From Acidobacteriaceae bacterium (GTDB lineage: Bacteria > Acidobacteriota > Terriglobia > Terriglobales > Acidobacteriaceae), in assembly GCA_030041515.1 (NCBI GenBank), contig JASHNS010000055.1, positions 1 through 47,369 of the forward strand: a stretch of 47,369 bases of DNA. The letters are read 5' to 3'. Numbering within the stretch: the first letter of the stretch is position 1; each line of letters begins with the position of its first letter. This document shows positions 1-47,369 of the stretch, one piece after another. The notes below the pieces were generated by a model that saw only the letters and a list, made by a program, of their open reading frames with translations, made no database searches and was not told the DNA's origin. The position numbers and the translations under genes are program-made.

Positions 1-163
1 CTTCGGCGCGCTTATGCTCGAACATGTTGATGCCGTTCACGCCGAACACAGCGTTGTACCCGAACCCAAGCGCGGCCAGCACCACCAGAACCGTGGCGCT
101 CCGCCGGCGATTGCGATAGGCCCAGCCGGCCACCTGGATCATCGCGCGCTGCGCCGGATTCAT
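1..163 (-). CDS. FtsB/DivIC-like septum formation initiator (3' end beyond window)
   Basis: Only the first 54 codons are inside the window and the frame stays open to the left edge. They encode a short basic N-terminus with several Arg, a single hydrophobic segment (about residues 24-40) and then an NGINMFEHKRAE stretch. FtsB/DivIC proteins have this plan: a small cytoplasmic tail, one TM helix and a periplasmic coiled coil that often begins with a G-x-N-G motif. In other bacteria they form a complex with FtsL and FtsQ/DivIB that activates septal peptidoglycan synthesis. The ATG at 163 is preceded by AGAGG at five-base spacing; an in-frame GTG lies nine codons further upstream. The gene follows the phosphohexomutase on the same strand after 53 bases and may be co-transcribed with it. 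The coiled coil itself cannot be checked because it lies outside the window. Confidence 0.7.
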   Translation of the reverse strand, partial: MNPAQRAMIQVAGWAYRNRRRSATVLVVLAALGFGYNAVFGVNGINMFEHKRAE

Positions 164-216
164 CTCCGCCTCTTTGACCGCTCCCCTCACTCCGCACTCA
201 TCTCCATTGCCCGTCC

Positions 217-1614
217 CTATGCCAGCACCCAATCTTTCGCCGCATCGCTCAGAGGTTCCCGGTCGCTCTCGCGCCGCGCCTCTGAATACACCCGCACCAC
301 CGGTTCCGTCCCGCTCAGCCGATAACAAACCCACGAGCCGTCAGCCAGAATTAACTTCAGCCCGTCAGTCCGTACCACCTGGGCCACCTTGCGCCCACCC
401 ACCTCGCTCGGATCCTTCTTTATCTTCTCAGTGAATTTTTCCTTCACGGCCGGCGTCAAGCGAAAATTCTCCCGATTCGGATAAAAGGAACCAACTGTGG
501 CAAATAGCCGACGCAGTTGCTCCCCCAGACTCGATCCGCGCACGGCCACCATCTCGGCAGCCAGCAAGCCCGCGATCACGCCGTCTTTCTCCGGAACATG
601 TCCCCGAATCGTGAGCCCCGCGCTCTCCTCGCCGCCAATCACGATCTTGTCCTGGTTGATCAACTCCCCGATGTACTTGAACCCGACTGGCGTCTCATAG
701 AGCGTGATGCCGTGACGCTCGGCCAGCGCATTCACAAGGTTCGTCGTCGCCACCGACTTCGCCACGCCGTTCTTCCACCCCCGTGTCTCCACCAGATAAT
801 CGAAGAGCAGCGCGATCACGTAGTTTGGCTGGATGAACGTCCCATCGCCGTCGACTATGCCGAACCGATCCGCGTCGCCGTCCGTCGCTACGCCGATCGC
901 CGCTCCTGTTTCCTTCATCTTCGCTTTGCACTCGCCCAGCAGATGATCGTCCGGCTCCGGAGCGTGCCCGCCAAACAGCACGTCGCGAGTATCGTGTACT
1001 GTCGCTGTCTCCACGCCATGCTCGCGCAGGATGTGGCAGGTATACCCCCGCGCCGCGCCCCAGAAAGGATCGAAAACCACCTTCAGGCCGGCCTTTTTGA
1101 TCGCCGGCAGATCCACCAGTTCCGCCAGCCGCTTCAGGTAATCCGGCTTCACATCCACCTGTTCGAATTGCGCAGCGGAGTCCGGCAACGCCGCCCCCCC
1201 ATCGCCCAGCCTGCGGATATTCGCCTCAATCTGCCCCGTCACCTCCGGCAGCGCCGGCGCGCCATCCGGCGTCGAGTACTTGATCCCGTTGTACTCCGGT
1301 GGATTGTGCGACGCCGTAAAGTTGATCGACCCTCCCGTCTTCAGCCGCCGTACCGCATAGGCGATCGCGGGCGTCGGCGCCGGCTCCGGAATCACCAGCG
1401 GCGTCACGCCACGGGCCGCCAGCACTTTGGCCGCTTCGGCCACGAAGGTCTCTCCCAAAAACCGCGGGTCGCGCCCCACTAAAACGGCCTTTGGCCCGCT
1501 CTGCGCGGTCACATACTGCGCGATTCCAGCGACCGCGCGCCGAATATTGGCGAGCGTAAAATCTTCCGCGACGACGGCGCGCCACCCTGACGTCCCGAAT
1601 TTGATCTCGGTCAT
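217..1614 (-). CDS. Phosphoglucomutase/phosphomannomutase family protein
   Basis: 465 aa, a full-length alpha-D-phosphohexomutase. The four signature loops are present in order: the active-site serine loop TASHNPPEYNG (Ser102), the metal-binding loop DGDADR (245-250), the sugar-binding loop GGEESAG (327-333) and the C-terminal phosphate-binding loop RLSGTEP (432-438). The family interconverts hexose 1- and 6-phosphates through a phosphoserine. The GGEES loop fits glucose or mannose substrates better than the glucosamine-specific GlmM type, but the exact sugar cannot be fixed by reading. Cytosolic, with no signal peptide. The ATG at 1614 has GGGGA at about seven-base spacing. It is divergent from cutA and lies upstream of the ftsB-like gene. 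Confidence 0.93.
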   Translation of the reverse strand: MTEIKFGTSGWRAVVAEDFTLANIRRAVAGIAQYVTAQSGPKAVLVGRDPRFLGETFVAEAAKVLAARGVTPLVIPEPAPTPAIAYAVRRLKTGGSINFTASHNPPEYNGIKYSTPDGAPALPEVTGQIEANIRRLGDGGAALPDSAAQFEQVDVKPDYLKRLAELVDLPAIKKAGLKVVFDPFWGAARGYTCHILREHGVETATVHDTRDVLFGGHAPEPDDHLLGECKAKMKETGAAIGVATDGDADRFGIVDGDGTFIQPNYVIALLFDYLVETRGWKNGVAKSVATTNLVNALAERHGITLYETPVGFKYIGELINQDKIVIGGEESAGLTIRGHVPEKDGVIAGLLAAEMVAVRGSSLGEQLRRLFATVGSFYPNRENFRLTPAVKEKFTEKIKKDPSEVGGRKVAQVVRTDGLKLILADGSWVCYRLSGTEPVVRVYSEARRESDREPLSDAAKDWVLA

Positions 1615-1697
1615 GCGTGTTCCCCAGTGCGAGCCAGGTCTGATTCAGTTCCGGTTCAGTTTTATGATGCTTTCAGTTGCTTTCCTGCTCCGCACCG

Positions 1698-2036
1698 ATG
1701 ATTGTACCCACGCCATCAATTCGCCTGGTGATGTCCACCGCCCCTTCGCGCGATGAAGCCGGCCGCATCGCTGCAGCCCTGCTGGAGGCCCATTTGGCCG
1801 CATGCGTCAATCTCGTCCCCGGTATCAGCTCCCTCTATCGCTGGCAGGGCGAAGTGGAAAACGCGGATGAGGTCCTGCTTCTCATTAAAACAACCGTGGA
1901 GAATCTGGAGGCGGTCGAATTCACCCTCCGTCGGCTCCATTCCTATGAGCTCCCGGAGTTCCTGGTCCTGCGCCCGGACGCCGCTACCCAGGCGTATGCC
2001 GATTGGCTCGTCGCCGCATCCACTCATCGCTCGTAG
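1698..2036 (+). CDS. cutA: CutA divalent-ion tolerance protein
   Basis: 112 aa from the ATG at 1698; a TTG seven codons upstream (1677) is an alternative start and neither has a clear Shine-Dalgarno sequence. Recognisable CutA features are ST-A-P-S-R-DEAGRIA near the N-terminus, LAACVN-x-VPGISSLYRWQGE in the middle, and the terminal ELPEFLVL and YADWL segments. CutA proteins are small cytosolic trimers with a ferredoxin-like fold related to PII. They were linked to copper tolerance in E. coli, but their biochemical role is unsettled. The conserved Cys and the W-x-G-E-V segment are present. The 3' end overlaps the convergent glycine-zipper gene by 13 bases. Confidence 0.9.
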   Translation: MIVPTPSIRLVMSTAPSRDEAGRIAAALLEAHLAACVNLVPGISSLYRWQGEVENADEVLLLIKTTVENLEAVEFTLRRLHSYELPEFLVLRPDAATQAYADWLVAASTHRS

Positions 2037-2515
2037 ATGACCCGACCGTGCACCAGCGGCGCAAATCGGCCAATCAGCCCTCCCACGAGCCCGCCGACCA
2101 CCGCCCCCACCGTCGTATTTCCGCCCCGGCTGGCGCCGGAATCGTTCATGGCGCCCAGTCCGGCTCCCGCTCCTGCCCCGATCAGCGCGCCCAGCCCGAT
2201 GCTGCCCGCCACGTTTTCCAGGCGGATCTTCCTCACCGCCGCGCGATGGTAGACCATCGGTCGCGCCAGCAATCCCGCCGGCGGCGGGGGCGCCGGATCG
2301 ATCGAACATTGAATCGAATCCTCGTCGGCTCGGTTGAAGGCGCAATGATGCCACCGGTGTCCGAGTTGGATTGAAATCGGCACGCCCGGCGCAAGCCCTT
2401 CCACCGTGCTCCAGTCCGACCGGGAGTTATAGGGTTGCTGCGCGGATTGCGCTCCCGCCGAAACAGCAAGAACGCAGCCCAGAAACAGCCAGCTGATCAG
2501 GGATAGTCTTCGCAT
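2024..2515 (-). CDS. Exported glycine-zipper protein, function unknown
   Basis: 163 aa. A signal peptide is visible (basic MRR, hydrophobic core to about residue 20, likely cleavage after SAGAQ). The mature part has a proline run (PAPPPP) and ends with two glycine-rich hydrophobic stretches, IGLGALIGAGAGAGLG and VGAVVGGLVGGLIG. That is the pattern of glycine-zipper domains in outer-membrane or envelope proteins such as SlyB-like families. Two Cys in the mature part (HCAF and QCSID) could form a disulfide. It overlaps the 3' end of cutA in convergent orientation. I see no Shine-Dalgarno upstream. A TACGAT motif lies nine bases before the ATG and might be a -10 box. The exact function is not recognisable. 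Confidence 0.75.
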   Translation of the reverse strand: MRRLSLISWLFLGCVLAVSAGAQSAQQPYNSRSDWSTVEGLAPGVPISIQLGHRWHHCAFNRADEDSIQCSIDPAPPPPAGLLARPMVYHRAAVRKIRLENVAGSIGLGALIGAGAGAGLGAMNDSGASRGGNTTVGAVVGGLVGGLIGRFAPLVHGRVIYER

Positions 2516-2582
2516 AGCGAGACGATCGTAGCGCCGGTCGCATCGCTTGCGGTTGTTCGCTTAGGACACTTTTCCGGGTGTC

Positions 2583-3503
2583 TCAGGCCTGCGTCGGGTC
2601 TCCTTCCGAAGTCGAGAGCGATTGCTCATATTGCTTCAATTCGAGAAGGGAAGAGCCGCCCACGATAGGGAAGACAATGCAGCGGATCCGCTTCGGCAAC
2701 TCGCGCGCCGTCGCCGTATCGCATACCACCGCGGCCGCGCACTCCATGTCCGCCTGCCACCCGGGATGGCGCGCGTCGCGAATCACCAGAGCATCCGGGC
2801 TGAATCCGGCGGAGGCCATCATCGTCCCGGCAGCGTCCAGAAATCCCGGCCAGCGCGAAGCGATTCCCACCAGCACCTCCGTCGGCGCGGGCAGCCACGC
2901 GGCAAGGCTCGCCGGCGCGGACTGCACCTGCAGCACAATCAGATCCGCGGACGAGGATATCCGTTCGCGCACCGCGTCGGCTTTGCTGGGCAGCGTGAGA
3001 AAAGCCGCGCCTGCCATTTCCGGCGAGCGCAGATCTGCGAACCCGCACCCTTCCACGGGAAGCTGTACCGCCTCCTCCAGTTCTGCGAGCACGATGCGGC
3101 GCAGTTCCTCGTCCGGCTCAACCAGAACAAAACGGACCGGTGGTTGCGTGTCCAGCCACTTTCTCAAAGCTTTGCGCAGCGCTTGCAATGGCATCCCTGC
3201 GCGGCGCGATTCCAACACAAGATTGGCGATCAGCCGTTCAGGCGACGCGGACGCAGGAGCGCCAGTCGATCGCCGCACGTAAACCCCGCTGCCATGCCGG
3301 AATTCAACCCACCGCTCCTCGCGCAGTTGCCGGTAGGCGGCGCTCACCGTGTTCGGATGCAGTCGAAAGCGCCGCGCCATCTCGCGAGTGCTGGGCAGCC
3401 GCTCGCCTGGCGCAAGATCCCCGCACAGCACGCCCAGCGCAACCTGGGTCACCAGTTGTTGCCGGACGGGGACTTCGCTGCCTCGAGCGAACCAGAATCG
3501 CAT
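2583..3503 (-). CDS. GntR-family transcriptional regulator with uncharacterised C-terminal domain
   Basis: 306 aa. The first 75 residues are a GntR winged helix: VPVRQQLVTQVALGVLCGDLAPGERLPSTREMARRF is followed by LHPNTVSAAYRQLREERWVE and HGSGVYV. This matches the YtrA/MocR-type N-terminus. The remaining roughly 220 residues are not a PLP aminotransferase, so it is not a MocR protein, and not the FCD or UTRA type. They begin FVLVEPDEELRRIVLAELEE, reminiscent of a receiver or periplasmic-binding fold, and I cannot assign them. The start is supported by AAGGCG five bases or fewer upstream of the ATG at 3503. The much longer open frame upstream of that ATG is antisense-like composition over secA and is not part of the protein. 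It lies 59 bases downstream of secA on the same strand; its targets are unknown. Confidence 0.85.
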   Translation of the reverse strand: MRFWFARGSEVPVRQQLVTQVALGVLCGDLAPGERLPSTREMARRFRLHPNTVSAAYRQLREERWVEFRHGSGVYVRRSTGAPASASPERLIANLVLESRRAGMPLQALRKALRKWLDTQPPVRFVLVEPDEELRRIVLAELEEAVQLPVEGCGFADLRSPEMAGAAFLTLPSKADAVRERISSSADLIVLQVQSAPASLAAWLPAPTEVLVGIASRWPGFLDAAGTMMASAGFSPDALVIRDARHPGWQADMECAAAVVCDTATARELPKRIRCIVFPIVGGSSLLELKQYEQSLSTSEGDPTQA

Positions 3504-3562
3504 CGCGCCTTGAGTGTACGGCAACCACCGCGCGCCGGCGGTCGCAATCCTGCGCTCACCGC

Positions 3563-6553
3563 CTACCCTTCGTTCGCCCCGTGGCACTTCTTGTATTTCT
3601 TGCCCGATCCGCAGGGGCAAAGGTCGTTTCGCCCCACCTTTTCTCCCACTCTGCGCTGCGTCACCGTGCCGCCGCTGTCGCTGGCGCCCGCCATGCGCGC
3701 CTGTTCCAGCTCGCGCTTTTTCTTCCGCTCGAATTCGCGTTCCAGTGCGTCGATCGTCGTCTGGGGCGCGCGCGTGGGAATCGTCGCCGGTGCAGCAGGC
3801 GGCAAATGATGTCCGTTGCCCGAGGTTCCATCCGCCGATGCCACCGGCGGAGCCGCAGGAATCGCTGGCCGCGGACGCGCCGCCGCCTCCACCGGCCGCC
3901 CATCCGGCCCCACGATCCTCATATTGAACAGGAAACGCAGCGTGTCTTCCTGAAAGCGCCCCATCATGTCCTCGAACATCTCGAAGGACTCCTTTTTGTA
4001 GGCCACCAGCGGATCCTGCTGCGCGTATCCGCGCAGCCCGATCCCTTCTTTCAGGTGATCCATGTTCAGCAGGTGATCCTTCCACAGCCCATCCATCACG
4101 CTCAGCATGATCATCCGCTCGTGGAAGCGCATCTGCTGCTCCCCGATCAGCCCTTCCTTGCCTTCGTACTTCTCCTTCAGCTTCTCGAAGAGCGTCTCTC
4201 CCAGTTCGTGCCGCGTCATCTGCGTGGGTTCCACGCCCTCCGCCGTCATGTCGAATCCGAACAGCGCCGCCAGCTTTTCCTTCAGCCCCTTCACGTCCCA
4301 CTGGTCCGGATGCACCTTCTCGCCCGCATGCTCGTCCAGCATGTCGCTCAGCAGGTTCGGAACGTAATCCTCGACAATCAGATCCTTCTGGTCCAGCCCC
4401 TCCAGCAGTTGCCGGCGCAGCCCATAAACCGCCTCGCGCTGCTTGTTCATTACATCGTCGTACTCGAGCAAATGTTTGCGGGCCTCGAAGTTTTGCGACT
4501 CCACCGCCCGCTGCGCCCCTTCGATCCGCTTTGAGATCATCCGCGACTCGATCGGCATTCCCTCTTCCATGCCCATCTTCTGCAGCAGCGTCGATACCCA
4601 CTCCCGCGCGAAGATCCGCATCAGGTCGTCTTCGAGCGACAGATAAAATCGCGATGCTCCGGGGTCTCCCTGCCGTCCCGCGCGCCCGCGCAACTGGTTG
4701 TCGATGCGCCTCGACTCATGCCGCTCGGTGCCGAGGATATGCAGCCCGCCCGCCGTTACCACCTCTTCGTGCTCGTCCTTCGCCTTCGCGAAATGCCCCG
4801 CCGAGACGGTCTCCCAGTTCTCCAGCGACGTCTCGTATTCCTGCCCCTGATAGTAGAAACGCATCATCCCGGGGCCCGCATACGGGTTGATCGCCCCTTC
4901 CGCTGCGCTGATTGCCCGCGCCAGGCTCTTCTTCACCAGCTCCTGCCGCGCCACGAACTCAGGATTCCCCCCCAGCAGGATGTCCGTTCCGCGGCCGGCC
5001 ATGTTCGTCGCAATCGTCACCATGCCCAGCCGGCCCGCCTGCGCCACGATCTCCGCCTCGCGCTCGTGGAACTTTGCGTTCAGCACCGTGTGTCGCACGC
5101 CTTTGCGCGCCAGAATCTGCGAAAGCAGTTCGGACTTCTCAATCGACGTCGTACCCACCAGCACCGGCTGCCCCTTCTCATGCAGCGTCGCGATTTCATC
5201 CGCGACCGCGTGGTATTTCTCCTTCGCCGTCCTGAAGACCACGTCCGGGTTCTCGATGCGCAGCAGCGGACGGTTCGTGGGAATCACCACGATATCGAGC
5301 TTGTAGATCTCCCCGAACTCCGACGCCTCTGTCTCCGCCGTTCCCGTCATTCCCGCCAGTTTCTTGTAGAGCCGAAAGTAATTCTGAAAGGTGATCGTCG
5401 CCAGCGTCTGATCTTCGCGCCGGATATTGACGCCTTCTTTCGCTTCGACCGCCTGATGCAGCCCATCGGACCAGCGCCGCCCCGGCATCATGCGGCCCGT
5501 GAACTCGTCCACGATGATGACTTCGCCGTCCTTCACCACATACTGCACATCGCGCTTGTACAGCGTGTGCGCCTTGATCGCCGTCTCGACGTGGTGCTTG
5601 AGCTCCCAGTTTTCCGGATCCGCTATATTGCCGATCCCCAGCAGTTTCTCAATTTTCTCCCAGCCTTCGTCCGTCACCGTGATGGTCTTGTGTTTCTCAT
5701 CCACCACGTAATCCCCGGTCAGGATCTTCTCCTCAAGGCTCTTCTCGATCTCCTCACCCTGCTCCAGCGACGGAATGATTCGGTTCACCCGCACATATTT
5801 GTCCGTCGTCTGGTCCGTCGGTCCGGAAATGATCAGCGGCGTCCGGGCTTCGTCGATCAGGATCGAGTCCACTTCGTCCACGATCGAGAAGTAGTGCCCG
5901 CGCTGCACGCAGTCCGCCAGCTCGAACTTCATGTTGTCGCGCAGATAATCGAAGCCAAATTCGTTGTTCGTCCCGTAGGTGATATCCGAGCCGTACGCGT
6001 TCCTGCGCTGGTTGTCGTCGAGGTCATGGACGATCACGCCCACCGTCAGCCCCAGGAACTCGTAGATCTTTCCCATCCATTCGGCATCGCGCTTGGCCAG
6101 ATAATCGTTCACCGTGACCACGTGAACGCCGTGCCCGGCCAGCGCATTCAGATAAACCGGCAGCGTTGCCACCAGCGTCTTGCCTTCGCCGGTCTTCATT
6201 TCCGCAATCTTGCCCTGGTGCAGTACCATGCCGCCCACCAGCTGCACGTCGAAGTGCCGCATGTTCACGGCGCGACGACCGGCTTCCCGGACCACCGCGA
6301 ACGCCTCGGGCAAGATGTCGTTCAGTGCCTGCTTTTCCGCCGTCGCCCGCGCGTCATCGTCCGTAATGCCTTCCAGAGCCGCGGCAATGCGCGCGCGGAA
6401 TTCCACCGTCTTCCCGCGCAGCTGCTCGTCGCTGAGCGCCTGAATCTGTGGCTCGAGCGCGTTGATCTCGCGCACCGCGGGCAGCAGCTTTTTCACTACC
6501 CGCTCGTTGCTGGTACCAAATATTTTTGTAAGAACGTTGTTGCTCAAGATCAT
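3563..6553 (-). CDS. secA: Preprotein translocase ATPase SecA
   Basis: 996 aa, the motor that drives unfolded preproteins through SecYEG. Seen in order: N-terminus [17 protein letters not shown], Walker A TGEGKT (about 121-126), [15 protein letters not shown] covering Walker B (about 226-240), the preprotein cross-linking region, helicase motif [24 protein letters not shown], the helical scaffold domain, a Pro/Ala-rich linker and a C-terminal zinc-binding SEC-C motif [17 protein letters not shown] that can contact SecB or the ribosome. The frame is open far upstream, but homology begins at this ATG. The AAGG directly abutting the ATG is too close to serve it, and would suit a TTG two codons downstream, so the start is uncertain by two residues. 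The 283 bases between it and the divergent DoxX gene must hold its promoter; none is clear. Confidence 0.97.
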
Positions 6554-6836
6554 CCTTCGGCGGCTTCTTGTAAGCGCGCGCTCGACTTTGTAACGCGCTC
6601 TGCCCGCCTCCCGCTGAATAAAGGGGTCCCTTCTTAGTTTAGTCGAGACCGGAGGATTTCGCTGTTCGCGCGCATCTCCGGAATCCCGCCCGCAACGATC
6701 CAGCCCCAACGCCCCTCTCCCGTTCTTCCGCCGAATGCAGAGATCCTTCCCGCGACTCTTCTGGCGTCTTGTGAGTCCAATTCGCGTACTCTGATGGGTT
6801 CGCAGCTTTTGCCCAATCCAGTCTCGGGAGACTCCT

Positions 6837-7268
6837 TTGAAAGCACTCTTTGCCACGTCTCGCGACGCCAGCCTGACCGTCGCGCGTTTGATTCTCGCTT
6901 CCATCTTCTTCGCGCACGGCGCACAGAAGGCCCTGGGCTGGTTCGGCGGCGCCGGATTTCACGGCACCATGCACATGTTCACTGTCTACATGAATATTCC
7001 CGCCGTCTTCGCCTTTCTCGCCATTGTCGCCGAGTTTGTCGGCAGTCTCGGGCTCTTCGTCGGCTTTCTCACCCGCATCGCCGCGTTCGGGCTGGTGGTG
7101 GTCATGCTCGTCGCCATCTTCAAGGTCAGCCTGGCCAACGGCCTGCTGGGCCGCCCAGGGCATGAGGGATTCGAATTCCCGCTCAGTCTTCTCGCCCTGG
7201 CCTTTGTCATCATGATCCAGGGCGCCGGCGCCTTGTCCATCGACCGGGCCATCGCCCCGAAACAGTAG
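6837..7268 (+). CDS. DoxX-family membrane protein
   Basis: 143 aa with four hydrophobic segments (about 15-30, 53-72, 78-98 and 117-133), the usual DoxX topology. [27 protein letters not shown] near the start and the [18 protein letters not shown] segment are typical of this family (DoxX/YphA). Members are four-helix inner-membrane proteins; some act with thioredoxin-like or sulfur-metabolism partners, but most are uncharacterised. The start is a TTG at 6837 with GGGAG ending six bases upstream. The next ATG would remove the first TM helix, so TTG is preferred. It stands alone between divergent secA and the tRNA genes, so context gives no functional hint. Confidence 0.88.
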
Positions 7269-7293
7269 AAGCTGCAATCGGAGCGTGATGCTC

Positions 7294-7330
7294 GGGTGCT
7301 CCACATCCGCCGGGAGTTGCCAGAGGGGAG
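7294..7330 (+). repeat. Degenerate copy of the GGGTGCYCCAC intergenic hairpin family
   Basis: The left arm GGGTGCTCCACATCCGCC agrees with the copy at 45736 at 16 of 18 positions. The right arm (TTGCCAGAGGGGAG) has decayed, so pairing is poor. It lies between the DoxX gene and the tRNA-Gly promoter. See the related copies at 30078, 36512, 45736 and 46694. Confidence 0.5.
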
Positions 7331-7351
7331 AGAGCTCATGCCGCCGTTTCG

Positions 7352-7380
7352 TTGACCCCTCTGCGCCTGCTCGTTATACT
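7352..7380 (+). promoter_or_regulatory. Sigma-70-type promoter of tRNA-Gly
   Basis: TTGACC (7352-7357), a 17-base spacer and TATACT (7375-7380). The predicted start of transcription is near 7387, only a few bases before the tRNA at 7394. This is the clearest promoter in the window and gives a local reference for -35/-10 boxes used elsewhere here. Confidence 0.85.
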
Positions 7381-7393
7381 CAGGGGGAACCAT

Positions 7394-7468
7394 GCGGGAG
7401 TAGCTCAGTGGTAGAGCATCGCCTTGCCAAGGCGAGGGTCGCGGGTTCAAGTCCCGTCTCCCGCTCCA
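7394..7468 (+). tRNA. tRNA-Gly (anticodon GCC)
   Basis: 75 bases including encoded CCA. The acceptor stem GCGGGAG pairs with CTCCCGC (7458-7464), followed by T and CCA. The D arm begins GCTCAGTGGTAGAGC. The anticodon stem TCGCC/GGCGA encloses loop TTGCCAA with GCC at 7426-7428. The T arm reads CGGGTTCAAGTCCCG. All stems pair. It is driven by the TTGACC/TATACT promoter just upstream and followed 76 bases later by tRNA-Cys. Confidence 0.97.
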
Positions 7469-7544
7469 GCCTTCCGGGGAATTGCCTGCTTGGATTGCGG
7501 TAACCTGTCCGGACGTCGTTTCTGGATTACAATTCCCTGTTCAG

Positions 7545-7619
7545 GGCGCGGTACCCAAGTGGTAAGGGAGAGGTCTGCAAAACCTTTATGCGTCGGTTCG
7601 ATTCCGACCCGCGCCTCCA
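7545..7619 (+). tRNA. tRNA-Cys (anticodon GCA)
   Basis: 75 bases including encoded CCA. Acceptor GGCGCGG pairs with CCGCGCC (7609-7615). The D arm contains the AAGTGGTAAGG loop typical of tRNA-Cys. Anticodon loop CTGCAAA has GCA at 7577-7579. The T arm is GTCGG-TTCGATT-CCGAC. A TACAAT -10-like box (7528-7533) lies 11 bases upstream, so it may have its own promoter, although no good -35 box is visible; it could also be read with tRNA-Gly. The last 23 bases recur with two mismatches at 23536-23558. The 187 bases from here to 7807 hold nothing I recognise. Confidence 0.96.
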
Positions 7620-7806
7620 GTTTAAATTCAATAAGATCAACAGCAGCGCGCCCAATTCTCTCGCCTGCGTGCTCGATCGCAGCTCCCGCCGGCAGCCGAG
7701 CCGAATATCTCCATCCGGCGCACGTGGCGGTTCCGGCAGCTTCTGCTCAATCAGGGCATTCATCCGCGAAATCCTTGCCTGACCCAATGGAACTGCGGGA
7801 TCGGAC

Positions 7807-9984
7807 TTAGTTTTCGGTCAGGAAGATGAGCTCCGAAGTGAGCGGCTGCGGCAACACGACGGGAAGACCTTTCTGCATCAACTGCTGACCGTTGGCGGTT
7901 GCGTCCTTCGAGCTTCCATCCTCGAAATGGAGACGGTAGGACTTACCGGGGCTCAGGCCGGCGAGGAGAAAGCGATGCCGCGGCTCGTCGGTCGAGGAGC
8001 CGCGGAAGGCGAAGATGACACCGCGGCGGCGCGACGAATCCCAGTACTCGATGCCGTCCCAGTGAATGCCGTCCGGCCTGACCGAGATGTGATAGAGCTC
8101 CGCATCACGGATAAGGGGGCGCAGCTGTGTCTTGTAGAGAGAAAGCGCCCGGCGTGCAGCCTGATGCTGCTCGGGGGTCCACCCATTTGTGTCCTGCATG
8201 ACACTGAGCCAGCCCATCATGCCGCTGCGCAGTTCGTAGAGGAAGTTGGCCGGATGCGGCGTGGGCCACATGTCCACATAGGTTTCCAGCATGGCCGGCG
8301 GGAGGACATGGCTGGCGTCATAGAAGGCGCGCCGGTTGGACACCGGATCGTAACTGTCGGTGATGGAGAAGTAGTCGCCATGGGCGGCGCTGCCGAAGTC
8401 GACCATGCGCCCCCCGTCGTTGCAGATTTCGAAAAGTAAGTCGGGATGAGCGCGGCGTAAGTGTTCGTATATGTTGTAGTACGCTTCAACGGCGTGGTAG
8501 CTGACGTCGGTGGAGTTGGAGCTGAGCACAATGTCTTCGCCATCGTAGTGTTCCACCTGCATGTGCGCCGGATCGGGGGGAGCGTGCGGGTGGTCGGCGC
8601 GCGTGCACCCCTGAGCCACCAGATATCCATCGTGTTCCAGCATGTTGAGATGGTCGCTGGTGACGATTCGCTCGACTTCGCGCGCGGCATAATCGCGCGC
8701 GGCCGGAACGCCCAGGTCGATGGTCTGGCCTTTGAAAGCCTGAGGCTTCCAGTTTGGCCCGACGTCGGCGACAAGCCAGTCGCGAACCGTCGGATTGTGC
8801 ACATTCAGAGCGCCGGGTTCAGTGTCGATACCTGCCTGAGACCAATCCACCCACAAGCCAAACCGCATGCCATGGCGGTGAGCATCTTCCGCGATCGGTG
8901 CCAGCCCATTGGGAAACTTTTCCGGATCCGGGTACCAGTCGCCGACGCCGCGGAACCACCCCGCGTCCAGGTGAAACATTTCGAAGCCCAGAGCCGATGC
9001 GTCAGCGATCATGCGCCTCGCCGTTGCGTCGTTGATGGACATGCCTATGCCCCAGCTGTTGTTCACCGTATACGGATATTCCGGATTCGCCCAGGTACGT
9101 GGCGATCCCAGCACACGACGCACCCAGGGCCGGAGCTGGTTGCCGGCGCCATCCGGACCGCCCCTGAACGCGCCCAGGAATACGCGCGGCGCGGTGAAAG
9201 CTCCGCCCGGGATGAGGCGTGTGAGCACCGGCCCCGGCTGGGGATCCAGACCGAGGTCGCTGGTGAGCTCCGTTGCCGTGCGCTGCAACGCGATGCGCGT
9301 CCGCCCGCTGAACTCGATGCCGGCAAACCATCCCTCTGCGCTGCCGGCGGGAGCGAAGACCGCTTCAAAAGGAATAATCTCGCGGGGGCGGCTTGGAACG
9401 GGATGCGCGAACGTCGATGACCACCCCGTCCATGCATAGCCGGCGGGCACCTGATCGAGATGGGTTCCCTGATTGGTGGGAGCTCCGGCCCCTTTTTCTA
9501 TATAGAGGTTGCGGAGACGTGCGGCGCCGGGGACTTGCCAATCCAGCCGGAGGCTGTCGAAGACCGGCAGCCAGAGTTCGACGCCGCTCCGGTTCCGGAT
9601 GGTGATGGTGTGTTCCACGGGGCCGAAAGGCGCTCGCACAAACCACTCCCAGGTAAGCTGCAGGCGTGGCCGGTACGTTTCGTAGACGAACGCGACGTGT
9701 TGCGGCTCCTCAATGGTTGCGCCGGGGACGAGTCTCCAGTGCAGGGCCAGCCGCCTGCCTTCGCGCTCTACCCAGGGAGGTAGAGTTTCCGCCGCCTGAT
9801 TCTTCCACGCGGGCGAGTGTTGGCCAGTGAGCGAGACAAGGCGCGGGGCATCCGCCATGGCGGCGAGCCGAACTGTGGTGTCCCTGGTCGAGAGTGTAGC
9901 GCCTGTCTCGGCGGCGGCACGCGGCCAGGGCACGCACAGTCCCGCCGCAAGCAGCAGCGCTCCCGGAACCCGGACTCGCTTCAT
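7807..9984 (-). CDS. Exported clan-D glycoside hydrolase (GH36/alpha-galactosidase-like)
   Basis: 725 aa with a signal peptide (MKRVRV, hydrophobic core, cleavage near AAAETG). An N-terminal beta-sandwich (about 30-290) precedes a catalytic barrel. Clan-D landmarks are NNSWGI, FHLDAGWFRGVGDWYPDPEKFPNGL and MRFGLWVDW. The segment NMLEHDGYL is where the catalytic nucleophile Asp is expected (Asp452), and EICNDGGRMVDFG followed by ITDSYDP holds a candidate acid/base Asp543. The usual KWDMNR nucleophile motif of GH36 is not conserved, so the substrate may differ from simple alpha-galactosides. A C-terminal beta domain completes the protein. The ATG at 9984 has GGAG at seven-base spacing (a GTG four codons upstream is less likely). 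It is the last gene of the glycan operon, 18 bases after the previous stop. Confidence 0.82.
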   Translation of the reverse strand: MKRVRVPGALLLAAGLCVPWPRAAAETGATLSTRDTTVRLAAMADAPRLVSLTGQHSPAWKNQAAETLPPWVEREGRRLALHWRLVPGATIEEPQHVAFVYETYRPRLQLTWEWFVRAPFGPVEHTITIRNRSGVELWLPVFDSLRLDWQVPGAARLRNLYIEKGAGAPTNQGTHLDQVPAGYAWTGWSSTFAHPVPSRPREIIPFEAVFAPAGSAEGWFAGIEFSGRTRIALQRTATELTSDLGLDPQPGPVLTRLIPGGAFTAPRVFLGAFRGGPDGAGNQLRPWVRRVLGSPRTWANPEYPYTVNNSWGIGMSINDATARRMIADASALGFEMFHLDAGWFRGVGDWYPDPEKFPNGLAPIAEDAHRHGMRFGLWVDWSQAGIDTEPGALNVHNPTVRDWLVADVGPNWKPQAFKGQTIDLGVPAARDYAAREVERIVTSDHLNMLEHDGYLVAQGCTRADHPHAPPDPAHMQVEHYDGEDIVLSSNSTDVSYHAVEAYYNIYEHLRRAHPDLLFEICNDGGRMVDFGSAAHGDYFSITDSYDPVSNRRAFYDASHVLPPAMLETYVDMWPTPHPANFLYELRSGMMGWLSVMQDTNGWTPEQHQAARRALSLYKTQLRPLIRDAELYHISVRPDGIHWDGIEYWDSSRRRGVIFAFRGSSTDEPRHRFLLAGLSPGKSYRLHFEDGSSKDATANGQQLMQKGLPVVLPQPLTSELIFLTEN

Positions 9985-10002
9985 GTCAATCTCCACATTG
10001 CT

Positions 10003-12537
10003 TCACCGCCTTTTGAACTCAACCGTCATGGTCCGGTGTTCGTACTCGCCTGTCGTCGAGCTATCGGCGAAGGTCAGCGTGGACCACAGACCCTGTTGAC
10101 GGGCGATCCGTCCTCCCTGCACAGTTTGGATCCTCCAGGGTGTTTCCACCCTCACAGAAGCATCTGCGGGCGTGGCCACATCGGCATCAAGGGTCAGCCG
10201 GTTGCCCACCAGCCGAAGCGAAGTGAGTTTGAGACCATAACTCACTGCGCCGAGCTCAGGATGGCTCGCGCTAACCAAAACGCGCACGCCGCCGGTATAG
10301 ATGATCCGGCAGAGGAACTCGCCCGGCGGCAGCTCCATCTCCGTGGCGGCGTCCTCGTCCTGCTCGTATTGCTTCGCCCTGACCGCAAGAGGACGGCCAT
10401 TGAGGATCGCACGGATGCGCGTGGCACCCAGCGGAATCTGCGGAGCAAAGTGCAGATTCACCGGAGTCCCCTGCACGGAGAGATCCGCGTCAATTTCGCC
10501 CGGCTTCTGCTCGATCGCAGCGTCCACGCGCGCGCCCCCAACCTGAACATTCCTGACAGAAACGTCGACCCAGCGAGGATCCAGCTGCGGAGCAAGCTTA
10601 AGTCGGTGTTCAGGAGCATTCACATTCAACCCCAGAATGCCGTGCACCAGGGAGTGCACCAGACCCGCCGACGACCAGGTTTGTTCCGGCACGGATTCGA
10701 CCTGGGGATGGAATACGTCGCCGGCGAGCACCTCGGGCAGGTGGCCAGGCGAATCGAGCTCGAGCCCGGGAAGCAGCGATCTCCAGACCTCCCAGGCAAC
10801 CGCAGAACGATGATCGCGCCAGAAGGCCTCCGCCGTGTCGGCGGTATTCACGGCAAACACGCTGCCTGCCGCATACGCATCCGGATTGTAATTGGGCGAT
10901 GAATCGGACATGCCGCGTGCGCCCCAGTCAGTCTCAAAGTGCGCGGAAGCCAGGCGCTGCAGCGCCGCGTCTTCCTCTGCCGGCGAAATGTAGCCGTAGC
11001 CCAGCAGCCCTGGATGGCTTCGTTCGTCCGTCATGGCGTGGCCGTCTTCCGCAAATCCGGCGATCCAGAACTGCTTTTGCCGATCCCAGTAGCGGCCCGC
11101 CAGAGCTCGCTCCGCCGCGGCGTGAGCGTGCGCCGCAGCCTGCGCTTCGCTGCTCTTTCCCATGGCCAGCGCCAGGCTCCGGTAACCATCCGATGCCGCC
11201 ACCCAGGCGGCGGACAAGCCCGCGTCCTCGCGCATCCGGTCCTGTTCGTCACCGCCTTCTTTGCCTGCCGGGATTCGCGGAAGAGCGGTTGCCGGATCGA
11301 CAAGAGAACGGCAGTAGCCCCATGCCTGCTCAATGCCGCTCCAGTGCGCGCGCACAAACCCGATGTCTCCCGTCGCCTTGTAGTAATCGGCCAGCGTCGC
11401 CAGAAACTGGAACGTGATGTCCACGTGGACATACATGTAGGGATACTTATCCCGCCAGTCCACATAGTTTGCGCTCTGCGAAATCTCATGCCAGATCATC
11501 CCATTCACGGGGTTCTGATAACGGAAGATGAACGCCAGTTCGTCGCGTGCACTCGCGGCCTCGCCTTCCGCCAGCAGCGCCTCGGTGGCTACGAGTCCGT
11601 CGCCGGCAAAAAACCAGGCGTATTGCGGGCGGCGTTCCGGACGCGATGGCCCATAGCCGGCGACTTCGCCGCACCCGATCGACTCGTTGCACACCCATGC
11701 CTGATCCAGTGCGATCTTCGACCACGCGAAGGCGCGATTCACGGCCGGGTCCGGGGTCTGCAACTGAATTCCGCTGCCCAGCAGCGCTTCCATGTGCGCA
11801 ACTGCCTCAGCAGCCAGCGAATCGAAGCTGCTCTCGAGAAAATTCAGCTCCTCGCCTTCCGGCTCTCTGCTGTTCTCCAGCACGGCGAAGAGCTGTCCCC
11901 GGCCATCGGCGGGCCGCAGCACCATGGACTGCGTCAGATCCTGCCGCCGCGTGCTGTTCACTACGTCGGTATGGACGATTTCCTGCGGGCTGGCGATGAT
12001 GGCCCGCATGCCCGTGGTGCTCTCCGAGATCTCGTATCCATGCAGTGCGGGCACCCACTTCAGATCCTGGCCTCCGATCGCCCCCGGCCACATGAGATTG
12101 AGAACCGGCAGCAGCCCGACTTTGATCTCGACTGCGCGGCGGCCGGTGACTTCGTACGTGATCACCACGCCAGGCCGGTCACGCGGCACGAAGAGATGTT
12201 CATGAATCTCGAAATCCGGTCCGACATAAATACGGACTATCTCTTCCGGGTGGTATTCAATCCGGCGGAGAATGGCGGCACCGTCGATGGCCGCGGTGCC
12301 TCCATTCAACAGGAACTGGATGCGGTAGTTGCGAAAGAGCTGGAAGGGATAAGCCCACGCCTCCAGCCCCGAGCCGCCATAGCCCATCAGAATGGCGCGC
12401 TTTCCATGCGCCGCCACAAAGGATCCGGTTTCTTCTCTGTTCGCCGTCAGCACGAGTCCCGGATCCGGACCCTTCGACTGGCCGCAGATCGTCGCGGTCA
12501 GCGCCAGCAGCATCAACAACAAAGCTGATCGCGGCAT
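10003..12537 (-). CDS. Exported six-hairpin glycosidase, glycogen-debranching-like (first paralogue)
   Basis: 844 aa with a signal peptide (MPRSALLLMLLALTATICGQ). An N-terminal beta domain (about 25-255) is followed by an (alpha/alpha)6-type domain with NRAFAWSKIALDQAW, YAWFFAGDGL (about 307-315), GMIWHEISQSANYVDW, HVDITFQFLATLADYYKATGD and SSAGLVHSLVHGILGLNV. The order of segments matches the amylo-1,6-glucosidase/GH63/MGH1-like superfamily and the neighbour at 12547-15063. Where the neighbour has FFGRD this one has FFAGD: the Asp remains but the Arg is Gly. It starts 9 bases after the upstream stop with a GAGGGGG ribosome site, so the two are probably translated from one mRNA. A debranching or exo-glycosidase role on an oligosaccharide is inferred; the substrate is unknown. 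Confidence 0.78.
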   Translation of the reverse strand: MPRSALLLMLLALTATICGQSKGPDPGLVLTANREETGSFVAAHGKRAILMGYGGSGLEAWAYPFQLFRNYRIQFLLNGGTAAIDGAAILRRIEYHPEEIVRIYVGPDFEIHEHLFVPRDRPGVVITYEVTGRRAVEIKVGLLPVLNLMWPGAIGGQDLKWVPALHGYEISESTTGMRAIIASPQEIVHTDVVNSTRRQDLTQSMVLRPADGRGQLFAVLENSREPEGEELNFLESSFDSLAAEAVAHMEALLGSGIQLQTPDPAVNRAFAWSKIALDQAWVCNESIGCGEVAGYGPSRPERRPQYAWFFAGDGLVATEALLAEGEAASARDELAFIFRYQNPVNGMIWHEISQSANYVDWRDKYPYMYVHVDITFQFLATLADYYKATGDIGFVRAHWSGIEQAWGYCRSLVDPATALPRIPAGKEGGDEQDRMREDAGLSAAWVAASDGYRSLALAMGKSSEAQAAAHAHAAAERALAGRYWDRQKQFWIAGFAEDGHAMTDERSHPGLLGYGYISPAEEDAALQRLASAHFETDWGARGMSDSSPNYNPDAYAAGSVFAVNTADTAEAFWRDHRSAVAWEVWRSLLPGLELDSPGHLPEVLAGDVFHPQVESVPEQTWSSAGLVHSLVHGILGLNVNAPEHRLKLAPQLDPRWVDVSVRNVQVGGARVDAAIEQKPGEIDADLSVQGTPVNLHFAPQIPLGATRIRAILNGRPLAVRAKQYEQDEDAATEMELPPGEFLCRIIYTGGVRVLVSASHPELGAVSYGLKLTSLRLVGNRLTLDADVATPADASVRVETPWRIQTVQGGRIARQQGLWSTLTFADSSTTGEYEHRTMTVEFKRR

Positions 12538-12546
12538 CCCGCCCCC

Positions 12547-15063
12547 TCACCAGGTTATTGTTACAGTCTTGTCCACGTACCCTGTTCCTGCAGGAAACTG
12601 CACGCGAAGCGAGCAAATCCCATCCTGTTCGCTGCCCAGCTTTGCATCGGCGGCAGCAAGGTTGGGCACAGAGCTGTTTTCACGAACCGTCAGTGTCTCC
12701 TCGGTGTCGCCAGGCGCGGAGAGGCGCAGCGTGAGAGCATGGGCCCCGTACGATTCGGCAAGAACCTTGAGCTGATGTGTCTCGGCTCCGAATTCGGGTA
12801 GGTGCTCGTCGATGCCGACTTCGACGGGCGGAAGAGGAATATGGAGCTCGCCGTTTTTCACCAGCGCTCCGTGCGCGCGCGACGCCAGCTGGACATCCGC
12901 ATCGCTGGCCTGAACGATCAACTCTCCTCTGCGGCGCTCGAAGCGAAGGTCAATCCTTTTGCTGCCGAAGGGAAGGCGCCGAATTGTCGCGCCGTTCCAC
13001 GCAGCGGGCAGATGAGGCGTCACCACAAGAGTATTCGCTGGCGCGTCCCACTCAATGCCGAACAGTCCGCGCAACGCCGGCGAGACCACCATCGCCGAAG
13101 ACCACAACTGATGTGCCGTGCTGCGTCCCAGCACCTGATAAAACTGCCCGGAAAGCAGCTCGGTCACGTCGCCGAGGTCCTGCGCCCAGGTCAGATTGGC
13201 ATTCTGCATGAGGTGGGCATAGCCCGAGAGAGAGTGGCCGGCGCGGTATTCCGCAACCGACACCCACCCGGTAAACAGCGGCCATACACTTCCCTGGTGA
13301 TAACTGATGGGATCGTAGAAGCTCGTCTGGTCGCTCAGGATGCGAACACCCCAGTCCGTGGAGAAGTGACTGCCGGCCCAGACCTCCATCATCGGATCGG
13401 CGTGCGCGAGCTCCCAGGTGCCATCCCACCACGCGACCGATGGAAAGATTGTCGCCGTGGTGTCCTGCTTTCCTGGCCGATTCCAGCTGAAGGCGTACCC
13501 TTGTCCGTCGGGCAGAGCGTATTCCGCTTCGATGGTCTTCGCGACGCGCCGAGCGCGCTTCTCTGCCTGCTCGGCCACATCCTCATGCCCTGCGCTGTGC
13601 GCCAGCATCCCTGCAGCTCGGCTGGCCTGCTCGTCGAGAGCGGCCAGATAAATCTCCTGGTCCGGCATCTTCGGAATCCAGGACTCGACCCAGCCGGATC
13701 CCTGGGAGTTGTCGTAAATTCCGTCGCCATCCGTGTCGTGACTGATTTCGAATTCCCACGCCCGCTGCAGATTGGGCCAGATCGAGGCGATAAAGGCGCG
13801 GTCGTTGCTGATGCGCAGATAGTCCGCGGCTGCCATCAGCAACAGGGGGGTCGCATCAGAAGAAGCCCACTCATAGGGCAGCGCGGCCCAGTTCACCATT
13901 TCCGCAGTCTGCGACCACTCATGCATGATCTTTCCATCCGCGCGCTGGTGCGCGATGAGAAAACGAATCTCTTCCTTGACTGTCGCGAAGTCGCCATAGC
14001 TGCTCACGGCATAAAGAGTCCACAACGCGTCGCGGCCGAAAAACCATCCAAAGCCGGGGCGCGCGGCGTCCCCCGACCCTGCAAATCCGGCGGTGAGCGC
14101 CTCGGCGCTGGCGCCCGGAGGAGTCTCGACCTTCAGCTGGTCAATAGCAATCTCCGCCCATGAAAACGCCGCATTCAGCCTTGCATTGGGCGTTTCGATC
14201 GACGCGCTGCGAGCCAGGAAGTCGCGATAGTAATCGAGGTTCTCGGTGAGAAACGTTGTGGCCTCTGTCTCCAATGCGTCGATTCTTTGGCGGAGGGCCT
14301 GGCTGGTTGCCGCGCTCGCCGAGTTGACGAAAGTGAACAGCATTGGATAAAGCTTCCCGTTGTCACGCGCAGGATCAAAGTGCAGGACGAACTGCAGTGG
14401 CCAGCTGTTCGGGCCCTCCTGATAGGGCGGCAGAATACCGGGTTCTGCGCCGGGCAGCGCGAGTGCCGCCGCCGGGGCCGGAAAATTGAGGTGCAGAACG
14501 TAGAAGCCTGGGCCGCCGCCGCCGCGCACCCACTCCGGCGATGGCAGATCCGGTGAGTTGGCCGGCCACATCCGCTGCATCACCGGCTCGAAGCTGAAGG
14601 TAATGGTCATGGGGCGAATGGCCTCGACCTCATAAAAGATCAGGGCCCCAGGCGCATCTGCCGGTGCTTTGGGCGCGAGCATAATCTGGCGGATCGTGAA
14701 GTTGGCGTGGGAGTAGGTGATGGTGGTGTGGTCGGGTTCCACATCGATATCCGCAGCCTGGCGGTTGACGTCAATCGGCACAGGATAGTCCTGCATGTTT
14801 GCCGTCAGATGCATGCCGCTGAGGATCTTCCACGGAAACAGCCATACTTCATACGAGCCATTCTGCCGCCCCAGAATGGCCCCGCGCGGTCCGACTACAG
14901 AAAATGGCAACCGCGGCACCGCATTGCGATCGATGGTGGGCAGATCGGGCGCCGGACCAGGCGATGTGGCGACCGGAGACAAAGCGGATTGAGGGCGAGC
15001 CAAACCCGCTGCCGCAAATATCCAGAGCAAAGCGAGCCCGGGAAGAAAGGTGCGAGTGAACAA
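12547..15063 (-). CDS. Exported six-hairpin glycosidase, glycogen-debranching-like (second paralogue)
   Basis: 838 aa with a signal peptide (MFTRTFLPGLALLWIFAAAGLARPQ). It has the same two-domain plan as the downstream paralogue. Key segments are LNAAFSWAEIAIDQL, PGFGWFFGRDALWT (GRD at 343-345), GKIMHEWSQTAEMVNW, SSDATPLLLMAAADYLR (DATP about 403-406), YDPISYHQGSVWPLFTGW and LWSSAMVVSPALRGLFG. GRD and DATPL are hallmark segments of amylo-alpha-1,6-glucosidase-type enzymes. The start is TTG at 15063, strongly supported by GGAGG at seven-base spacing. It is separated from the TonB receptor by 193 bases that contain a terminator. The debranching-type assignment rests on motifs; the natural glycan cannot be named. 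Confidence 0.83.
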   Translation of the reverse strand: MFTRTFLPGLALLWIFAAAGLARPQSALSPVATSPGPAPDLPTIDRNAVPRLPFSVVGPRGAILGRQNGSYEVWLFPWKILSGMHLTANMQDYPVPIDVNRQAADIDVEPDHTTITYSHANFTIRQIMLAPKAPADAPGALIFYEVEAIRPMTITFSFEPVMQRMWPANSPDLPSPEWVRGGGGPGFYVLHLNFPAPAAALALPGAEPGILPPYQEGPNSWPLQFVLHFDPARDNGKLYPMLFTFVNSASAATSQALRQRIDALETEATTFLTENLDYYRDFLARSASIETPNARLNAAFSWAEIAIDQLKVETPPGASAEALTAGFAGSGDAARPGFGWFFGRDALWTLYAVSSYGDFATVKEEIRFLIAHQRADGKIMHEWSQTAEMVNWAALPYEWASSDATPLLLMAAADYLRISNDRAFIASIWPNLQRAWEFEISHDTDGDGIYDNSQGSGWVESWIPKMPDQEIYLAALDEQASRAAGMLAHSAGHEDVAEQAEKRARRVAKTIEAEYALPDGQGYAFSWNRPGKQDTTATIFPSVAWWDGTWELAHADPMMEVWAGSHFSTDWGVRILSDQTSFYDPISYHQGSVWPLFTGWVSVAEYRAGHSLSGYAHLMQNANLTWAQDLGDVTELLSGQFYQVLGRSTAHQLWSSAMVVSPALRGLFGIEWDAPANTLVVTPHLPAAWNGATIRRLPFGSKRIDLRFERRRGELIVQASDADVQLASRAHGALVKNGELHIPLPPVEVGIDEHLPEFGAETHQLKVLAESYGAHALTLRLSAPGDTEETLTVRENSSVPNLAAADAKLGSEQDGICSLRVQFPAGTGYVDKTVTITW

Positions 15064-15208
15064 GGAACAACCTCCGCGGGTGGGGGAATTGCGGCAATTT
15101 TCGGTGAAGCCTTACTTCAGAAAGCTCGGCAACAGGGCTGCTGTCTGCGTCCCCCCAATAACCTGCCCCGATTCACGAACGACTTCCGCCGGCAGGAGAC
15201 GGTGCGAG

Positions 15209-15244
15209 CAAAAATTGGGGGATGGCGTATGCAGCGCCATCCCC
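15209..15244 (-). terminator. Intrinsic terminator after the TonB receptor gene
   Basis: Read on the minus strand: GGGGATGGCG, a 7-base loop, CGCCATCCCC, then CAATTTTTG. The 10-bp stem is perfect and begins 12 bases after the TonB stop codon. It would end most transcripts after the receptor and let only part reach the three glycosidase genes, unless these have their own promoter. I do not see a convincing promoter in the following 145 bases. Confidence 0.85.
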
Positions 15245-15256
15245 GTGGTGGAGGCT

Positions 15257-18200
15257 TCAAAACTGGAAGCGCGCAGCAAACTGCAGGCGGCGCATGGAGG
15301 TTCCATCCTGTTCGGAGTACGTGCCCTGAATGTATCCGGCATTGTTGCTGTCGCCGCAGTCGATGCAGGTATTCGGATTCGCCAGATTGGTATGGTTGAA
15401 GACGTTGAAAGCCTCTGCAATCAGCTGCATCGTGAGGTTTTCGCGAATCGCGAAGTTCTTGGCCAGGGTCGAGTCGACGTTAAAGTACCCCGGGCCCCAG
15501 AGAGCATCGCGTCCGATGTTGCCGAACGTGTCCGCCGCAGGACGCGCGTACGCATTGAAGCTGTTGTCCGCCTGGCCGGGCGGCTGCAGCACATAGGGCG
15601 ACGGCGTGATGTACGGGACTCGCAGCTTCACCGGATCGAAGCTGCCTTTATGGATCCCGAAGCTCTTGCCGGCGACCTTGTCTAGGAAGCAGGCGTTGTC
15701 ATCCGCCGCGATGTCGTTGTCCTGGTTGCAATCCTGGTAGTTCGTGTTGAAGGGGATTCCACTCTCCAGGGTAAGGTTGGCGTTGAGCTGGAATCCTCCG
15801 ATGATTTCGTTCGCCCAGCCTGGCGCAGTGGAACCAATGAGCTTCTGGCGGCCGAAGGGCAGATCGTAATTGCCGGCAAAGATCCATGCCTGACGGCGGT
15901 TGTAATAGCCGTTGCCACGGCCGATTCGAGGATCGACCAGGAACTGATAAGACTCGTGTGTAATGTCGTGCGACCACGTGTAGTGCGTGAGGAATTGCAA
16001 ACCATTGGTGAAACGCTTGTTCACCACCACCTGCAGAGCGTTGTAGCTGGCGGTCGCCTGGTTGGCCATGTAGTCGATGCGCTGGGTCCACCCAAATGGT
16101 TTGCCATACTTGACTCCGAGCTGACTTTGCGCCGTGCCGTCATAGAAGGGCGCTCTCTGCGGATCGGTGTAATAGCAGCTCGAAGGCGCCGTGGGATAGG
16201 TCATTCCCGCGCAGCTTCCTCCGCCTGGCGTTGTGTTGTTCGGGTTTACCTGGTTGAAGCCCCGGTAGGTGTCCTCATTGGCGTTATAGGAGGGCGAGGA
16301 GTCGAACATGTTGTGATAGGCCTCGCTGCCCACGTAGGCGACCTGGAGCGAGAGGCTGTTGGTCAGCTCGTGCTGGACGGTGAGATTCCAGCCCTGGACT
16401 GTTGGGAGGCGAACGGTCGCCGGACGCGCGATCTGGTAGATGCCGTTGGGCAACGGGTAGGCGCCGCTCGCGGGGATGGCTGGGAACGTGTAACCAGGAG
16501 GCCCCGGGGGTACGCCATCTTCAGTGGCGGTGAGATTGAATACGGCCGCAGAATTGGAGACGGGGTTGACGCTTTGTTGGATTTGGGTGGGGAACGAGGA
16601 AGTCATCACATCGCCGAAGCTGTCGCCGGCCCATCCCTGGCCGTAGACGATGCCGTAGCCCGCGCGCACCACCGTATTGGGCCAGATCTGCCACGCGGCG
16701 CCGAGGCGGGGAGCAAACATTTTGAGGTTATTCTTGACGTTGGAAGCTAAATTGAACTGACCGACGCCGGCGATGCCGAGGATTCCGGTGTTGAGGTTGA
16801 GGAGTCCACCGGCTCCGGAAGCAGTCAGCGCCTCAGGCGTATAGAGCTCCCAGCGCAAGCCGTAATCGACGGTGAGCGTGCGCGTAGCGCGCCACTGGTC
16901 CTGGGCATAGGTAAAGAAGAGGTCCTGACGGGATGCCGCGTTGGTATTGGCCGTTTGGGTGCGCCAAAAGGTCGTGGTGTCGCCAAGCAGGAACGTGGCG
17001 AACCCAACGCCGGGAGACTCGACTCCGCCGGCGCTGACCCCCGAAGTGCGGGAAGATGCGAAGAAGTAGGTGCCGGACCGCAGAGCATTGCTGGCGATGC
17101 TGAGACTGTGATCCCTCAGGTAGCGATAGTCTGCGCCGAAGCGGATGTTGTGGTTTCCGACCGCATGTGACCAGTTGTTCACAAACTGATATTGGGACGT
17201 CTGCTGCAGGCTGGCGTTGGCTGACGTTCCGTATTCGATGTTCTGGCCGCCGTTGGCGCCGTTGGCTGGGATGTCGATATTGAACTGCGGAAGCCCGCCG
17301 TCCAGCGAAAGGTTGCCAACGTTGGCATTGGGTATGCCAAGAGTATTGCCCAGTGGTTGCGTGGCGTCGGGCCCCGTGGTGTTGTTGTAGATGGTGTAGA
17401 ACCCGAAGCGGAAGTCAGTGAGCCATTTGGCTGAGAGTGCATAGTCGCCACCGGAAGCCAGGCTATTGTAGTGGAAGGCGTCGGTACCTGCAAATCCGCT
17501 GGCTCCATAGCCAAGCCCTCCGGCCGCGCCGAAATAGGGAGCGCCCGACAGATTGCCGTCGAACCAGGTGTAGCGGCCGAAAAGGTGCAGCTTGTCCGTC
17601 GCTCTCCAGTCAACGCGGACATCGGGCTGGTTCGTATCGAATATACCGAAGCCGGATGCGGCAAAATTATTCTCCACCCCCGCGGAGGCGACATTGGGGT
17701 GGGGCAGCAGCTTGAAGAAGTTGACCGCCGCGCTGGAAAGATCGGAGGCGGGAATGATGTTGCCGGTATAGGGCGTGCGGCCGGTATTGCTGGCATCCGT
17801 GAGTGAATTTGGTTTATAGATCTGGCCCACCGAAAGGTAATCGCTCAGGTCGCAGTTGCCGCCGGAAGTGCAGCTGGTTTCCGCCAGCAGAGTGGGAACG
17901 GTGGTCAGGGTTGCGGTGCCTGTCTTCTCACGCAGTCCCTGGTAATCGGCAAAGAAGAAGAGCTTGTCGCGCAGAATCGGTCCGCCAACTGATCCGCCGA
18001 ATTGATTGTGCAGCGTCGGGGCCAGCGTATTATTCGGTGGCGCGTTGGCAAAGGGATCCCGCGCCTGCTGGGCATCCGAGCGCCGGTACTCAAAGGCGCT
18101 CCCGTGGAATGCGTTGCTGCCGGATCGCGTCTGGGCTGTCACCAGTCCCGCGACGGCTTTGCCGAATTCTGCATCGTAGTTCTGCGCTGTGACCTTCATC

Positions 18201-18916
18201 TCCGATACAGCATCCAGGTTCGGGTTGATGACGGCCACGCCGTTCAGCGGATCCTGGTTGTCGGTGCCGTCCAGCTCGTACCCCGTAGCAAAAGGAAGTT
18301 GGCCGTCGACTTCGATCGACTCGCTGCGCTGCGGATTGCCGCTGCCCTCGCCTGGCCCCCACCCGATATAGGTGGTGCCGGGGGTCAGCAATTCGAAAGC
18401 CGTGAAATTCCGGTTCAGGTTGGGCAGGTTCTCCACCGCCCGCTCGTTCAGGATCGTCGAAACATCCGCCCGCTGCGTCTGCAGCAGCGGGGCGCCTCCC
18501 TGCACGGTCACCGTTTCCGCCACGGTGCCAATCGCAAGCTGGAGATTAGCTTCCGGGGCGGTGTCAGCATAGACGACAACGCCATTCAGTTGCTCCTTCT
18601 CGAAGCCTCTGGCCTCCGCCTCCACGTTATAGGTGTCAGGGATCAGATGCTGGACTCGGAATTCGCCAGCCTCATTGCTCTGTACCTTCGTCGTCGTCCC
18701 CTTCGACACATCGGTGACGGTGATGGTCGCGTTCGGTATGACGGCTCCGGATTTGTCCGTCACCGTGCCCACAATCGACCCATACACGGCCTGCCCCATG
18801 GCTGGCAGAGCGCTGCCGAATATCATCAGCGCGGCCACAACGGCTGCCCATCCCCACCCGTGCAATCCAGCGTGCCGTCTCGTTTCTCCGGTCTTCTGAT
18901 CAGTCGTCCAGGTCAT
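15257..18916 (-). CDS. TonB-dependent receptor with carboxypeptidase-regulatory-like domain (Oar type)
   Basis: 1219 aa outer-membrane protein. The N-terminus carries a signal sequence (hydrophobic 23-42, AMGQA). A carboxypeptidase regulatory-like fold follows (YGSIVGTVTDKSGAVIPNATITVTD to about residue 130). Next come a plug-like domain (about 140-300, with ELDGTDNQDPLNG and EFGKAVAGLVTAQTRSGSNAFHGSAFEY) and a long beta-barrel ending in aromatic RLQFAARFQF. Such Oar-like receptors are greatly expanded in Acidobacteria and are thought to import or bind large ligands such as glycans. The ATG at 18916 has GGAGG at seven-base spacing. A probable promoter lies at 19039-19068, giving a leader of about 115 bases that includes a GC-rich inverted repeat (19002-19021). 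Its position upstream of three exported glycosidases suggests it takes up their substrate or product, as SusC does in Bacteroidetes; no SusD-like partner is present. Confidence 0.93.
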   Translation of the reverse strand: MTWTTDQKTGETRRHAGLHGWGWAAVVAALMIFGSALPAMGQAVYGSIVGTVTDKSGAVIPNATITVTDVSKGTTTKVQSNEAGEFRVQHLIPDTYNVEAEARGFEKEQLNGVVVYADTAPEANLQLAIGTVAETVTVQGGAPLLQTQRADVSTILNERAVENLPNLNRNFTAFELLTPGTTYIGWGPGEGSGNPQRSESIEVDGQLPFATGYELDGTDNQDPLNGVAVINPNLDAVSEMKVTAQNYDAEFGKAVAGLVTAQTRSGSNAFHGSAFEYRRSDAQQARDPFANAPPNNTLAPTLHNQFGGSVGGPILRDKLFFFADYQGLREKTGTATLTTVPTLLAETSCTSGGNCDLSDYLSVGQIYKPNSLTDASNTGRTPYTGNIIPASDLSSAAVNFFKLLPHPNVASAGVENNFAASGFGIFDTNQPDVRVDWRATDKLHLFGRYTWFDGNLSGAPYFGAAGGLGYGASGFAGTDAFHYNSLASGGDYALSAKWLTDFRFGFYTIYNNTTGPDATQPLGNTLGIPNANVGNLSLDGGLPQFNIDIPANGANGGQNIEYGTSANASLQQTSQYQFVNNWSHAVGNHNIRFGADYRYLRDHSLSIASNALRSGTYFFASSRTSGVSAGGVESPGVGFATFLLGDTTTFWRTQTANTNAASRQDLFFTYAQDQWRATRTLTVDYGLRWELYTPEALTASGAGGLLNLNTGILGIAGVGQFNLASNVKNNLKMFAPRLGAAWQIWPNTVVRAGYGIVYGQGWAGDSFGDVMTSSFPTQIQQSVNPVSNSAAVFNLTATEDGVPPGPPGYTFPAIPASGAYPLPNGIYQIARPATVRLPTVQGWNLTVQHELTNSLSLQVAYVGSEAYHNMFDSSPSYNANEDTYRGFNQVNPNNTTPGGGSCAGMTYPTAPSSCYYTDPQRAPFYDGTAQSQLGVKYGKPFGWTQRIDYMANQATASYNALQVVVNKRFTNGLQFLTHYTWSHDITHESYQFLVDPRIGRGNGYYNRRQAWIFAGNYDLPFGRQKLIGSTAPGWANEIIGGFQLNANLTLESGIPFNTNYQDCNQDNDIAADDNACFLDKVAGKSFGIHKGSFDPVKLRVPYITPSPYVLQPPGQADNSFNAYARPAADTFGNIGRDALWGPGYFNVDSTLAKNFAIRENLTMQLIAEAFNVFNHTNLANPNTCIDCGDSNNAGYIQGTYSEQDGTSMRRLQFAARFQF

Positions 18917-19038
18917 ACCTTTGCCTCCGGAACTCTGCTTTGGGTCCTCGTTGATTTTTTGAGCTCCAGGCTTTCGGAGTTCGTGTCTCGGCCCGTCGGT
19001 AGAGCGGCCAAAGGCCGGCTCCCGTTACGACAGCGCAA

Positions 19039-19068
19039 AGTATTCGCGCTCGCCGTTTTCCCTGGCAA
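19039..19068 (-). promoter_or_regulatory. Candidate promoter of the TonB/glycosidase operon
   Basis: On the minus strand TTGCCA (19068-19063), an 18-base spacer and AATACT (19044-19039). Transcription would start near 19032. The inverted repeat GAGCGGCC-AAA-GGCC(G)GCTC at 19002-19021 falls in the leader and could be an operator or RNA hairpin. The -35 box is 15 bases from that of the divergent regulator promoter. Confidence 0.5.
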
Positions 19069-19083
19069 GGTTTTTACTGTGAT

Positions 19084-19112
19084 TTGACCCCCCGATTTCC
19101 GTATGACATACT
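19084..19112 (+). promoter_or_regulatory. Candidate promoter of the membrane regulator gene
   Basis: TTGACC (19084-19089), 17-base spacer, CATACT (19107-19112). The -35 box and spacer length are the same as in the tRNA-Gly promoter. The start of transcription would be near 19119, seven bases before the ATG at 19126. If real, it rules out the in-frame TTG at 19084 as the start codon, because that TTG is part of the -35 box. Confidence 0.5.
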
Positions 19113-19125
19113 TCCAGCGGCTGAA

Positions 19126-20379
19126 ATGCTTGCAGTCAATGCAGCTCCGGATGCAGAGAGGGCGCTCGCGACGGACAAACGCTGGGCCCTGGTCAACAGG
19201 ATCGCTTCGAGCCCGCATCTGAAAACTTCGCCGCGCCTGTGCGAGTTTCTGTTTTACATAGCAAAGTGCGCCATTCGCGAAGTGCCGGAAGAGGCCACTG
19301 AGCAACAGATCGGCATCCACGTCTTTGGCCGCCCTCCCGGCTATAACTCCAGCGAAGACAGTATCGTAAGAACGCACGCACGCCTCCTTCGTCAGAAACT
19401 CGATGCGTACTTTGCCGCGGAAGGAGCCGAGGAGGAATTCATCCTCGAAGTTCCCAAAGGGCACTACCTTCCCGTTTTTCATAAGCGCGAAATTCCAGCG
19501 GTCCACTCTGCGCCCAACCACCATTTAACGGGTGAAATTGACGTCAATCCGGAGGCACGACCTGCAGATACGACAGGTTCATGGCTCCGGCACCCTCAAT
19601 GGATCGTGGTGTTTGCGTCCCTTTCCCTCATCGTCGCGGTCAACGCTGTGCTTTGGCGGCAATCGCGCCCTCCAGCGCCCCACGTAACGGCCGTGGACCG
19701 CTTCTGGCATCCCTTTCTCTCAGCGGACCCGCCGCTGGTCATCTACAGCAACGCCCTCTTCCAGGGCAGCTCGACCCAGGGACTGAAGTATGCGGCTCCC
19801 GATGCGGCCTCCCAGCCTTACGGCGACGGTTATGTCGACACCTATACGGGCATCGGAGAGCTCAGCGCCGTCTACACCCTCACGCGCCTCTTTGATGCCC
19901 ACCACGCCACCTTTCTGCTGAAGCGAAGCCTCCTCGTCACCTGGGATGTCGCGCAGTCGAAGAATCTCATCTTCATCGGCTCTCGCGCCGAAAATCCGTC
20001 GCTGCGGGTCCTGCCGCCCACAACGGACTTCACGATGGTTGCCAACCCCGATTCCGCCGGGATCGTGAATCATCATCCACTTCCCGGTGAACCGCAGGTA
20101 TACCTCCGGCCGGAACACCCTCTTACCACCGACTACGCCATCCTCGCGTTGCAGCCCGGAGTGCAGCCCGGCCGGCTCATACTCGTCTTCAGCGGCCTGA
20201 CGACCTTCGGGACTCAGGCGGCCGTGGACTTTGTCTGCGACTCAGACAGCATGGCCGGACTGCTGAAGAAAATCACCGGTCCAAAAGGCGAAATCCGCCC
20301 CTTCGAAGCTGTCCTTCAAACCACCGTGGGCGGCGGCGTTCCTTTTGAAACCCGGCTCGTCACCATCCGCGTGCACTGA
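19126..20379 (+). CDS. Membrane-anchored winged-helix-like regulator with unknown exported domain
   Basis: 417 aa from the ATG at 19126. Residues about 15-117 match an N-terminal module recurrent in Acidobacteria and some Proteobacteria: R-x-x-L-x-x-I-x-S-SP-x-x-x-x-S-x-RL-x-x-FL, then a conserved IGIHVFGRPPGYNSSEDSIVR segment, RLLRQKLDAYF and EVPKGHYLPVF. It resembles a ToxR/OmpR-like winged helix. A single TM helix follows (about 159-177, IVVFASLSLIVAVNAVLW). The C-terminal 230 residues would be periplasmic and include NLIFIGSRAENPSLRVL, NHHPLPGEPQVY and ILVFSGLTTFGTQAAVDFV; I recognise no named domain there. A ToxR-like one-component sensor is inferred from topology and from divergence from the TonB operon. 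DNA binding is not proven, and an alternative is a structural or enzymatic membrane protein. It converges on the TPR gene with a 5-base gap. Confidence 0.75.
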   Translation: MLAVNAAPDAERALATDKRWALVNRIASSPHLKTSPRLCEFLFYIAKCAIREVPEEATEQQIGIHVFGRPPGYNSSEDSIVRTHARLLRQKLDAYFAAEGAEEEFILEVPKGHYLPVFHKREIPAVHSAPNHHLTGEIDVNPEARPADTTGSWLRHPQWIVVFASLSLIVAVNAVLWRQSRPPAPHVTAVDRFWHPFLSADPPLVIYSNALFQGSSTQGLKYAAPDAASQPYGDGYVDTYTGIGELSAVYTLTRLFDAHHATFLLKRSLLVTWDVAQSKNLIFIGSRAENPSLRVLPPTTDFTMVANPDSAGIVNHHPLPGEPQVYLRPEHPLTTDYAILALQPGVQPGRLILVFSGLTTFGTQAAVDFVCDSDSMAGLLKKITGPKGEIRPFEAVLQTTVGGGVPFETRLVTIRVH

Positions 20380-20384
20380 CCCGA

Positions 20385-21410
20385 TCAGTGCGGCGACTGT
20401 AATTTCGATTCGCCGGTCCGCTGGGTCTGCTCGGCGAGTTCGTTCTCCCGCTTCGCCTCATCGTCCTGTCCCACCATCCGATAGGCCTGCGCCAGGAATG
20501 CGTGCGTGATGTAGTTGCCCGGATCCATCTTCTCGGCGTGCTTCAGATACATGATCGCCGTGACAGGATCCTCTCGGCGGAGCAGAACACGCCCCAGCAG
20601 GATGAACGAACCGGTGCTGCTCATGTCCAGAGAGAGGGACTTGGTCAGCGACTGCTGGGCGAGGTCGAGGTTACCGGTGCGCAGGTAGGCGTCGCCCATG
20701 CGCTCGTAAACCTGGGCATTGCCGGGGTTAATCCTTTGCTCGGCGTTGAACTGCTTGAGCGCCTCGTCGATGTTCGAGTTGAGAAGCGCCACCTCGCCCA
20801 GAAGCAGGTGTGCGAGGGGCAGGTTCGGATCCACATCCAACGCTTTCTGCGCTTCCTGCCCGGCCTGAAGCGGGAGGTTTGACCGTTGCAGCATCGTGGC
20901 CAACAGAAGCCATGCCGCCCCGGAATCCGGCGGCTCGTCGAACTGGGCGGCGAAGGACCTGCGGGCATCGTCGTAGCGATTCGCATTCAGATAGCACAGC
21001 CCCAGAACGTAATTGGCGTCGGTCCCGGCGTTGGGCATCCACTTCCGTACTCGCTCCAGGTACGGAATGGCTGCAGTCGGCTGATCCAGCCGATACAGCG
21101 TCAGACCCTCCATCTGCACCGCTTCGATATCCTGCGCGTCCTGAGATATCGCCCGCTGAAAGGCCTCCCGCGCCTCGTCCAGCTTCCCGGTGCGGTAATA
21201 CGCCAGGCCCAGCTCCCGCTCCACTCCCTTGGGAACCGGCTGCGTGGCCGCCATCTGCTGCAGCAGGGCAATAGCCGCATCCACCTTGCCAAGCTGCAGA
21301 TCTTCATGCGCCTTTGCCAAATTGTCTGTCCGGGTCGGAGTCCCGGGAATCTGCGCGGCCAATAAAGACCACGCAAAAAGCTCCAGCATGAGGACTATCG
21401 CAGCGCGCAT
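20385..21410 (-). CDS. Exported TPR protein
   Basis: 341 aa from the ATG at 21410 (a GTG directly before it is possible). A signal peptide (MRAAIVLMLELFAWSLLAAQIPG) is followed by about eight tetratricopeptide repeats across residues 30-320, with helix pairs such as ELGLAYYRTGKLDEAREAFQRAI, AHLLLGEVALLNSNIDEALKQFN and VYERMGDAYLRTGNLDLAQQSL. TPRs are protein-binding scaffolds. It follows the CRTAC1-family gene on the same strand after 105 bases. TPR plus CRTAC1/ASPIC pairs recur in Acidobacteria, which suggests that the two proteins work together in the envelope. The last residues (QRTGESKLQSPH) are polar and unstructured-looking. The molecular role is unknown. Confidence 0.85.
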   Translation of the reverse strand: MRAAIVLMLELFAWSLLAAQIPGTPTRTDNLAKAHEDLQLGKVDAAIALLQQMAATQPVPKGVERELGLAYYRTGKLDEAREAFQRAISQDAQDIEAVQMEGLTLYRLDQPTAAIPYLERVRKWMPNAGTDANYVLGLCYLNANRYDDARRSFAAQFDEPPDSGAAWLLLATMLQRSNLPLQAGQEAQKALDVDPNLPLAHLLLGEVALLNSNIDEALKQFNAEQRINPGNAQVYERMGDAYLRTGNLDLAQQSLTKSLSLDMSSTGSFILLGRVLLRREDPVTAIMYLKHAEKMDPGNYITHAFLAQAYRMVGQDDEAKRENELAEQTQRTGESKLQSPH

Positions 21411-21515
21411 CACGCAACAGCATACTGCGCCCGCCTCTTGTTGAGTAGTGCTGCGATGAGGCGCGTGATGCCAGGACCAGGCGCCATCGGCCGGCTGGTT
21501 GCCGCGCCCCGCCCT

Positions 21516-23381
21516 TTACTTCGCGCAGGTGACGCAGAGTGTCCCGGTGATTCCTTTGCCTTCTGTGATGGTGAAGATGCGGTCCAGGGCGGGAAGCTTG
21601 AGCTTCTCCACGCTGCCGCTCGGCCAGTGAATCTCCACCTCATTGACGGTGGTTGCGTCGCCGAGGCCGAAGTGGACGCGTTGATCGCTGGAGGACAGAT
21701 AGCTTCCTCCGCTCAGTACGTCGCCGCGCTGGCGGATACCCCCCGCCGTGAGATAGACGGTGGCGCCCACCGCATCGCGCGGGCTCTTCGCTGCGCCAAT
21801 CAGCTTCAACTCCACCCAGTGATGATGGTCGGGATTTACGTTGCGCAGCAGCACGGGGACGCCGTCCATCGTGTTCATCACCACGTCGATCTTGCCGTCG
21901 TTGAAGAGGTCCCCGAAGGCCGCGCCCCGCCCGACGGTCACAACGGCTAAGCCTGTGCCTCCCACGGCGGGCACCAGCGCGAATTTTCCGTTCTTCAGGT
22001 TGTGAAAGAGCAGAGGGCGCTCGGCGTAGCTGCTGCCCCACTCAGGATGCTGGTCCACCTGCGGATACACGTGACCATTCGCGATAAACAGATCCTTCCA
22101 GCCGTCGTTATCGTAGTCCAGGAAGCCGTCGCCGAAGCCGACGAAGGGAATCGTGGGACCGGCGATGCCGGTTTCGTAACTGACATCGGTGAAATCCCCC
22201 TTGCCGTCGTTGCTAAAAAAGATATCGTAATCGTCGGCGAAGGTGGTGTTCACCAGATCCTCGTGCCCGTTGTTCTCGTAATCGCCCGCTGCGATTCCCA
22301 TGTTTGCGGCTTCGCGCCCGTCCGTGTTAAGTGCGTAGCCGCTCAAATAGCTGTCGTCCTCGAAAGTGCCGTTGCCTCTATTGATGTAGAGATAGTTCGG
22401 AGTGGAATCATTGGCCACCACCAGATCCGGTTTGCCGTCGTTATTTACATCCACAAACAGGGCACCCAGACCGTAGTAGCCGTTCTTGTTTTCGACGCCG
22501 AGTTTGTCGCTCACGTCGGTAAAGGTTCCGTTGCCATTGTTGTGAAAGAGGTGGTCGCGCTCTCCGGGCAGGCCGCGCGGCCCGCACATTACAGGCACGC
22601 CGCGATACTGGCAGTTCGCGTAGTTGATGGCGCTGGAGCCGGAAACCGCCGGATGGACGAAGTCGAAATGGATATAGCCGGCGACGAACAGGTCAAGGTT
22701 GCCATCTCCGTCGTAGTCCCCGAAGGTGGCGCCCGTGGACCACGTGCCCACGGCCACGCCGGTCTCCTCCGCCACATCCGTGAAGGTGCCGTCGTGGTTG
22801 TTGCGGTAGAGGCGGTTTTTGCCGTAGTTGGTTACGTAGAGATCGGGCCAGCCGTCGTTGTTGTAGTCTCCCACCGCGCAGCCGTAGCCCCAGCGCTCAT
22901 TGGCGACGCCCGCCTGTGCGGTCACGTCGGTGAAAGTGCCGTCGTGGTTGTTGTGGAACAGGGCCGCCCGGGGCGGCTCGGACTTGCCTTCCATGGCATC
23001 GATCGTCGACCCGTTCACCAGATAGATGTCCAGCCAGCCATCGTTGTCGAAGTCCAACAGGCACACGCCGGGTCCCTTGGCCTCCACGATGTAGGGCTTG
23101 TCCGGGGTACCGGAGACGTGATGCCAGCTGGTCAGGCCAGCCGCTTTCGCAACGTCCTCGAAGACGATCGGCCCGCTTTTGACGAAGCCCCCTTCAGTTA
23201 TGGGACGATGTTCGGCATCGTAGACCGCCTGGTGGGTGGCTCCGCTGGCCATGCCCGTCTGCTGTCCCTGGAGTGCGCCAGGGCTGACTGTGAGCAGAAC
23301 TATAAGCAAGCCTGCCCCGAGCACTCTCCCCGCAACCATGGACCCGCTGTCGCCGCGCACCCTGGGCCGATACAGCTTCAC
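21516..23381 (-). CDS. CRTAC1-family protein: FG-GAP/VCBS beta-propeller plus ASPIC/UnbV domain
   Basis: 621 aa. A signal peptide lies at about residues 18-40 (VLGAGLLIVLLTVSPGALQGQ). The body has at least six FG-GAP-like repeats with calcium-binding D-x-D/N-x-DG loops: DFDNDGWLDIYLVNG, DYNNDGWPDLYVTNYG, DYDGDGNLDLFVAGY, DVNNDGKPDLVVAND, DYDNDGWKDLFIANG and DLFNDGKIDVVMNT. The C-terminus (about 510-610) is an ASPIC/UnbV domain: HWVELKLIG, DAVGATVYLTAGG, HFGLGDATTVNEVEIHWPSG. This family forms a Ca2+-binding propeller, probably for adhesion or protein/glycan contact outside the cell. Start GTG at 23381 has AGGAAG at six-base spacing; an ATG 14 codons downstream is the alternative and would leave a shorter n-region. 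Confidence 0.9.
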   Translation of the reverse strand: MKLYRPRVRGDSGSMVAGRVLGAGLLIVLLTVSPGALQGQQTGMASGATHQAVYDAEHRPITEGGFVKSGPIVFEDVAKAAGLTSWHHVSGTPDKPYIVEAKGPGVCLLDFDNDGWLDIYLVNGSTIDAMEGKSEPPRAALFHNNHDGTFTDVTAQAGVANERWGYGCAVGDYNNDGWPDLYVTNYGKNRLYRNNHDGTFTDVAEETGVAVGTWSTGATFGDYDGDGNLDLFVAGYIHFDFVHPAVSGSSAINYANCQYRGVPVMCGPRGLPGERDHLFHNNGNGTFTDVSDKLGVENKNGYYGLGALFVDVNNDGKPDLVVANDSTPNYLYINRGNGTFEDDSYLSGYALNTDGREAANMGIAAGDYENNGHEDLVNTTFADDYDIFFSNDGKGDFTDVSYETGIAGPTIPFVGFGDGFLDYDNDGWKDLFIANGHVYPQVDQHPEWGSSYAERPLLFHNLKNGKFALVPAVGGTGLAVVTVGRGAAFGDLFNDGKIDVVMNTMDGVPVLLRNVNPDHHHWVELKLIGAAKSPRDAVGATVYLTAGGIRQRGDVLSGGSYLSSSDQRVHFGLGDATTVNEVEIHWPSGSVEKLKLPALDRIFTITEGKGITGTLCVTCAK

Positions 23382-23422
23382 CAGCTTCTTCCTGTTCTGT
23401 CAGAACCTGCTGGAAGTCCAAC

Positions 23423-23480
23423 GATTTCCACATTTTGTGCTAAATCTGTGCTGGAAATCCCCAGGAACTGCATTTTGTGC
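23423..23480. promoter_or_regulatory. Paired inverted and direct repeats upstream of the CRTAC1 gene
   Basis: GATTTCCA (23423-23430) and TGGAAATC (23452-23459) form an 8-base perfect inverted repeat. CATTTTGTGC occurs at 23431-23440 and again at 23471-23480, exactly 40 bases apart, about four helical turns. The region lies 40-100 bases upstream of the GTG at 23381 and is much more AT-rich than its surroundings. A TACAAT -10-like motif is on the minus strand just upstream, without a good -35. An operator or activator site is plausible but unproven. Confidence 0.4.
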
Positions 23481-23535
23481 GATTTGTGAGATTGTAGAAT
23501 CAACAAGTTACAATAGTCTCAAGACGGCATGGATC

Positions 23536-23558
23536 TTCGATTCCGACCCACGCTTCCA
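23536..23558 (+). other. tRNA 3'-end fragment resembling tRNA-Cys
   Basis: These 23 bases match the last 23 bases of tRNA-Cys (7597-7619), from the T-loop TTCGATT through CCA, with two mismatches. The 5' half of the T stem here (GGATC) cannot pair with CCGAC and no acceptor partner lies upstream, so it is not a functional tRNA. It may be a remnant of a tRNA gene or of an integration (att) site. No integrase is seen nearby. Confidence 0.45.
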
Positions 23559-23576
23559 TCCTTAGAACCTCTCCCT

Positions 23577-24011
23577 TCAGCTCCCTGAGCTCCCGAATCC
23601 TTTCTCCGCGCGCAATGAATCTTCCAGATCCTCCACCGCCGTCACCGGACCTGTCAGCACCGGCACCGGAACCATCTGCGCGATCTTCTCTCCTGCCTTC
23701 AGTTCCACCGCCGCCTCGCTGAGATTTGTCATGACGATGAGAATCTCACCGCGATACCCGGCGTCGATCACCCCTCCTGTACACGCCAGACCCCTCGCCG
23801 CCATCGACGACCGGTCTCGAACCAGCAGTCCCAGCCGGGCACCGGTCTCCGGATGCCGCGCTTCCACGGCGATGCCGGTGCGCAGCCGCATGGTCGTCCG
23901 CGGCGCCAGCTCTGCGCTCTCCAGCAGGAAAACATCATAGCCAAGGTCTTCCCCCGGGTGGGTCACCACCGGCAGGCGAGCCTCCCGTTCCAGCAACTTC
24001 ACGCGCAGCAT
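23577..24011 (-). CDS. dut: dUTP diphosphatase (dUTPase)
   Basis: 144 aa trimeric dUTPase that hydrolyses dUTP to dUMP and pyrophosphate, keeping uracil out of DNA and supplying dUMP for thymidylate synthesis. All five motifs are visible: DLGYDVF (22-28), RDRSSMAARGL (65-75), GGVIDAGYRGEI with catalytic Asp83 (79-90), GEKIAQMVP (107-115) and the terminal KGFGSSG (137-143). Motif 1 has Gly-Tyr where many family members have Ala-Gly, a modest deviation also seen in other Acidobacteria as far as I recall. The length is normal. It sits between the exported cupin gene (38 bases upstream) and the CRTAC1 gene (195 bases downstream). Confidence 0.95.
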   Translation of the reverse strand: MLRVKLLEREARLPVVTHPGEDLGYDVFLLESAELAPRTTMRLRTGIAVEARHPETGARLGLLVRDRSSMAARGLACTGGVIDAGYRGEILIVMTNLSEAAVELKAGEKIAQMVPVPVLTGPVTAVEDLEDSLRAEKGFGSSGS

Positions 24012-24049
24012 ACTTCCATCGTATGCGAGGCCGCCTCCCCTCGAATTCC

Positions 24050-24622
24050 TCAGGGTTCGTGCACCTGGATCACAAACGTGCTGAACACCGTTCCTGGATC
24101 CAGCAGCAGCTGATGCGGCGTGCCGGCGCGAACGGTGACAATATCCCCCGCGCCGATCGACTGTCGCCGTCCGCCTTCAATCCGAAGACCCAGCGTTTCC
24201 CCATCCCCGATCGTGCGCCCATCGACCACACGGCCTCCGGTTACCAGCATGGCGTCGCCCTGTTCCACGATCATCACATCATCCCAGTGCGCGTGAATCT
24301 CGGCGCCGCCGCTGCGTCCGCGTACCGACAGCATCAGTTTGTAGGTGCCGAAGTCGCGCAGCATCGCCACAGCCTGGCCCTGTGCCTTCGCCCGAGGGAT
24401 CAGGCCGGCCAGTTGCGCGCGGAATCGCCCCACCGGAAAGGCCATAGCCCCTTCCGCGAATCCGGCAGGCCGTTGAGAGGCTCTCCGGCGAGCTTGTCCG
24501 GCGGGCGCGCTCAATGCCGCCACCACTGCGGCGACCTGGGGCTGCGCAACCGATCCCGCTTCCTGAGCAGACATGGGCAGGACGAACAACAGGACGGCGG
24601 CGGCAATCACGGCAGATTTCAC
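24050..24622 (-). CDS. Exported cupin-domain protein
   Basis: 190 aa from the GTG at 24622, chosen because AGGAG lies five bases upstream; a TTG five codons earlier would overlap that ribosome site. A signal peptide (VKSAVIAAAVLLFVLPMSAQE) leads to an Ala-rich linker and a single cupin fold (about 85-185). The candidate metal ligands are in AEIHAHWDDVMIVEQG (two His and a Glu) and AGTPHQLLLD (His). Cupins of this type bind a metal or a small sugar-like ligand; the exact activity is not readable. It lies 106 bases after uvrC and 38 bases before dut on the same strand. Neither neighbour suggests a shared pathway. Confidence 0.82.
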   Translation of the reverse strand: MKSAVIAAAVLLFVLPMSAQEAGSVAQPQVAAVVAALSAPAGQARRRASQRPAGFAEGAMAFPVGRFRAQLAGLIPRAKAQGQAVAMLRDFGTYKLMLSVRGRSGGAEIHAHWDDVMIVEQGDAMLVTGGRVVDGRTIGDGETLGLRIEGGRRQSIGAGDIVTVRAGTPHQLLLDPGTVFSTFVIQVHEP

Positions 24623-24728
24623 AATGGCTCCTGTCAAACGGGAATGGGAAGAGGCACGCTGAAACTATACGCCGCGCATCTCGATCGCCGTGGTCGAGCA
24701 CCCGGCGGAACCTTCCTTCGCATCAGCT

Positions 24729-26708
24729 TCACTGCCGCGCGGGCGACGCATGGAAATGTTCGTGAATCGTCTGCGCCGTGCGCTCCGGGACAACTGCCGA
24801 CAGCGCCTCCAGCGTCGCCGTCGAGACGGAGCGCAGGCTGCCAAAATGCTCCAGCAGCCGTTGCCGCGTCCGCGGGCCCACCCCGGGAATCGCCAGCAGT
24901 TCTGACGCGCGGTCTCTCATCTCCCGCCGTTTGCGGTGGTATGTAATCGCAAACCGGTGCGATTCATCGCGAATCCGCTGGATCAGGTGCAGCACCGGCG
25001 AGCGCCGGTCCAGCACGATCGGATCCTCCTCCTGCCCGTACAAATAGATCACCTCTTCGCGCTTCGCAATCGCCGCCAGCGGCTGGCTCACGATGCCCAT
25101 CGATTCAAGCGCCTGGGCCGCAGCGTGCAGTTGGCCAGGCCCGCCATCGATCAGAACCAGCGACGGTGCATCGGCGGCCGGTTTCCGCCCGTTGCTTTCG
25201 CCCGCAGTCGCCGCAGCTTCCGGATTCTCCGCCAAATGCCGGTATCTCCGCGTAATCACCTCGCGCATCGAAGCAAAGTCATCCACGCCCTCGACCGTTT
25301 TGATCTTAAACTTGCGGTAGGCCGACTTGTTCATCTCCCCATCCTCCCACACCACCATCGACGCGACCGTTTCCGCGCCCTGGATGTGAGAGATATCGAA
25401 GCATTCGATCCGTCGCGGCGCCTCTTCCAGCGTGAAGACGTCCTGCAACGCATCCTGGACCGCCTTGCGCGTCGGCTGCAGCACCCGGAACCTCTGGTCG
25501 AACGACTGTTTCGCGTTCTGCCCCGCCAGATCCACCAGCGAGCGCTTTTCCCCGCGCTGCGGGACAGCGATCTCCACCCGGTGACGCGTGTGCCCCGTCA
25601 GCAAATCCGCCAGCGTCGCCCGGTCCGGAAAATCCACCGGCAGATAAATCGCCGAAGGCACATACGGCTGGTCGATATAAAGCTGCTTCAGCAGCGCGGA
25701 GAACAGAACCGGTGGGTCGAAAGGTTCCTGCCCCATCCCGCCGGCTTCTCCGGATCTGCCCGAATTGGGCAGATCTGGGAGGCCGGATGCTCTCGGCCCT
25801 GCGGCACTCGTTCTGTCGTGCGGCTCCTCCGGCTCCATCATGAATTCCGGCAGCTCCTCCCAAAAGAATTCCCGCCGGTCGACAATCTTCCCCGCTCGCA
25901 TGTGGAACAGGTTCACCGCAATCATGCCGTTCTCATAGTGGAATCCGAACACGTCCGCGTCGTCGTCCTGCGCCGAAGCGATGCGTTGCTTCTCGCTCAT
26001 CTGGCTCAGCGTGACGAGCAGATCCCGATACTTCGCCGCCAGCTCGAACTGCCCCTCCGCGGCTGCCCCCGCCATCCGCTCATGCAGCGACTTTTCCAGC
26101 TCCGCGGTCCGCCCTTCCAGAAACGTCTGTGCGTCGCGCACCGCCTCGGCGTAAGCTTCCGGCGTGGTCAGCGTCCGCACGCAGGGGCCAAGGCAGCGGT
26201 GGATGTAGTACTGCAAACACGGCCGCGCATGTTCGCGGTTCAGGTCCACCTTGCAGCTCGGCAGCAAAAACGCGCGATGGATCAGCTCCACCACGCGATA
26301 GGCAAGGTTGCCCGGGAAGTAGGGCCCGTAGTAGGCCGACCCGTCGTGCCGCAGCCGCCGCGTCACAAACACCTTGGGATACCGCTCCCCCAGTGTCAGC
26401 TTCACGTAGGGATACGTCTTGTCGTCGCGCAGCAGGATGTTGAACCGCGGCTTCCGCTTCTTGATCAGGTTGTTTTCAAGCGCCAGCGCCTCATGCTCGT
26501 TGTCGACCAGGATGTAGTCCAGATCGACCGCCTCCCGCATCAGCGAACCGGTTTTGGCGTTTGCCTGGTTCGCCTCCAGCAGATACGAGCGCACCCGCGA
26601 CCGCAGGTTTTTTGCTTTCCCGACGTAAATCACTTCACCGTCGGCGTTCTTGTAGAGATACACGCCCGGCCGCGTTGGTAGCGTGCGTATCTTCTCGTGG
26701 AGGTCCAT
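24729..26708 (-). CDS. uvrC: Excinuclease ABC subunit C
   Basis: 659 aa from the ATG at 26708 (a TTG five codons upstream is possible). UvrC makes both incisions in nucleotide-excision repair with UvrA and UvrB. An N-terminal GIY-YIG nuclease is visible (GVYLYKNADGEVIYVGKAKNLRSRVRSY). A Cys cluster follows (CKV, CLQYYIHRCLGPC), then a UVR motif for UvrB contact (EGQFELAAKYRDLL), the UvrC RNaseH-like nuclease (CFDISHIQGAETVASMVVWEDG and VLIDGGPGQLHAA) and C-terminal helix-hairpin-helix motifs (ELLAIPGVGPRTRQRLLEHFGS). Unusual is a 40-45 residue Gly/Pro/Ser-rich insertion at about 290-333, just before the nuclease domain. It is encoded in part by a 9-bp perfect palindrome (25753-25775). Confidence 0.96.
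   Translation of the reverse strand: MDLHEKIRTLPTRPGVYLYKNADGEVIYVGKAKNLRSRVRSYLLEANQANAKTGSLMREAVDLDYILVDNEHEALALENNLIKKRKPRFNILLRDDKTYPYVKLTLGERYPKVFVTRRLRHDGSAYYGPYFPGNLAYRVVELIHRAFLLPSCKVDLNREHARPCLQYYIHRCLGPCVRTLTTPEAYAEAVRDAQTFLEGRTAELEKSLHERMAGAAAEGQFELAAKYRDLLVTLSQMSEKQRIASAQDDDADVFGFHYENGMIAVNLFHMRAGKIVDRREFFWEELPEFMMEPEEPHDRTSAAGPRASGLPDLPNSGRSGEAGGMGQEPFDPPVLFSALLKQLYIDQPYVPSAIYLPVDFPDRATLADLLTGHTRHRVEIAVPQRGEKRSLVDLAGQNAKQSFDQRFRVLQPTRKAVQDALQDVFTLEEAPRRIECFDISHIQGAETVASMVVWEDGEMNKSAYRKFKIKTVEGVDDFASMREVITRRYRHLAENPEAAATAGESNGRKPAADAPSLVLIDGGPGQLHAAAQALESMGIVSQPLAAIAKREEVIYLYGQEEDPIVLDRRSPVLHLIQRIRDESHRFAITYHRKRREMRDRASELLAIPGVGPRTRQRLLEHFGSLRSVSTATLEALSAVVPERTAQTIHEHFHASPARQ
25753..25775. 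repeat. Palindrome inside the uvrC coding sequence
   Basis: GATCTGCCC-GAATT-GGGCAGATC: 9-base perfect arms around 5 bases, extended by CCG/TGG-type partial pairing on both sides. It encodes part of the low-complexity insertion GLPDLPNSG in UvrC. It looks like a palindromic element that inserted in frame in a tolerant linker. Confidence 0.6.
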
Positions 26709-26942
26709 CGGAAGCTTCTTCAACTAGTTTACCGGGCCGGAAACAGCGCCTCGAAGCGGCGAAAAGGCGAGTACAAAGGTAAAAAATACTTGGTGCGTCC
26801 TCTTCAGCGGCGAAGCAGAACTGTCCGTATCTGCTTCAAAAAAATGGCTTTACCTATCCATCCCGGTTTGGTCCGGCGCATGCTGTTCTCAGCCTGAGAC
26901 AAGGGGAGCAGAAGTCCCCCCACTGGAAATGGAGCGCACACC

Positions 26943-27698
26943 ATGAACCGCATTTCAGCCTATGCCGTCGGATCTGCGGCCGCGGCCTTGATTCTGATCG
27001 GTACCACCGGCTGCACCAGCAAGAAATACGTGCAAAGCCAGACCGAGCCGGTCATCCAGCAAACCAACGAGCTGGATGAGGCGACTGCCAGGACACAGCA
27101 GAACATTCGCGACACCGATGCGCGCGCGCAGCAGGGCATTCAACAGTCGCAGAACCTCGCCAACCAGGCGCGCCAGAATGCCCAGAATGCGCAGCAGGCG
27201 GCCAACGGCGCCCAGCAGTCTGCTCAGGATGCCGTCAACCGCGCCGACACCCTGGAGGGTGTCATCGCCAACCTCGACCAGTACCACCAGGTCGCCGACG
27301 TGCAGGTTCACTTCGGCTTCAACAAGACGTTTCTGACCCAGACTGACCGCTCCCAGCTCGATCAGTTTGCCGCGCAACTGGGTAACACGCAGAGCTACAT
27401 CCTTGAGGTCACCGGCGGAACCGACTCGGTCGGGTCGAAACAATACAACTATGGCCTCAGTGATCGCCGCGCCATGGCCGTCGTGCAGTACCTCGCTTCG
27501 AAGTACAACATCCCGCCGCACAAATTCTATCTCGTCGGACTGGGCAAGGATGAGGAAGTCGCCAGCAACCACACGGCGGCTGGACGCGCAAATAATCGCC
27601 GCGTCGAAGTCCAGCTCCTGAGCAACGCCAGCGGCTCCGCTCCCACCCAGACCGGCGAAGCCTCGGCCCCGGCCGGCTCAGGGACCGGCGCGCAGTAG
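26943..27698 (+). CDS. OmpA-family lipoprotein with alanine/glutamine coiled coil
   Basis: 251 aa. A lipoprotein signal ends in GTTG-C24 (a somewhat unusual lipobox). Residues about 30-110 form an Ala/Gln/Asn-rich helical repeat (QARQNAQNAQQAANGAQQSAQDAVNRA), like the Lpp-type alanine zipper. Residues about 118-228 are an OmpA C-terminal peptidoglycan-binding domain (VHFGFNKTFLTQTDRSQLDQFA, LEVTGGTDSVGSKQYNYGLSDRRAMAVVQYL, GLGKDEEVASNHTAAGRANNRRVEVQLL). The tail is Ser/Ala/Gly-rich. It probably tethers the outer membrane to peptidoglycan like Pal. GGAG lies eight bases before the ATG. The leader holds a small GGGGA/TCCCC hairpin (26903-26919). In the 234 bases between uvrC and this gene no convincing promoter is seen. 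Confidence 0.92.
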   Translation: MNRISAYAVGSAAAALILIGTTGCTSKKYVQSQTEPVIQQTNELDEATARTQQNIRDTDARAQQGIQQSQNLANQARQNAQNAQQAANGAQQSAQDAVNRADTLEGVIANLDQYHQVADVQVHFGFNKTFLTQTDRSQLDQFAAQLGNTQSYILEVTGGTDSVGSKQYNYGLSDRRAMAVVQYLASKYNIPPHKFYLVGLGKDEEVASNHTAAGRANNRRVEVQLLSNASGSAPTQTGEASAPAGSGTGAQ

Positions 27699-27721
27699 CT
27701 TTAGTCTGCTTCTCCCAGGAA

Positions 27722-27760
27722 GAAGGGCGCCGGGCCGCAAGGCAGGCGCCCTTCGTGTTT
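27722..27760 (+). terminator. Intrinsic terminator after the OmpA-like gene
   Basis: GAAGGGCGCC (27722-27731), 13-base loop and GGCGCCCTTC (27745-27754), a 10-bp perfect stem followed by GTGTTTTCATTT. The stem is symmetric, but the T-rich tract follows only on the plus side, so it mainly serves the plus-strand gene. Confidence 0.85.
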
Positions 27761-27785
27761 TCATTTCACTGCGGTCTGCGCCTTC

Positions 27786-28547
27786 TCAGATTCCCGCGTA
27801 CCAGGCGTAGCCGCCCTCCGGATCGATCGATCCCAGCCCCTTCCCGAATTTCCTGATGTCGTCCGTCGCCGTAACCCGAATCACATACTTCACGCTCTTG
27901 TACCCCAGCTGCCGCGGCACGCGCAGCCGTAACGGTCCGCCAAATCCTACCGGCAGATCCCCGTCGTTCATCCCCCACGTCAGCAGTGTCTGTGGATGCA
28001 GCGCATCCCCCATGTCGATGCTCTCCCAGATCACCCGGTCGAGCGAGTAGTACACCATGTACTGCACCTGCGGCTTCAGCCCCGCGGCCGCCAGCACCTC
28101 ATGCAGCGGCGTCCCAACCCACTCCGCAATGTACGACCACCCCTCTTCGCACGCGACCTCCGTGATCTGGCTGCTCGCCGGAAAATTGTCTTTGATCTCC
28201 GCCAGCGATAGCGACAGCGGCCGCTCTACCATCCCGTCCACCACCAGCCGCCAGTCCGCAAATCCCTGCGCCTGCGATCGCTCGTAGGCCTTACCGCGCG
28301 GAACCACCTCGTTCGCGAACGGCGTCTTCGAGATCATGCTCCGCGGAAAAGTCCGCGCCGGCGAGTGCAGCGTCAGCAGTCTCTGTGTCGCGTACGTCAG
28401 CGTCTCGCCCGGCCCGTAGATTCCGCCGTGATCCGGAGGAATCAGCCCGTACCGTCCCGCCAGCCGAGCCGCCTCATCCAGGCCGGCGATGCCTGCGCCC
28501 GCCACCAGCCCGGCCGTAATCAGTCTGCGTCGGCTGATCGGACTCAT
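27786..28547 (-). CDS. Molybdopterin-dependent oxidoreductase, sulfite-oxidase/MsrP type, Tat-exported
   Basis: 253 aa. The N-terminus SRRRLITAGLVAGAGIAG is a twin-arginine signal. The body is the sulfite-oxidase molybdopterin fold: FADWRLVVDGMVERPLSLSLAEI, then ITEVACEEGWSYIAEWVGTPLHEVL with the molybdenum ligand Cys133, and GFGGPLRLRVPRQLGYKSVKYV near the end. It lacks heme and dimerisation domains, as does MsrP (YedY), which repairs methionine sulfoxide in periplasmic proteins. It is shorter than E. coli MsrP and may act on another S- or N-oxide. The ATG is preceded by AAGGAG. Its ATG overlaps the TGA of the cytochrome gene by four bases, so the two are translationally coupled and the cytochrome very likely supplies electrons. 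Confidence 0.9.
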   Translation of the reverse strand: MSPISRRRLITAGLVAGAGIAGLDEAARLAGRYGLIPPDHGGIYGPGETLTYATQRLLTLHSPARTFPRSMISKTPFANEVVPRGKAYERSQAQGFADWRLVVDGMVERPLSLSLAEIKDNFPASSQITEVACEEGWSYIAEWVGTPLHEVLAAAGLKPQVQYMVYYSLDRVIWESIDMGDALHPQTLLTWGMNDGDLPVGFGGPLRLRVPRQLGYKSVKYVIRVTATDDIRKFGKGLGSIDPEGGYAWYAGI

Positions 28548-29302
28548 CCCCGCTCCTTTCCCGCGCGCCCTGTCATCATCGCCCGCATCCGGCTCCGGAA
28601 TCCCGCCAGCGCAATCATCGTGACGTGCACCACCAGGAAAAGCACCAGCACGCCGGTCAATAGAAAATGCAGAGTCCGCGCCGTCTGCCGTCCTCCCAGC
28701 AGCGCCACCGTCGACGGAAACGCCGACGTGAACGACGGCGACATCGCCAGCCCCGTCCAGATCATCATCGGGAAGACAACAAAAATCACCGCCAGATACG
28801 CCGTCCGCTGCACCACGTTATACGAGTGGGCCTCCGCCGGATCCGCCGCCCTCCGCTGACGATACTTCGCAATCACCTCGCGAAACGACCGCCAGTTTCG
28901 CTTCCCGCGTTCCGGAACAATGTTCCGCCAGAAATGCCCGGTAAACAATCCATATAGCCCGTATACCAGCGCCGTAAATACCAGCAGCCACGCCACCTCA
29001 AAATGCAGATACCGGCTCCAGCCATTCTCGTCCGGCATCACCGTGTGGTAGCCCGTCGGCACCAGTTCGCGCGAAGCCGGAATTGGAATCGTGAAAGCGG
29101 CCCTCGTGACGTCCGTGCCCGTTTCACCCAAGTAAAATCGCGGATGCGACACCACGATCTCGCAGCCCGTCACCAGCAGCGCGAAAAACGCGATCACCGT
29201 CAGCCAGTGCGTCACGCGCACGGTCAGCGCATGGCGCGGCCTCGCTCTCGCCTCGCGCGCAGCGGTACCTTCCCGCGACGGCGCGATTGCTGGGGATGAC
29301 AT
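28544..29302 (-). CDS. Membrane cytochrome b561-type subunit, partner of the molybdoenzyme
   Basis: 252 aa with four main TM helices (about 34-51, 103-121, 166-184 and 211-234). Candidate heme-ligand histidines are in RVTHWLTVIAFF (His32), RYLHFEVAWLLV (His100), and RTLHFLLTGVLVLFLVVHVTMIA. This is the di-heme b561/formate-dehydrogenase-gamma-like arrangement, distinct from the six-helix MsrQ. It would carry electrons from the quinone pool to the Tat-exported molybdoenzyme encoded next. The ATG at 29302 has no ribosome site. A TATACT box lies seven bases before it, so the mRNA may be leaderless. A longer frame upstream is present but has non-coding character. Confidence 0.87.
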   Translation of the reverse strand: MSSPAIAPSREGTAAREARARPRHALTVRVTHWLTVIAFFALLVTGCEIVVSHPRFYLGETGTDVTRAAFTIPIPASRELVPTGYHTVMPDENGWSRYLHFEVAWLLVFTALVYGLYGLFTGHFWRNIVPERGKRNWRSFREVIAKYRQRRAADPAEAHSYNVVQRTAYLAVIFVVFPMMIWTGLAMSPSFTSAFPSTVALLGGRQTARTLHFLLTGVLVLFLVVHVTMIALAGFRSRMRAMMTGRAGKERG

Positions 29303-29309
29303 GCGCGCG

Positions 29310-29315
29310 AGTATA
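29310..29315 (-). promoter_or_regulatory. -10 box (TATACT) seven bases before the cytochrome b561 ATG
   Basis: On the minus strand TATACT is followed by seven bases and then ATG, so transcription would begin at or next to the A of the start codon. No good -35 box is at 16-18 bases. The hexamer is the same as that of the tRNA-Gly promoter. Confidence 0.5.
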
Positions 29316-29363
29316 GCACGGCGATGAAGTCCCGGTGTTTCCGTATGACCAGGGCGGCAAACG

Positions 29364-29987
29364 TCAGTTTGGCGCCATGCCCTGGATTGTGATCTTGTCC
29401 GCCAGGCGGGCGTTTCCGCGATCGAGAACAACCACGATGCGCTCTCCTGCGCGCAACTCAGCCCGTGTGACGGGCTGCTGCCGCAGAACGTAAGCGGTGC
29501 GCGCATCCGTCTGCAGCGTCTGGAGATTGCCATCCATGCGCTGCACCGAAATCGAATCAGCCTGCACGCCGGCAATCACGCCTGCCGTCCACGTAATCCC
29601 GTAATTGGCGGTCCGCATTTTCAGAATCATGGCTCCCCGAGCGGGCATGAGCGTTACACTCTCCGCCTGCACCGCGCGGTCCTGAAGATCGAAGGTTCCG
29701 CGAACCAAAACAGCACTGCCCACCTGGATCTGATCCAGACCGGCCGCTGTGCGATCCTGCAGGATCTGCGTCGACGGCGACAGCTTCACCGCAAACACCA
29801 CATGCTCTGGAACGCTGAGTTCGATTTGCGAGGATGTCATGGAAGTCACGATGCCCGCCATTCCACGAAAGGTCATCGTTCCCATGCTCGGCGCCGATGC
29901 GTGGCCGGCATCCTGTGCGTGCAGACCCGCGACGACCACCAAGGCGCTGGCGACGCAACAACAGTGGCGTATGATTCGAGCCTTCAT
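29364..29987 (-). CDS. Exported DUF5666-like protein
   Basis: 207 aa with a signal peptide (MKARIIRHCCCVASALVVVAGLHAQ). Two similar beta-rich segments follow, FRGMAGIVTSMTSSQIELSVPEH...IQVGSAVLVRGTFDLQDRAVQAESV and ITWTAGVIAGVQADSISVQRMDG...LRAGERIVVVLDRGNARLADKITIQG. The pattern G-x-I-x-x-x-x-x-x-x-I-x-V then L/I-x-x-G-x-x-V-x-V-x-G is that of DUF5666/OB-like exported domains, here in two copies. Function unknown. The start has an ideal AAGGAGG at six-base spacing. It precedes the cytochrome/molybdoenzyme pair by 61 bases on the same strand but that pair seems to have its own -10 box. Confidence 0.78.
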   Translation of the reverse strand: MKARIIRHCCCVASALVVVAGLHAQDAGHASAPSMGTMTFRGMAGIVTSMTSSQIELSVPEHVVFAVKLSPSTQILQDRTAAGLDQIQVGSAVLVRGTFDLQDRAVQAESVTLMPARGAMILKMRTANYGITWTAGVIAGVQADSISVQRMDGNLQTLQTDARTAYVLRQQPVTRAELRAGERIVVVLDRGNARLADKITIQGMAPN

Positions 29988-30077
29988 GGGTGCCTCCTTA
30001 CCGGGGAAGGGAGACGGATGGGGCGATGCCGATTATAGTGCGGCAGGGCAGCGAAGCATACGAACGTGCCGGATGCC

Positions 30078-30118
30078 GGGTGCCCCCCTTGTTGCCCGAT
30101 TTTGGCGGCAGGGTGGGG
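30078..30118 (+). repeat. GGGTGCCCC intergenic hairpin, copy adjoining pyrE stop
   Basis: GGGTGCCCCCCTTGTTGCC, a short CGATTTT loop and GGCGGCAGGGTGGGG. The arms pair with one mismatch if wobble pairs are allowed. It ends immediately next to the pyrE stop codon (30119). There is no T run on the minus side, so it is not a standard terminator for pyrE, although it could stabilise the 3' end. Confidence 0.65.
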
Positions 30119-30736
30119 CTAATCCTCCGATGAGCGGCTCTGCCGAACGTGCGCCGCCCGCACCTCGTTCGCCGTAAAAAGCCGCAGAAACGGAGCGCCC
30201 TGGCAAGCAGCCTCCAGCGCCAGCCGCCCGTTCGCCTCTTCCCGCTCCACCAGACACACGGCAGCAATCACCTTCAGTCCGGCTTCACGTGCAGCCTCAA
30301 TCGCGGCAATCGTCGATGCCCCCGTCGTGCAGACATCGTCCACAATCACGACCGGAGCACCCGCCTCACAGAAGCCTTCAATTCGCCGCCCGGTGCCATG
30401 CGCCTTCTCCGCCTTCCGCACCAGGAAACCGTGGATGAGCGGTGCCGCCGGGTCGCCCTGCGCCTGTTGCGCGCTGGCGATCGCGACGGCGGAGACGACA
30501 GGGTCGGCGCCCATCGTGAGTCCTCCCACAGCCGCCGGCTGCAGATTGTGCTCGCGCAGTAAATCGAGGATCGCCAGCCCGCTCAGGCGCGCGCCTTCCG
30601 CATGCAGCGTCGTGGTTCGGCAGTCGATGTAGTAGTCGCTCGTCCCTCCGGAAGAAAGCCTAAATTGTCCAAGCCGGAAGGAGATGCGGGCGAGAAGATC
30701 GAGGAGAGCGGAGCGAGGGTTCGTTGTCTGGGTCAT
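30119..30736 (-). CDS. pyrE: Orotate phosphoribosyltransferase
   Basis: 205 aa cytosolic enzyme that joins orotate to PRPP to make OMP, the fifth step of UMP synthesis. The PRPP-binding loop APVVIVDDVCTTGAST lies at about 133-148. FRLSSGGTSDYYIDCR is the typical substrate-loop segment near the N-terminus (about 25-40), and GGLTMGADPVVSAVA and FLVRKAEKAHGTGRRIEG are also characteristic. The ATG at 30736 is chosen from homology; the frame runs open further upstream without coding character. No ribosome site is strong. It is divergent from the phosphoesterase gene; the 163-base gap contains two perfect palindromes (30782-30793 and 30819-30832). No other pyrimidine genes are in the window. Confidence 0.95.
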   Translation of the reverse strand: MTQTTNPRSALLDLLARISFRLGQFRLSSGGTSDYYIDCRTTTLHAEGARLSGLAILDLLREHNLQPAAVGGLTMGADPVVSAVAIASAQQAQGDPAAPLIHGFLVRKAEKAHGTGRRIEGFCEAGAPVVIVDDVCTTGASTIAAIEAAREAGLKVIAAVCLVEREEANGRLALEAACQGAPFLRLFTANEVRAAHVRQSRSSED

Positions 30737-30899
30737 AAAGTCTCTGAAATCAGTGTACGAAACCGGGAAGCGCGCTCGAGCCGCAGGCCTGCGACTCTTA
30801 TCCGGCGATGAAATCTTATTCGGGAGCCCGAAATCTGCCGCACGCCCGGAGTTGCTGTGTAGAGTATGACTAACTTGGCAACACCGCGGGGGTGAGCAG

Positions 30900-31829
30900 T
30901 TGAAGTTGCATCTTTCGTACGCCCTTGTCGTGTGTGTGGCCCTGTTCGCGATCGCCGGTTGCGGCAGTTCGAATGTGCCCGGCTCGTCTGCCACGCGCAA
31001 CACCTTCACAGCCCAGTCGCCACAGCCGCGCAGCGGCCATGTGGTTCTGGTCATGGAAGAGAATCAGAGCTATTTCACGGTTGTCGGCAGTTCAAACTGG
31101 CCCGCGCTCAACGACCTCATCCGCGACGGCGCCCTTCCGACGCACTACTACGCCAACACTCATCCGTCCATCGGCAATTACTTCATGCTGACCACCGGAA
31201 AGGTCCTCACCAACAACGACAACTCCACCTCGGTCTGGAACGTCGACAGCATCGCGCGCCGCATGGACAGCCAGCACCTGTCCTACCGCATTTACGCCGA
31301 GGGCATCACGCGCGGCTACGTCGGCGGCAATACCGGACTCTACCTGGTCCGCCACAATCCCTTTGCGCTGCTCTCTGACCTCGCCCACAACCACGCCACC
31401 GCCTGGGCCCACATCTTCCCCTTCACGCAATTTGCGAAGGACGTGGCCACCGGAGGCCTGCCGCAATTTGCCTACATCGTGCCCGATGTCGACCACGATG
31501 CCCACAATGGCACGCCGGCCGAAGCCGACGCATGGTTGCTCAAAGAAGTAGTCGATCCGCTCTCCAACCGTCCGGCATTCCAGCCGCATGGCGACGGCGT
31601 CCTCATCGTGAACTTCGACGAAGCGGCAGACAGCGACTCCACCCACGGCGGCGGTCACATAGCCCCCGTCTTCTGGGGCCCAATTGTCAAAACCGGCTAC
31701 CGCCAGAAATCCACCACGATCTACCAGCACCAGAGCATGCTCCGCCAGATCATGCTGTTGCTGAACCTGCCCTACCCGTCTGGAGCCGCGGCAGATGCGC
31801 CGGCCATGAACGAATTCTTCAAGCCGTAA
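30900..31829 (+). CDS. Phosphoesterase-family lipoprotein (acid phosphatase/phospholipase C-like)
   Basis: 309 aa. The lipoprotein signal ends in AIAG-C21. The mature enzyme begins GHVVLVMEENQSYFTVV, where the Glu-Asn pair matches the metal-binding start of the phosphoesterase family (PF04185). Further motifs are TGKVL, PQFAYIVPDVDHDAHNGT with clustered Asp/His likely to bind metal, LIVNFDEAAD and GGGHIAPVFWGP. Members hydrolyse phosphomonoesters or phospholipid head groups outside the cytoplasm; the substrate is not readable. The start is a TTG at 30900 with GGTGAG at about three to four bases, as no in-frame ATG is near. It converges on the DUF4340-like gene with an 18-base gap. Confidence 0.88.
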   Translation: MKLHLSYALVVCVALFAIAGCGSSNVPGSSATRNTFTAQSPQPRSGHVVLVMEENQSYFTVVGSSNWPALNDLIRDGALPTHYYANTHPSIGNYFMLTTGKVLTNNDNSTSVWNVDSIARRMDSQHLSYRIYAEGITRGYVGGNTGLYLVRHNPFALLSDLAHNHATAWAHIFPFTQFAKDVATGGLPQFAYIVPDVDHDAHNGTPAEADAWLLKEVVDPLSNRPAFQPHGDGVLIVNFDEAADSDSTHGGGHIAPVFWGPIVKTGYRQKSTTIYQHQSMLRQIMLLLNLPYPSGAAADAPAMNEFFKP

Positions 31830-31847
31830 TCAAAAGCGCGGCTGCTT

Positions 31848-33155
31848 CTACTTCTTGGCGGGAGCAGCCGCCTTCACCCCGTTGATCGCGCTCGTCAGCA
31901 TGTCCAGCATGTCGGAGTCGATCACGTACAGCGAAGGCCCATCCGTGCGCTTCGCAATCGCGCCCTCTTTCGTCGGCTGAATCTCCACTGTCTCCACCTG
32001 CTGGCCTCCGCCCGACGTCACGATCAGCCGGATCGTCGGAGCCGTAAATCCCGTGTCTACAAACTTGTCCGCCGCCAGCGAGCGCATCGCTGACACCAGG
32101 TTCTCCACCGAGTCTCCGTCCATCTTCGTGCCCACCGACCACCACGTCGTCCCGGACCGCGTCAGAAACAGCGCCTTCGTCCCATCGTGCACCTCGATTT
32201 TGTCCGGGTCAGTGGCATAGCCGAAATCAAACAATTGCTTATTGCGGAAGCTGTCGAGATTCCTGGAAACTGCCTCGCCCACCGCGGGATCGATCTGCCA
32301 CGTCCCCGGCGCCGCGCTCGACTTCGCGTAGTAGCTCCCGTCATCTTCGCGCACTTCCATCGATTGTTTCCCGGTGCTGCCCTCCAGATCCACCTTCGCA
32401 ATCGGCTTTCCATCTGCGAACGCAGTTTCCGCCTTCTCTGGCGCAGTGGCCGGGATCCAGCGCGCGTCCACCACCTGGTTCAGCAAATCGTCCACCTGGA
32501 ATGTATCCGTGCGATACGTTTGCGGCTGCTGAATTTCCCAGCCGTGATGCGCGCGAGCGAAACGGATGGTCTGCCCTGGGCGGACCAGAGAAAAATTCGC
32601 CACCGTGTCTGCATCCACCGGAAGCAGGCGCTTGTCGCGCAGCTCGTCCACACTTTTGTCCACGCTCGCTAAGTCGTGGCTTGGCACCAGAAACACCCGC
32701 GCATCGCCCGATACCATGACATATACCCCGCCACCCGCAGGTGCCCGGTCGCCGAACGTCACGGTCGGTCCGGGACCGGATTCTTCGCCAATCTGAAGCC
32801 GAAAACCCGGATCGCTCAGTCCGTACATGCTCAGGTCCGCCGGCTTTTGCTCGATGATGCGCGCCGCATGCAGATCGCTCACCGTGGAGAGAATGCCACC
32901 GACCGTGGTGGAACTCGCCAGATACGGCCCTGACGATTGAATGTGCCACTGATTCGGCGAGCTCCGGGCCACCACGATCGCCTGCCCGCCCCTCGGCTCC
33001 AGCGTCAGTCGCTCAACAGAGGCCGGATTGACCTTCACGATGCTAGGTTCGTCCGGGTTCGCCCTCGGCGCGGATTTGTGGTGCCCTGACCACCACAGCA
33101 ACCCTCCCAGGACGAGAAGAACCACCGCTGCCGCTAGTAGACTGCGAAATCTCAT
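31848..33155 (-). CDS. DUF4340-like membrane-anchored protein of the Gld-like ABC operon
   Basis: 435 aa. One N-terminal TM (MRFRSLLAAAVVLLVLGGLLWW) anchors a periplasmic body. That body has the repeating beta layout of DUF4340: VERLTLEPRGGQAIVVARSSPNQWHIQ, PADLSMYGLSDPGFRLQIGEESG, VDELRDKRLLPVDADTVANFSLVRPG and a second copy from about residue 290. DUF4340 proteins are regularly encoded after GldG-type proteins, as here (41 bases downstream). The role is unknown; it may be an exported component of the ABC system. The C-terminus is a short Ala/Lys tail. The repeated Trp-containing strands suggest a two-domain structure. Confidence 0.86.
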   Translation of the reverse strand: MRFRSLLAAAVVLLVLGGLLWWSGHHKSAPRANPDEPSIVKVNPASVERLTLEPRGGQAIVVARSSPNQWHIQSSGPYLASSTTVGGILSTVSDLHAARIIEQKPADLSMYGLSDPGFRLQIGEESGPGPTVTFGDRAPAGGGVYVMVSGDARVFLVPSHDLASVDKSVDELRDKRLLPVDADTVANFSLVRPGQTIRFARAHHGWEIQQPQTYRTDTFQVDDLLNQVVDARWIPATAPEKAETAFADGKPIAKVDLEGSTGKQSMEVREDDGSYYAKSSAAPGTWQIDPAVGEAVSRNLDSFRNKQLFDFGYATDPDKIEVHDGTKALFLTRSGTTWWSVGTKMDGDSVENLVSAMRSLAADKFVDTGFTAPTIRLIVTSGGGQQVETVEIQPTKEGAIAKRTDGPSLYVIDSDMLDMLTSAINGVKAAAPAKK

Positions 33156-33196
33156 ATCAATTCTTCAGTGAATGATCCAAAATGCCCCGGCAGAAA

Positions 33197-34570
33197 CTAT
33201 CTCCGCTTCCACCAGATCACAATTCCCGCGATGATCACGATCAGCGGAAGGATAAACTGCGAAACCACCCGCACCAGTGTCATTTGCGCCGCTGTCATGG
33301 TGATGTGCTGGATCGCAGGCGGCTTAGGCCGGATCGAAATCAGCTCTTCATCCGAACACAGCCAGTTGATCGCGTTCGCCGCCAGATCGCCGTTGCCGTT
33401 CAGCGCCGCGACAAACTTGTTCGTCGCCCAGTCCGAGCTTCCCACCACCACGAATCGGCCCTGTTTGTTCGGCTTGTCGACGTTGTATGTTCCTGCGGCC
33501 CCCAGAACAAACGGCCCGCGCTTGTTGTTCGGATCCTTGACGTTGATTCTCGGCGAATCCAGATTCGTCGTCGCAAAGCTGGCATCCGACGAGTCGAACA
33601 GCTTCTGCACCGACACATTCGCCCCTGTGCCCAGCGTCAGAGATCGCGAATCGGGAAACCCCGTGGTGATCTGCCTCATGTTCGCAACGATCGTTTGCGA
33701 CGAATAGCTTTGCACCATCGCAACCCCGGCCCCGAGCCCCACGTACTGCCCGAGCGGGTCGAGAACCAGATCCCGATCCGCCGTCACACCCCAGCTTTGC
33801 AGCAGGGAAATCAGAGCGTCGTTGGATGCAATCGGCTGCGTCCCAAATTGCAGAGGCGCGCCCAACATGAACATCGCCCGCCCGCCGTTTTCCACGTACG
33901 CCTTGATTGCGCTCACTTCCGGCTGCAGATAGTTCGTCGTCGGTCCCGCCACCACAACCGCGGTGCAGCTGGACGGAATCGTCCCGTTCGTGACCAGATT
34001 GATCCCCTGGGTCTCGTAATTGTCGTTGGAAAGGGCCTGCTTCAGGTCGGAAAGGCCGTCCGGGCCACTGTCGTCGATCGCGTGCTCTCCGCTGCCCGTG
34101 ACAAAACAGACGCTGCGGACGTTCCCGCTGATGTCGCGAATAAACGCGCCCGTGATCCCCTGTTCATCGAAGTGCGCCGCCTGGTTGGTGCGGCCGTCCG
34201 TAGTCACTATAACCGTATTGATGTGGTCAACCCCGGCTGCTCGTGCCGCCTCCGGGTCCTTGTCCACATCCACGTATTTCACCGTCACTTTGGGCGAGAG
34301 GTTCGCATACTCGTCCAGCAGATCGCGGGCCTGTCCGAAGTTCGCGCTCACATTGAAGTAGGTGATCGTGGCATCCTGCTTCAGGCCGCCCACAATCTTC
34401 TGCGTCTCTTCTGAGAGGCTGTACCGCTTATTGGAAGTCGAGTCGTACGACTTGTTATAACGATCGGCGAGCACGTTCGCGACGACCACCACGGCCAGAA
34501 CTACAACAATGTAGACAGTTGCAAACCCCGCGTATTTCGTCTGTCTCGCTTTCAGCCACTGACTTGCCAT
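33197..34570 (-). CDS. GldG-like ABC transporter auxiliary protein
   Basis: 457 aa. An N-terminal TM (about 14-32, FATVYIVVVLAVVVVANVLA) leads to DRYNKSYDSTSNKRYSLSEETQKIV, the typical GldG start. The long exported domain (about 45-430) contains ITYFNVSANFGQARDLLDEYANLSPKVTVKYVDVDKDP and FVTGSGEHAID, both characteristic of this family (PF09822-type). A C-terminal TM (FILPLIVIIAGIVIWW) ends in KRR. GldG with GldA and GldF is required for gliding in Flavobacterium, but homologues occur widely in non-gliding bacteria. It starts 6 bases after the permease stop, so the genes form one operon. Confidence 0.9.
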   Translation of the reverse strand: MASQWLKARQTKYAGFATVYIVVVLAVVVVANVLADRYNKSYDSTSNKRYSLSEETQKIVGGLKQDATITYFNVSANFGQARDLLDEYANLSPKVTVKYVDVDKDPEAARAAGVDHINTVIVTTDGRTNQAAHFDEQGITGAFIRDISGNVRSVCFVTGSGEHAIDDSGPDGLSDLKQALSNDNYETQGINLVTNGTIPSSCTAVVVAGPTTNYLQPEVSAIKAYVENGGRAMFMLGAPLQFGTQPIASNDALISLLQSWGVTADRDLVLDPLGQYVGLGAGVAMVQSYSSQTIVANMRQITTGFPDSRSLTLGTGANVSVQKLFDSSDASFATTNLDSPRINVKDPNNKRGPFVLGAAGTYNVDKPNKQGRFVVVGSSDWATNKFVAALNGNGDLAANAINWLCSDEELISIRPKPPAIQHITMTAAQMTLVRVVSQFILPLIVIIAGIVIWWKRR

Positions 34571-34576
34571 TCCTGG

Positions 34577-35344
34577 TTATGACCTCCAGCGCAGGGATTC
34601 CAGCGACCGCGCGGTCAGGAAGAGCCCCATGAAGATGACGCTCAGGTAGTAAATGCTGTCCTTCGACGAAAGCACTCCGCGGCCGAAGGACTCAAAGTGC
34701 GTGATGATCGACAGGTAGGCCAGGACCTGGGCCCAGCCCGCCGGATTAAAGCTGCTCACCCAGGAGAAAACCCACAGCAGCAGGCATGCCGCGAACGTTC
34801 CCGCCCCCGCAATAATCTGGTTCCGCGTCAGCGTCGAAATAAACGTTCCCAGCGCCAGCAGCGCCGCGCCCTGCAGCACGATGCCCAGATACGCGATCGC
34901 CAGCGGCCTCCAGTCCGGATGCCCGTAGATAAACAGAAAGCAGAAGCTGATTCCCGAATAAAATACCAGCCAGCAATACAGAATCGTCGCCGCGAACCAC
35001 TTGCCGAGAATCACTTCCATATCCCGGACCGGTGACGTCGTCAGCAGCTCAATCGTCCCGTTGCGCTTCTCCTCCGCAAACAGCCGCATCGAGATCAGCG
35101 GAATAAAAAAGATGCCGATGAAGCTGGCGTTGGCCAGCAGCGGCCGGATGATCTCCTCGTTGATATTCGTCGGCGCGATTCTCCCCATCATCTGTAGTTC
35201 CATGCTCTGCAAAAGAAAGCTCTGCAGATAAACCCAGAAGAAATATCCGAAGATCAGGCTGTACAGCGTGACCAGCAGCCACGCCACCGGCGAAGTGAAG
35301 TAACTGCCGAGCTCCCGTCGGCAAACAATCCAGGCATTTCTCAT
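34577..35344 (-). CDS. ABC-2-type permease, GldF-like
   Basis: 255 aa with six hydrophobic segments, starting MRNAWIVCRRELGSYFTSPVAWLLVTLYSLIFGYFF. The EEKRNGTIELLTTSPVRDMEVILGKW segment is the signature of ABC-2 permeases. The ATG at 35344 overlaps the TGA of the ATPase gene by four bases (ATGA), a sign of translational coupling; a longer upstream frame overlaps the ATPase gene and is not real. It pairs with the ATPase to form the membrane channel. The transported substrate is unknown. Confidence 0.92.
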   Translation of the reverse strand: MRNAWIVCRRELGSYFTSPVAWLLVTLYSLIFGYFFWVYLQSFLLQSMELQMMGRIAPTNINEEIIRPLLANASFIGIFFIPLISMRLFAEEKRNGTIELLTTSPVRDMEVILGKWFAATILYCWLVFYSGISFCFLFIYGHPDWRPLAIAYLGIVLQGAALLALGTFISTLTRNQIIAGAGTFAACLLLWVFSWVSSFNPAGWAQVLAYLSIITHFESFGRGVLSSKDSIYYLSVIFMGLFLTARSLESLRWRS

Positions 35345-36330
35345 GCGTTGTTCTCCGGAGTAGCGGAGGTCGACGCGGCAGCCGATTCCGCGCCCGTAAG
35401 CTGCAGGAAGATTTCCTCCAGGCTCATCGCCGCCGGCCGAAGCTCGTTCAGATCCCACCCCGCTTCCACCACCAGGCGCGCCAGATCCCCTCGCACCAGC
35501 CTGCCCTTGTCGCTCTCGACTTCAAAAACCGCGGCGTTCGCCTGCTGGTCACGGCAGACCACACGGCTCACCCCAGCCACCTGTTCCAGCCGCTCCTGGA
35601 TTGACGGAGCCGAAAACGCCCCCGTCCGCGCTGCGATATCAATCAAAATGGATTCGACACCGCGAAACCGAGCCTGCAGGTTTTCGACAGAATCCGTCGC
35701 CACCAGCTTGCCCTTGTTAATAATGATCACCTGCTCGCACGTCTGCTCCACTTCCGGCAGAATGTGCGTGCTCAGAATGATCGTGTGCTCGCCTGCCAGG
35801 CTCCGGATCAGTTCGCGCGTCTCGATAATCTGCCGCGGATCCAGCCCTGCCGTCGGCTCGTCCAGTATCAGCACGTCGGGATTGTGAATGATTGCCTGCG
35901 CCAGCCCCACGCGCTGCCGATACCCCTTCGACAGCTTGCCCATCAGCTTGTGCTTCACATCACCCACGGCGCACCGCTCGCACACAAAAGCCACGCGCCG
36001 GTTCAGTTCCTCGCCGGACAGGCCCTTGAGCTGTCCCACAAAGCGCAGATAGTCCACCGTCTCCATCTCCAGATAGAGCGGCGGCGTCTCCGGCAGGTAT
36101 CCGATGTGCCTGCGCGCCTCCAGCGGCTGTGTGAGAACGTCGAATCCCGCCACCGTCGCCTCGCCCGCCGTCGGCGGGAAGAAGCAGGTCAGCATGCGCA
36201 TCGTCGTCGTTTTTCCCGCGCCGTTCGGCCCGAGGAAACCGACAATCTGCCCTTTGCTGACGGAAAAGGAAATGTGGTCGACGGCAGTCGTGCGGGCGTA
36301 CTTCTTGGTCAGGTCGTGAACTGTAATCAT
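35341..36330 (-). CDS. ABC transporter ATP-binding protein, GldA-like
   Basis: 329 aa. Walker A GPNGAGKTT (34-42), signature LSKGYRQ (133-139), Walker B LILDEP (154-159), and H-loop STHILPEVE. A roughly 90-residue C-terminal extension (from VESILIDIAARTGAFSAPSIQE) is typical of GldA/NatA-type ATPases paired with ABC-2 permeases. It is the first gene of a four-gene run: ATPase, permease, GldG-like, DUF4340-like. A candidate promoter lies at 36454-36482. The palindrome ACTGATCAGT (36335-36344) is five bases before the start codon and could affect translation or bind a repressor. No ribosome site is clear. Confidence 0.95.
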   Translation of the reverse strand: MITVHDLTKKYARTTAVDHISFSVSKGQIVGFLGPNGAGKTTTMRMLTCFFPPTAGEATVAGFDVLTQPLEARRHIGYLPETPPLYLEMETVDYLRFVGQLKGLSGEELNRRVAFVCERCAVGDVKHKLMGKLSKGYRQRVGLAQAIIHNPDVLILDEPTAGLDPRQIIETRELIRSLAGEHTIILSTHILPEVEQTCEQVIIINKGKLVATDSVENLQARFRGVESILIDIAARTGAFSAPSIQERLEQVAGVSRVVCRDQQANAAVFEVESDKGRLVRGDLARLVVEAGWDLNELRPAAMSLEEIFLQLTGAESAAASTSATPENNA

Positions 36331-36453
36331 GTCTGACTGATCAGTTGGACTCCCCGGTGATTAAGTCGTCATCAACAGCAACCGTGCTGCGGCCCAATTC
36401 GGCGCAACGAGCCGCGAACACCCTGCTGCCGCCAGTGGGAGAGTCACCACCAT

Positions 36454-36482
36454 GCTAAAACATCGCCGAACCGCGGTGTCAA
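36454..36482 (-). promoter_or_regulatory. Candidate promoter of the Gld-like ABC operon
   Basis: On the minus strand a consensus TTGACA (36482-36477), a 17-base spacer and a weak TTTAGC (36459-36454). The leader would be about 115 bases. The weak -10 box keeps confidence modest. The 296-base gap up to the aldehyde dehydrogenase also holds a hairpin repeat copy. Confidence 0.4.
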
Positions 36483-36511
36483 TGCAACCAACCGGGCAGC
36501 GAAATAACTTC

Positions 36512-36578
36512 GGGTGCCCCACAACCCGGCCTGAGCGAAGTCGAATGGCTCTGCGGGTATTCGCAGATGTGGGGGACC
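36512..36578. repeat. GGGTGCCCC intergenic hairpin, long-spaced copy
   Basis: The arm GGTGCCCCACA (36513-36523) and the arm TGTGGGGGACC (36568-36578) are complementary at 10 of 11 positions, with 44 bases between. The spacer contains CCTGAGCGAAGTCGAATGG. It lies between the aldehyde dehydrogenase stop and the ABC operon promoter. Confidence 0.55.
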
Positions 36579-36626
36579 ACGATCCGCATCAGGGGCAGCG
36601 GCACGACGGACAACCCCCGCAGGACT

Positions 36627-38117
36627 CTATTCCCCCGTGTCGATCTGTGCCCGCTGCAGCTTGTCCGAGTAATCCACGTACACCGCTTTCCACGTCGTGA
36701 AGAACTCGATGGCCCCGATCCCGCCCTCGCGATGTCCGTTGCCCGTCTGCTTCACCCCGCCGAATGGCAAATGCACCTCCGCCCCAATCGTCGGCGCGTT
36801 CACATACGTGATGCCCGCCTCCAGATCCCGCATTGCCTTGAACGCCAGATTCACATTCCGCGTGTAGATTGCTGTCGACAGCCCATACGGAATATCGTTC
36901 GCGATCTCGATGGCGTCGTCGATGCCCGAGCATTCCAGCACGCTCACAACCGGACCGAACACCTCTTCCTGCGCGATCCGCATCTTCGCGGTAACCCCGG
37001 CCACCACAGTTGGCGCAAAGAAATGCCCCTGCGCAAAAGCGCCGTCCGTGAGAGCCTGCCCGCCGGTCACGATCTGCGCGCCCTCTTCCTGCGCGATCCT
37101 GCAGTATTGCGTCGACGTCTCAATCTGTGCCGCGTTCACCTGCGGCCCCATCTGGACTTGTTCATCCAGTCCGTCGCCCACCTTCAGCGCCTTCGCCCGC
37201 GCCGCCAGCTTCTCCGTGAATTCCTTCGCCACGCCCCGCTGCACAATAATCCGGCTCGTCGCCGTACACCGCTGTCCCGTCGTCCCGAACGCTCCCCACA
37301 GCGCGCCGTCCAGCGCCAGATCGAGATTGGCATCGTCCATCACGATCATCGCGTTCTTCCCGCCCATCTCCAGCGAGCACGGCTTGTACAGCCCCGCTGC
37401 CGTCTGCCCCACAATCCTCCCCACTTCCGACGATCCCGTAAACGAAATCGCCCGCACCAGCGGATGCTCCACCAGCGGCGTCCCCACCTGCGATCCCGAT
37501 CCCGTCACCACATTCACCACCCCCGCCGGCAATCCCGCATCCATCAGCGCCTGCGCCAGGTTCAGCGTCGACAAAGGTGTGTCGTTCGCCGGCTTGATCA
37601 CGCACGTATTCCCGCAAACCAGCGCGGCCAGCAGCTTCCACGACGGAATCGCCATCGGGAAATTCCACGGCGTGATCATCCCGCACACGCCCACCGGCAT
37701 CCGCACCGTCATCGCGAATTTGTTCTGCAGTTCCGACGGCGTGGTATGGCCAAACAGCCTCCGCCCTTCGCCGGCCATATAGAAAGCGCAGTCGATCGCT
37801 TCCTGCACGTCCCCGCGCGTCTCCACCAGGACCTTTCCCATCTCCCGCGTCATGTCCCGGGCGTACTGCTCTTTCCGCTGTTCCAGCAGCAGGCCGGCGC
37901 GCAGCAAAATATCCGCGCGCTTCGGCGCGGGTGTCAGCCGCCAGCTTTTGAACGCTTCGGCGGCGGCCTTCACGGCCAAATCCACATCCTCGCGCCCGGA
38001 AGCCTGGAATTCACCCACGACATCATCGTGTCGCGCGGGATTGATATTGGAAAATGTCTTGCTGGTGCGGGCAGGGACGAACTTGCCCCCGATCAGATTC
38101 AGATAAGTCTTTGCCAT
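36627..38117 (-). CDS. NAD(P)-dependent aldehyde dehydrogenase
   Basis: 496 aa from the ATG at 38117; a GTG nine codons upstream is an alternative. The ALDH superfamily oxidises aldehydes to acids through a Cys thiohemiacetal. Visible residues are PWNFP (Asn152), IKPA (Lys175), SFTGSSEVGR (cofactor loop), LEMGGKNA (general base Glu250) and GTTGQRCTATSR (nucleophile Cys284). FGTTGQRCTATSR and the close of GGVKQTGNGHREGG resemble alpha-ketoglutarate-semialdehyde dehydrogenases of sugar-acid breakdown. This would fit a saprophyte, but succinate- or aminoadipate-semialdehyde enzymes are also possible. It stands between a repeat-bearing gap and the one-TM protein gene. AGGAG lies ten bases before the ATG. 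Confidence 0.92.
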   Translation of the reverse strand: MAKTYLNLIGGKFVPARTSKTFSNINPARHDDVVGEFQASGREDVDLAVKAAAEAFKSWRLTPAPKRADILLRAGLLLEQRKEQYARDMTREMGKVLVETRGDVQEAIDCAFYMAGEGRRLFGHTTPSELQNKFAMTVRMPVGVCGMITPWNFPMAIPSWKLLAALVCGNTCVIKPANDTPLSTLNLAQALMDAGLPAGVVNVVTGSGSQVGTPLVEHPLVRAISFTGSSEVGRIVGQTAAGLYKPCSLEMGGKNAMIVMDDANLDLALDGALWGAFGTTGQRCTATSRIIVQRGVAKEFTEKLAARAKALKVGDGLDEQVQMGPQVNAAQIETSTQYCRIAQEEGAQIVTGGQALTDGAFAQGHFFAPTVVAGVTAKMRIAQEEVFGPVVSVLECSGIDDAIEIANDIPYGLSTAIYTRNVNLAFKAMRDLEAGITYVNAPTIGAEVHLPFGGVKQTGNGHREGGIGAIEFFTTWKAVYVDYSDKLQRAQIDTGE

Positions 38118-38231
38118 CGATGAAGTGCTCCTGGAAGAAAACACTTCAGCATAGCGGAAACAGGAGCGAGCCGTCTCGGCGCTGCGCTTCGCCCAGGCTG
38201 CCTGCGGCTCGCTGTGTCGTGGGGGAGGGCC

Positions 38232-38702
38232 TCAGTGGTCGGACACGTCCGCCGACAGAATCCGCGGCCCCTCAGGTTCTTGTATCTGCGCATTCTGTTC
38301 CGCGGTAATGAACACCTTGAACCGTTTGAACGCGGTGACCGTATTCAGTTCGGCCTGCTCGTGCTGGTTCACCCGCAGTTGCCCTGCGTTCTGGGCGACC
38401 TTGTCCGGAGGCTGAATCCAGACCACGTAGACATTCTCCGCTGGAGTGAGGGAACTGGCCGGCGCAAGGTTCTCCGCCTTGATATCCAGCGCGGTGTTGC
38501 CGTTGTCCCCCTTCTTGATCTGGATCGTCGCGGTGGCCCCCGGCGTACTCGTTCCAGCCATCATTTGCACCTTCCGGGGTCCGCCGAACGGCCAAATGAA
38601 CGCGAGACAAAGGAGCAACGGGGCCGCGCCATACAGGCGAGCCTGACGGTACTGCGATCTCCGGCGCTCGACGCCGGAAACACCTAAACGGCTGAGATTC
38701 AC
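38232..38702 (-). CDS. One-TM protein with anti-sigma-factor-like (RskA-type) C-terminal domain
   Basis: 156 aa from the GTG at 38702, with GGGAG at about nine bases; longer frames upstream have no coding character. A basic N-terminus (RRRSQYRQARLY) is followed by a TM segment (GAAPLLLCLAFIWPFGG, about 25-41) and an exported domain: TATIQIKKGDNGNTALDIKAENLAP, NVYVVWIQPPDKVAQNAGQL and FKVFITAEQNAQIQEPEGPRIL. The YVVW...G-x-L...V-x-x-T-x-E-x...P-x-GP pattern resembles the extracytoplasmic domain of RskA-like anti-sigma factors. The N-terminal part is too short to hold a usual zinc anti-sigma domain and no sigma-factor gene is adjacent, so regulation is only a guess. It is divergent from mreB, with 200 bases between. 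Confidence 0.62.
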   Translation of the reverse strand: MNLSRLGVSGVERRRSQYRQARLYGAAPLLLCLAFIWPFGGPRKVQMMAGTSTPGATATIQIKKGDNGNTALDIKAENLAPASSLTPAENVYVVWIQPPDKVAQNAGQLRVNQHEQAELNTVTAFKRFKVFITAEQNAQIQEPEGPRILSADVSDH

Positions 38703-38902
38703 GGTTACATTCTCCCTGGCACACTTAGATGGCAAAACACCCCTCCGCTGTTTCCAGCCTCTGCAGCCCGCGCCATTCCGGCCCCCCGGCTGCGAGGGGG
38801 TACACAACACTGCACTTTCGTGGGATTTCCGCTTGCAGACTGCGTCGCCCGGCCACTATTGGCCTTACAATAAGGTCGAGTTCCCACGGAAATTGCTCCC
38901 TC

Positions 38903-39967
38903 ATGTCCTCGAACGGATTTCAGCCGCGCTCTTCGCGATCGCACGGGTTGCGGTCGCTGTTCAGTGTCTTCTCCAACGACCTCGCTATCGACCTCGGCAC
39001 GGCCAACACGCTCGTCTACGCGGCCAGCAAGGGCATTGTCGTCAACGAACCCTCCATCGTTGCCATCAACAAAAACACCGGCGAGGTGGAAGCGGTCGGC
39101 AAAGAGGCCAAGGAGATGCTCGGCCGCACGCCCGGCAATATCGTCGCCATCAAGCCCATGAAGGACGGCGTCATCGCCGACTTCAAAGTCACCGAGAAGA
39201 TGCTCAACTATTTCATCCAGAAGGCCCACAACCGCAAGATGATGGTGCATCCGCGCATCGTCATCGGCGTCCCTTCTGAGATCACCCAGGTCGAAAAACG
39301 CGCCGTCGAGGATTCCGCTTACCGCGCCAAGGCCAGTGAGGTCTTCCTCGTCGAGCAGGCCATGGTCGCCGCTATCGGCGCCGGTCTTCCCATCACCGAG
39401 CCCAGCGGCAACATGGTTGTCGATATCGGCGGTGGCACCACCGACATCGCCGTCATCTCCCTCTCCGGCATCGTCTATTCCCGGTCTCTCCGCATGGCCG
39501 GCAATCAGATGGACGAGGCCATCATGAACTACCTCAAGCGGAAATATAACCTCCTCATTGGCGAGCGCACCGCCGAGCAGATCAAGATGGAGCTGGGTTC
39601 CGCTTATCCCCTCGACAAGCCCCTCACCATGGAGATCAAGGGCCGCAATCTCATCGAAGGCGTGCCCAAAACCATCACCATCGACGACAGCGAGATCCGT
39701 GAGGCCCTCGGTGAGTGCATCTCGACCATCCTCAACGGCATTCGCGTTGCCCTCGAGCGCACCCCCCCGGAACTCAGCGCCGACATCAGCGATCGCGGCA
39801 TTGTCCTCACCGGCGGCGGCGCCCTCATCAAGAACCTCGACAAGCGCATTCGTGAGGAAACCGGCCTGCCCGTCTCCATTGCCGACGATCCCCTCGCCAG
39901 TGTCGTGCTGGGAACCGGGAAGATGCTGAGCGATTTCCGGTTGCTCCGGAAGATCAAGATCGACTGA
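38903..39967 (+). CDS. mreB: Rod-shape-determining actin homologue MreB
   Basis: 354 aa from the ATG at 38903. Core starts FSNDLAIDLGTANTLVY (phosphate-1 loop, about 24-39); then VVDIGGGTTDIAVISLSG (phosphate-2) and ISDRGIVLTGGGALIKNLD (adenosine motif) follow. MreB filaments guide peptidoglycan synthesis along the side wall. About 20 residues rich in Ser and Arg precede the usual start (GFQPRSSRSHGLRSLFSV); a short amphipathic N-terminal helix of this type can bind the membrane. The longer frame upstream is not supported. A TACAAT -10-like box lies at 38866-38871 with no clear -35 box. It is followed by mreC 51 bases later. Confidence 0.96.
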   Translation: MSSNGFQPRSSRSHGLRSLFSVFSNDLAIDLGTANTLVYAASKGIVVNEPSIVAINKNTGEVEAVGKEAKEMLGRTPGNIVAIKPMKDGVIADFKVTEKMLNYFIQKAHNRKMMVHPRIVIGVPSEITQVEKRAVEDSAYRAKASEVFLVEQAMVAAIGAGLPITEPSGNMVVDIGGGTTDIAVISLSGIVYSRSLRMAGNQMDEAIMNYLKRKYNLLIGERTAEQIKMELGSAYPLDKPLTMEIKGRNLIEGVPKTITIDDSEIREALGECISTILNGIRVALERTPPELSADISDRGIVLTGGGALIKNLDKRIREETGLPVSIADDPLASVVLGTGKMLSDFRLLRKIKID

Positions 39968-40018
39968 TGCGCGGCCGTCGCCCTGTGCGAATTGGGCCAT
40001 ACGCCCGGCCCTGATTTC

Positions 40019-41311
40019 ATGGAATCCTTCTTCACCCGATACCGGAACGCCCTGGTGCTGATCACCGTGCTGCTGGCGCAGGTTATCGGCCTTGCCGTCC
40101 AGGTGCGCCGGCCGGGAACCAATCCGGGCGATAAGCAGGGCGTCCGCCTCATCCGCTCCTGGGTCATCGGCGTCGTCGCTCCCCCCGAGCGGCTTCTGCA
40201 CTGGACCGGCCTCAGTATCCGTGGCGTCTGGTCGGATTACATCGACCTCGTTCACGTCCGCCGCCAGAACCGGCGGCTCCGGGCGCAACTCGGCCAGGTC
40301 CGCCTCGAAGAAGACTCCCTTGCCGAAGACGCCCGTCAGGCCGTGCGCCTCCAGGCCCTCCTCGGTTTTCAGGAGAAGTACATCTACAAAACCGTCGCCG
40401 CCCAGGTCATCGGCACCTCCGGCACCGAGCAGTCCCACGTCCTTCTCATCGACAAGGGCGCCGGCAGCGGGCTCAAACCCGACATGCCTGTCATCACCCC
40501 AGACGGCATCGTCGGCAAAATCCGCGATGTCTTCGCCCACACCAGCCAGGTGCTGGAGATTTCCGACGAAACCAGTGGCGCCGGCGTCATCCTCGTCAAT
40601 ACGCGCATCGAGGGCGTGCTCACCGGCAATACCTGGGGCCAGCCTCAGATCGTCAATGTTTCCCCAGATGACCGCATCAAAGCCGGCGAACCCGTCATCA
40701 CCAGCGGCGGAGACGGCATTTTCCCTCGCGGGCTCGCCGTCGGCACCGTCGATCGTATCGCCCCCAACCCCGAGGGCACCCTCGTCAACGTCCTCGTCAA
40801 ACCCGCCGCCAACCTCTCCGCTCTCGAAGAAGTCCTCGTCATCACCAGCACCGGCAGCCAGATGCCGGTGCCGATGCAGCAGGACCTCACCCAGGCCGTT
40901 CGCACCGCCGACATTCTCGCTTCCCGTCTGCCCTCCGCCAACACGCCTGGCACGCCTCCGGCGCAGGCCAGCGGCGCCGCATCAGCCTCCGCCAGCGCCA
41001 ACACTTTGCCACCCGCTCCTCCTCCCCCACCGCCACCCATTCACCCTGATCGTTATTCAGCCGGGGGTGTTCCGCCCGCCTCCGACCTCACTCCCGGCCA
41101 GCAAATTACCTCCACGGCCGGCGGCACTGCGCCGATGCAAGCCCCGGGCCCCGCCCCAGCCAGCGCAGGCACCAGCACCGCCGCCTCGAAGAAGCGGGCC
41201 CCTTCGCCCCACACCAGGGGGACATCCCCGTCGCCCACCCGCCAGACCCCTCCCCACTCTGGTAACCCACCCGCCACGGAGCCGGCGCCCCAGCCGCAGG
41301 GAGGGCGTTGA
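40019..41311 (+). CDS. mreC: Rod-shape-determining protein MreC with long proline-rich tail
   Basis: 430 aa from the ATG at 40019 (TTG at 39992 is the alternative). One TM (about 10-28, LVLITVLLAQVIGLAVQV), a coiled coil (about 75-115, VRRQNRRLRAQLGQVRLEEDSLAEDARQ) and the MreC beta-domain (about 120-280: VIGTSGTEQSHVLLIDKGAGSGLKPDMPVITPDGIVGKI, IEGVLTGNTWGQPQIVNV, GEPVITSGGDGIFPRGLAVG). MreC links MreB to periplasmic PBP2. The last roughly 130 residues are a Pro/Ala/Ser-rich tail with runs such as PPAPPPPPPP, much longer than in typical MreC, and predicted to be disordered in the periplasm. Confidence 0.95.
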   Translation: MESFFTRYRNALVLITVLLAQVIGLAVQVRRPGTNPGDKQGVRLIRSWVIGVVAPPERLLHWTGLSIRGVWSDYIDLVHVRRQNRRLRAQLGQVRLEEDSLAEDARQAVRLQALLGFQEKYIYKTVAAQVIGTSGTEQSHVLLIDKGAGSGLKPDMPVITPDGIVGKIRDVFAHTSQVLEISDETSGAGVILVNTRIEGVLTGNTWGQPQIVNVSPDDRIKAGEPVITSGGDGIFPRGLAVGTVDRIAPNPEGTLVNVLVKPAANLSALEEVLVITSTGSQMPVPMQQDLTQAVRTADILASRLPSANTPGTPPAQASGAASASASANTLPPAPPPPPPPIHPDRYSAGGVPPASDLTPGQQITSTAGGTAPMQAPGPAPASAGTSTAASKKRAPSPHTRGTSPSPTRQTPPHSGNPPATEPAPQPQGGR

Positions 41312-41314
41312 CCG

Positions 41315-41833
41315 ATGCCCCTGCTTGCCTCGTCTCGCCATGAGGTCGGGACTCAGTCCCATCCCTGGGTGGTTTACGTACTCGCGCCCGTTCTCGCCAT
41401 CGGACTTCAGTCCTTTGTCTCGCTGCATTTTCCCGCCTTCGATCTTGTTGACCTCCCGCTGCTCGTTACCATCTATTACGCGATCACCCGCCGCGAACCC
41501 GTCAGCGCCACCGTCGTGGGCGCTCTCATGGGCATCGCTCAGGATGCCCTCACCCACCACCCTCTCGGCATCTTCGGCATCTGCAAGGCGATCATCGGGT
41601 ACATGGCGGCATCCCTGGGCGTCCGCCTCGATACCGAGAATCATGGCAGCCGCCTCCTCCTCATCTTTGGCTTCACTCTTGAACAGACCGCCATCTTTTG
41701 GCTGCTCCAGCGCAAGCTCCTCGGCCAGCCCTTCGCCTGGCACTGGATCCACGAACTCGTCCGTGCCGTCGTCGACTCTCTCGTCGGTGTCATCCTTTTT
41801 GCCCTGCTCGACCTGATCCGCAAGCGTGAGTAG
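41315..41833 (+). CDS. mreD: Rod-shape-determining protein MreD
   Basis: 172 aa, starting three bases after the mreC stop with GGAGG at about ten bases. Five hydrophobic segments are seen (about 18-36, 43-60, 64-84, 100-125 and 145-165). HPWVVYVLAPVLAIGLQSF, FDLVDLPLLVTIYYAI and GIAQDALTHHPLGIFGICKAIIGY fit MreD, in which G-x-x-x-D is conserved in the middle. MreD is the third member of the MreBCD complex. The genes for PBP2 (mrdA) and RodA, usually next, are absent; a TPR gene follows instead. Confidence 0.92.
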   Translation: MPLLASSRHEVGTQSHPWVVYVLAPVLAIGLQSFVSLHFPAFDLVDLPLLVTIYYAITRREPVSATVVGALMGIAQDALTHHPLGIFGICKAIIGYMAASLGVRLDTENHGSRLLLIFGFTLEQTAIFWLLQRKLLGQPFAWHWIHELVRAVVDSLVGVILFALLDLIRKRE

Positions 41834-42005
41834 CTGTGCCACCCTGTCGAAACCCGTGCCCCATCCTCCCTCCCGGGAAGGGAATCTCCCCGGGGGGTAC
41901 AATCGTCCTAAGGAAATGCGGCAGAAGTGTACGCCGCCATCAGCCGCATTCGCCGGGTCCAAACCGTCCAGGCGAAGGCCTTCCGGAACAGGAATTTCCC
42001 AGTCG

Positions 42006-44090
42006 ATGAAAAGTCTCTCGTACAGTCTCTTGCCGCTTTGCCTGGTGGCCGCTTTGCCCTTCGCATCGCTGGCACAGTCTCAGAAATCGGCCCCGCCCAC
42101 CCAGCCGCCCGCCCAGCAATCTTCCGCCGATACCGGCAATGCCTACTACCACTACATGCTCTCCCACGAGTATGAGGAGATGGCTCAGACCTACGGCAAC
42201 AGCGACTACGCCACCCGCGCAATCGAAGAGTACAAGATGGCGCTCAACGACGACCCCTCGTCGAAATACCTCAACAGCCATCTCGCCGACCTCTACTTCG
42301 CTACCGGCCACATCCGCGAAGCCATTGAAGCGGCCCAAAATCAGATCGCAAAGAACCCCGGCGATCTCGAAGCTCACCGCCTCCTCGCTGAGGTCTATTT
42401 GCGCTCCCTCAGCAACAATGAGCAGTCCGACGTCGCCGGTCAGATGATGAAGCTGGCCATCGCTGAGTACGAGAAAATCGTTCAGCTCGCCCCAAACTCC
42501 CTCGACGACCACCTCATGCTCGCCCGCCTCTACGCGGCCGATCGCGACAACGCCAAAGCTGAAGACCAACTCGCCGCCGCCCGCCGGATCAATCCCGGTT
42601 CCGAACAGACTGCGCTGATTGCCAGCCGCTTTTATACCGATAGCGGCGAGCCTCAGAAAGCCATCGATGTGCTCAAATCCCTTCCCCCGGATGACCAGAC
42701 CGCCCGCACGGAATACCAGCTGGGGACCACCTACGATCAGATGAAGGATCAAAGCGACGCCGTCGCCGCCTTCCGCCAGGCCCTGACTCTGGAGCCCGAC
42801 AACCTCGATGTCGAGAAGGCACTCGCCCAGGACCTTGTCGCCACCAACCAGGCGCAGGACGCACTCAAAGCCTGGCAGGACGTCGCCGCCGGCGACCCCA
42901 CTGACGCCGACGCATGGGGACAGATCGCACAGATCGAGCAGGCCAACAACCAGTTTTCCGCTGCTCTCACCGCCGTCCGCAAGGCGCGTGACCTTGACTC
43001 TTCCAACCTGGAGTACCAGTTCCAGGAAGCCACCATCGACGACGCCCTCGGTCATCTGGATGATGCGGTGAAGGTTTACAGCCAGTTAGCCAATGCCACC
43101 CAGCACCCCAGCGGCGTCTACTCCGATCGGGAAAAAAGCAATTACGCGCTTGTCCTCGATCGCCTCGCTCAGGTCTACCGCGAGCAGTGCCGCCCGGATC
43201 AGGCCGTTGCCGCCTACCAGAAACAAGCTTCTCTCGGTGGCGCGTATCAGGAAGAGGCCTATGACCAGGAAGTCGAAACCTGGCGCGAGGCCCACCAGTA
43301 CGACAAAGCGGTCAGCACCGCCCAGGAAGCCGTCCAGAAGCAGCCCAGGAGCCTCGACGCGAAGCTCACCCTCGCCCGCCAGCTCGCCGATACAGGCCAC
43401 GCGGATCAGGGCGTCGCCATGGCGAAGGATCTCGTCGCCGCCAACCCCAAAAATCTCGAGGCCTATTACCAGCTGGCGCAGATCTACACCGACCTGCGCA
43501 AATGGAAGGACGCCGCCGACGTCCTCAATGCCGCCCAAAAGCAGGCCCCCGGGAAGGACGATCAGATGATGGTCGACTTTCAGCGGGCCATGATGGAAGA
43601 CCGCGCGAAGCACTACGACGCTGCTGAAGCGGATTTCCAGAAGGTCCTGGCCGCGGATCCTGACAACGCACTCACTCTCAATAATTACGGCTTCATGCTC
43701 GCCGACCGCGGCGTCGATCTCGATCAGGCGCTCGCCATGATCCAGAAGGCGGTCAAGCTTGAGCCCACCAATTATGCCTACCTTGACTCGCTCGGCTGGA
43801 CCTACTATCGCCTCGGCCAATATGCCCAGGCCCAGGAGAATCTCGAGCGCGCCATATCCCGCGACAGCGACGATCCCACCGTCCACGAGCACCTCGGCGA
43901 CGTCTATGAAAAAACTGGACGCCTGAAGGATGCGGCGGCGCAGTGGGAACTCTCGCTCAACGAGTTCGCCCACACCGTCCAGGCCGATATGGATCCCGGC
44001 GAAGAGGCGAAGGTCCAGAAGAAACTCGACAGCGCCCGCGTGCGCCTCGCGAAGGAATCCAATAACACTCCCCCCACCAAACCCGAGTAG
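42006..44090 (+). CDS. Large exported TPR protein
   Basis: 694 aa from the ATG at 42006 (AGGAA lies about 12 bases upstream; the frame to 41826 is open but not coding-like). A signal peptide (MKSLSYSLLPLCLVAALPFASLAQ) leads to a short Pro/Gln/Ser linker and then some 14-15 tetratricopeptide-type repeats filling residues 45-680, for example YATRAIEEYKMALNDDPSSKYLNSHLADLYFATGHIREAIEAA and NYAYLDSLGWTYYRLGQYAQAQENLERAI. No enzyme domain is visible. As a secreted or periplasmic scaffold in the place where mrdA and rodA normally lie, it may serve envelope assembly, but that is inference from position. A TACAAT box at 41898-41903 may start its transcription. It is followed by a duplicated terminator. 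Confidence 0.85.
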   Translation: MKSLSYSLLPLCLVAALPFASLAQSQKSAPPTQPPAQQSSADTGNAYYHYMLSHEYEEMAQTYGNSDYATRAIEEYKMALNDDPSSKYLNSHLADLYFATGHIREAIEAAQNQIAKNPGDLEAHRLLAEVYLRSLSNNEQSDVAGQMMKLAIAEYEKIVQLAPNSLDDHLMLARLYAADRDNAKAEDQLAAARRINPGSEQTALIASRFYTDSGEPQKAIDVLKSLPPDDQTARTEYQLGTTYDQMKDQSDAVAAFRQALTLEPDNLDVEKALAQDLVATNQAQDALKAWQDVAAGDPTDADAWGQIAQIEQANNQFSAALTAVRKARDLDSSNLEYQFQEATIDDALGHLDDAVKVYSQLANATQHPSGVYSDREKSNYALVLDRLAQVYREQCRPDQAVAAYQKQASLGGAYQEEAYDQEVETWREAHQYDKAVSTAQEAVQKQPRSLDAKLTLARQLADTGHADQGVAMAKDLVAANPKNLEAYYQLAQIYTDLRKWKDAADVLNAAQKQAPGKDDQMMVDFQRAMMEDRAKHYDAAEADFQKVLAADPDNALTLNNYGFMLADRGVDLDQALAMIQKAVKLEPTNYAYLDSLGWTYYRLGQYAQAQENLERAISRDSDDPTVHEHLGDVYEKTGRLKDAAAQWELSLNEFAHTVQADMDPGEEAKVQKKLDSARVRLAKESNNTPPTKPE

Positions 44091-44110
44091 CGCAACACTG
44101 CCGGCTGGCT

Positions 44111-44167
44111 AACCGCCTCTTCGCAGGCCGTTTTTTCGCTAACCGGTTCTTCGCCAACCGGTTTTTT
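44111..44167 (+). terminator. Two tandem, similar intrinsic terminators
   Basis: Unit 1 (44111-44136): AACCGCC, loop TCTTCGCA and GGCCGTT (one C-C mismatch), then TTTT. Unit 2 (44141-44167): AACCGGTT, loop CTTCGCC and AACCGGTT (perfect 8 bp), then TTTT. The two units share AACCG, TCTTCGC and CCG(G)TTTTTT in the same order at a 30-base period, so they look like a duplication. They end the TPR transcript just before dgt. Confidence 0.8.
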
Positions 44168-44174
44168 GCTGACA

Positions 44175-44180
44175 TACACT
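44175..44180 (+). promoter_or_regulatory. -10 box (TACACT) six bases before the dgt ATG
   Basis: TACACT, then GTTCCC, then ATG at 44187. Transcription would start at or beside the start codon. It lies right after the tandem terminator, so dgt needs its own promoter. No convincing -35 box is found at 16-18 bases. Confidence 0.45.
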
Positions 44181-44186
44181 GTTCCC

Positions 44187-45335
44187 ATGCCGGCGATCGA
44201 CGCTCTGCCTGCCGCCTGTGCCGTCCCCAATCACGGTTCATTGAGCCGACGCGCCGTCGACGAGCCGGCGCATCCTTATCGCACTCCTTTTCAGCGCGAC
44301 GTCGGCCGCATCCTCCACGCTCGCGCCTTCCGCCGTCTCGCCGGCAAAACCCAGGTCTTTACCGAGCGCGCGTCCGATCACTTCCGCAGCCGCCTCACCC
44401 ACACCCTCGAGGTGACGCAGATTGCCCGCACCGTCGCTCGCGCCCTCGGCCTCAACGAAGACCTCACCGAAGCCCTCGCCCTCGCCCACGACCTCGGCCA
44501 TCCGCCCTTCGGCCACGCGGGCGAACGCGCCCTCGACAATGCTCTCCAGGAGTACGGCCTCCGTTTCGACCACAACCTCCACGCCCTCCGCATCGTCGAG
44601 TATTTCGAGAACCGCCATCTCGAGTTTCGTGGCCTCAACCTCACCCTCGCCGTGCGCGAAGGCATCATCAAGCACTCGCGCGACTACTCCGCTGCCGATC
44701 ATCCGGAATTGGCCGAGTACTTCCTCAACGAGCGTCCGCCGCTGGAAGCGCAGCTGATCGACTGGGCCGACGAGATCGCCTGGCTCACCGCCGACCTCGA
44801 TGACGGCGTCGAAGCCGAAATCCTCACCATCGGCGACATCCGCGGCGGCGTCACCCTGGTTGAGCGTCACTTTGCCCAGCTTCGAACCAGCTATCCCGCC
44901 GCCCCGGAAAAACTCCTGTTGCAGGAGTCTCTCAAGCTGATGCTCAACTCTCTTGTTGACGATCTCATCGCGGAAACATCCCGCCAGGCCAAAGGCATCG
45001 CGAACCTTGAGGGCGTCCGCAGCGCCCAGCGCCGGCTCGCCGGATTTTCTCCTGAAATGGAGCGGCTGCGTCGCGAAGCCAAAGAATATCTCTATCAAAA
45101 TCTGTACCTTTGCCACGAGCTGGAAAACGGCCACCGCCAGGCCGAAACCGTCATCGGAGACCTCTTTTCCGCGTGGATGTCCGAGCCGTGGAAGCTCCCG
45201 CCCGCCTATGCGCAGCAAGTCGCGCGCGAAGGCGCCCCACGCGTCATCGCCGACTATATTGCCGGAATGACAGACCATTTCATCCTCCAGCTGCATCGAA
45301 GCGAGAGTAAGGCCGCCGTCCCTGAGCGGGACTGA
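44187..45335 (+). CDS. dgt: dGTPase-like HD-domain triphosphohydrolase
   Basis: 382 aa from the ATG at 44187 (a TTG seven codons upstream lies inside the terminator T tract and is unlikely). The N-terminus YRTPFQRDVGRILHARAFRRLAGKTQVF is typical of dNTP triphosphohydrolases. The HD metal site is complete: SRLTHTLEVTQIARTVARAL (His72), ALALAHDLGHPPFGHAGE (His101, Asp102), with a later Asp in IDWADEIAWLTADLDD. Enzymes of this family release triphosphate from dGTP or other dNTPs and help to set nucleotide pools. The length matches the short bacterial subfamily and not E. coli Dgt, so substrate preference may differ. A leaderless transcript is suggested by the TACACT six bases upstream and absence of a ribosome site. 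Confidence 0.92.
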   Translation: MPAIDALPAACAVPNHGSLSRRAVDEPAHPYRTPFQRDVGRILHARAFRRLAGKTQVFTERASDHFRSRLTHTLEVTQIARTVARALGLNEDLTEALALAHDLGHPPFGHAGERALDNALQEYGLRFDHNLHALRIVEYFENRHLEFRGLNLTLAVREGIIKHSRDYSAADHPELAEYFLNERPPLEAQLIDWADEIAWLTADLDDGVEAEILTIGDIRGGVTLVERHFAQLRTSYPAAPEKLLLQESLKLMLNSLVDDLIAETSRQAKGIANLEGVRSAQRRLAGFSPEMERLRREAKEYLYQNLYLCHELENGHRQAETVIGDLFSAWMSEPWKLPPAYAQQVAREGAPRVIADYIAGMTDHFILQLHRSESKAAVPERD

Positions 45336-45405
45336 GCCTTGCGCGTCGCCAGCCGCGGATTTCCCCCAAAACCAGGCCGGAACGGGACGCTGGAGGTTTG
45401 TTCCA

Positions 45406-45690
45406 ATGGCTTTTCTTGCTGCACACGCCTGGGTCCGCTTTGCCACAGGCCTGATCGCCGGCTGTTGGCTCGGTGCTTTCATTGGTGCTGCCGTGGCGCT
45501 GCTCTTCGCCAGCCGCCGCATTCGGCAACTCGAAACCGCCAACATGCTGTTGCGCGTGAAGCTGCGCTCCAAAGAAAAGCCGCAGCGCACGGGCACGGGT
45601 GGCGCAGGACCTGTCCTGGTCATTCCCCCACGCGAAACCAATCGCCCTGCCAGCGCGCCTGTCACCCGCTTCGCCAGCGGCGACCGCTAA
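45406..45690 (+). CDS. Small membrane protein with short coiled coil
   Basis: 94 aa. A hydrophobic stretch (about 11-34, FATGLIAGCWLGAFIGAAVALLFA) with small residues could be one long or two short TM helices. It is followed by SRRIRQLETANMLLRVKLRSKEK, a basic short coiled coil, and a polar tail. GGAGG lies nine bases before the ATG, which supports translation. It resembles small bitopic proteins that associate with the division or envelope machinery, but no family is recognised. It follows dgt by 70 bases. Confidence 0.6.
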   Translation: MAFLAAHAWVRFATGLIAGCWLGAFIGAAVALLFASRRIRQLETANMLLRVKLRSKEKPQRTGTGGAGPVLVIPPRETNRPASAPVTRFASGDR

Positions 45691-45735
45691 GCTACCTCGG
45701 GTGCCGGGGCCCCCACGTCCTGGCCGGAGCGAGCC

Positions 45736-45772
45736 GGGTGCTCCACCTCTGCCTGACTTTGGCAGAAGTGGG
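45736..45772 (+). repeat. GGGTGCYCC intergenic hairpin, best-preserved copy
   Basis: GGGTGCTCCACCTCTGCC, loop TGACTTT, GGCAGAAGTGGG. CCAC(C)TCTGCC pairs with GGCAGA(A)GTGG, ten pairs with one mismatch, and is followed by AAAGCAAGACCCCC. A second GGGTGCC-type start lies just upstream (45702), in GGGTGCCGGGGCCCCCACG. Confidence 0.7.
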
Positions 45773-45827
45773 AAAGCAAGACCCCCAACCCGCCGCTGGG
45801 TGCCGCGCAGCGGCACGACGGTAGAAG

Positions 45828-45918
45828 CCCCGGCCTTCAGGCCGGGGAACCGATCCTGAGAGAGAGAAGCGCCTTCAGGCGCGGAGCGTTGTATCAGGGC
45901 ACGACCTTCAGCCGTCCC
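45828..45918. repeat. Row of three hairpins with TTCA loops
   Basis: Hairpin 1: CCCCGGCC-TTCA-GGCCGGGG (45828-45847, perfect 8 bp). Hairpin 2: GCGCC-TTCA-GGCGC (45869-45882, perfect 5 bp). Hairpin 3: GGGCACGAC-CTTCA-GCCGTCCC (45897-45918, with a bulge and one mismatch). All share CTTCAG and lie within 91 bases of intergenic DNA, like REP/BIME clusters. Confidence 0.75.
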
Positions 45919-45981
45919 GAAAAGGCTCCTTAAGATGACCGCGCTTCAGCCCATGCGAGCCCTCTTTGCTACGCTGGCACC

Positions 45982-46689
45982 ATGAAGAAACTTCTCCTCT
46001 CCTGGAGCAGCGGCAAAGACAGCGCCTGGGCCCTTCACCGCCTCCGTCAACAAGGCGACTACGAAATCGCCGGCCTCCTCACCACCCTCAACGCCGCCTT
46101 CGACCGCGTCGCCATGCACAGCACTCGCCGCGCCCTCCTCGAAGCCCAGGCCGCGGCCGCTGGATTGCCTCTGACCATCGTCCCGCTCCCCTGGCCCTGC
46201 TCCAACGAGCAATACGAAGCCGCCATGAGCGCCGTCTGCGCCGAGGCCGTCGCCAACGGCATCGAAGCCATCGCCTTCGGCGACCTCTTCCTCGAAGGCA
46301 TCCGCCAATACCGCATCGACAAGCTGCGCGGCACCGGTCTCCAGCCCGTCTTTCCCGTCTGGGGTCCTCCTGAGGCCACGCGCTCTCTCGCCGAGGAGAT
46401 GATCGCCGGCGGCCTGCGCGCCCGCCTCGTCTGCGTCGATCCCAAAAAATTTCCCGGCTGCGATCCCGCCAAATTCGCCGGCCGCGACTTCGACGCGGCT
46501 CTGCTCCGCGATCTCCCGCCCACCGTCGATCCCTGCGGCGAAAATGGCGAGTTTCACACCGCCGTCTATGCCGGACCGATGTTCCGCGAGCCCATCCCCG
46601 TCGAATCCGGCGAGATCGTCCAGCGCGACGGCTTCATCTTTGCCGACCTGCGTGTAGCTAGCACTCACCCGTCACCGGTTTGCGTTTGA
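45982..46689 (+). CDS. DUF71-type PP-loop ATPase (diphthine-ammonia-ligase-like)
   Basis: 235 aa. The PP-loop SSGKDS is at 9-14. AFGDLFLEGIRQYR (about 98-111) and the C-terminal ENGEFHTAVYAGPMF (187-201) are hallmarks of the DUF71/MJ0570 family. In archaea and eukaryotes its relatives amidate diphthine on EF-2. Bacteria have no diphthamide, so the bacterial substrate is unknown; an ATP-dependent amidation or thiolation of a small molecule or cofactor precursor is a guess. No ribosome site is clear; a weak TACGCT lies six bases before the ATG. Flanked on both sides by hairpin repeats. Confidence 0.9.
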   Translation: MKKLLLSWSSGKDSAWALHRLRQQGDYEIAGLLTTLNAAFDRVAMHSTRRALLEAQAAAAGLPLTIVPLPWPCSNEQYEAAMSAVCAEAVANGIEAIAFGDLFLEGIRQYRIDKLRGTGLQPVFPVWGPPEATRSLAEEMIAGGLRARLVCVDPKKFPGCDPAKFAGRDFDAALLRDLPPTVDPCGENGEFHTAVYAGPMFREPIPVESGEIVQRDGFIFADLRVASTHPSPVCV

Positions 46690-46693
46690 CGCC

Positions 46694-46737
46694 GGGGCGC
46701 CCCACCCGTATCGCCCGCCGTTGGCGATAAGGGGGGT
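46694..46737 (+). repeat. GGGTGCCCC-type intergenic hairpin after the DUF71 gene
   Basis: GGGGCGCCCCACCCGTATCGCC, loop CGCCGTT and GGCGATAAGGGGGG. TATCGCC pairs perfectly with GGCGATA and the stem extends through CCC/GGG with mismatches. It begins five bases after the DUF71 stop codon. Confidence 0.6.
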
Positions 46738-46756
46738 CTGACAGGACCCCATCGCG

Positions 46757-46798
46757 CTGACTACCGACCACTGATTACTGATCACTGACTACCGACGA
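46757..46798 (+). repeat. Tandem heptamer array, six units
   Basis: CTGACTA, CCGACCA, CTGATTA, CTGATCA, CTGACTA, CCGACGA: six consecutive seven-base units with consensus CYGAYYA. The array runs over the stop codon of the minus-strand gene (46775-46777), so the last residues of that protein (SSVVSDQ) are encoded by repeats. Confidence 0.75.
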
Positions 46799-47369
46799 CC
46801 CGCGGTATTCATAAATCCTGTACCCCGGCGAAGGCCGTGCAATGGGCCACCACCGCACCAATCCCTCTGGCTGCCGCTCCACCACCAGCGAATAATGCGC
46901 GCCCAGCCACGCGCTGAATGCAGGCCAGGCCTCCGGCGAAAAATATCCCAGCGGCCGTCCCAGGCAATTCTGATTGCTCACCACGATCACCTTCGGCGGC
47001 TCGCGCTCCAGGTCGTCGAGAAACCGCCGCCGCATCTCCAGCGTGAACACGCTCTGCGGCTGATTGAAAAAATAGCAGTCGTACAGAAATCCCGTGCTCT
47101 GCACCAGGTCGAGCCGATACAGCGTCCCCAGGCAGCCCGCAAACATGTCGAGACACTGAACCTGCCCCGACAGCGATGGCCCTCCCATCCACGTCAGATC
47201 CGCCGAAAGCGACTGCGTGAACGCGTCGTGCTGCCAGTCGTAGCGGGAAGCGCGCGCCACCCACGACGGCGACAGTGCAAACACGGCAAAAACGAGCAGC
47301 GCCGCCGCCGGAATCCGCGCCCATCCCCGCCGCCGCAGTGCCTCCGCCGCATCCATGCCGATCAGCAGC
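46775..47369 (-). CDS. C-terminal part of a probable membrane glycosyltransferase (5' end beyond window)
   Basis: 198 codons are inside the window; the frame is open to the right edge (LLIGMDAAEALRRR), so an upstream part is missing. One hydrophobic segment (IPAAALLVFAVFALSPSW) is followed by an exported C-terminal domain with a TGFLYDCYFFNQPQSVFTLEMRRRFLDDLEREPPKVIVVSNQ stretch, a SPEAWPAFSAWL segment and RIYEYR near the end. The shape, with the last TM helix and then a periplasmic domain that ends in a YRIY motif, resembles PMT/ArnT-like (GT39-type) integral-membrane glycosyltransferases. The catalytic part would lie outside the window, so this is inference. The last residues come from the heptamer array. 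Confidence 0.55.
   Translation of the reverse strand, partial: LLIGMDAAEALRRRGWARIPAAALLVFAVFALSPSWVARASRYDWQHDAFTQSLSADLTWMGGPSLSGQVQCLDMFAGCLGTLYRLDLVQSTGFLYDCYFFNQPQSVFTLEMRRRFLDDLEREPPKVIVVSNQNCLGRPLGYFSPEAWPAFSAWLGAHYSLVVERQPEGLVRWWPIARPSPGYRIYEYRGSSVVSDQ

Follow-up and report, generated by a model that had tools for sequence, protein, structure and literature searches.

What is the role of the gene that lies divergent to a TonB receptor and glycosidase operon on an Acidobacteriaceae contig? In the window (the whole stretch of 47,369 nucleotides analysed here, contig JASHNS010000055.1), this gene encodes a protein that a sequence-only reading had described as a ToxR-like one-component sensor consisting of a winged helix, a single transmembrane (TM) helix and an exported domain. 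The structure models support all three parts of that description. We computed the architecture, the folds, the gene adjacency and a conserved DNA element of this regulator (Table 1). Based on these analyses, it is likely a membrane-anchored one-component regulator, which senses with its exported domain a signal tied to the substrate of the neighbouring receptor and controls the divergent TonB-glycosidase operon. Our best reading is a ToxR-like regulator that is dedicated to glycan-uptake loci and belongs to a family with swappable sensors.

Table 1 Features of the regulator locus, with their positions in the window and the supporting evidence.
Feature	Position	Strand	Evidence or remark
Second glycosidase, GDE/MGH1 type	10003..12537	-	PF22422 E 5.3e-5, below cut-off; 7vma E 3.4e-6
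Glycosidase, GDE/MGH1 type	12547..15063	-	PF22422 E 1.2e-6, passes cut-off; 7vma E 7.5e-16
Divergent Oar/SusC-like TonB-dependent receptor	15257..18916	-	PF25183 OMP_b-brl_4 E 7.8e-193; PF13620 CarboxypepD_reg E 2.6e-18
Conserved operator-like element TTTACTGTGATTTGACCCCCCG with tandem TTnAC/GTnAA units	19073..19094		Motif of at least 16 bits in 16/19 clade-1 intergenic regions
Possible promoter of the regulator, TTGACC (19084-19089) N17 CATACT (19107-19112)	19084..19112	+	Inferred from sequence; overlaps the operator-like element
Regulator gene, 417 amino acids	19126..20379	+	Winged helix, linker, TM helix, exported domain
Winged-helix DNA-binding domain, residues 7-120	19144..19485	+	AlphaFold2, structure matches, Trans_reg_C in relatives
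Flexible linker, residues 128-156	19507..19593	+	pLDDT < 50 (AlphaFold2)
TM helix, residues 159-179	19600..19662	+	Predicted helix coincides with hydrophobic segment
Exported sensor domain, residues 186-417 (232 residues)	19681..20376	+	Fold resembling BcsB last domain/GH67 N-domain
TPR protein, convergent, frequent neighbour	20385..21413	-	Convergent next door in 39/80 relatives
FG-GAP/ASPIC-UnbV protein, frequent neighbour	21516..23381	-	Homologue in 32/80 loci

The open reading frame is present as described, running from an ATG at 19126 to a stop codon at 20377-20379. It stays open upstream as far as a TTG at 19084, but the ATG appears to be the likelier start, because this TTG falls within the conserved promoter/operator-like element. 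Relatives align over almost the whole length with about 32-63% identity, which argues against a chance reading frame. The protein showed no match in Pfam (to E 1) or NCBIfam and only two chance-level matches among PDB sequences, while NCBIfam models gave just two single weak matches in 24 family members, to models of a sigma factor and of a flavodoxin. The AlphaFold2 model, based on 78 aligned sequences (the window protein and 77 relatives, with L041, L050 and L076 left out), reached a pLDDT of 85.8. The single TM helix is borne out by this model and by a hydrophobic segment ahead of the sensor in 37 of the 38 relatives scanned, the exception being L148. Given a single TM helix and a winged helix on the cytoplasmic side, it follows from the model that the C-terminal domain would be located outside the cytoplasm. 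Its placement after the TM helix and the malectin or GH16 domains that sister proteins have at the same position are in line with the exported sensor proposed earlier. Histidine kinase and receiver domains were not matched in the regulator at E 1, and other domains account for all 417 amino acids.

The N-terminal domain was modelled confidently (pLDDT 91-98 over 10-residue blocks from residue 11 to 120) with helices at residues 7-16, 18-27, 36-50, 59-65 and 80-98 and strands at 105-108 and 117-120. Structure comparison matched it to PhoB, CovR and ArlR with Z-scores of 6.7-6.8 (PhoB 1gxp: Z 6.8, 90 residues aligned, 3.8 Å; CovR 3rjp: Z 6.8) and to CadC (5ju7: Z 6.3, 87 residues aligned, 4.0 Å). 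Z-scores below 8 are weak taken alone, and it is sequence links that back the assignment. Four of 24 family members match Trans_reg_C among the matches listed to E 0.5 (best E 4.1e-4). Comparing a profile built from 81 N-terminal domains with 28 Trans_reg_C domains of related genomes gave an E-value of 8.1e-4 at a probability of only 24%, against 0.27 for each of the reversed and unrelated controls. This profile alignment spans the helices up to the recognition helix. The window protein itself does not reach the curated cut-off of PF00486 (Trans_reg_C) and has no match to it at E 1. DNA-binding domains of the OmpR/PhoB type carry an N-terminal beta-sheet ahead of three helices. In the regulator model this sheet is absent, with no strand of three or more residues before residue 105, and the helices 7-16 and 18-27 occupy its position. 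According to the model, the domain is a winged helix of the OmpR/PhoB/CadC type that is divergent from OmpR/PhoB. The fold matches and the Trans_reg_C matches of relatives thus agree with the winged-helix module suggested from the letters of the sequence, and a conflicting fold was not seen.

The exported domain, folded alone with AlphaFold2, gave an alpha/beta model with a pLDDT of 87.5 and a pTM of 0.85. Foldseek returned BcsB of cellulose synthase as best PDB match (E 1.4e-4, TM-score 0.40), with TM-scores that were low throughout (0.35-0.42). Using VIA-align, 163 of the 232 residues were aligned to residues 536-722 of BcsB (9fmt_F, Z 11.9, 3.5 Å) and 123 to the N-domain of the GH67 alpha-glucuronidase 1mqq (Z 10.1, 3.0 Å), followed by weaker matches to GH84 (Z 8.5), a methanogen S-layer domain (8.1) and GH115 (7.4). 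The BcsB match is well clear of the rows taken as unrelated (Z 6.5 and below), and the best rows share just 12-14% identity with the exported domain. A profile search gave no significant match among PDB sequences, the best row being an amino acid deaminase (E 0.45), with an S-layer protein at E 4.4. The earlier statement that the domain matches no nameable fold or family has therefore to be revised in its first half: the modelled fold resembles the last domain of BcsB and the N-domains of GH67, GH115 and GH84, and the domain is still without a sequence family. To our knowledge, the BcsB domain and the GH67-type N-domains are non-catalytic and have no established ligand, so that these matches are no proof of sugar binding. 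Both models also matched Cdc45, RecJ and NAD kinases (Z 4-6.5), which was set aside as general Rossmann-like resemblance. Invariant residues of the close subfamily (S208, N209, G214; D238, Y240-G242, G244, E245; G285, S286, E289, N290; T360, G362, T363) are found mostly in loops or at helix starts after strands of the AlphaFold2 model, positions that would correspond to the usual ligand-binding place in such folds. Among these residues, only G285 stays invariant in the wider family.

A scan of GTDB genomes revealed 147 relatives of the regulator, of which the best 80, all labelled as Acidobacteriota, were kept. In these loci, which were gathered by similarity, are mostly metagenome-assembled and are not independent, the regulator has next to it, in divergent orientation, a homologue of the TonB receptor of the window in 72 of the 75 cases with more than 1 kb of upstream sequence, the exceptions being L075, L086 and L101. 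Counting all loci, the number is 74 of 80, as two of the five dropped loci (1 kb or less upstream) do show a receptor. A wider set of 41 genomes with at least 95% completeness, 22 of which had matches, contributed 38 full-length members besides that of the window, partly overlapping with the 80 close loci. A receptor is adjacent in 30 of these 38, divergently in 25 (at most 936 bp apart) and directly downstream in the same direction in five. Control proteins, taken from a different set of genomes and sorted by reading-frame length rather than by a receiver-domain search, adjoin a receptor far less often: one of 20 response-regulator-sized Trans_reg_C proteins (Fisher p 3.8e-8 against 30/38), four of 15 large classical Trans_reg_C proteins (p 9e-4) and five of 20 long family forms with other C-terminal parts (p 1.5e-4), where the p-values ignore kinship and two genomes supply nine and six of the 38 members. 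The Trans_reg_C controls comprise all 15 proteins with frames above 450 amino acids out of 63 matches, plus 20 of the other 48. Classical proteins and long forms did not differ significantly from the response-regulator-sized proteins (p 0.14 and 0.18). The enrichment beside TonB operons that the sequence-only reading had expected is thus evident in both sets. We abandoned the view that pairing with TonB receptors is exclusive to this exported domain, since classical proteins and long forms show it too. Large classical Trans_reg_C proteins of 733-761 amino acids lie divergent to TonB receptors in L178, L180, L184 and L185.

Eight of the 38 members have no adjacent receptor, and three of these eight adjoin glycosidases in a neighbour scan that covered five of them (L130, L136 and L149 were outside the scan). 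L126, the paralogue in the window's own genome, and L132 are divergent to GH31 genes, and L148 to a gene for GH26 with CBM6. L124 is divergent to a BNR protein, L152 has an MFS transporter 1.8 kb off and L130 a receptor 2.7 kb off. In Granulicella tundricola, a TonB receptor gene followed by a GH1 beta-glucosidase gene lies divergent to a relative that is annotated as hypothetical protein.

Both glycosidases of the window have an archaeal-type amylo-alpha-1,6-glucosidase (7vma) as closest solved relative, which may, at low confidence, point to an alpha-glucan as substrate. The genome contains at least 42 PF25183 receptors (42 of 68 candidates scored), two full-length members of the regulator family, only three FecR-like and three Reg_prop proteins, and no match to SusD. 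Perhaps the recurrent TPR and FG-GAP/ASPIC-UnbV genes serve in surface glycan capture where SusD is absent. It had been proposed that this regulator type replaces hybrid two-component systems and sigma/anti-sigma pairs. The missing SusD and the few FecR-like and Reg_prop proteins fit this proposal; the ratio of two members to at least 42 receptors and the classical Trans_reg_C regulators that are likewise divergent to receptors speak against such a general replacement.

Next to the pairing of the genes, their shared intergenic region carries a conserved element. In 19 close-orthologue spacers (the window and 18 others, clade 1) the stretch TTnACGGTGA-TTTGACCCGTCAA is conserved, and in the part of the alignment that was inspected this is the one conserved element, the surroundings being not conserved. 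A de novo motif search yielded T.ACggGTcAAaTCACcGTgAA at the frequency given in Table 1, with a log-likelihood of 180 compared to 62-71 for six shuffles. The 56 spacers of clade 2 have their own element, GTAACcGTATCAaACC on the other strand (log-likelihood 527 versus 76-90 for shuffled spacers). With the window excluded from training, the best site in the entire window was 19074-19095, narrowly ahead of the runner-up (12.3 versus 11.4 bits). The notion that the whole family shares one operator motif was given up, as TTnAC..GTnA units occur in 15 of the 19 clade-1 spacers and in only two of the 56 others. GTSA half-sites in 18 clade-1 spacers (L048 left out) are 12 bp apart in ten and 11 bp apart in six, compared to a mean of 0.65 spacers in a shuffle control for the 11 bp distance only. 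Tandem sites of the PhoB type are spaced by about one helical turn, and so are these half-sites. Judged by its conservation, this clade-specific element in the shared promoter region is an operator-like sequence and a candidate operator, and its TTGAC part may just serve as -35 box for the regulator gene.

Further proteins carry different sensors on the same winged-helix module. Among the N-terminal-only matches in the wider genome set, 20 of 23 were fetched, and the ten of these 20 long forms that were scanned with Pfam contain malectin (seven), GH16, a PD40 propeller and TPR (one each). The regulator L172:4911-6794 ends in a GH16 laminarinase domain and has a GH3 gene downstream. In an alignment with solved beta-1,3-glucanases, their GEIDIMEN motif reads GSIGIMQN. 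All three acids of the motif, which we take to be the catalytic residues, are replaced; the domain is therefore apparently inactive and, by its sequence, seems to be an enzyme turned sensor. Malectin-type regulators, mostly with tandem domains, were observed in L155, L158, L160, L161, L164-L166, L169-L171, L173 and L174, seven of the twelve being confirmed by Pfam and the rest recognised by eye. Four of the twelve adjoin TonB receptors, and for three others one scanned neighbour each revealed two BNR proteins and one GH12. A GH12 gene with malectin repeats lies beside the malectin-type gene of L165.

Taken together, the exported BcsB/GH67-N-like domain would sense a periplasmic signal tied to what the neighbouring receptor takes up; an oligosaccharide is most likely, otherwise some other signal that enters along with the receptor's substrate. 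How the cytoplasmic winged helices pair on tandem sites about one helical turn apart would change as a result, and these sites, located between the divergent promoters, could allow control of the TonB-glycosidase operon as well as of the regulator's own promoter. DNA binding, the target and a carbohydrate ligand are what we infer for the regulator. Activation of the receptor operon is slightly favoured over repression.

A trans-envelope signalling as in FecR, in which the exported domain reads receptor occupancy by protein contact and not a sugar, would explain the nearly one-to-one pairing of regulator and receptor in close relatives (72/75) and the S-layer domain among the fold matches (Z 8.1). 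This idea was set back by the receptors themselves, since 24 paired receptors, including that of the window, matched nine Pfam families at E 1e-3 or better and STN was not among them. Furthermore, the regulators of L035, L037 and L054 are 54-61% identical to that of the window, and the receptors beside them share only 27% identity with the window's receptor. A glycosidase takes the divergent position instead of a receptor in at least three members. We therefore regard protein contact as unlikely. The independent variation of receptor and regulator identity also argues against the view of the adjacency as mainly the inherited synteny of a single ancient gene pair, with little functional meaning. 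Such a view could draw on the collection of the 80 loci by similarity and on the TPR gene that is convergent in 39 of them, but divergent and co-directional arrangements both occur and, in the part of the alignment inspected, one element of the spacer is conserved and the remainder is not; we give it very little credence. CadC and ToxR sense pH or envelope conditions, and with receptors as plentiful as the at least 42 of PF25183 in this genome, the proximity to TonB genes might reflect envelope homeostasis sensed by a stress regulator rather than nutrient sensing. The glycosidases that take the place of the receptor in some members and the carbohydrate-type sensor domains of sister proteins render this improbable. 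Sensing of a signal tied to the receptor substrate remains our preferred explanation.

This regulator can be compared with several known systems. In Bacteroidota PULs, hybrid two-component systems or FecR/ECF pairs link an operon with a TonB receptor to a glycan or receptor signal from the periplasm. A similar route, from a periplasmic signal to a TonB-receptor operon, is proposed here, but neither kinase, receiver, sigma nor anti-sigma parts were found, and there is no STN in the 24 receptors and no SusD in the genome. With ToxR/CadC-like transmembrane transcription regulators (TTRs) the regulator shares the cytoplasmic winged helix, one TM helix, an exported sensor and the lack of a phosphorelay. 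It differs from them by a modelled winged helix without N-terminal beta-sheet that mostly escapes Trans_reg_C, by the BcsB/GH67-N-type sensor and by genes that are tied to TonB receptors. The fold that the exported part has in common with the last domain of BcsB and the N-domain of GH67 is here found on a DNA-binding protein, without an enzyme or synthase.

Membrane-bound regulators are a known class, and Acidobacteriae have an above-average number of them per genome, according to the accessible part of a TTR census that identified DNA-binding domains by Pfam models (PMC10269533). As far as this part of the census allows a judgement, it probably missed most of the present family, because the Pfam DNA-binding models mostly fail on its members (Trans_reg_C in 4/24). 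Membrane-anchored regulators linked to chitin are described, in the excerpts at hand, for Salmonella (ChiR, winged helix and one TM helix; PMC10109510) and Vibrio (TfoS and ChiS; PMC11856585). ChiR, on the evidence of that excerpt, presumably has no periplasmic sensor domain, unlike the regulator of the window with its exported domain. A description of this regulator family was not found in searches of the open-access literature, including the accessible part of PMC3174227, and the literature, to the extent that its texts were accessible, yielded no paper on acidobacterial regulation of polysaccharide uptake.

The family supplies testable trios of regulator, receptor and enzyme, in which the type of the exported domain could hint at the substrate of uncharacterised TonB receptors and glycosidases. 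In soils, Acidobacteria rank among the most abundant bacteria. Members of the regulator family are also natural one-protein sensors for biosensor work, and their poor recognition suggests that censuses built on Pfam DNA-binding models undercount membrane-bound regulators.

In a sample of the phylum, at least 27 of 197 genomes had matches, 18 of the 27 (the window's genome included) belonging to the window's own family; this count is a lower bound, as at most eight candidates per genome were scored, a ceiling that four genomes reach. Given this number and the two members for at least 42 receptors in the present genome, the family is patchy, expanded in some lineages and no general regulator of acidobacterial receptors. 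On balance, we lean towards the view that some Acidobacteriota run part of their glycan-uptake loci via an unrecognised superfamily, in which a divergent winged-helix-TM module is combined with swappable glycan receptors. Among these receptors would be the apparently inactive laminarinase, the malectin pairs and the BcsB/GH67-N-like domain, and relatives of the module would extend to rhizobia and a marine gammaproteobacterium. Database names of relatives are hypothetical protein, membrane protein and adenylate cyclase. Plasmid relatives, found in Sinorhizobium, Rhizobium, Azospirillum and others, are similar mainly in the N-terminal half, with one of 138 records reaching a coverage of at least 80%. 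The gene L210:5953-7233 on plasmid pCadTS8_1 of the marine gammaproteobacterium Catenovulum resembles the regulator over its full length, as judged by eye. It is annotated as hypothetical protein, divergent to DUF1553/DUF1501 genes and located near a GH43 gene.
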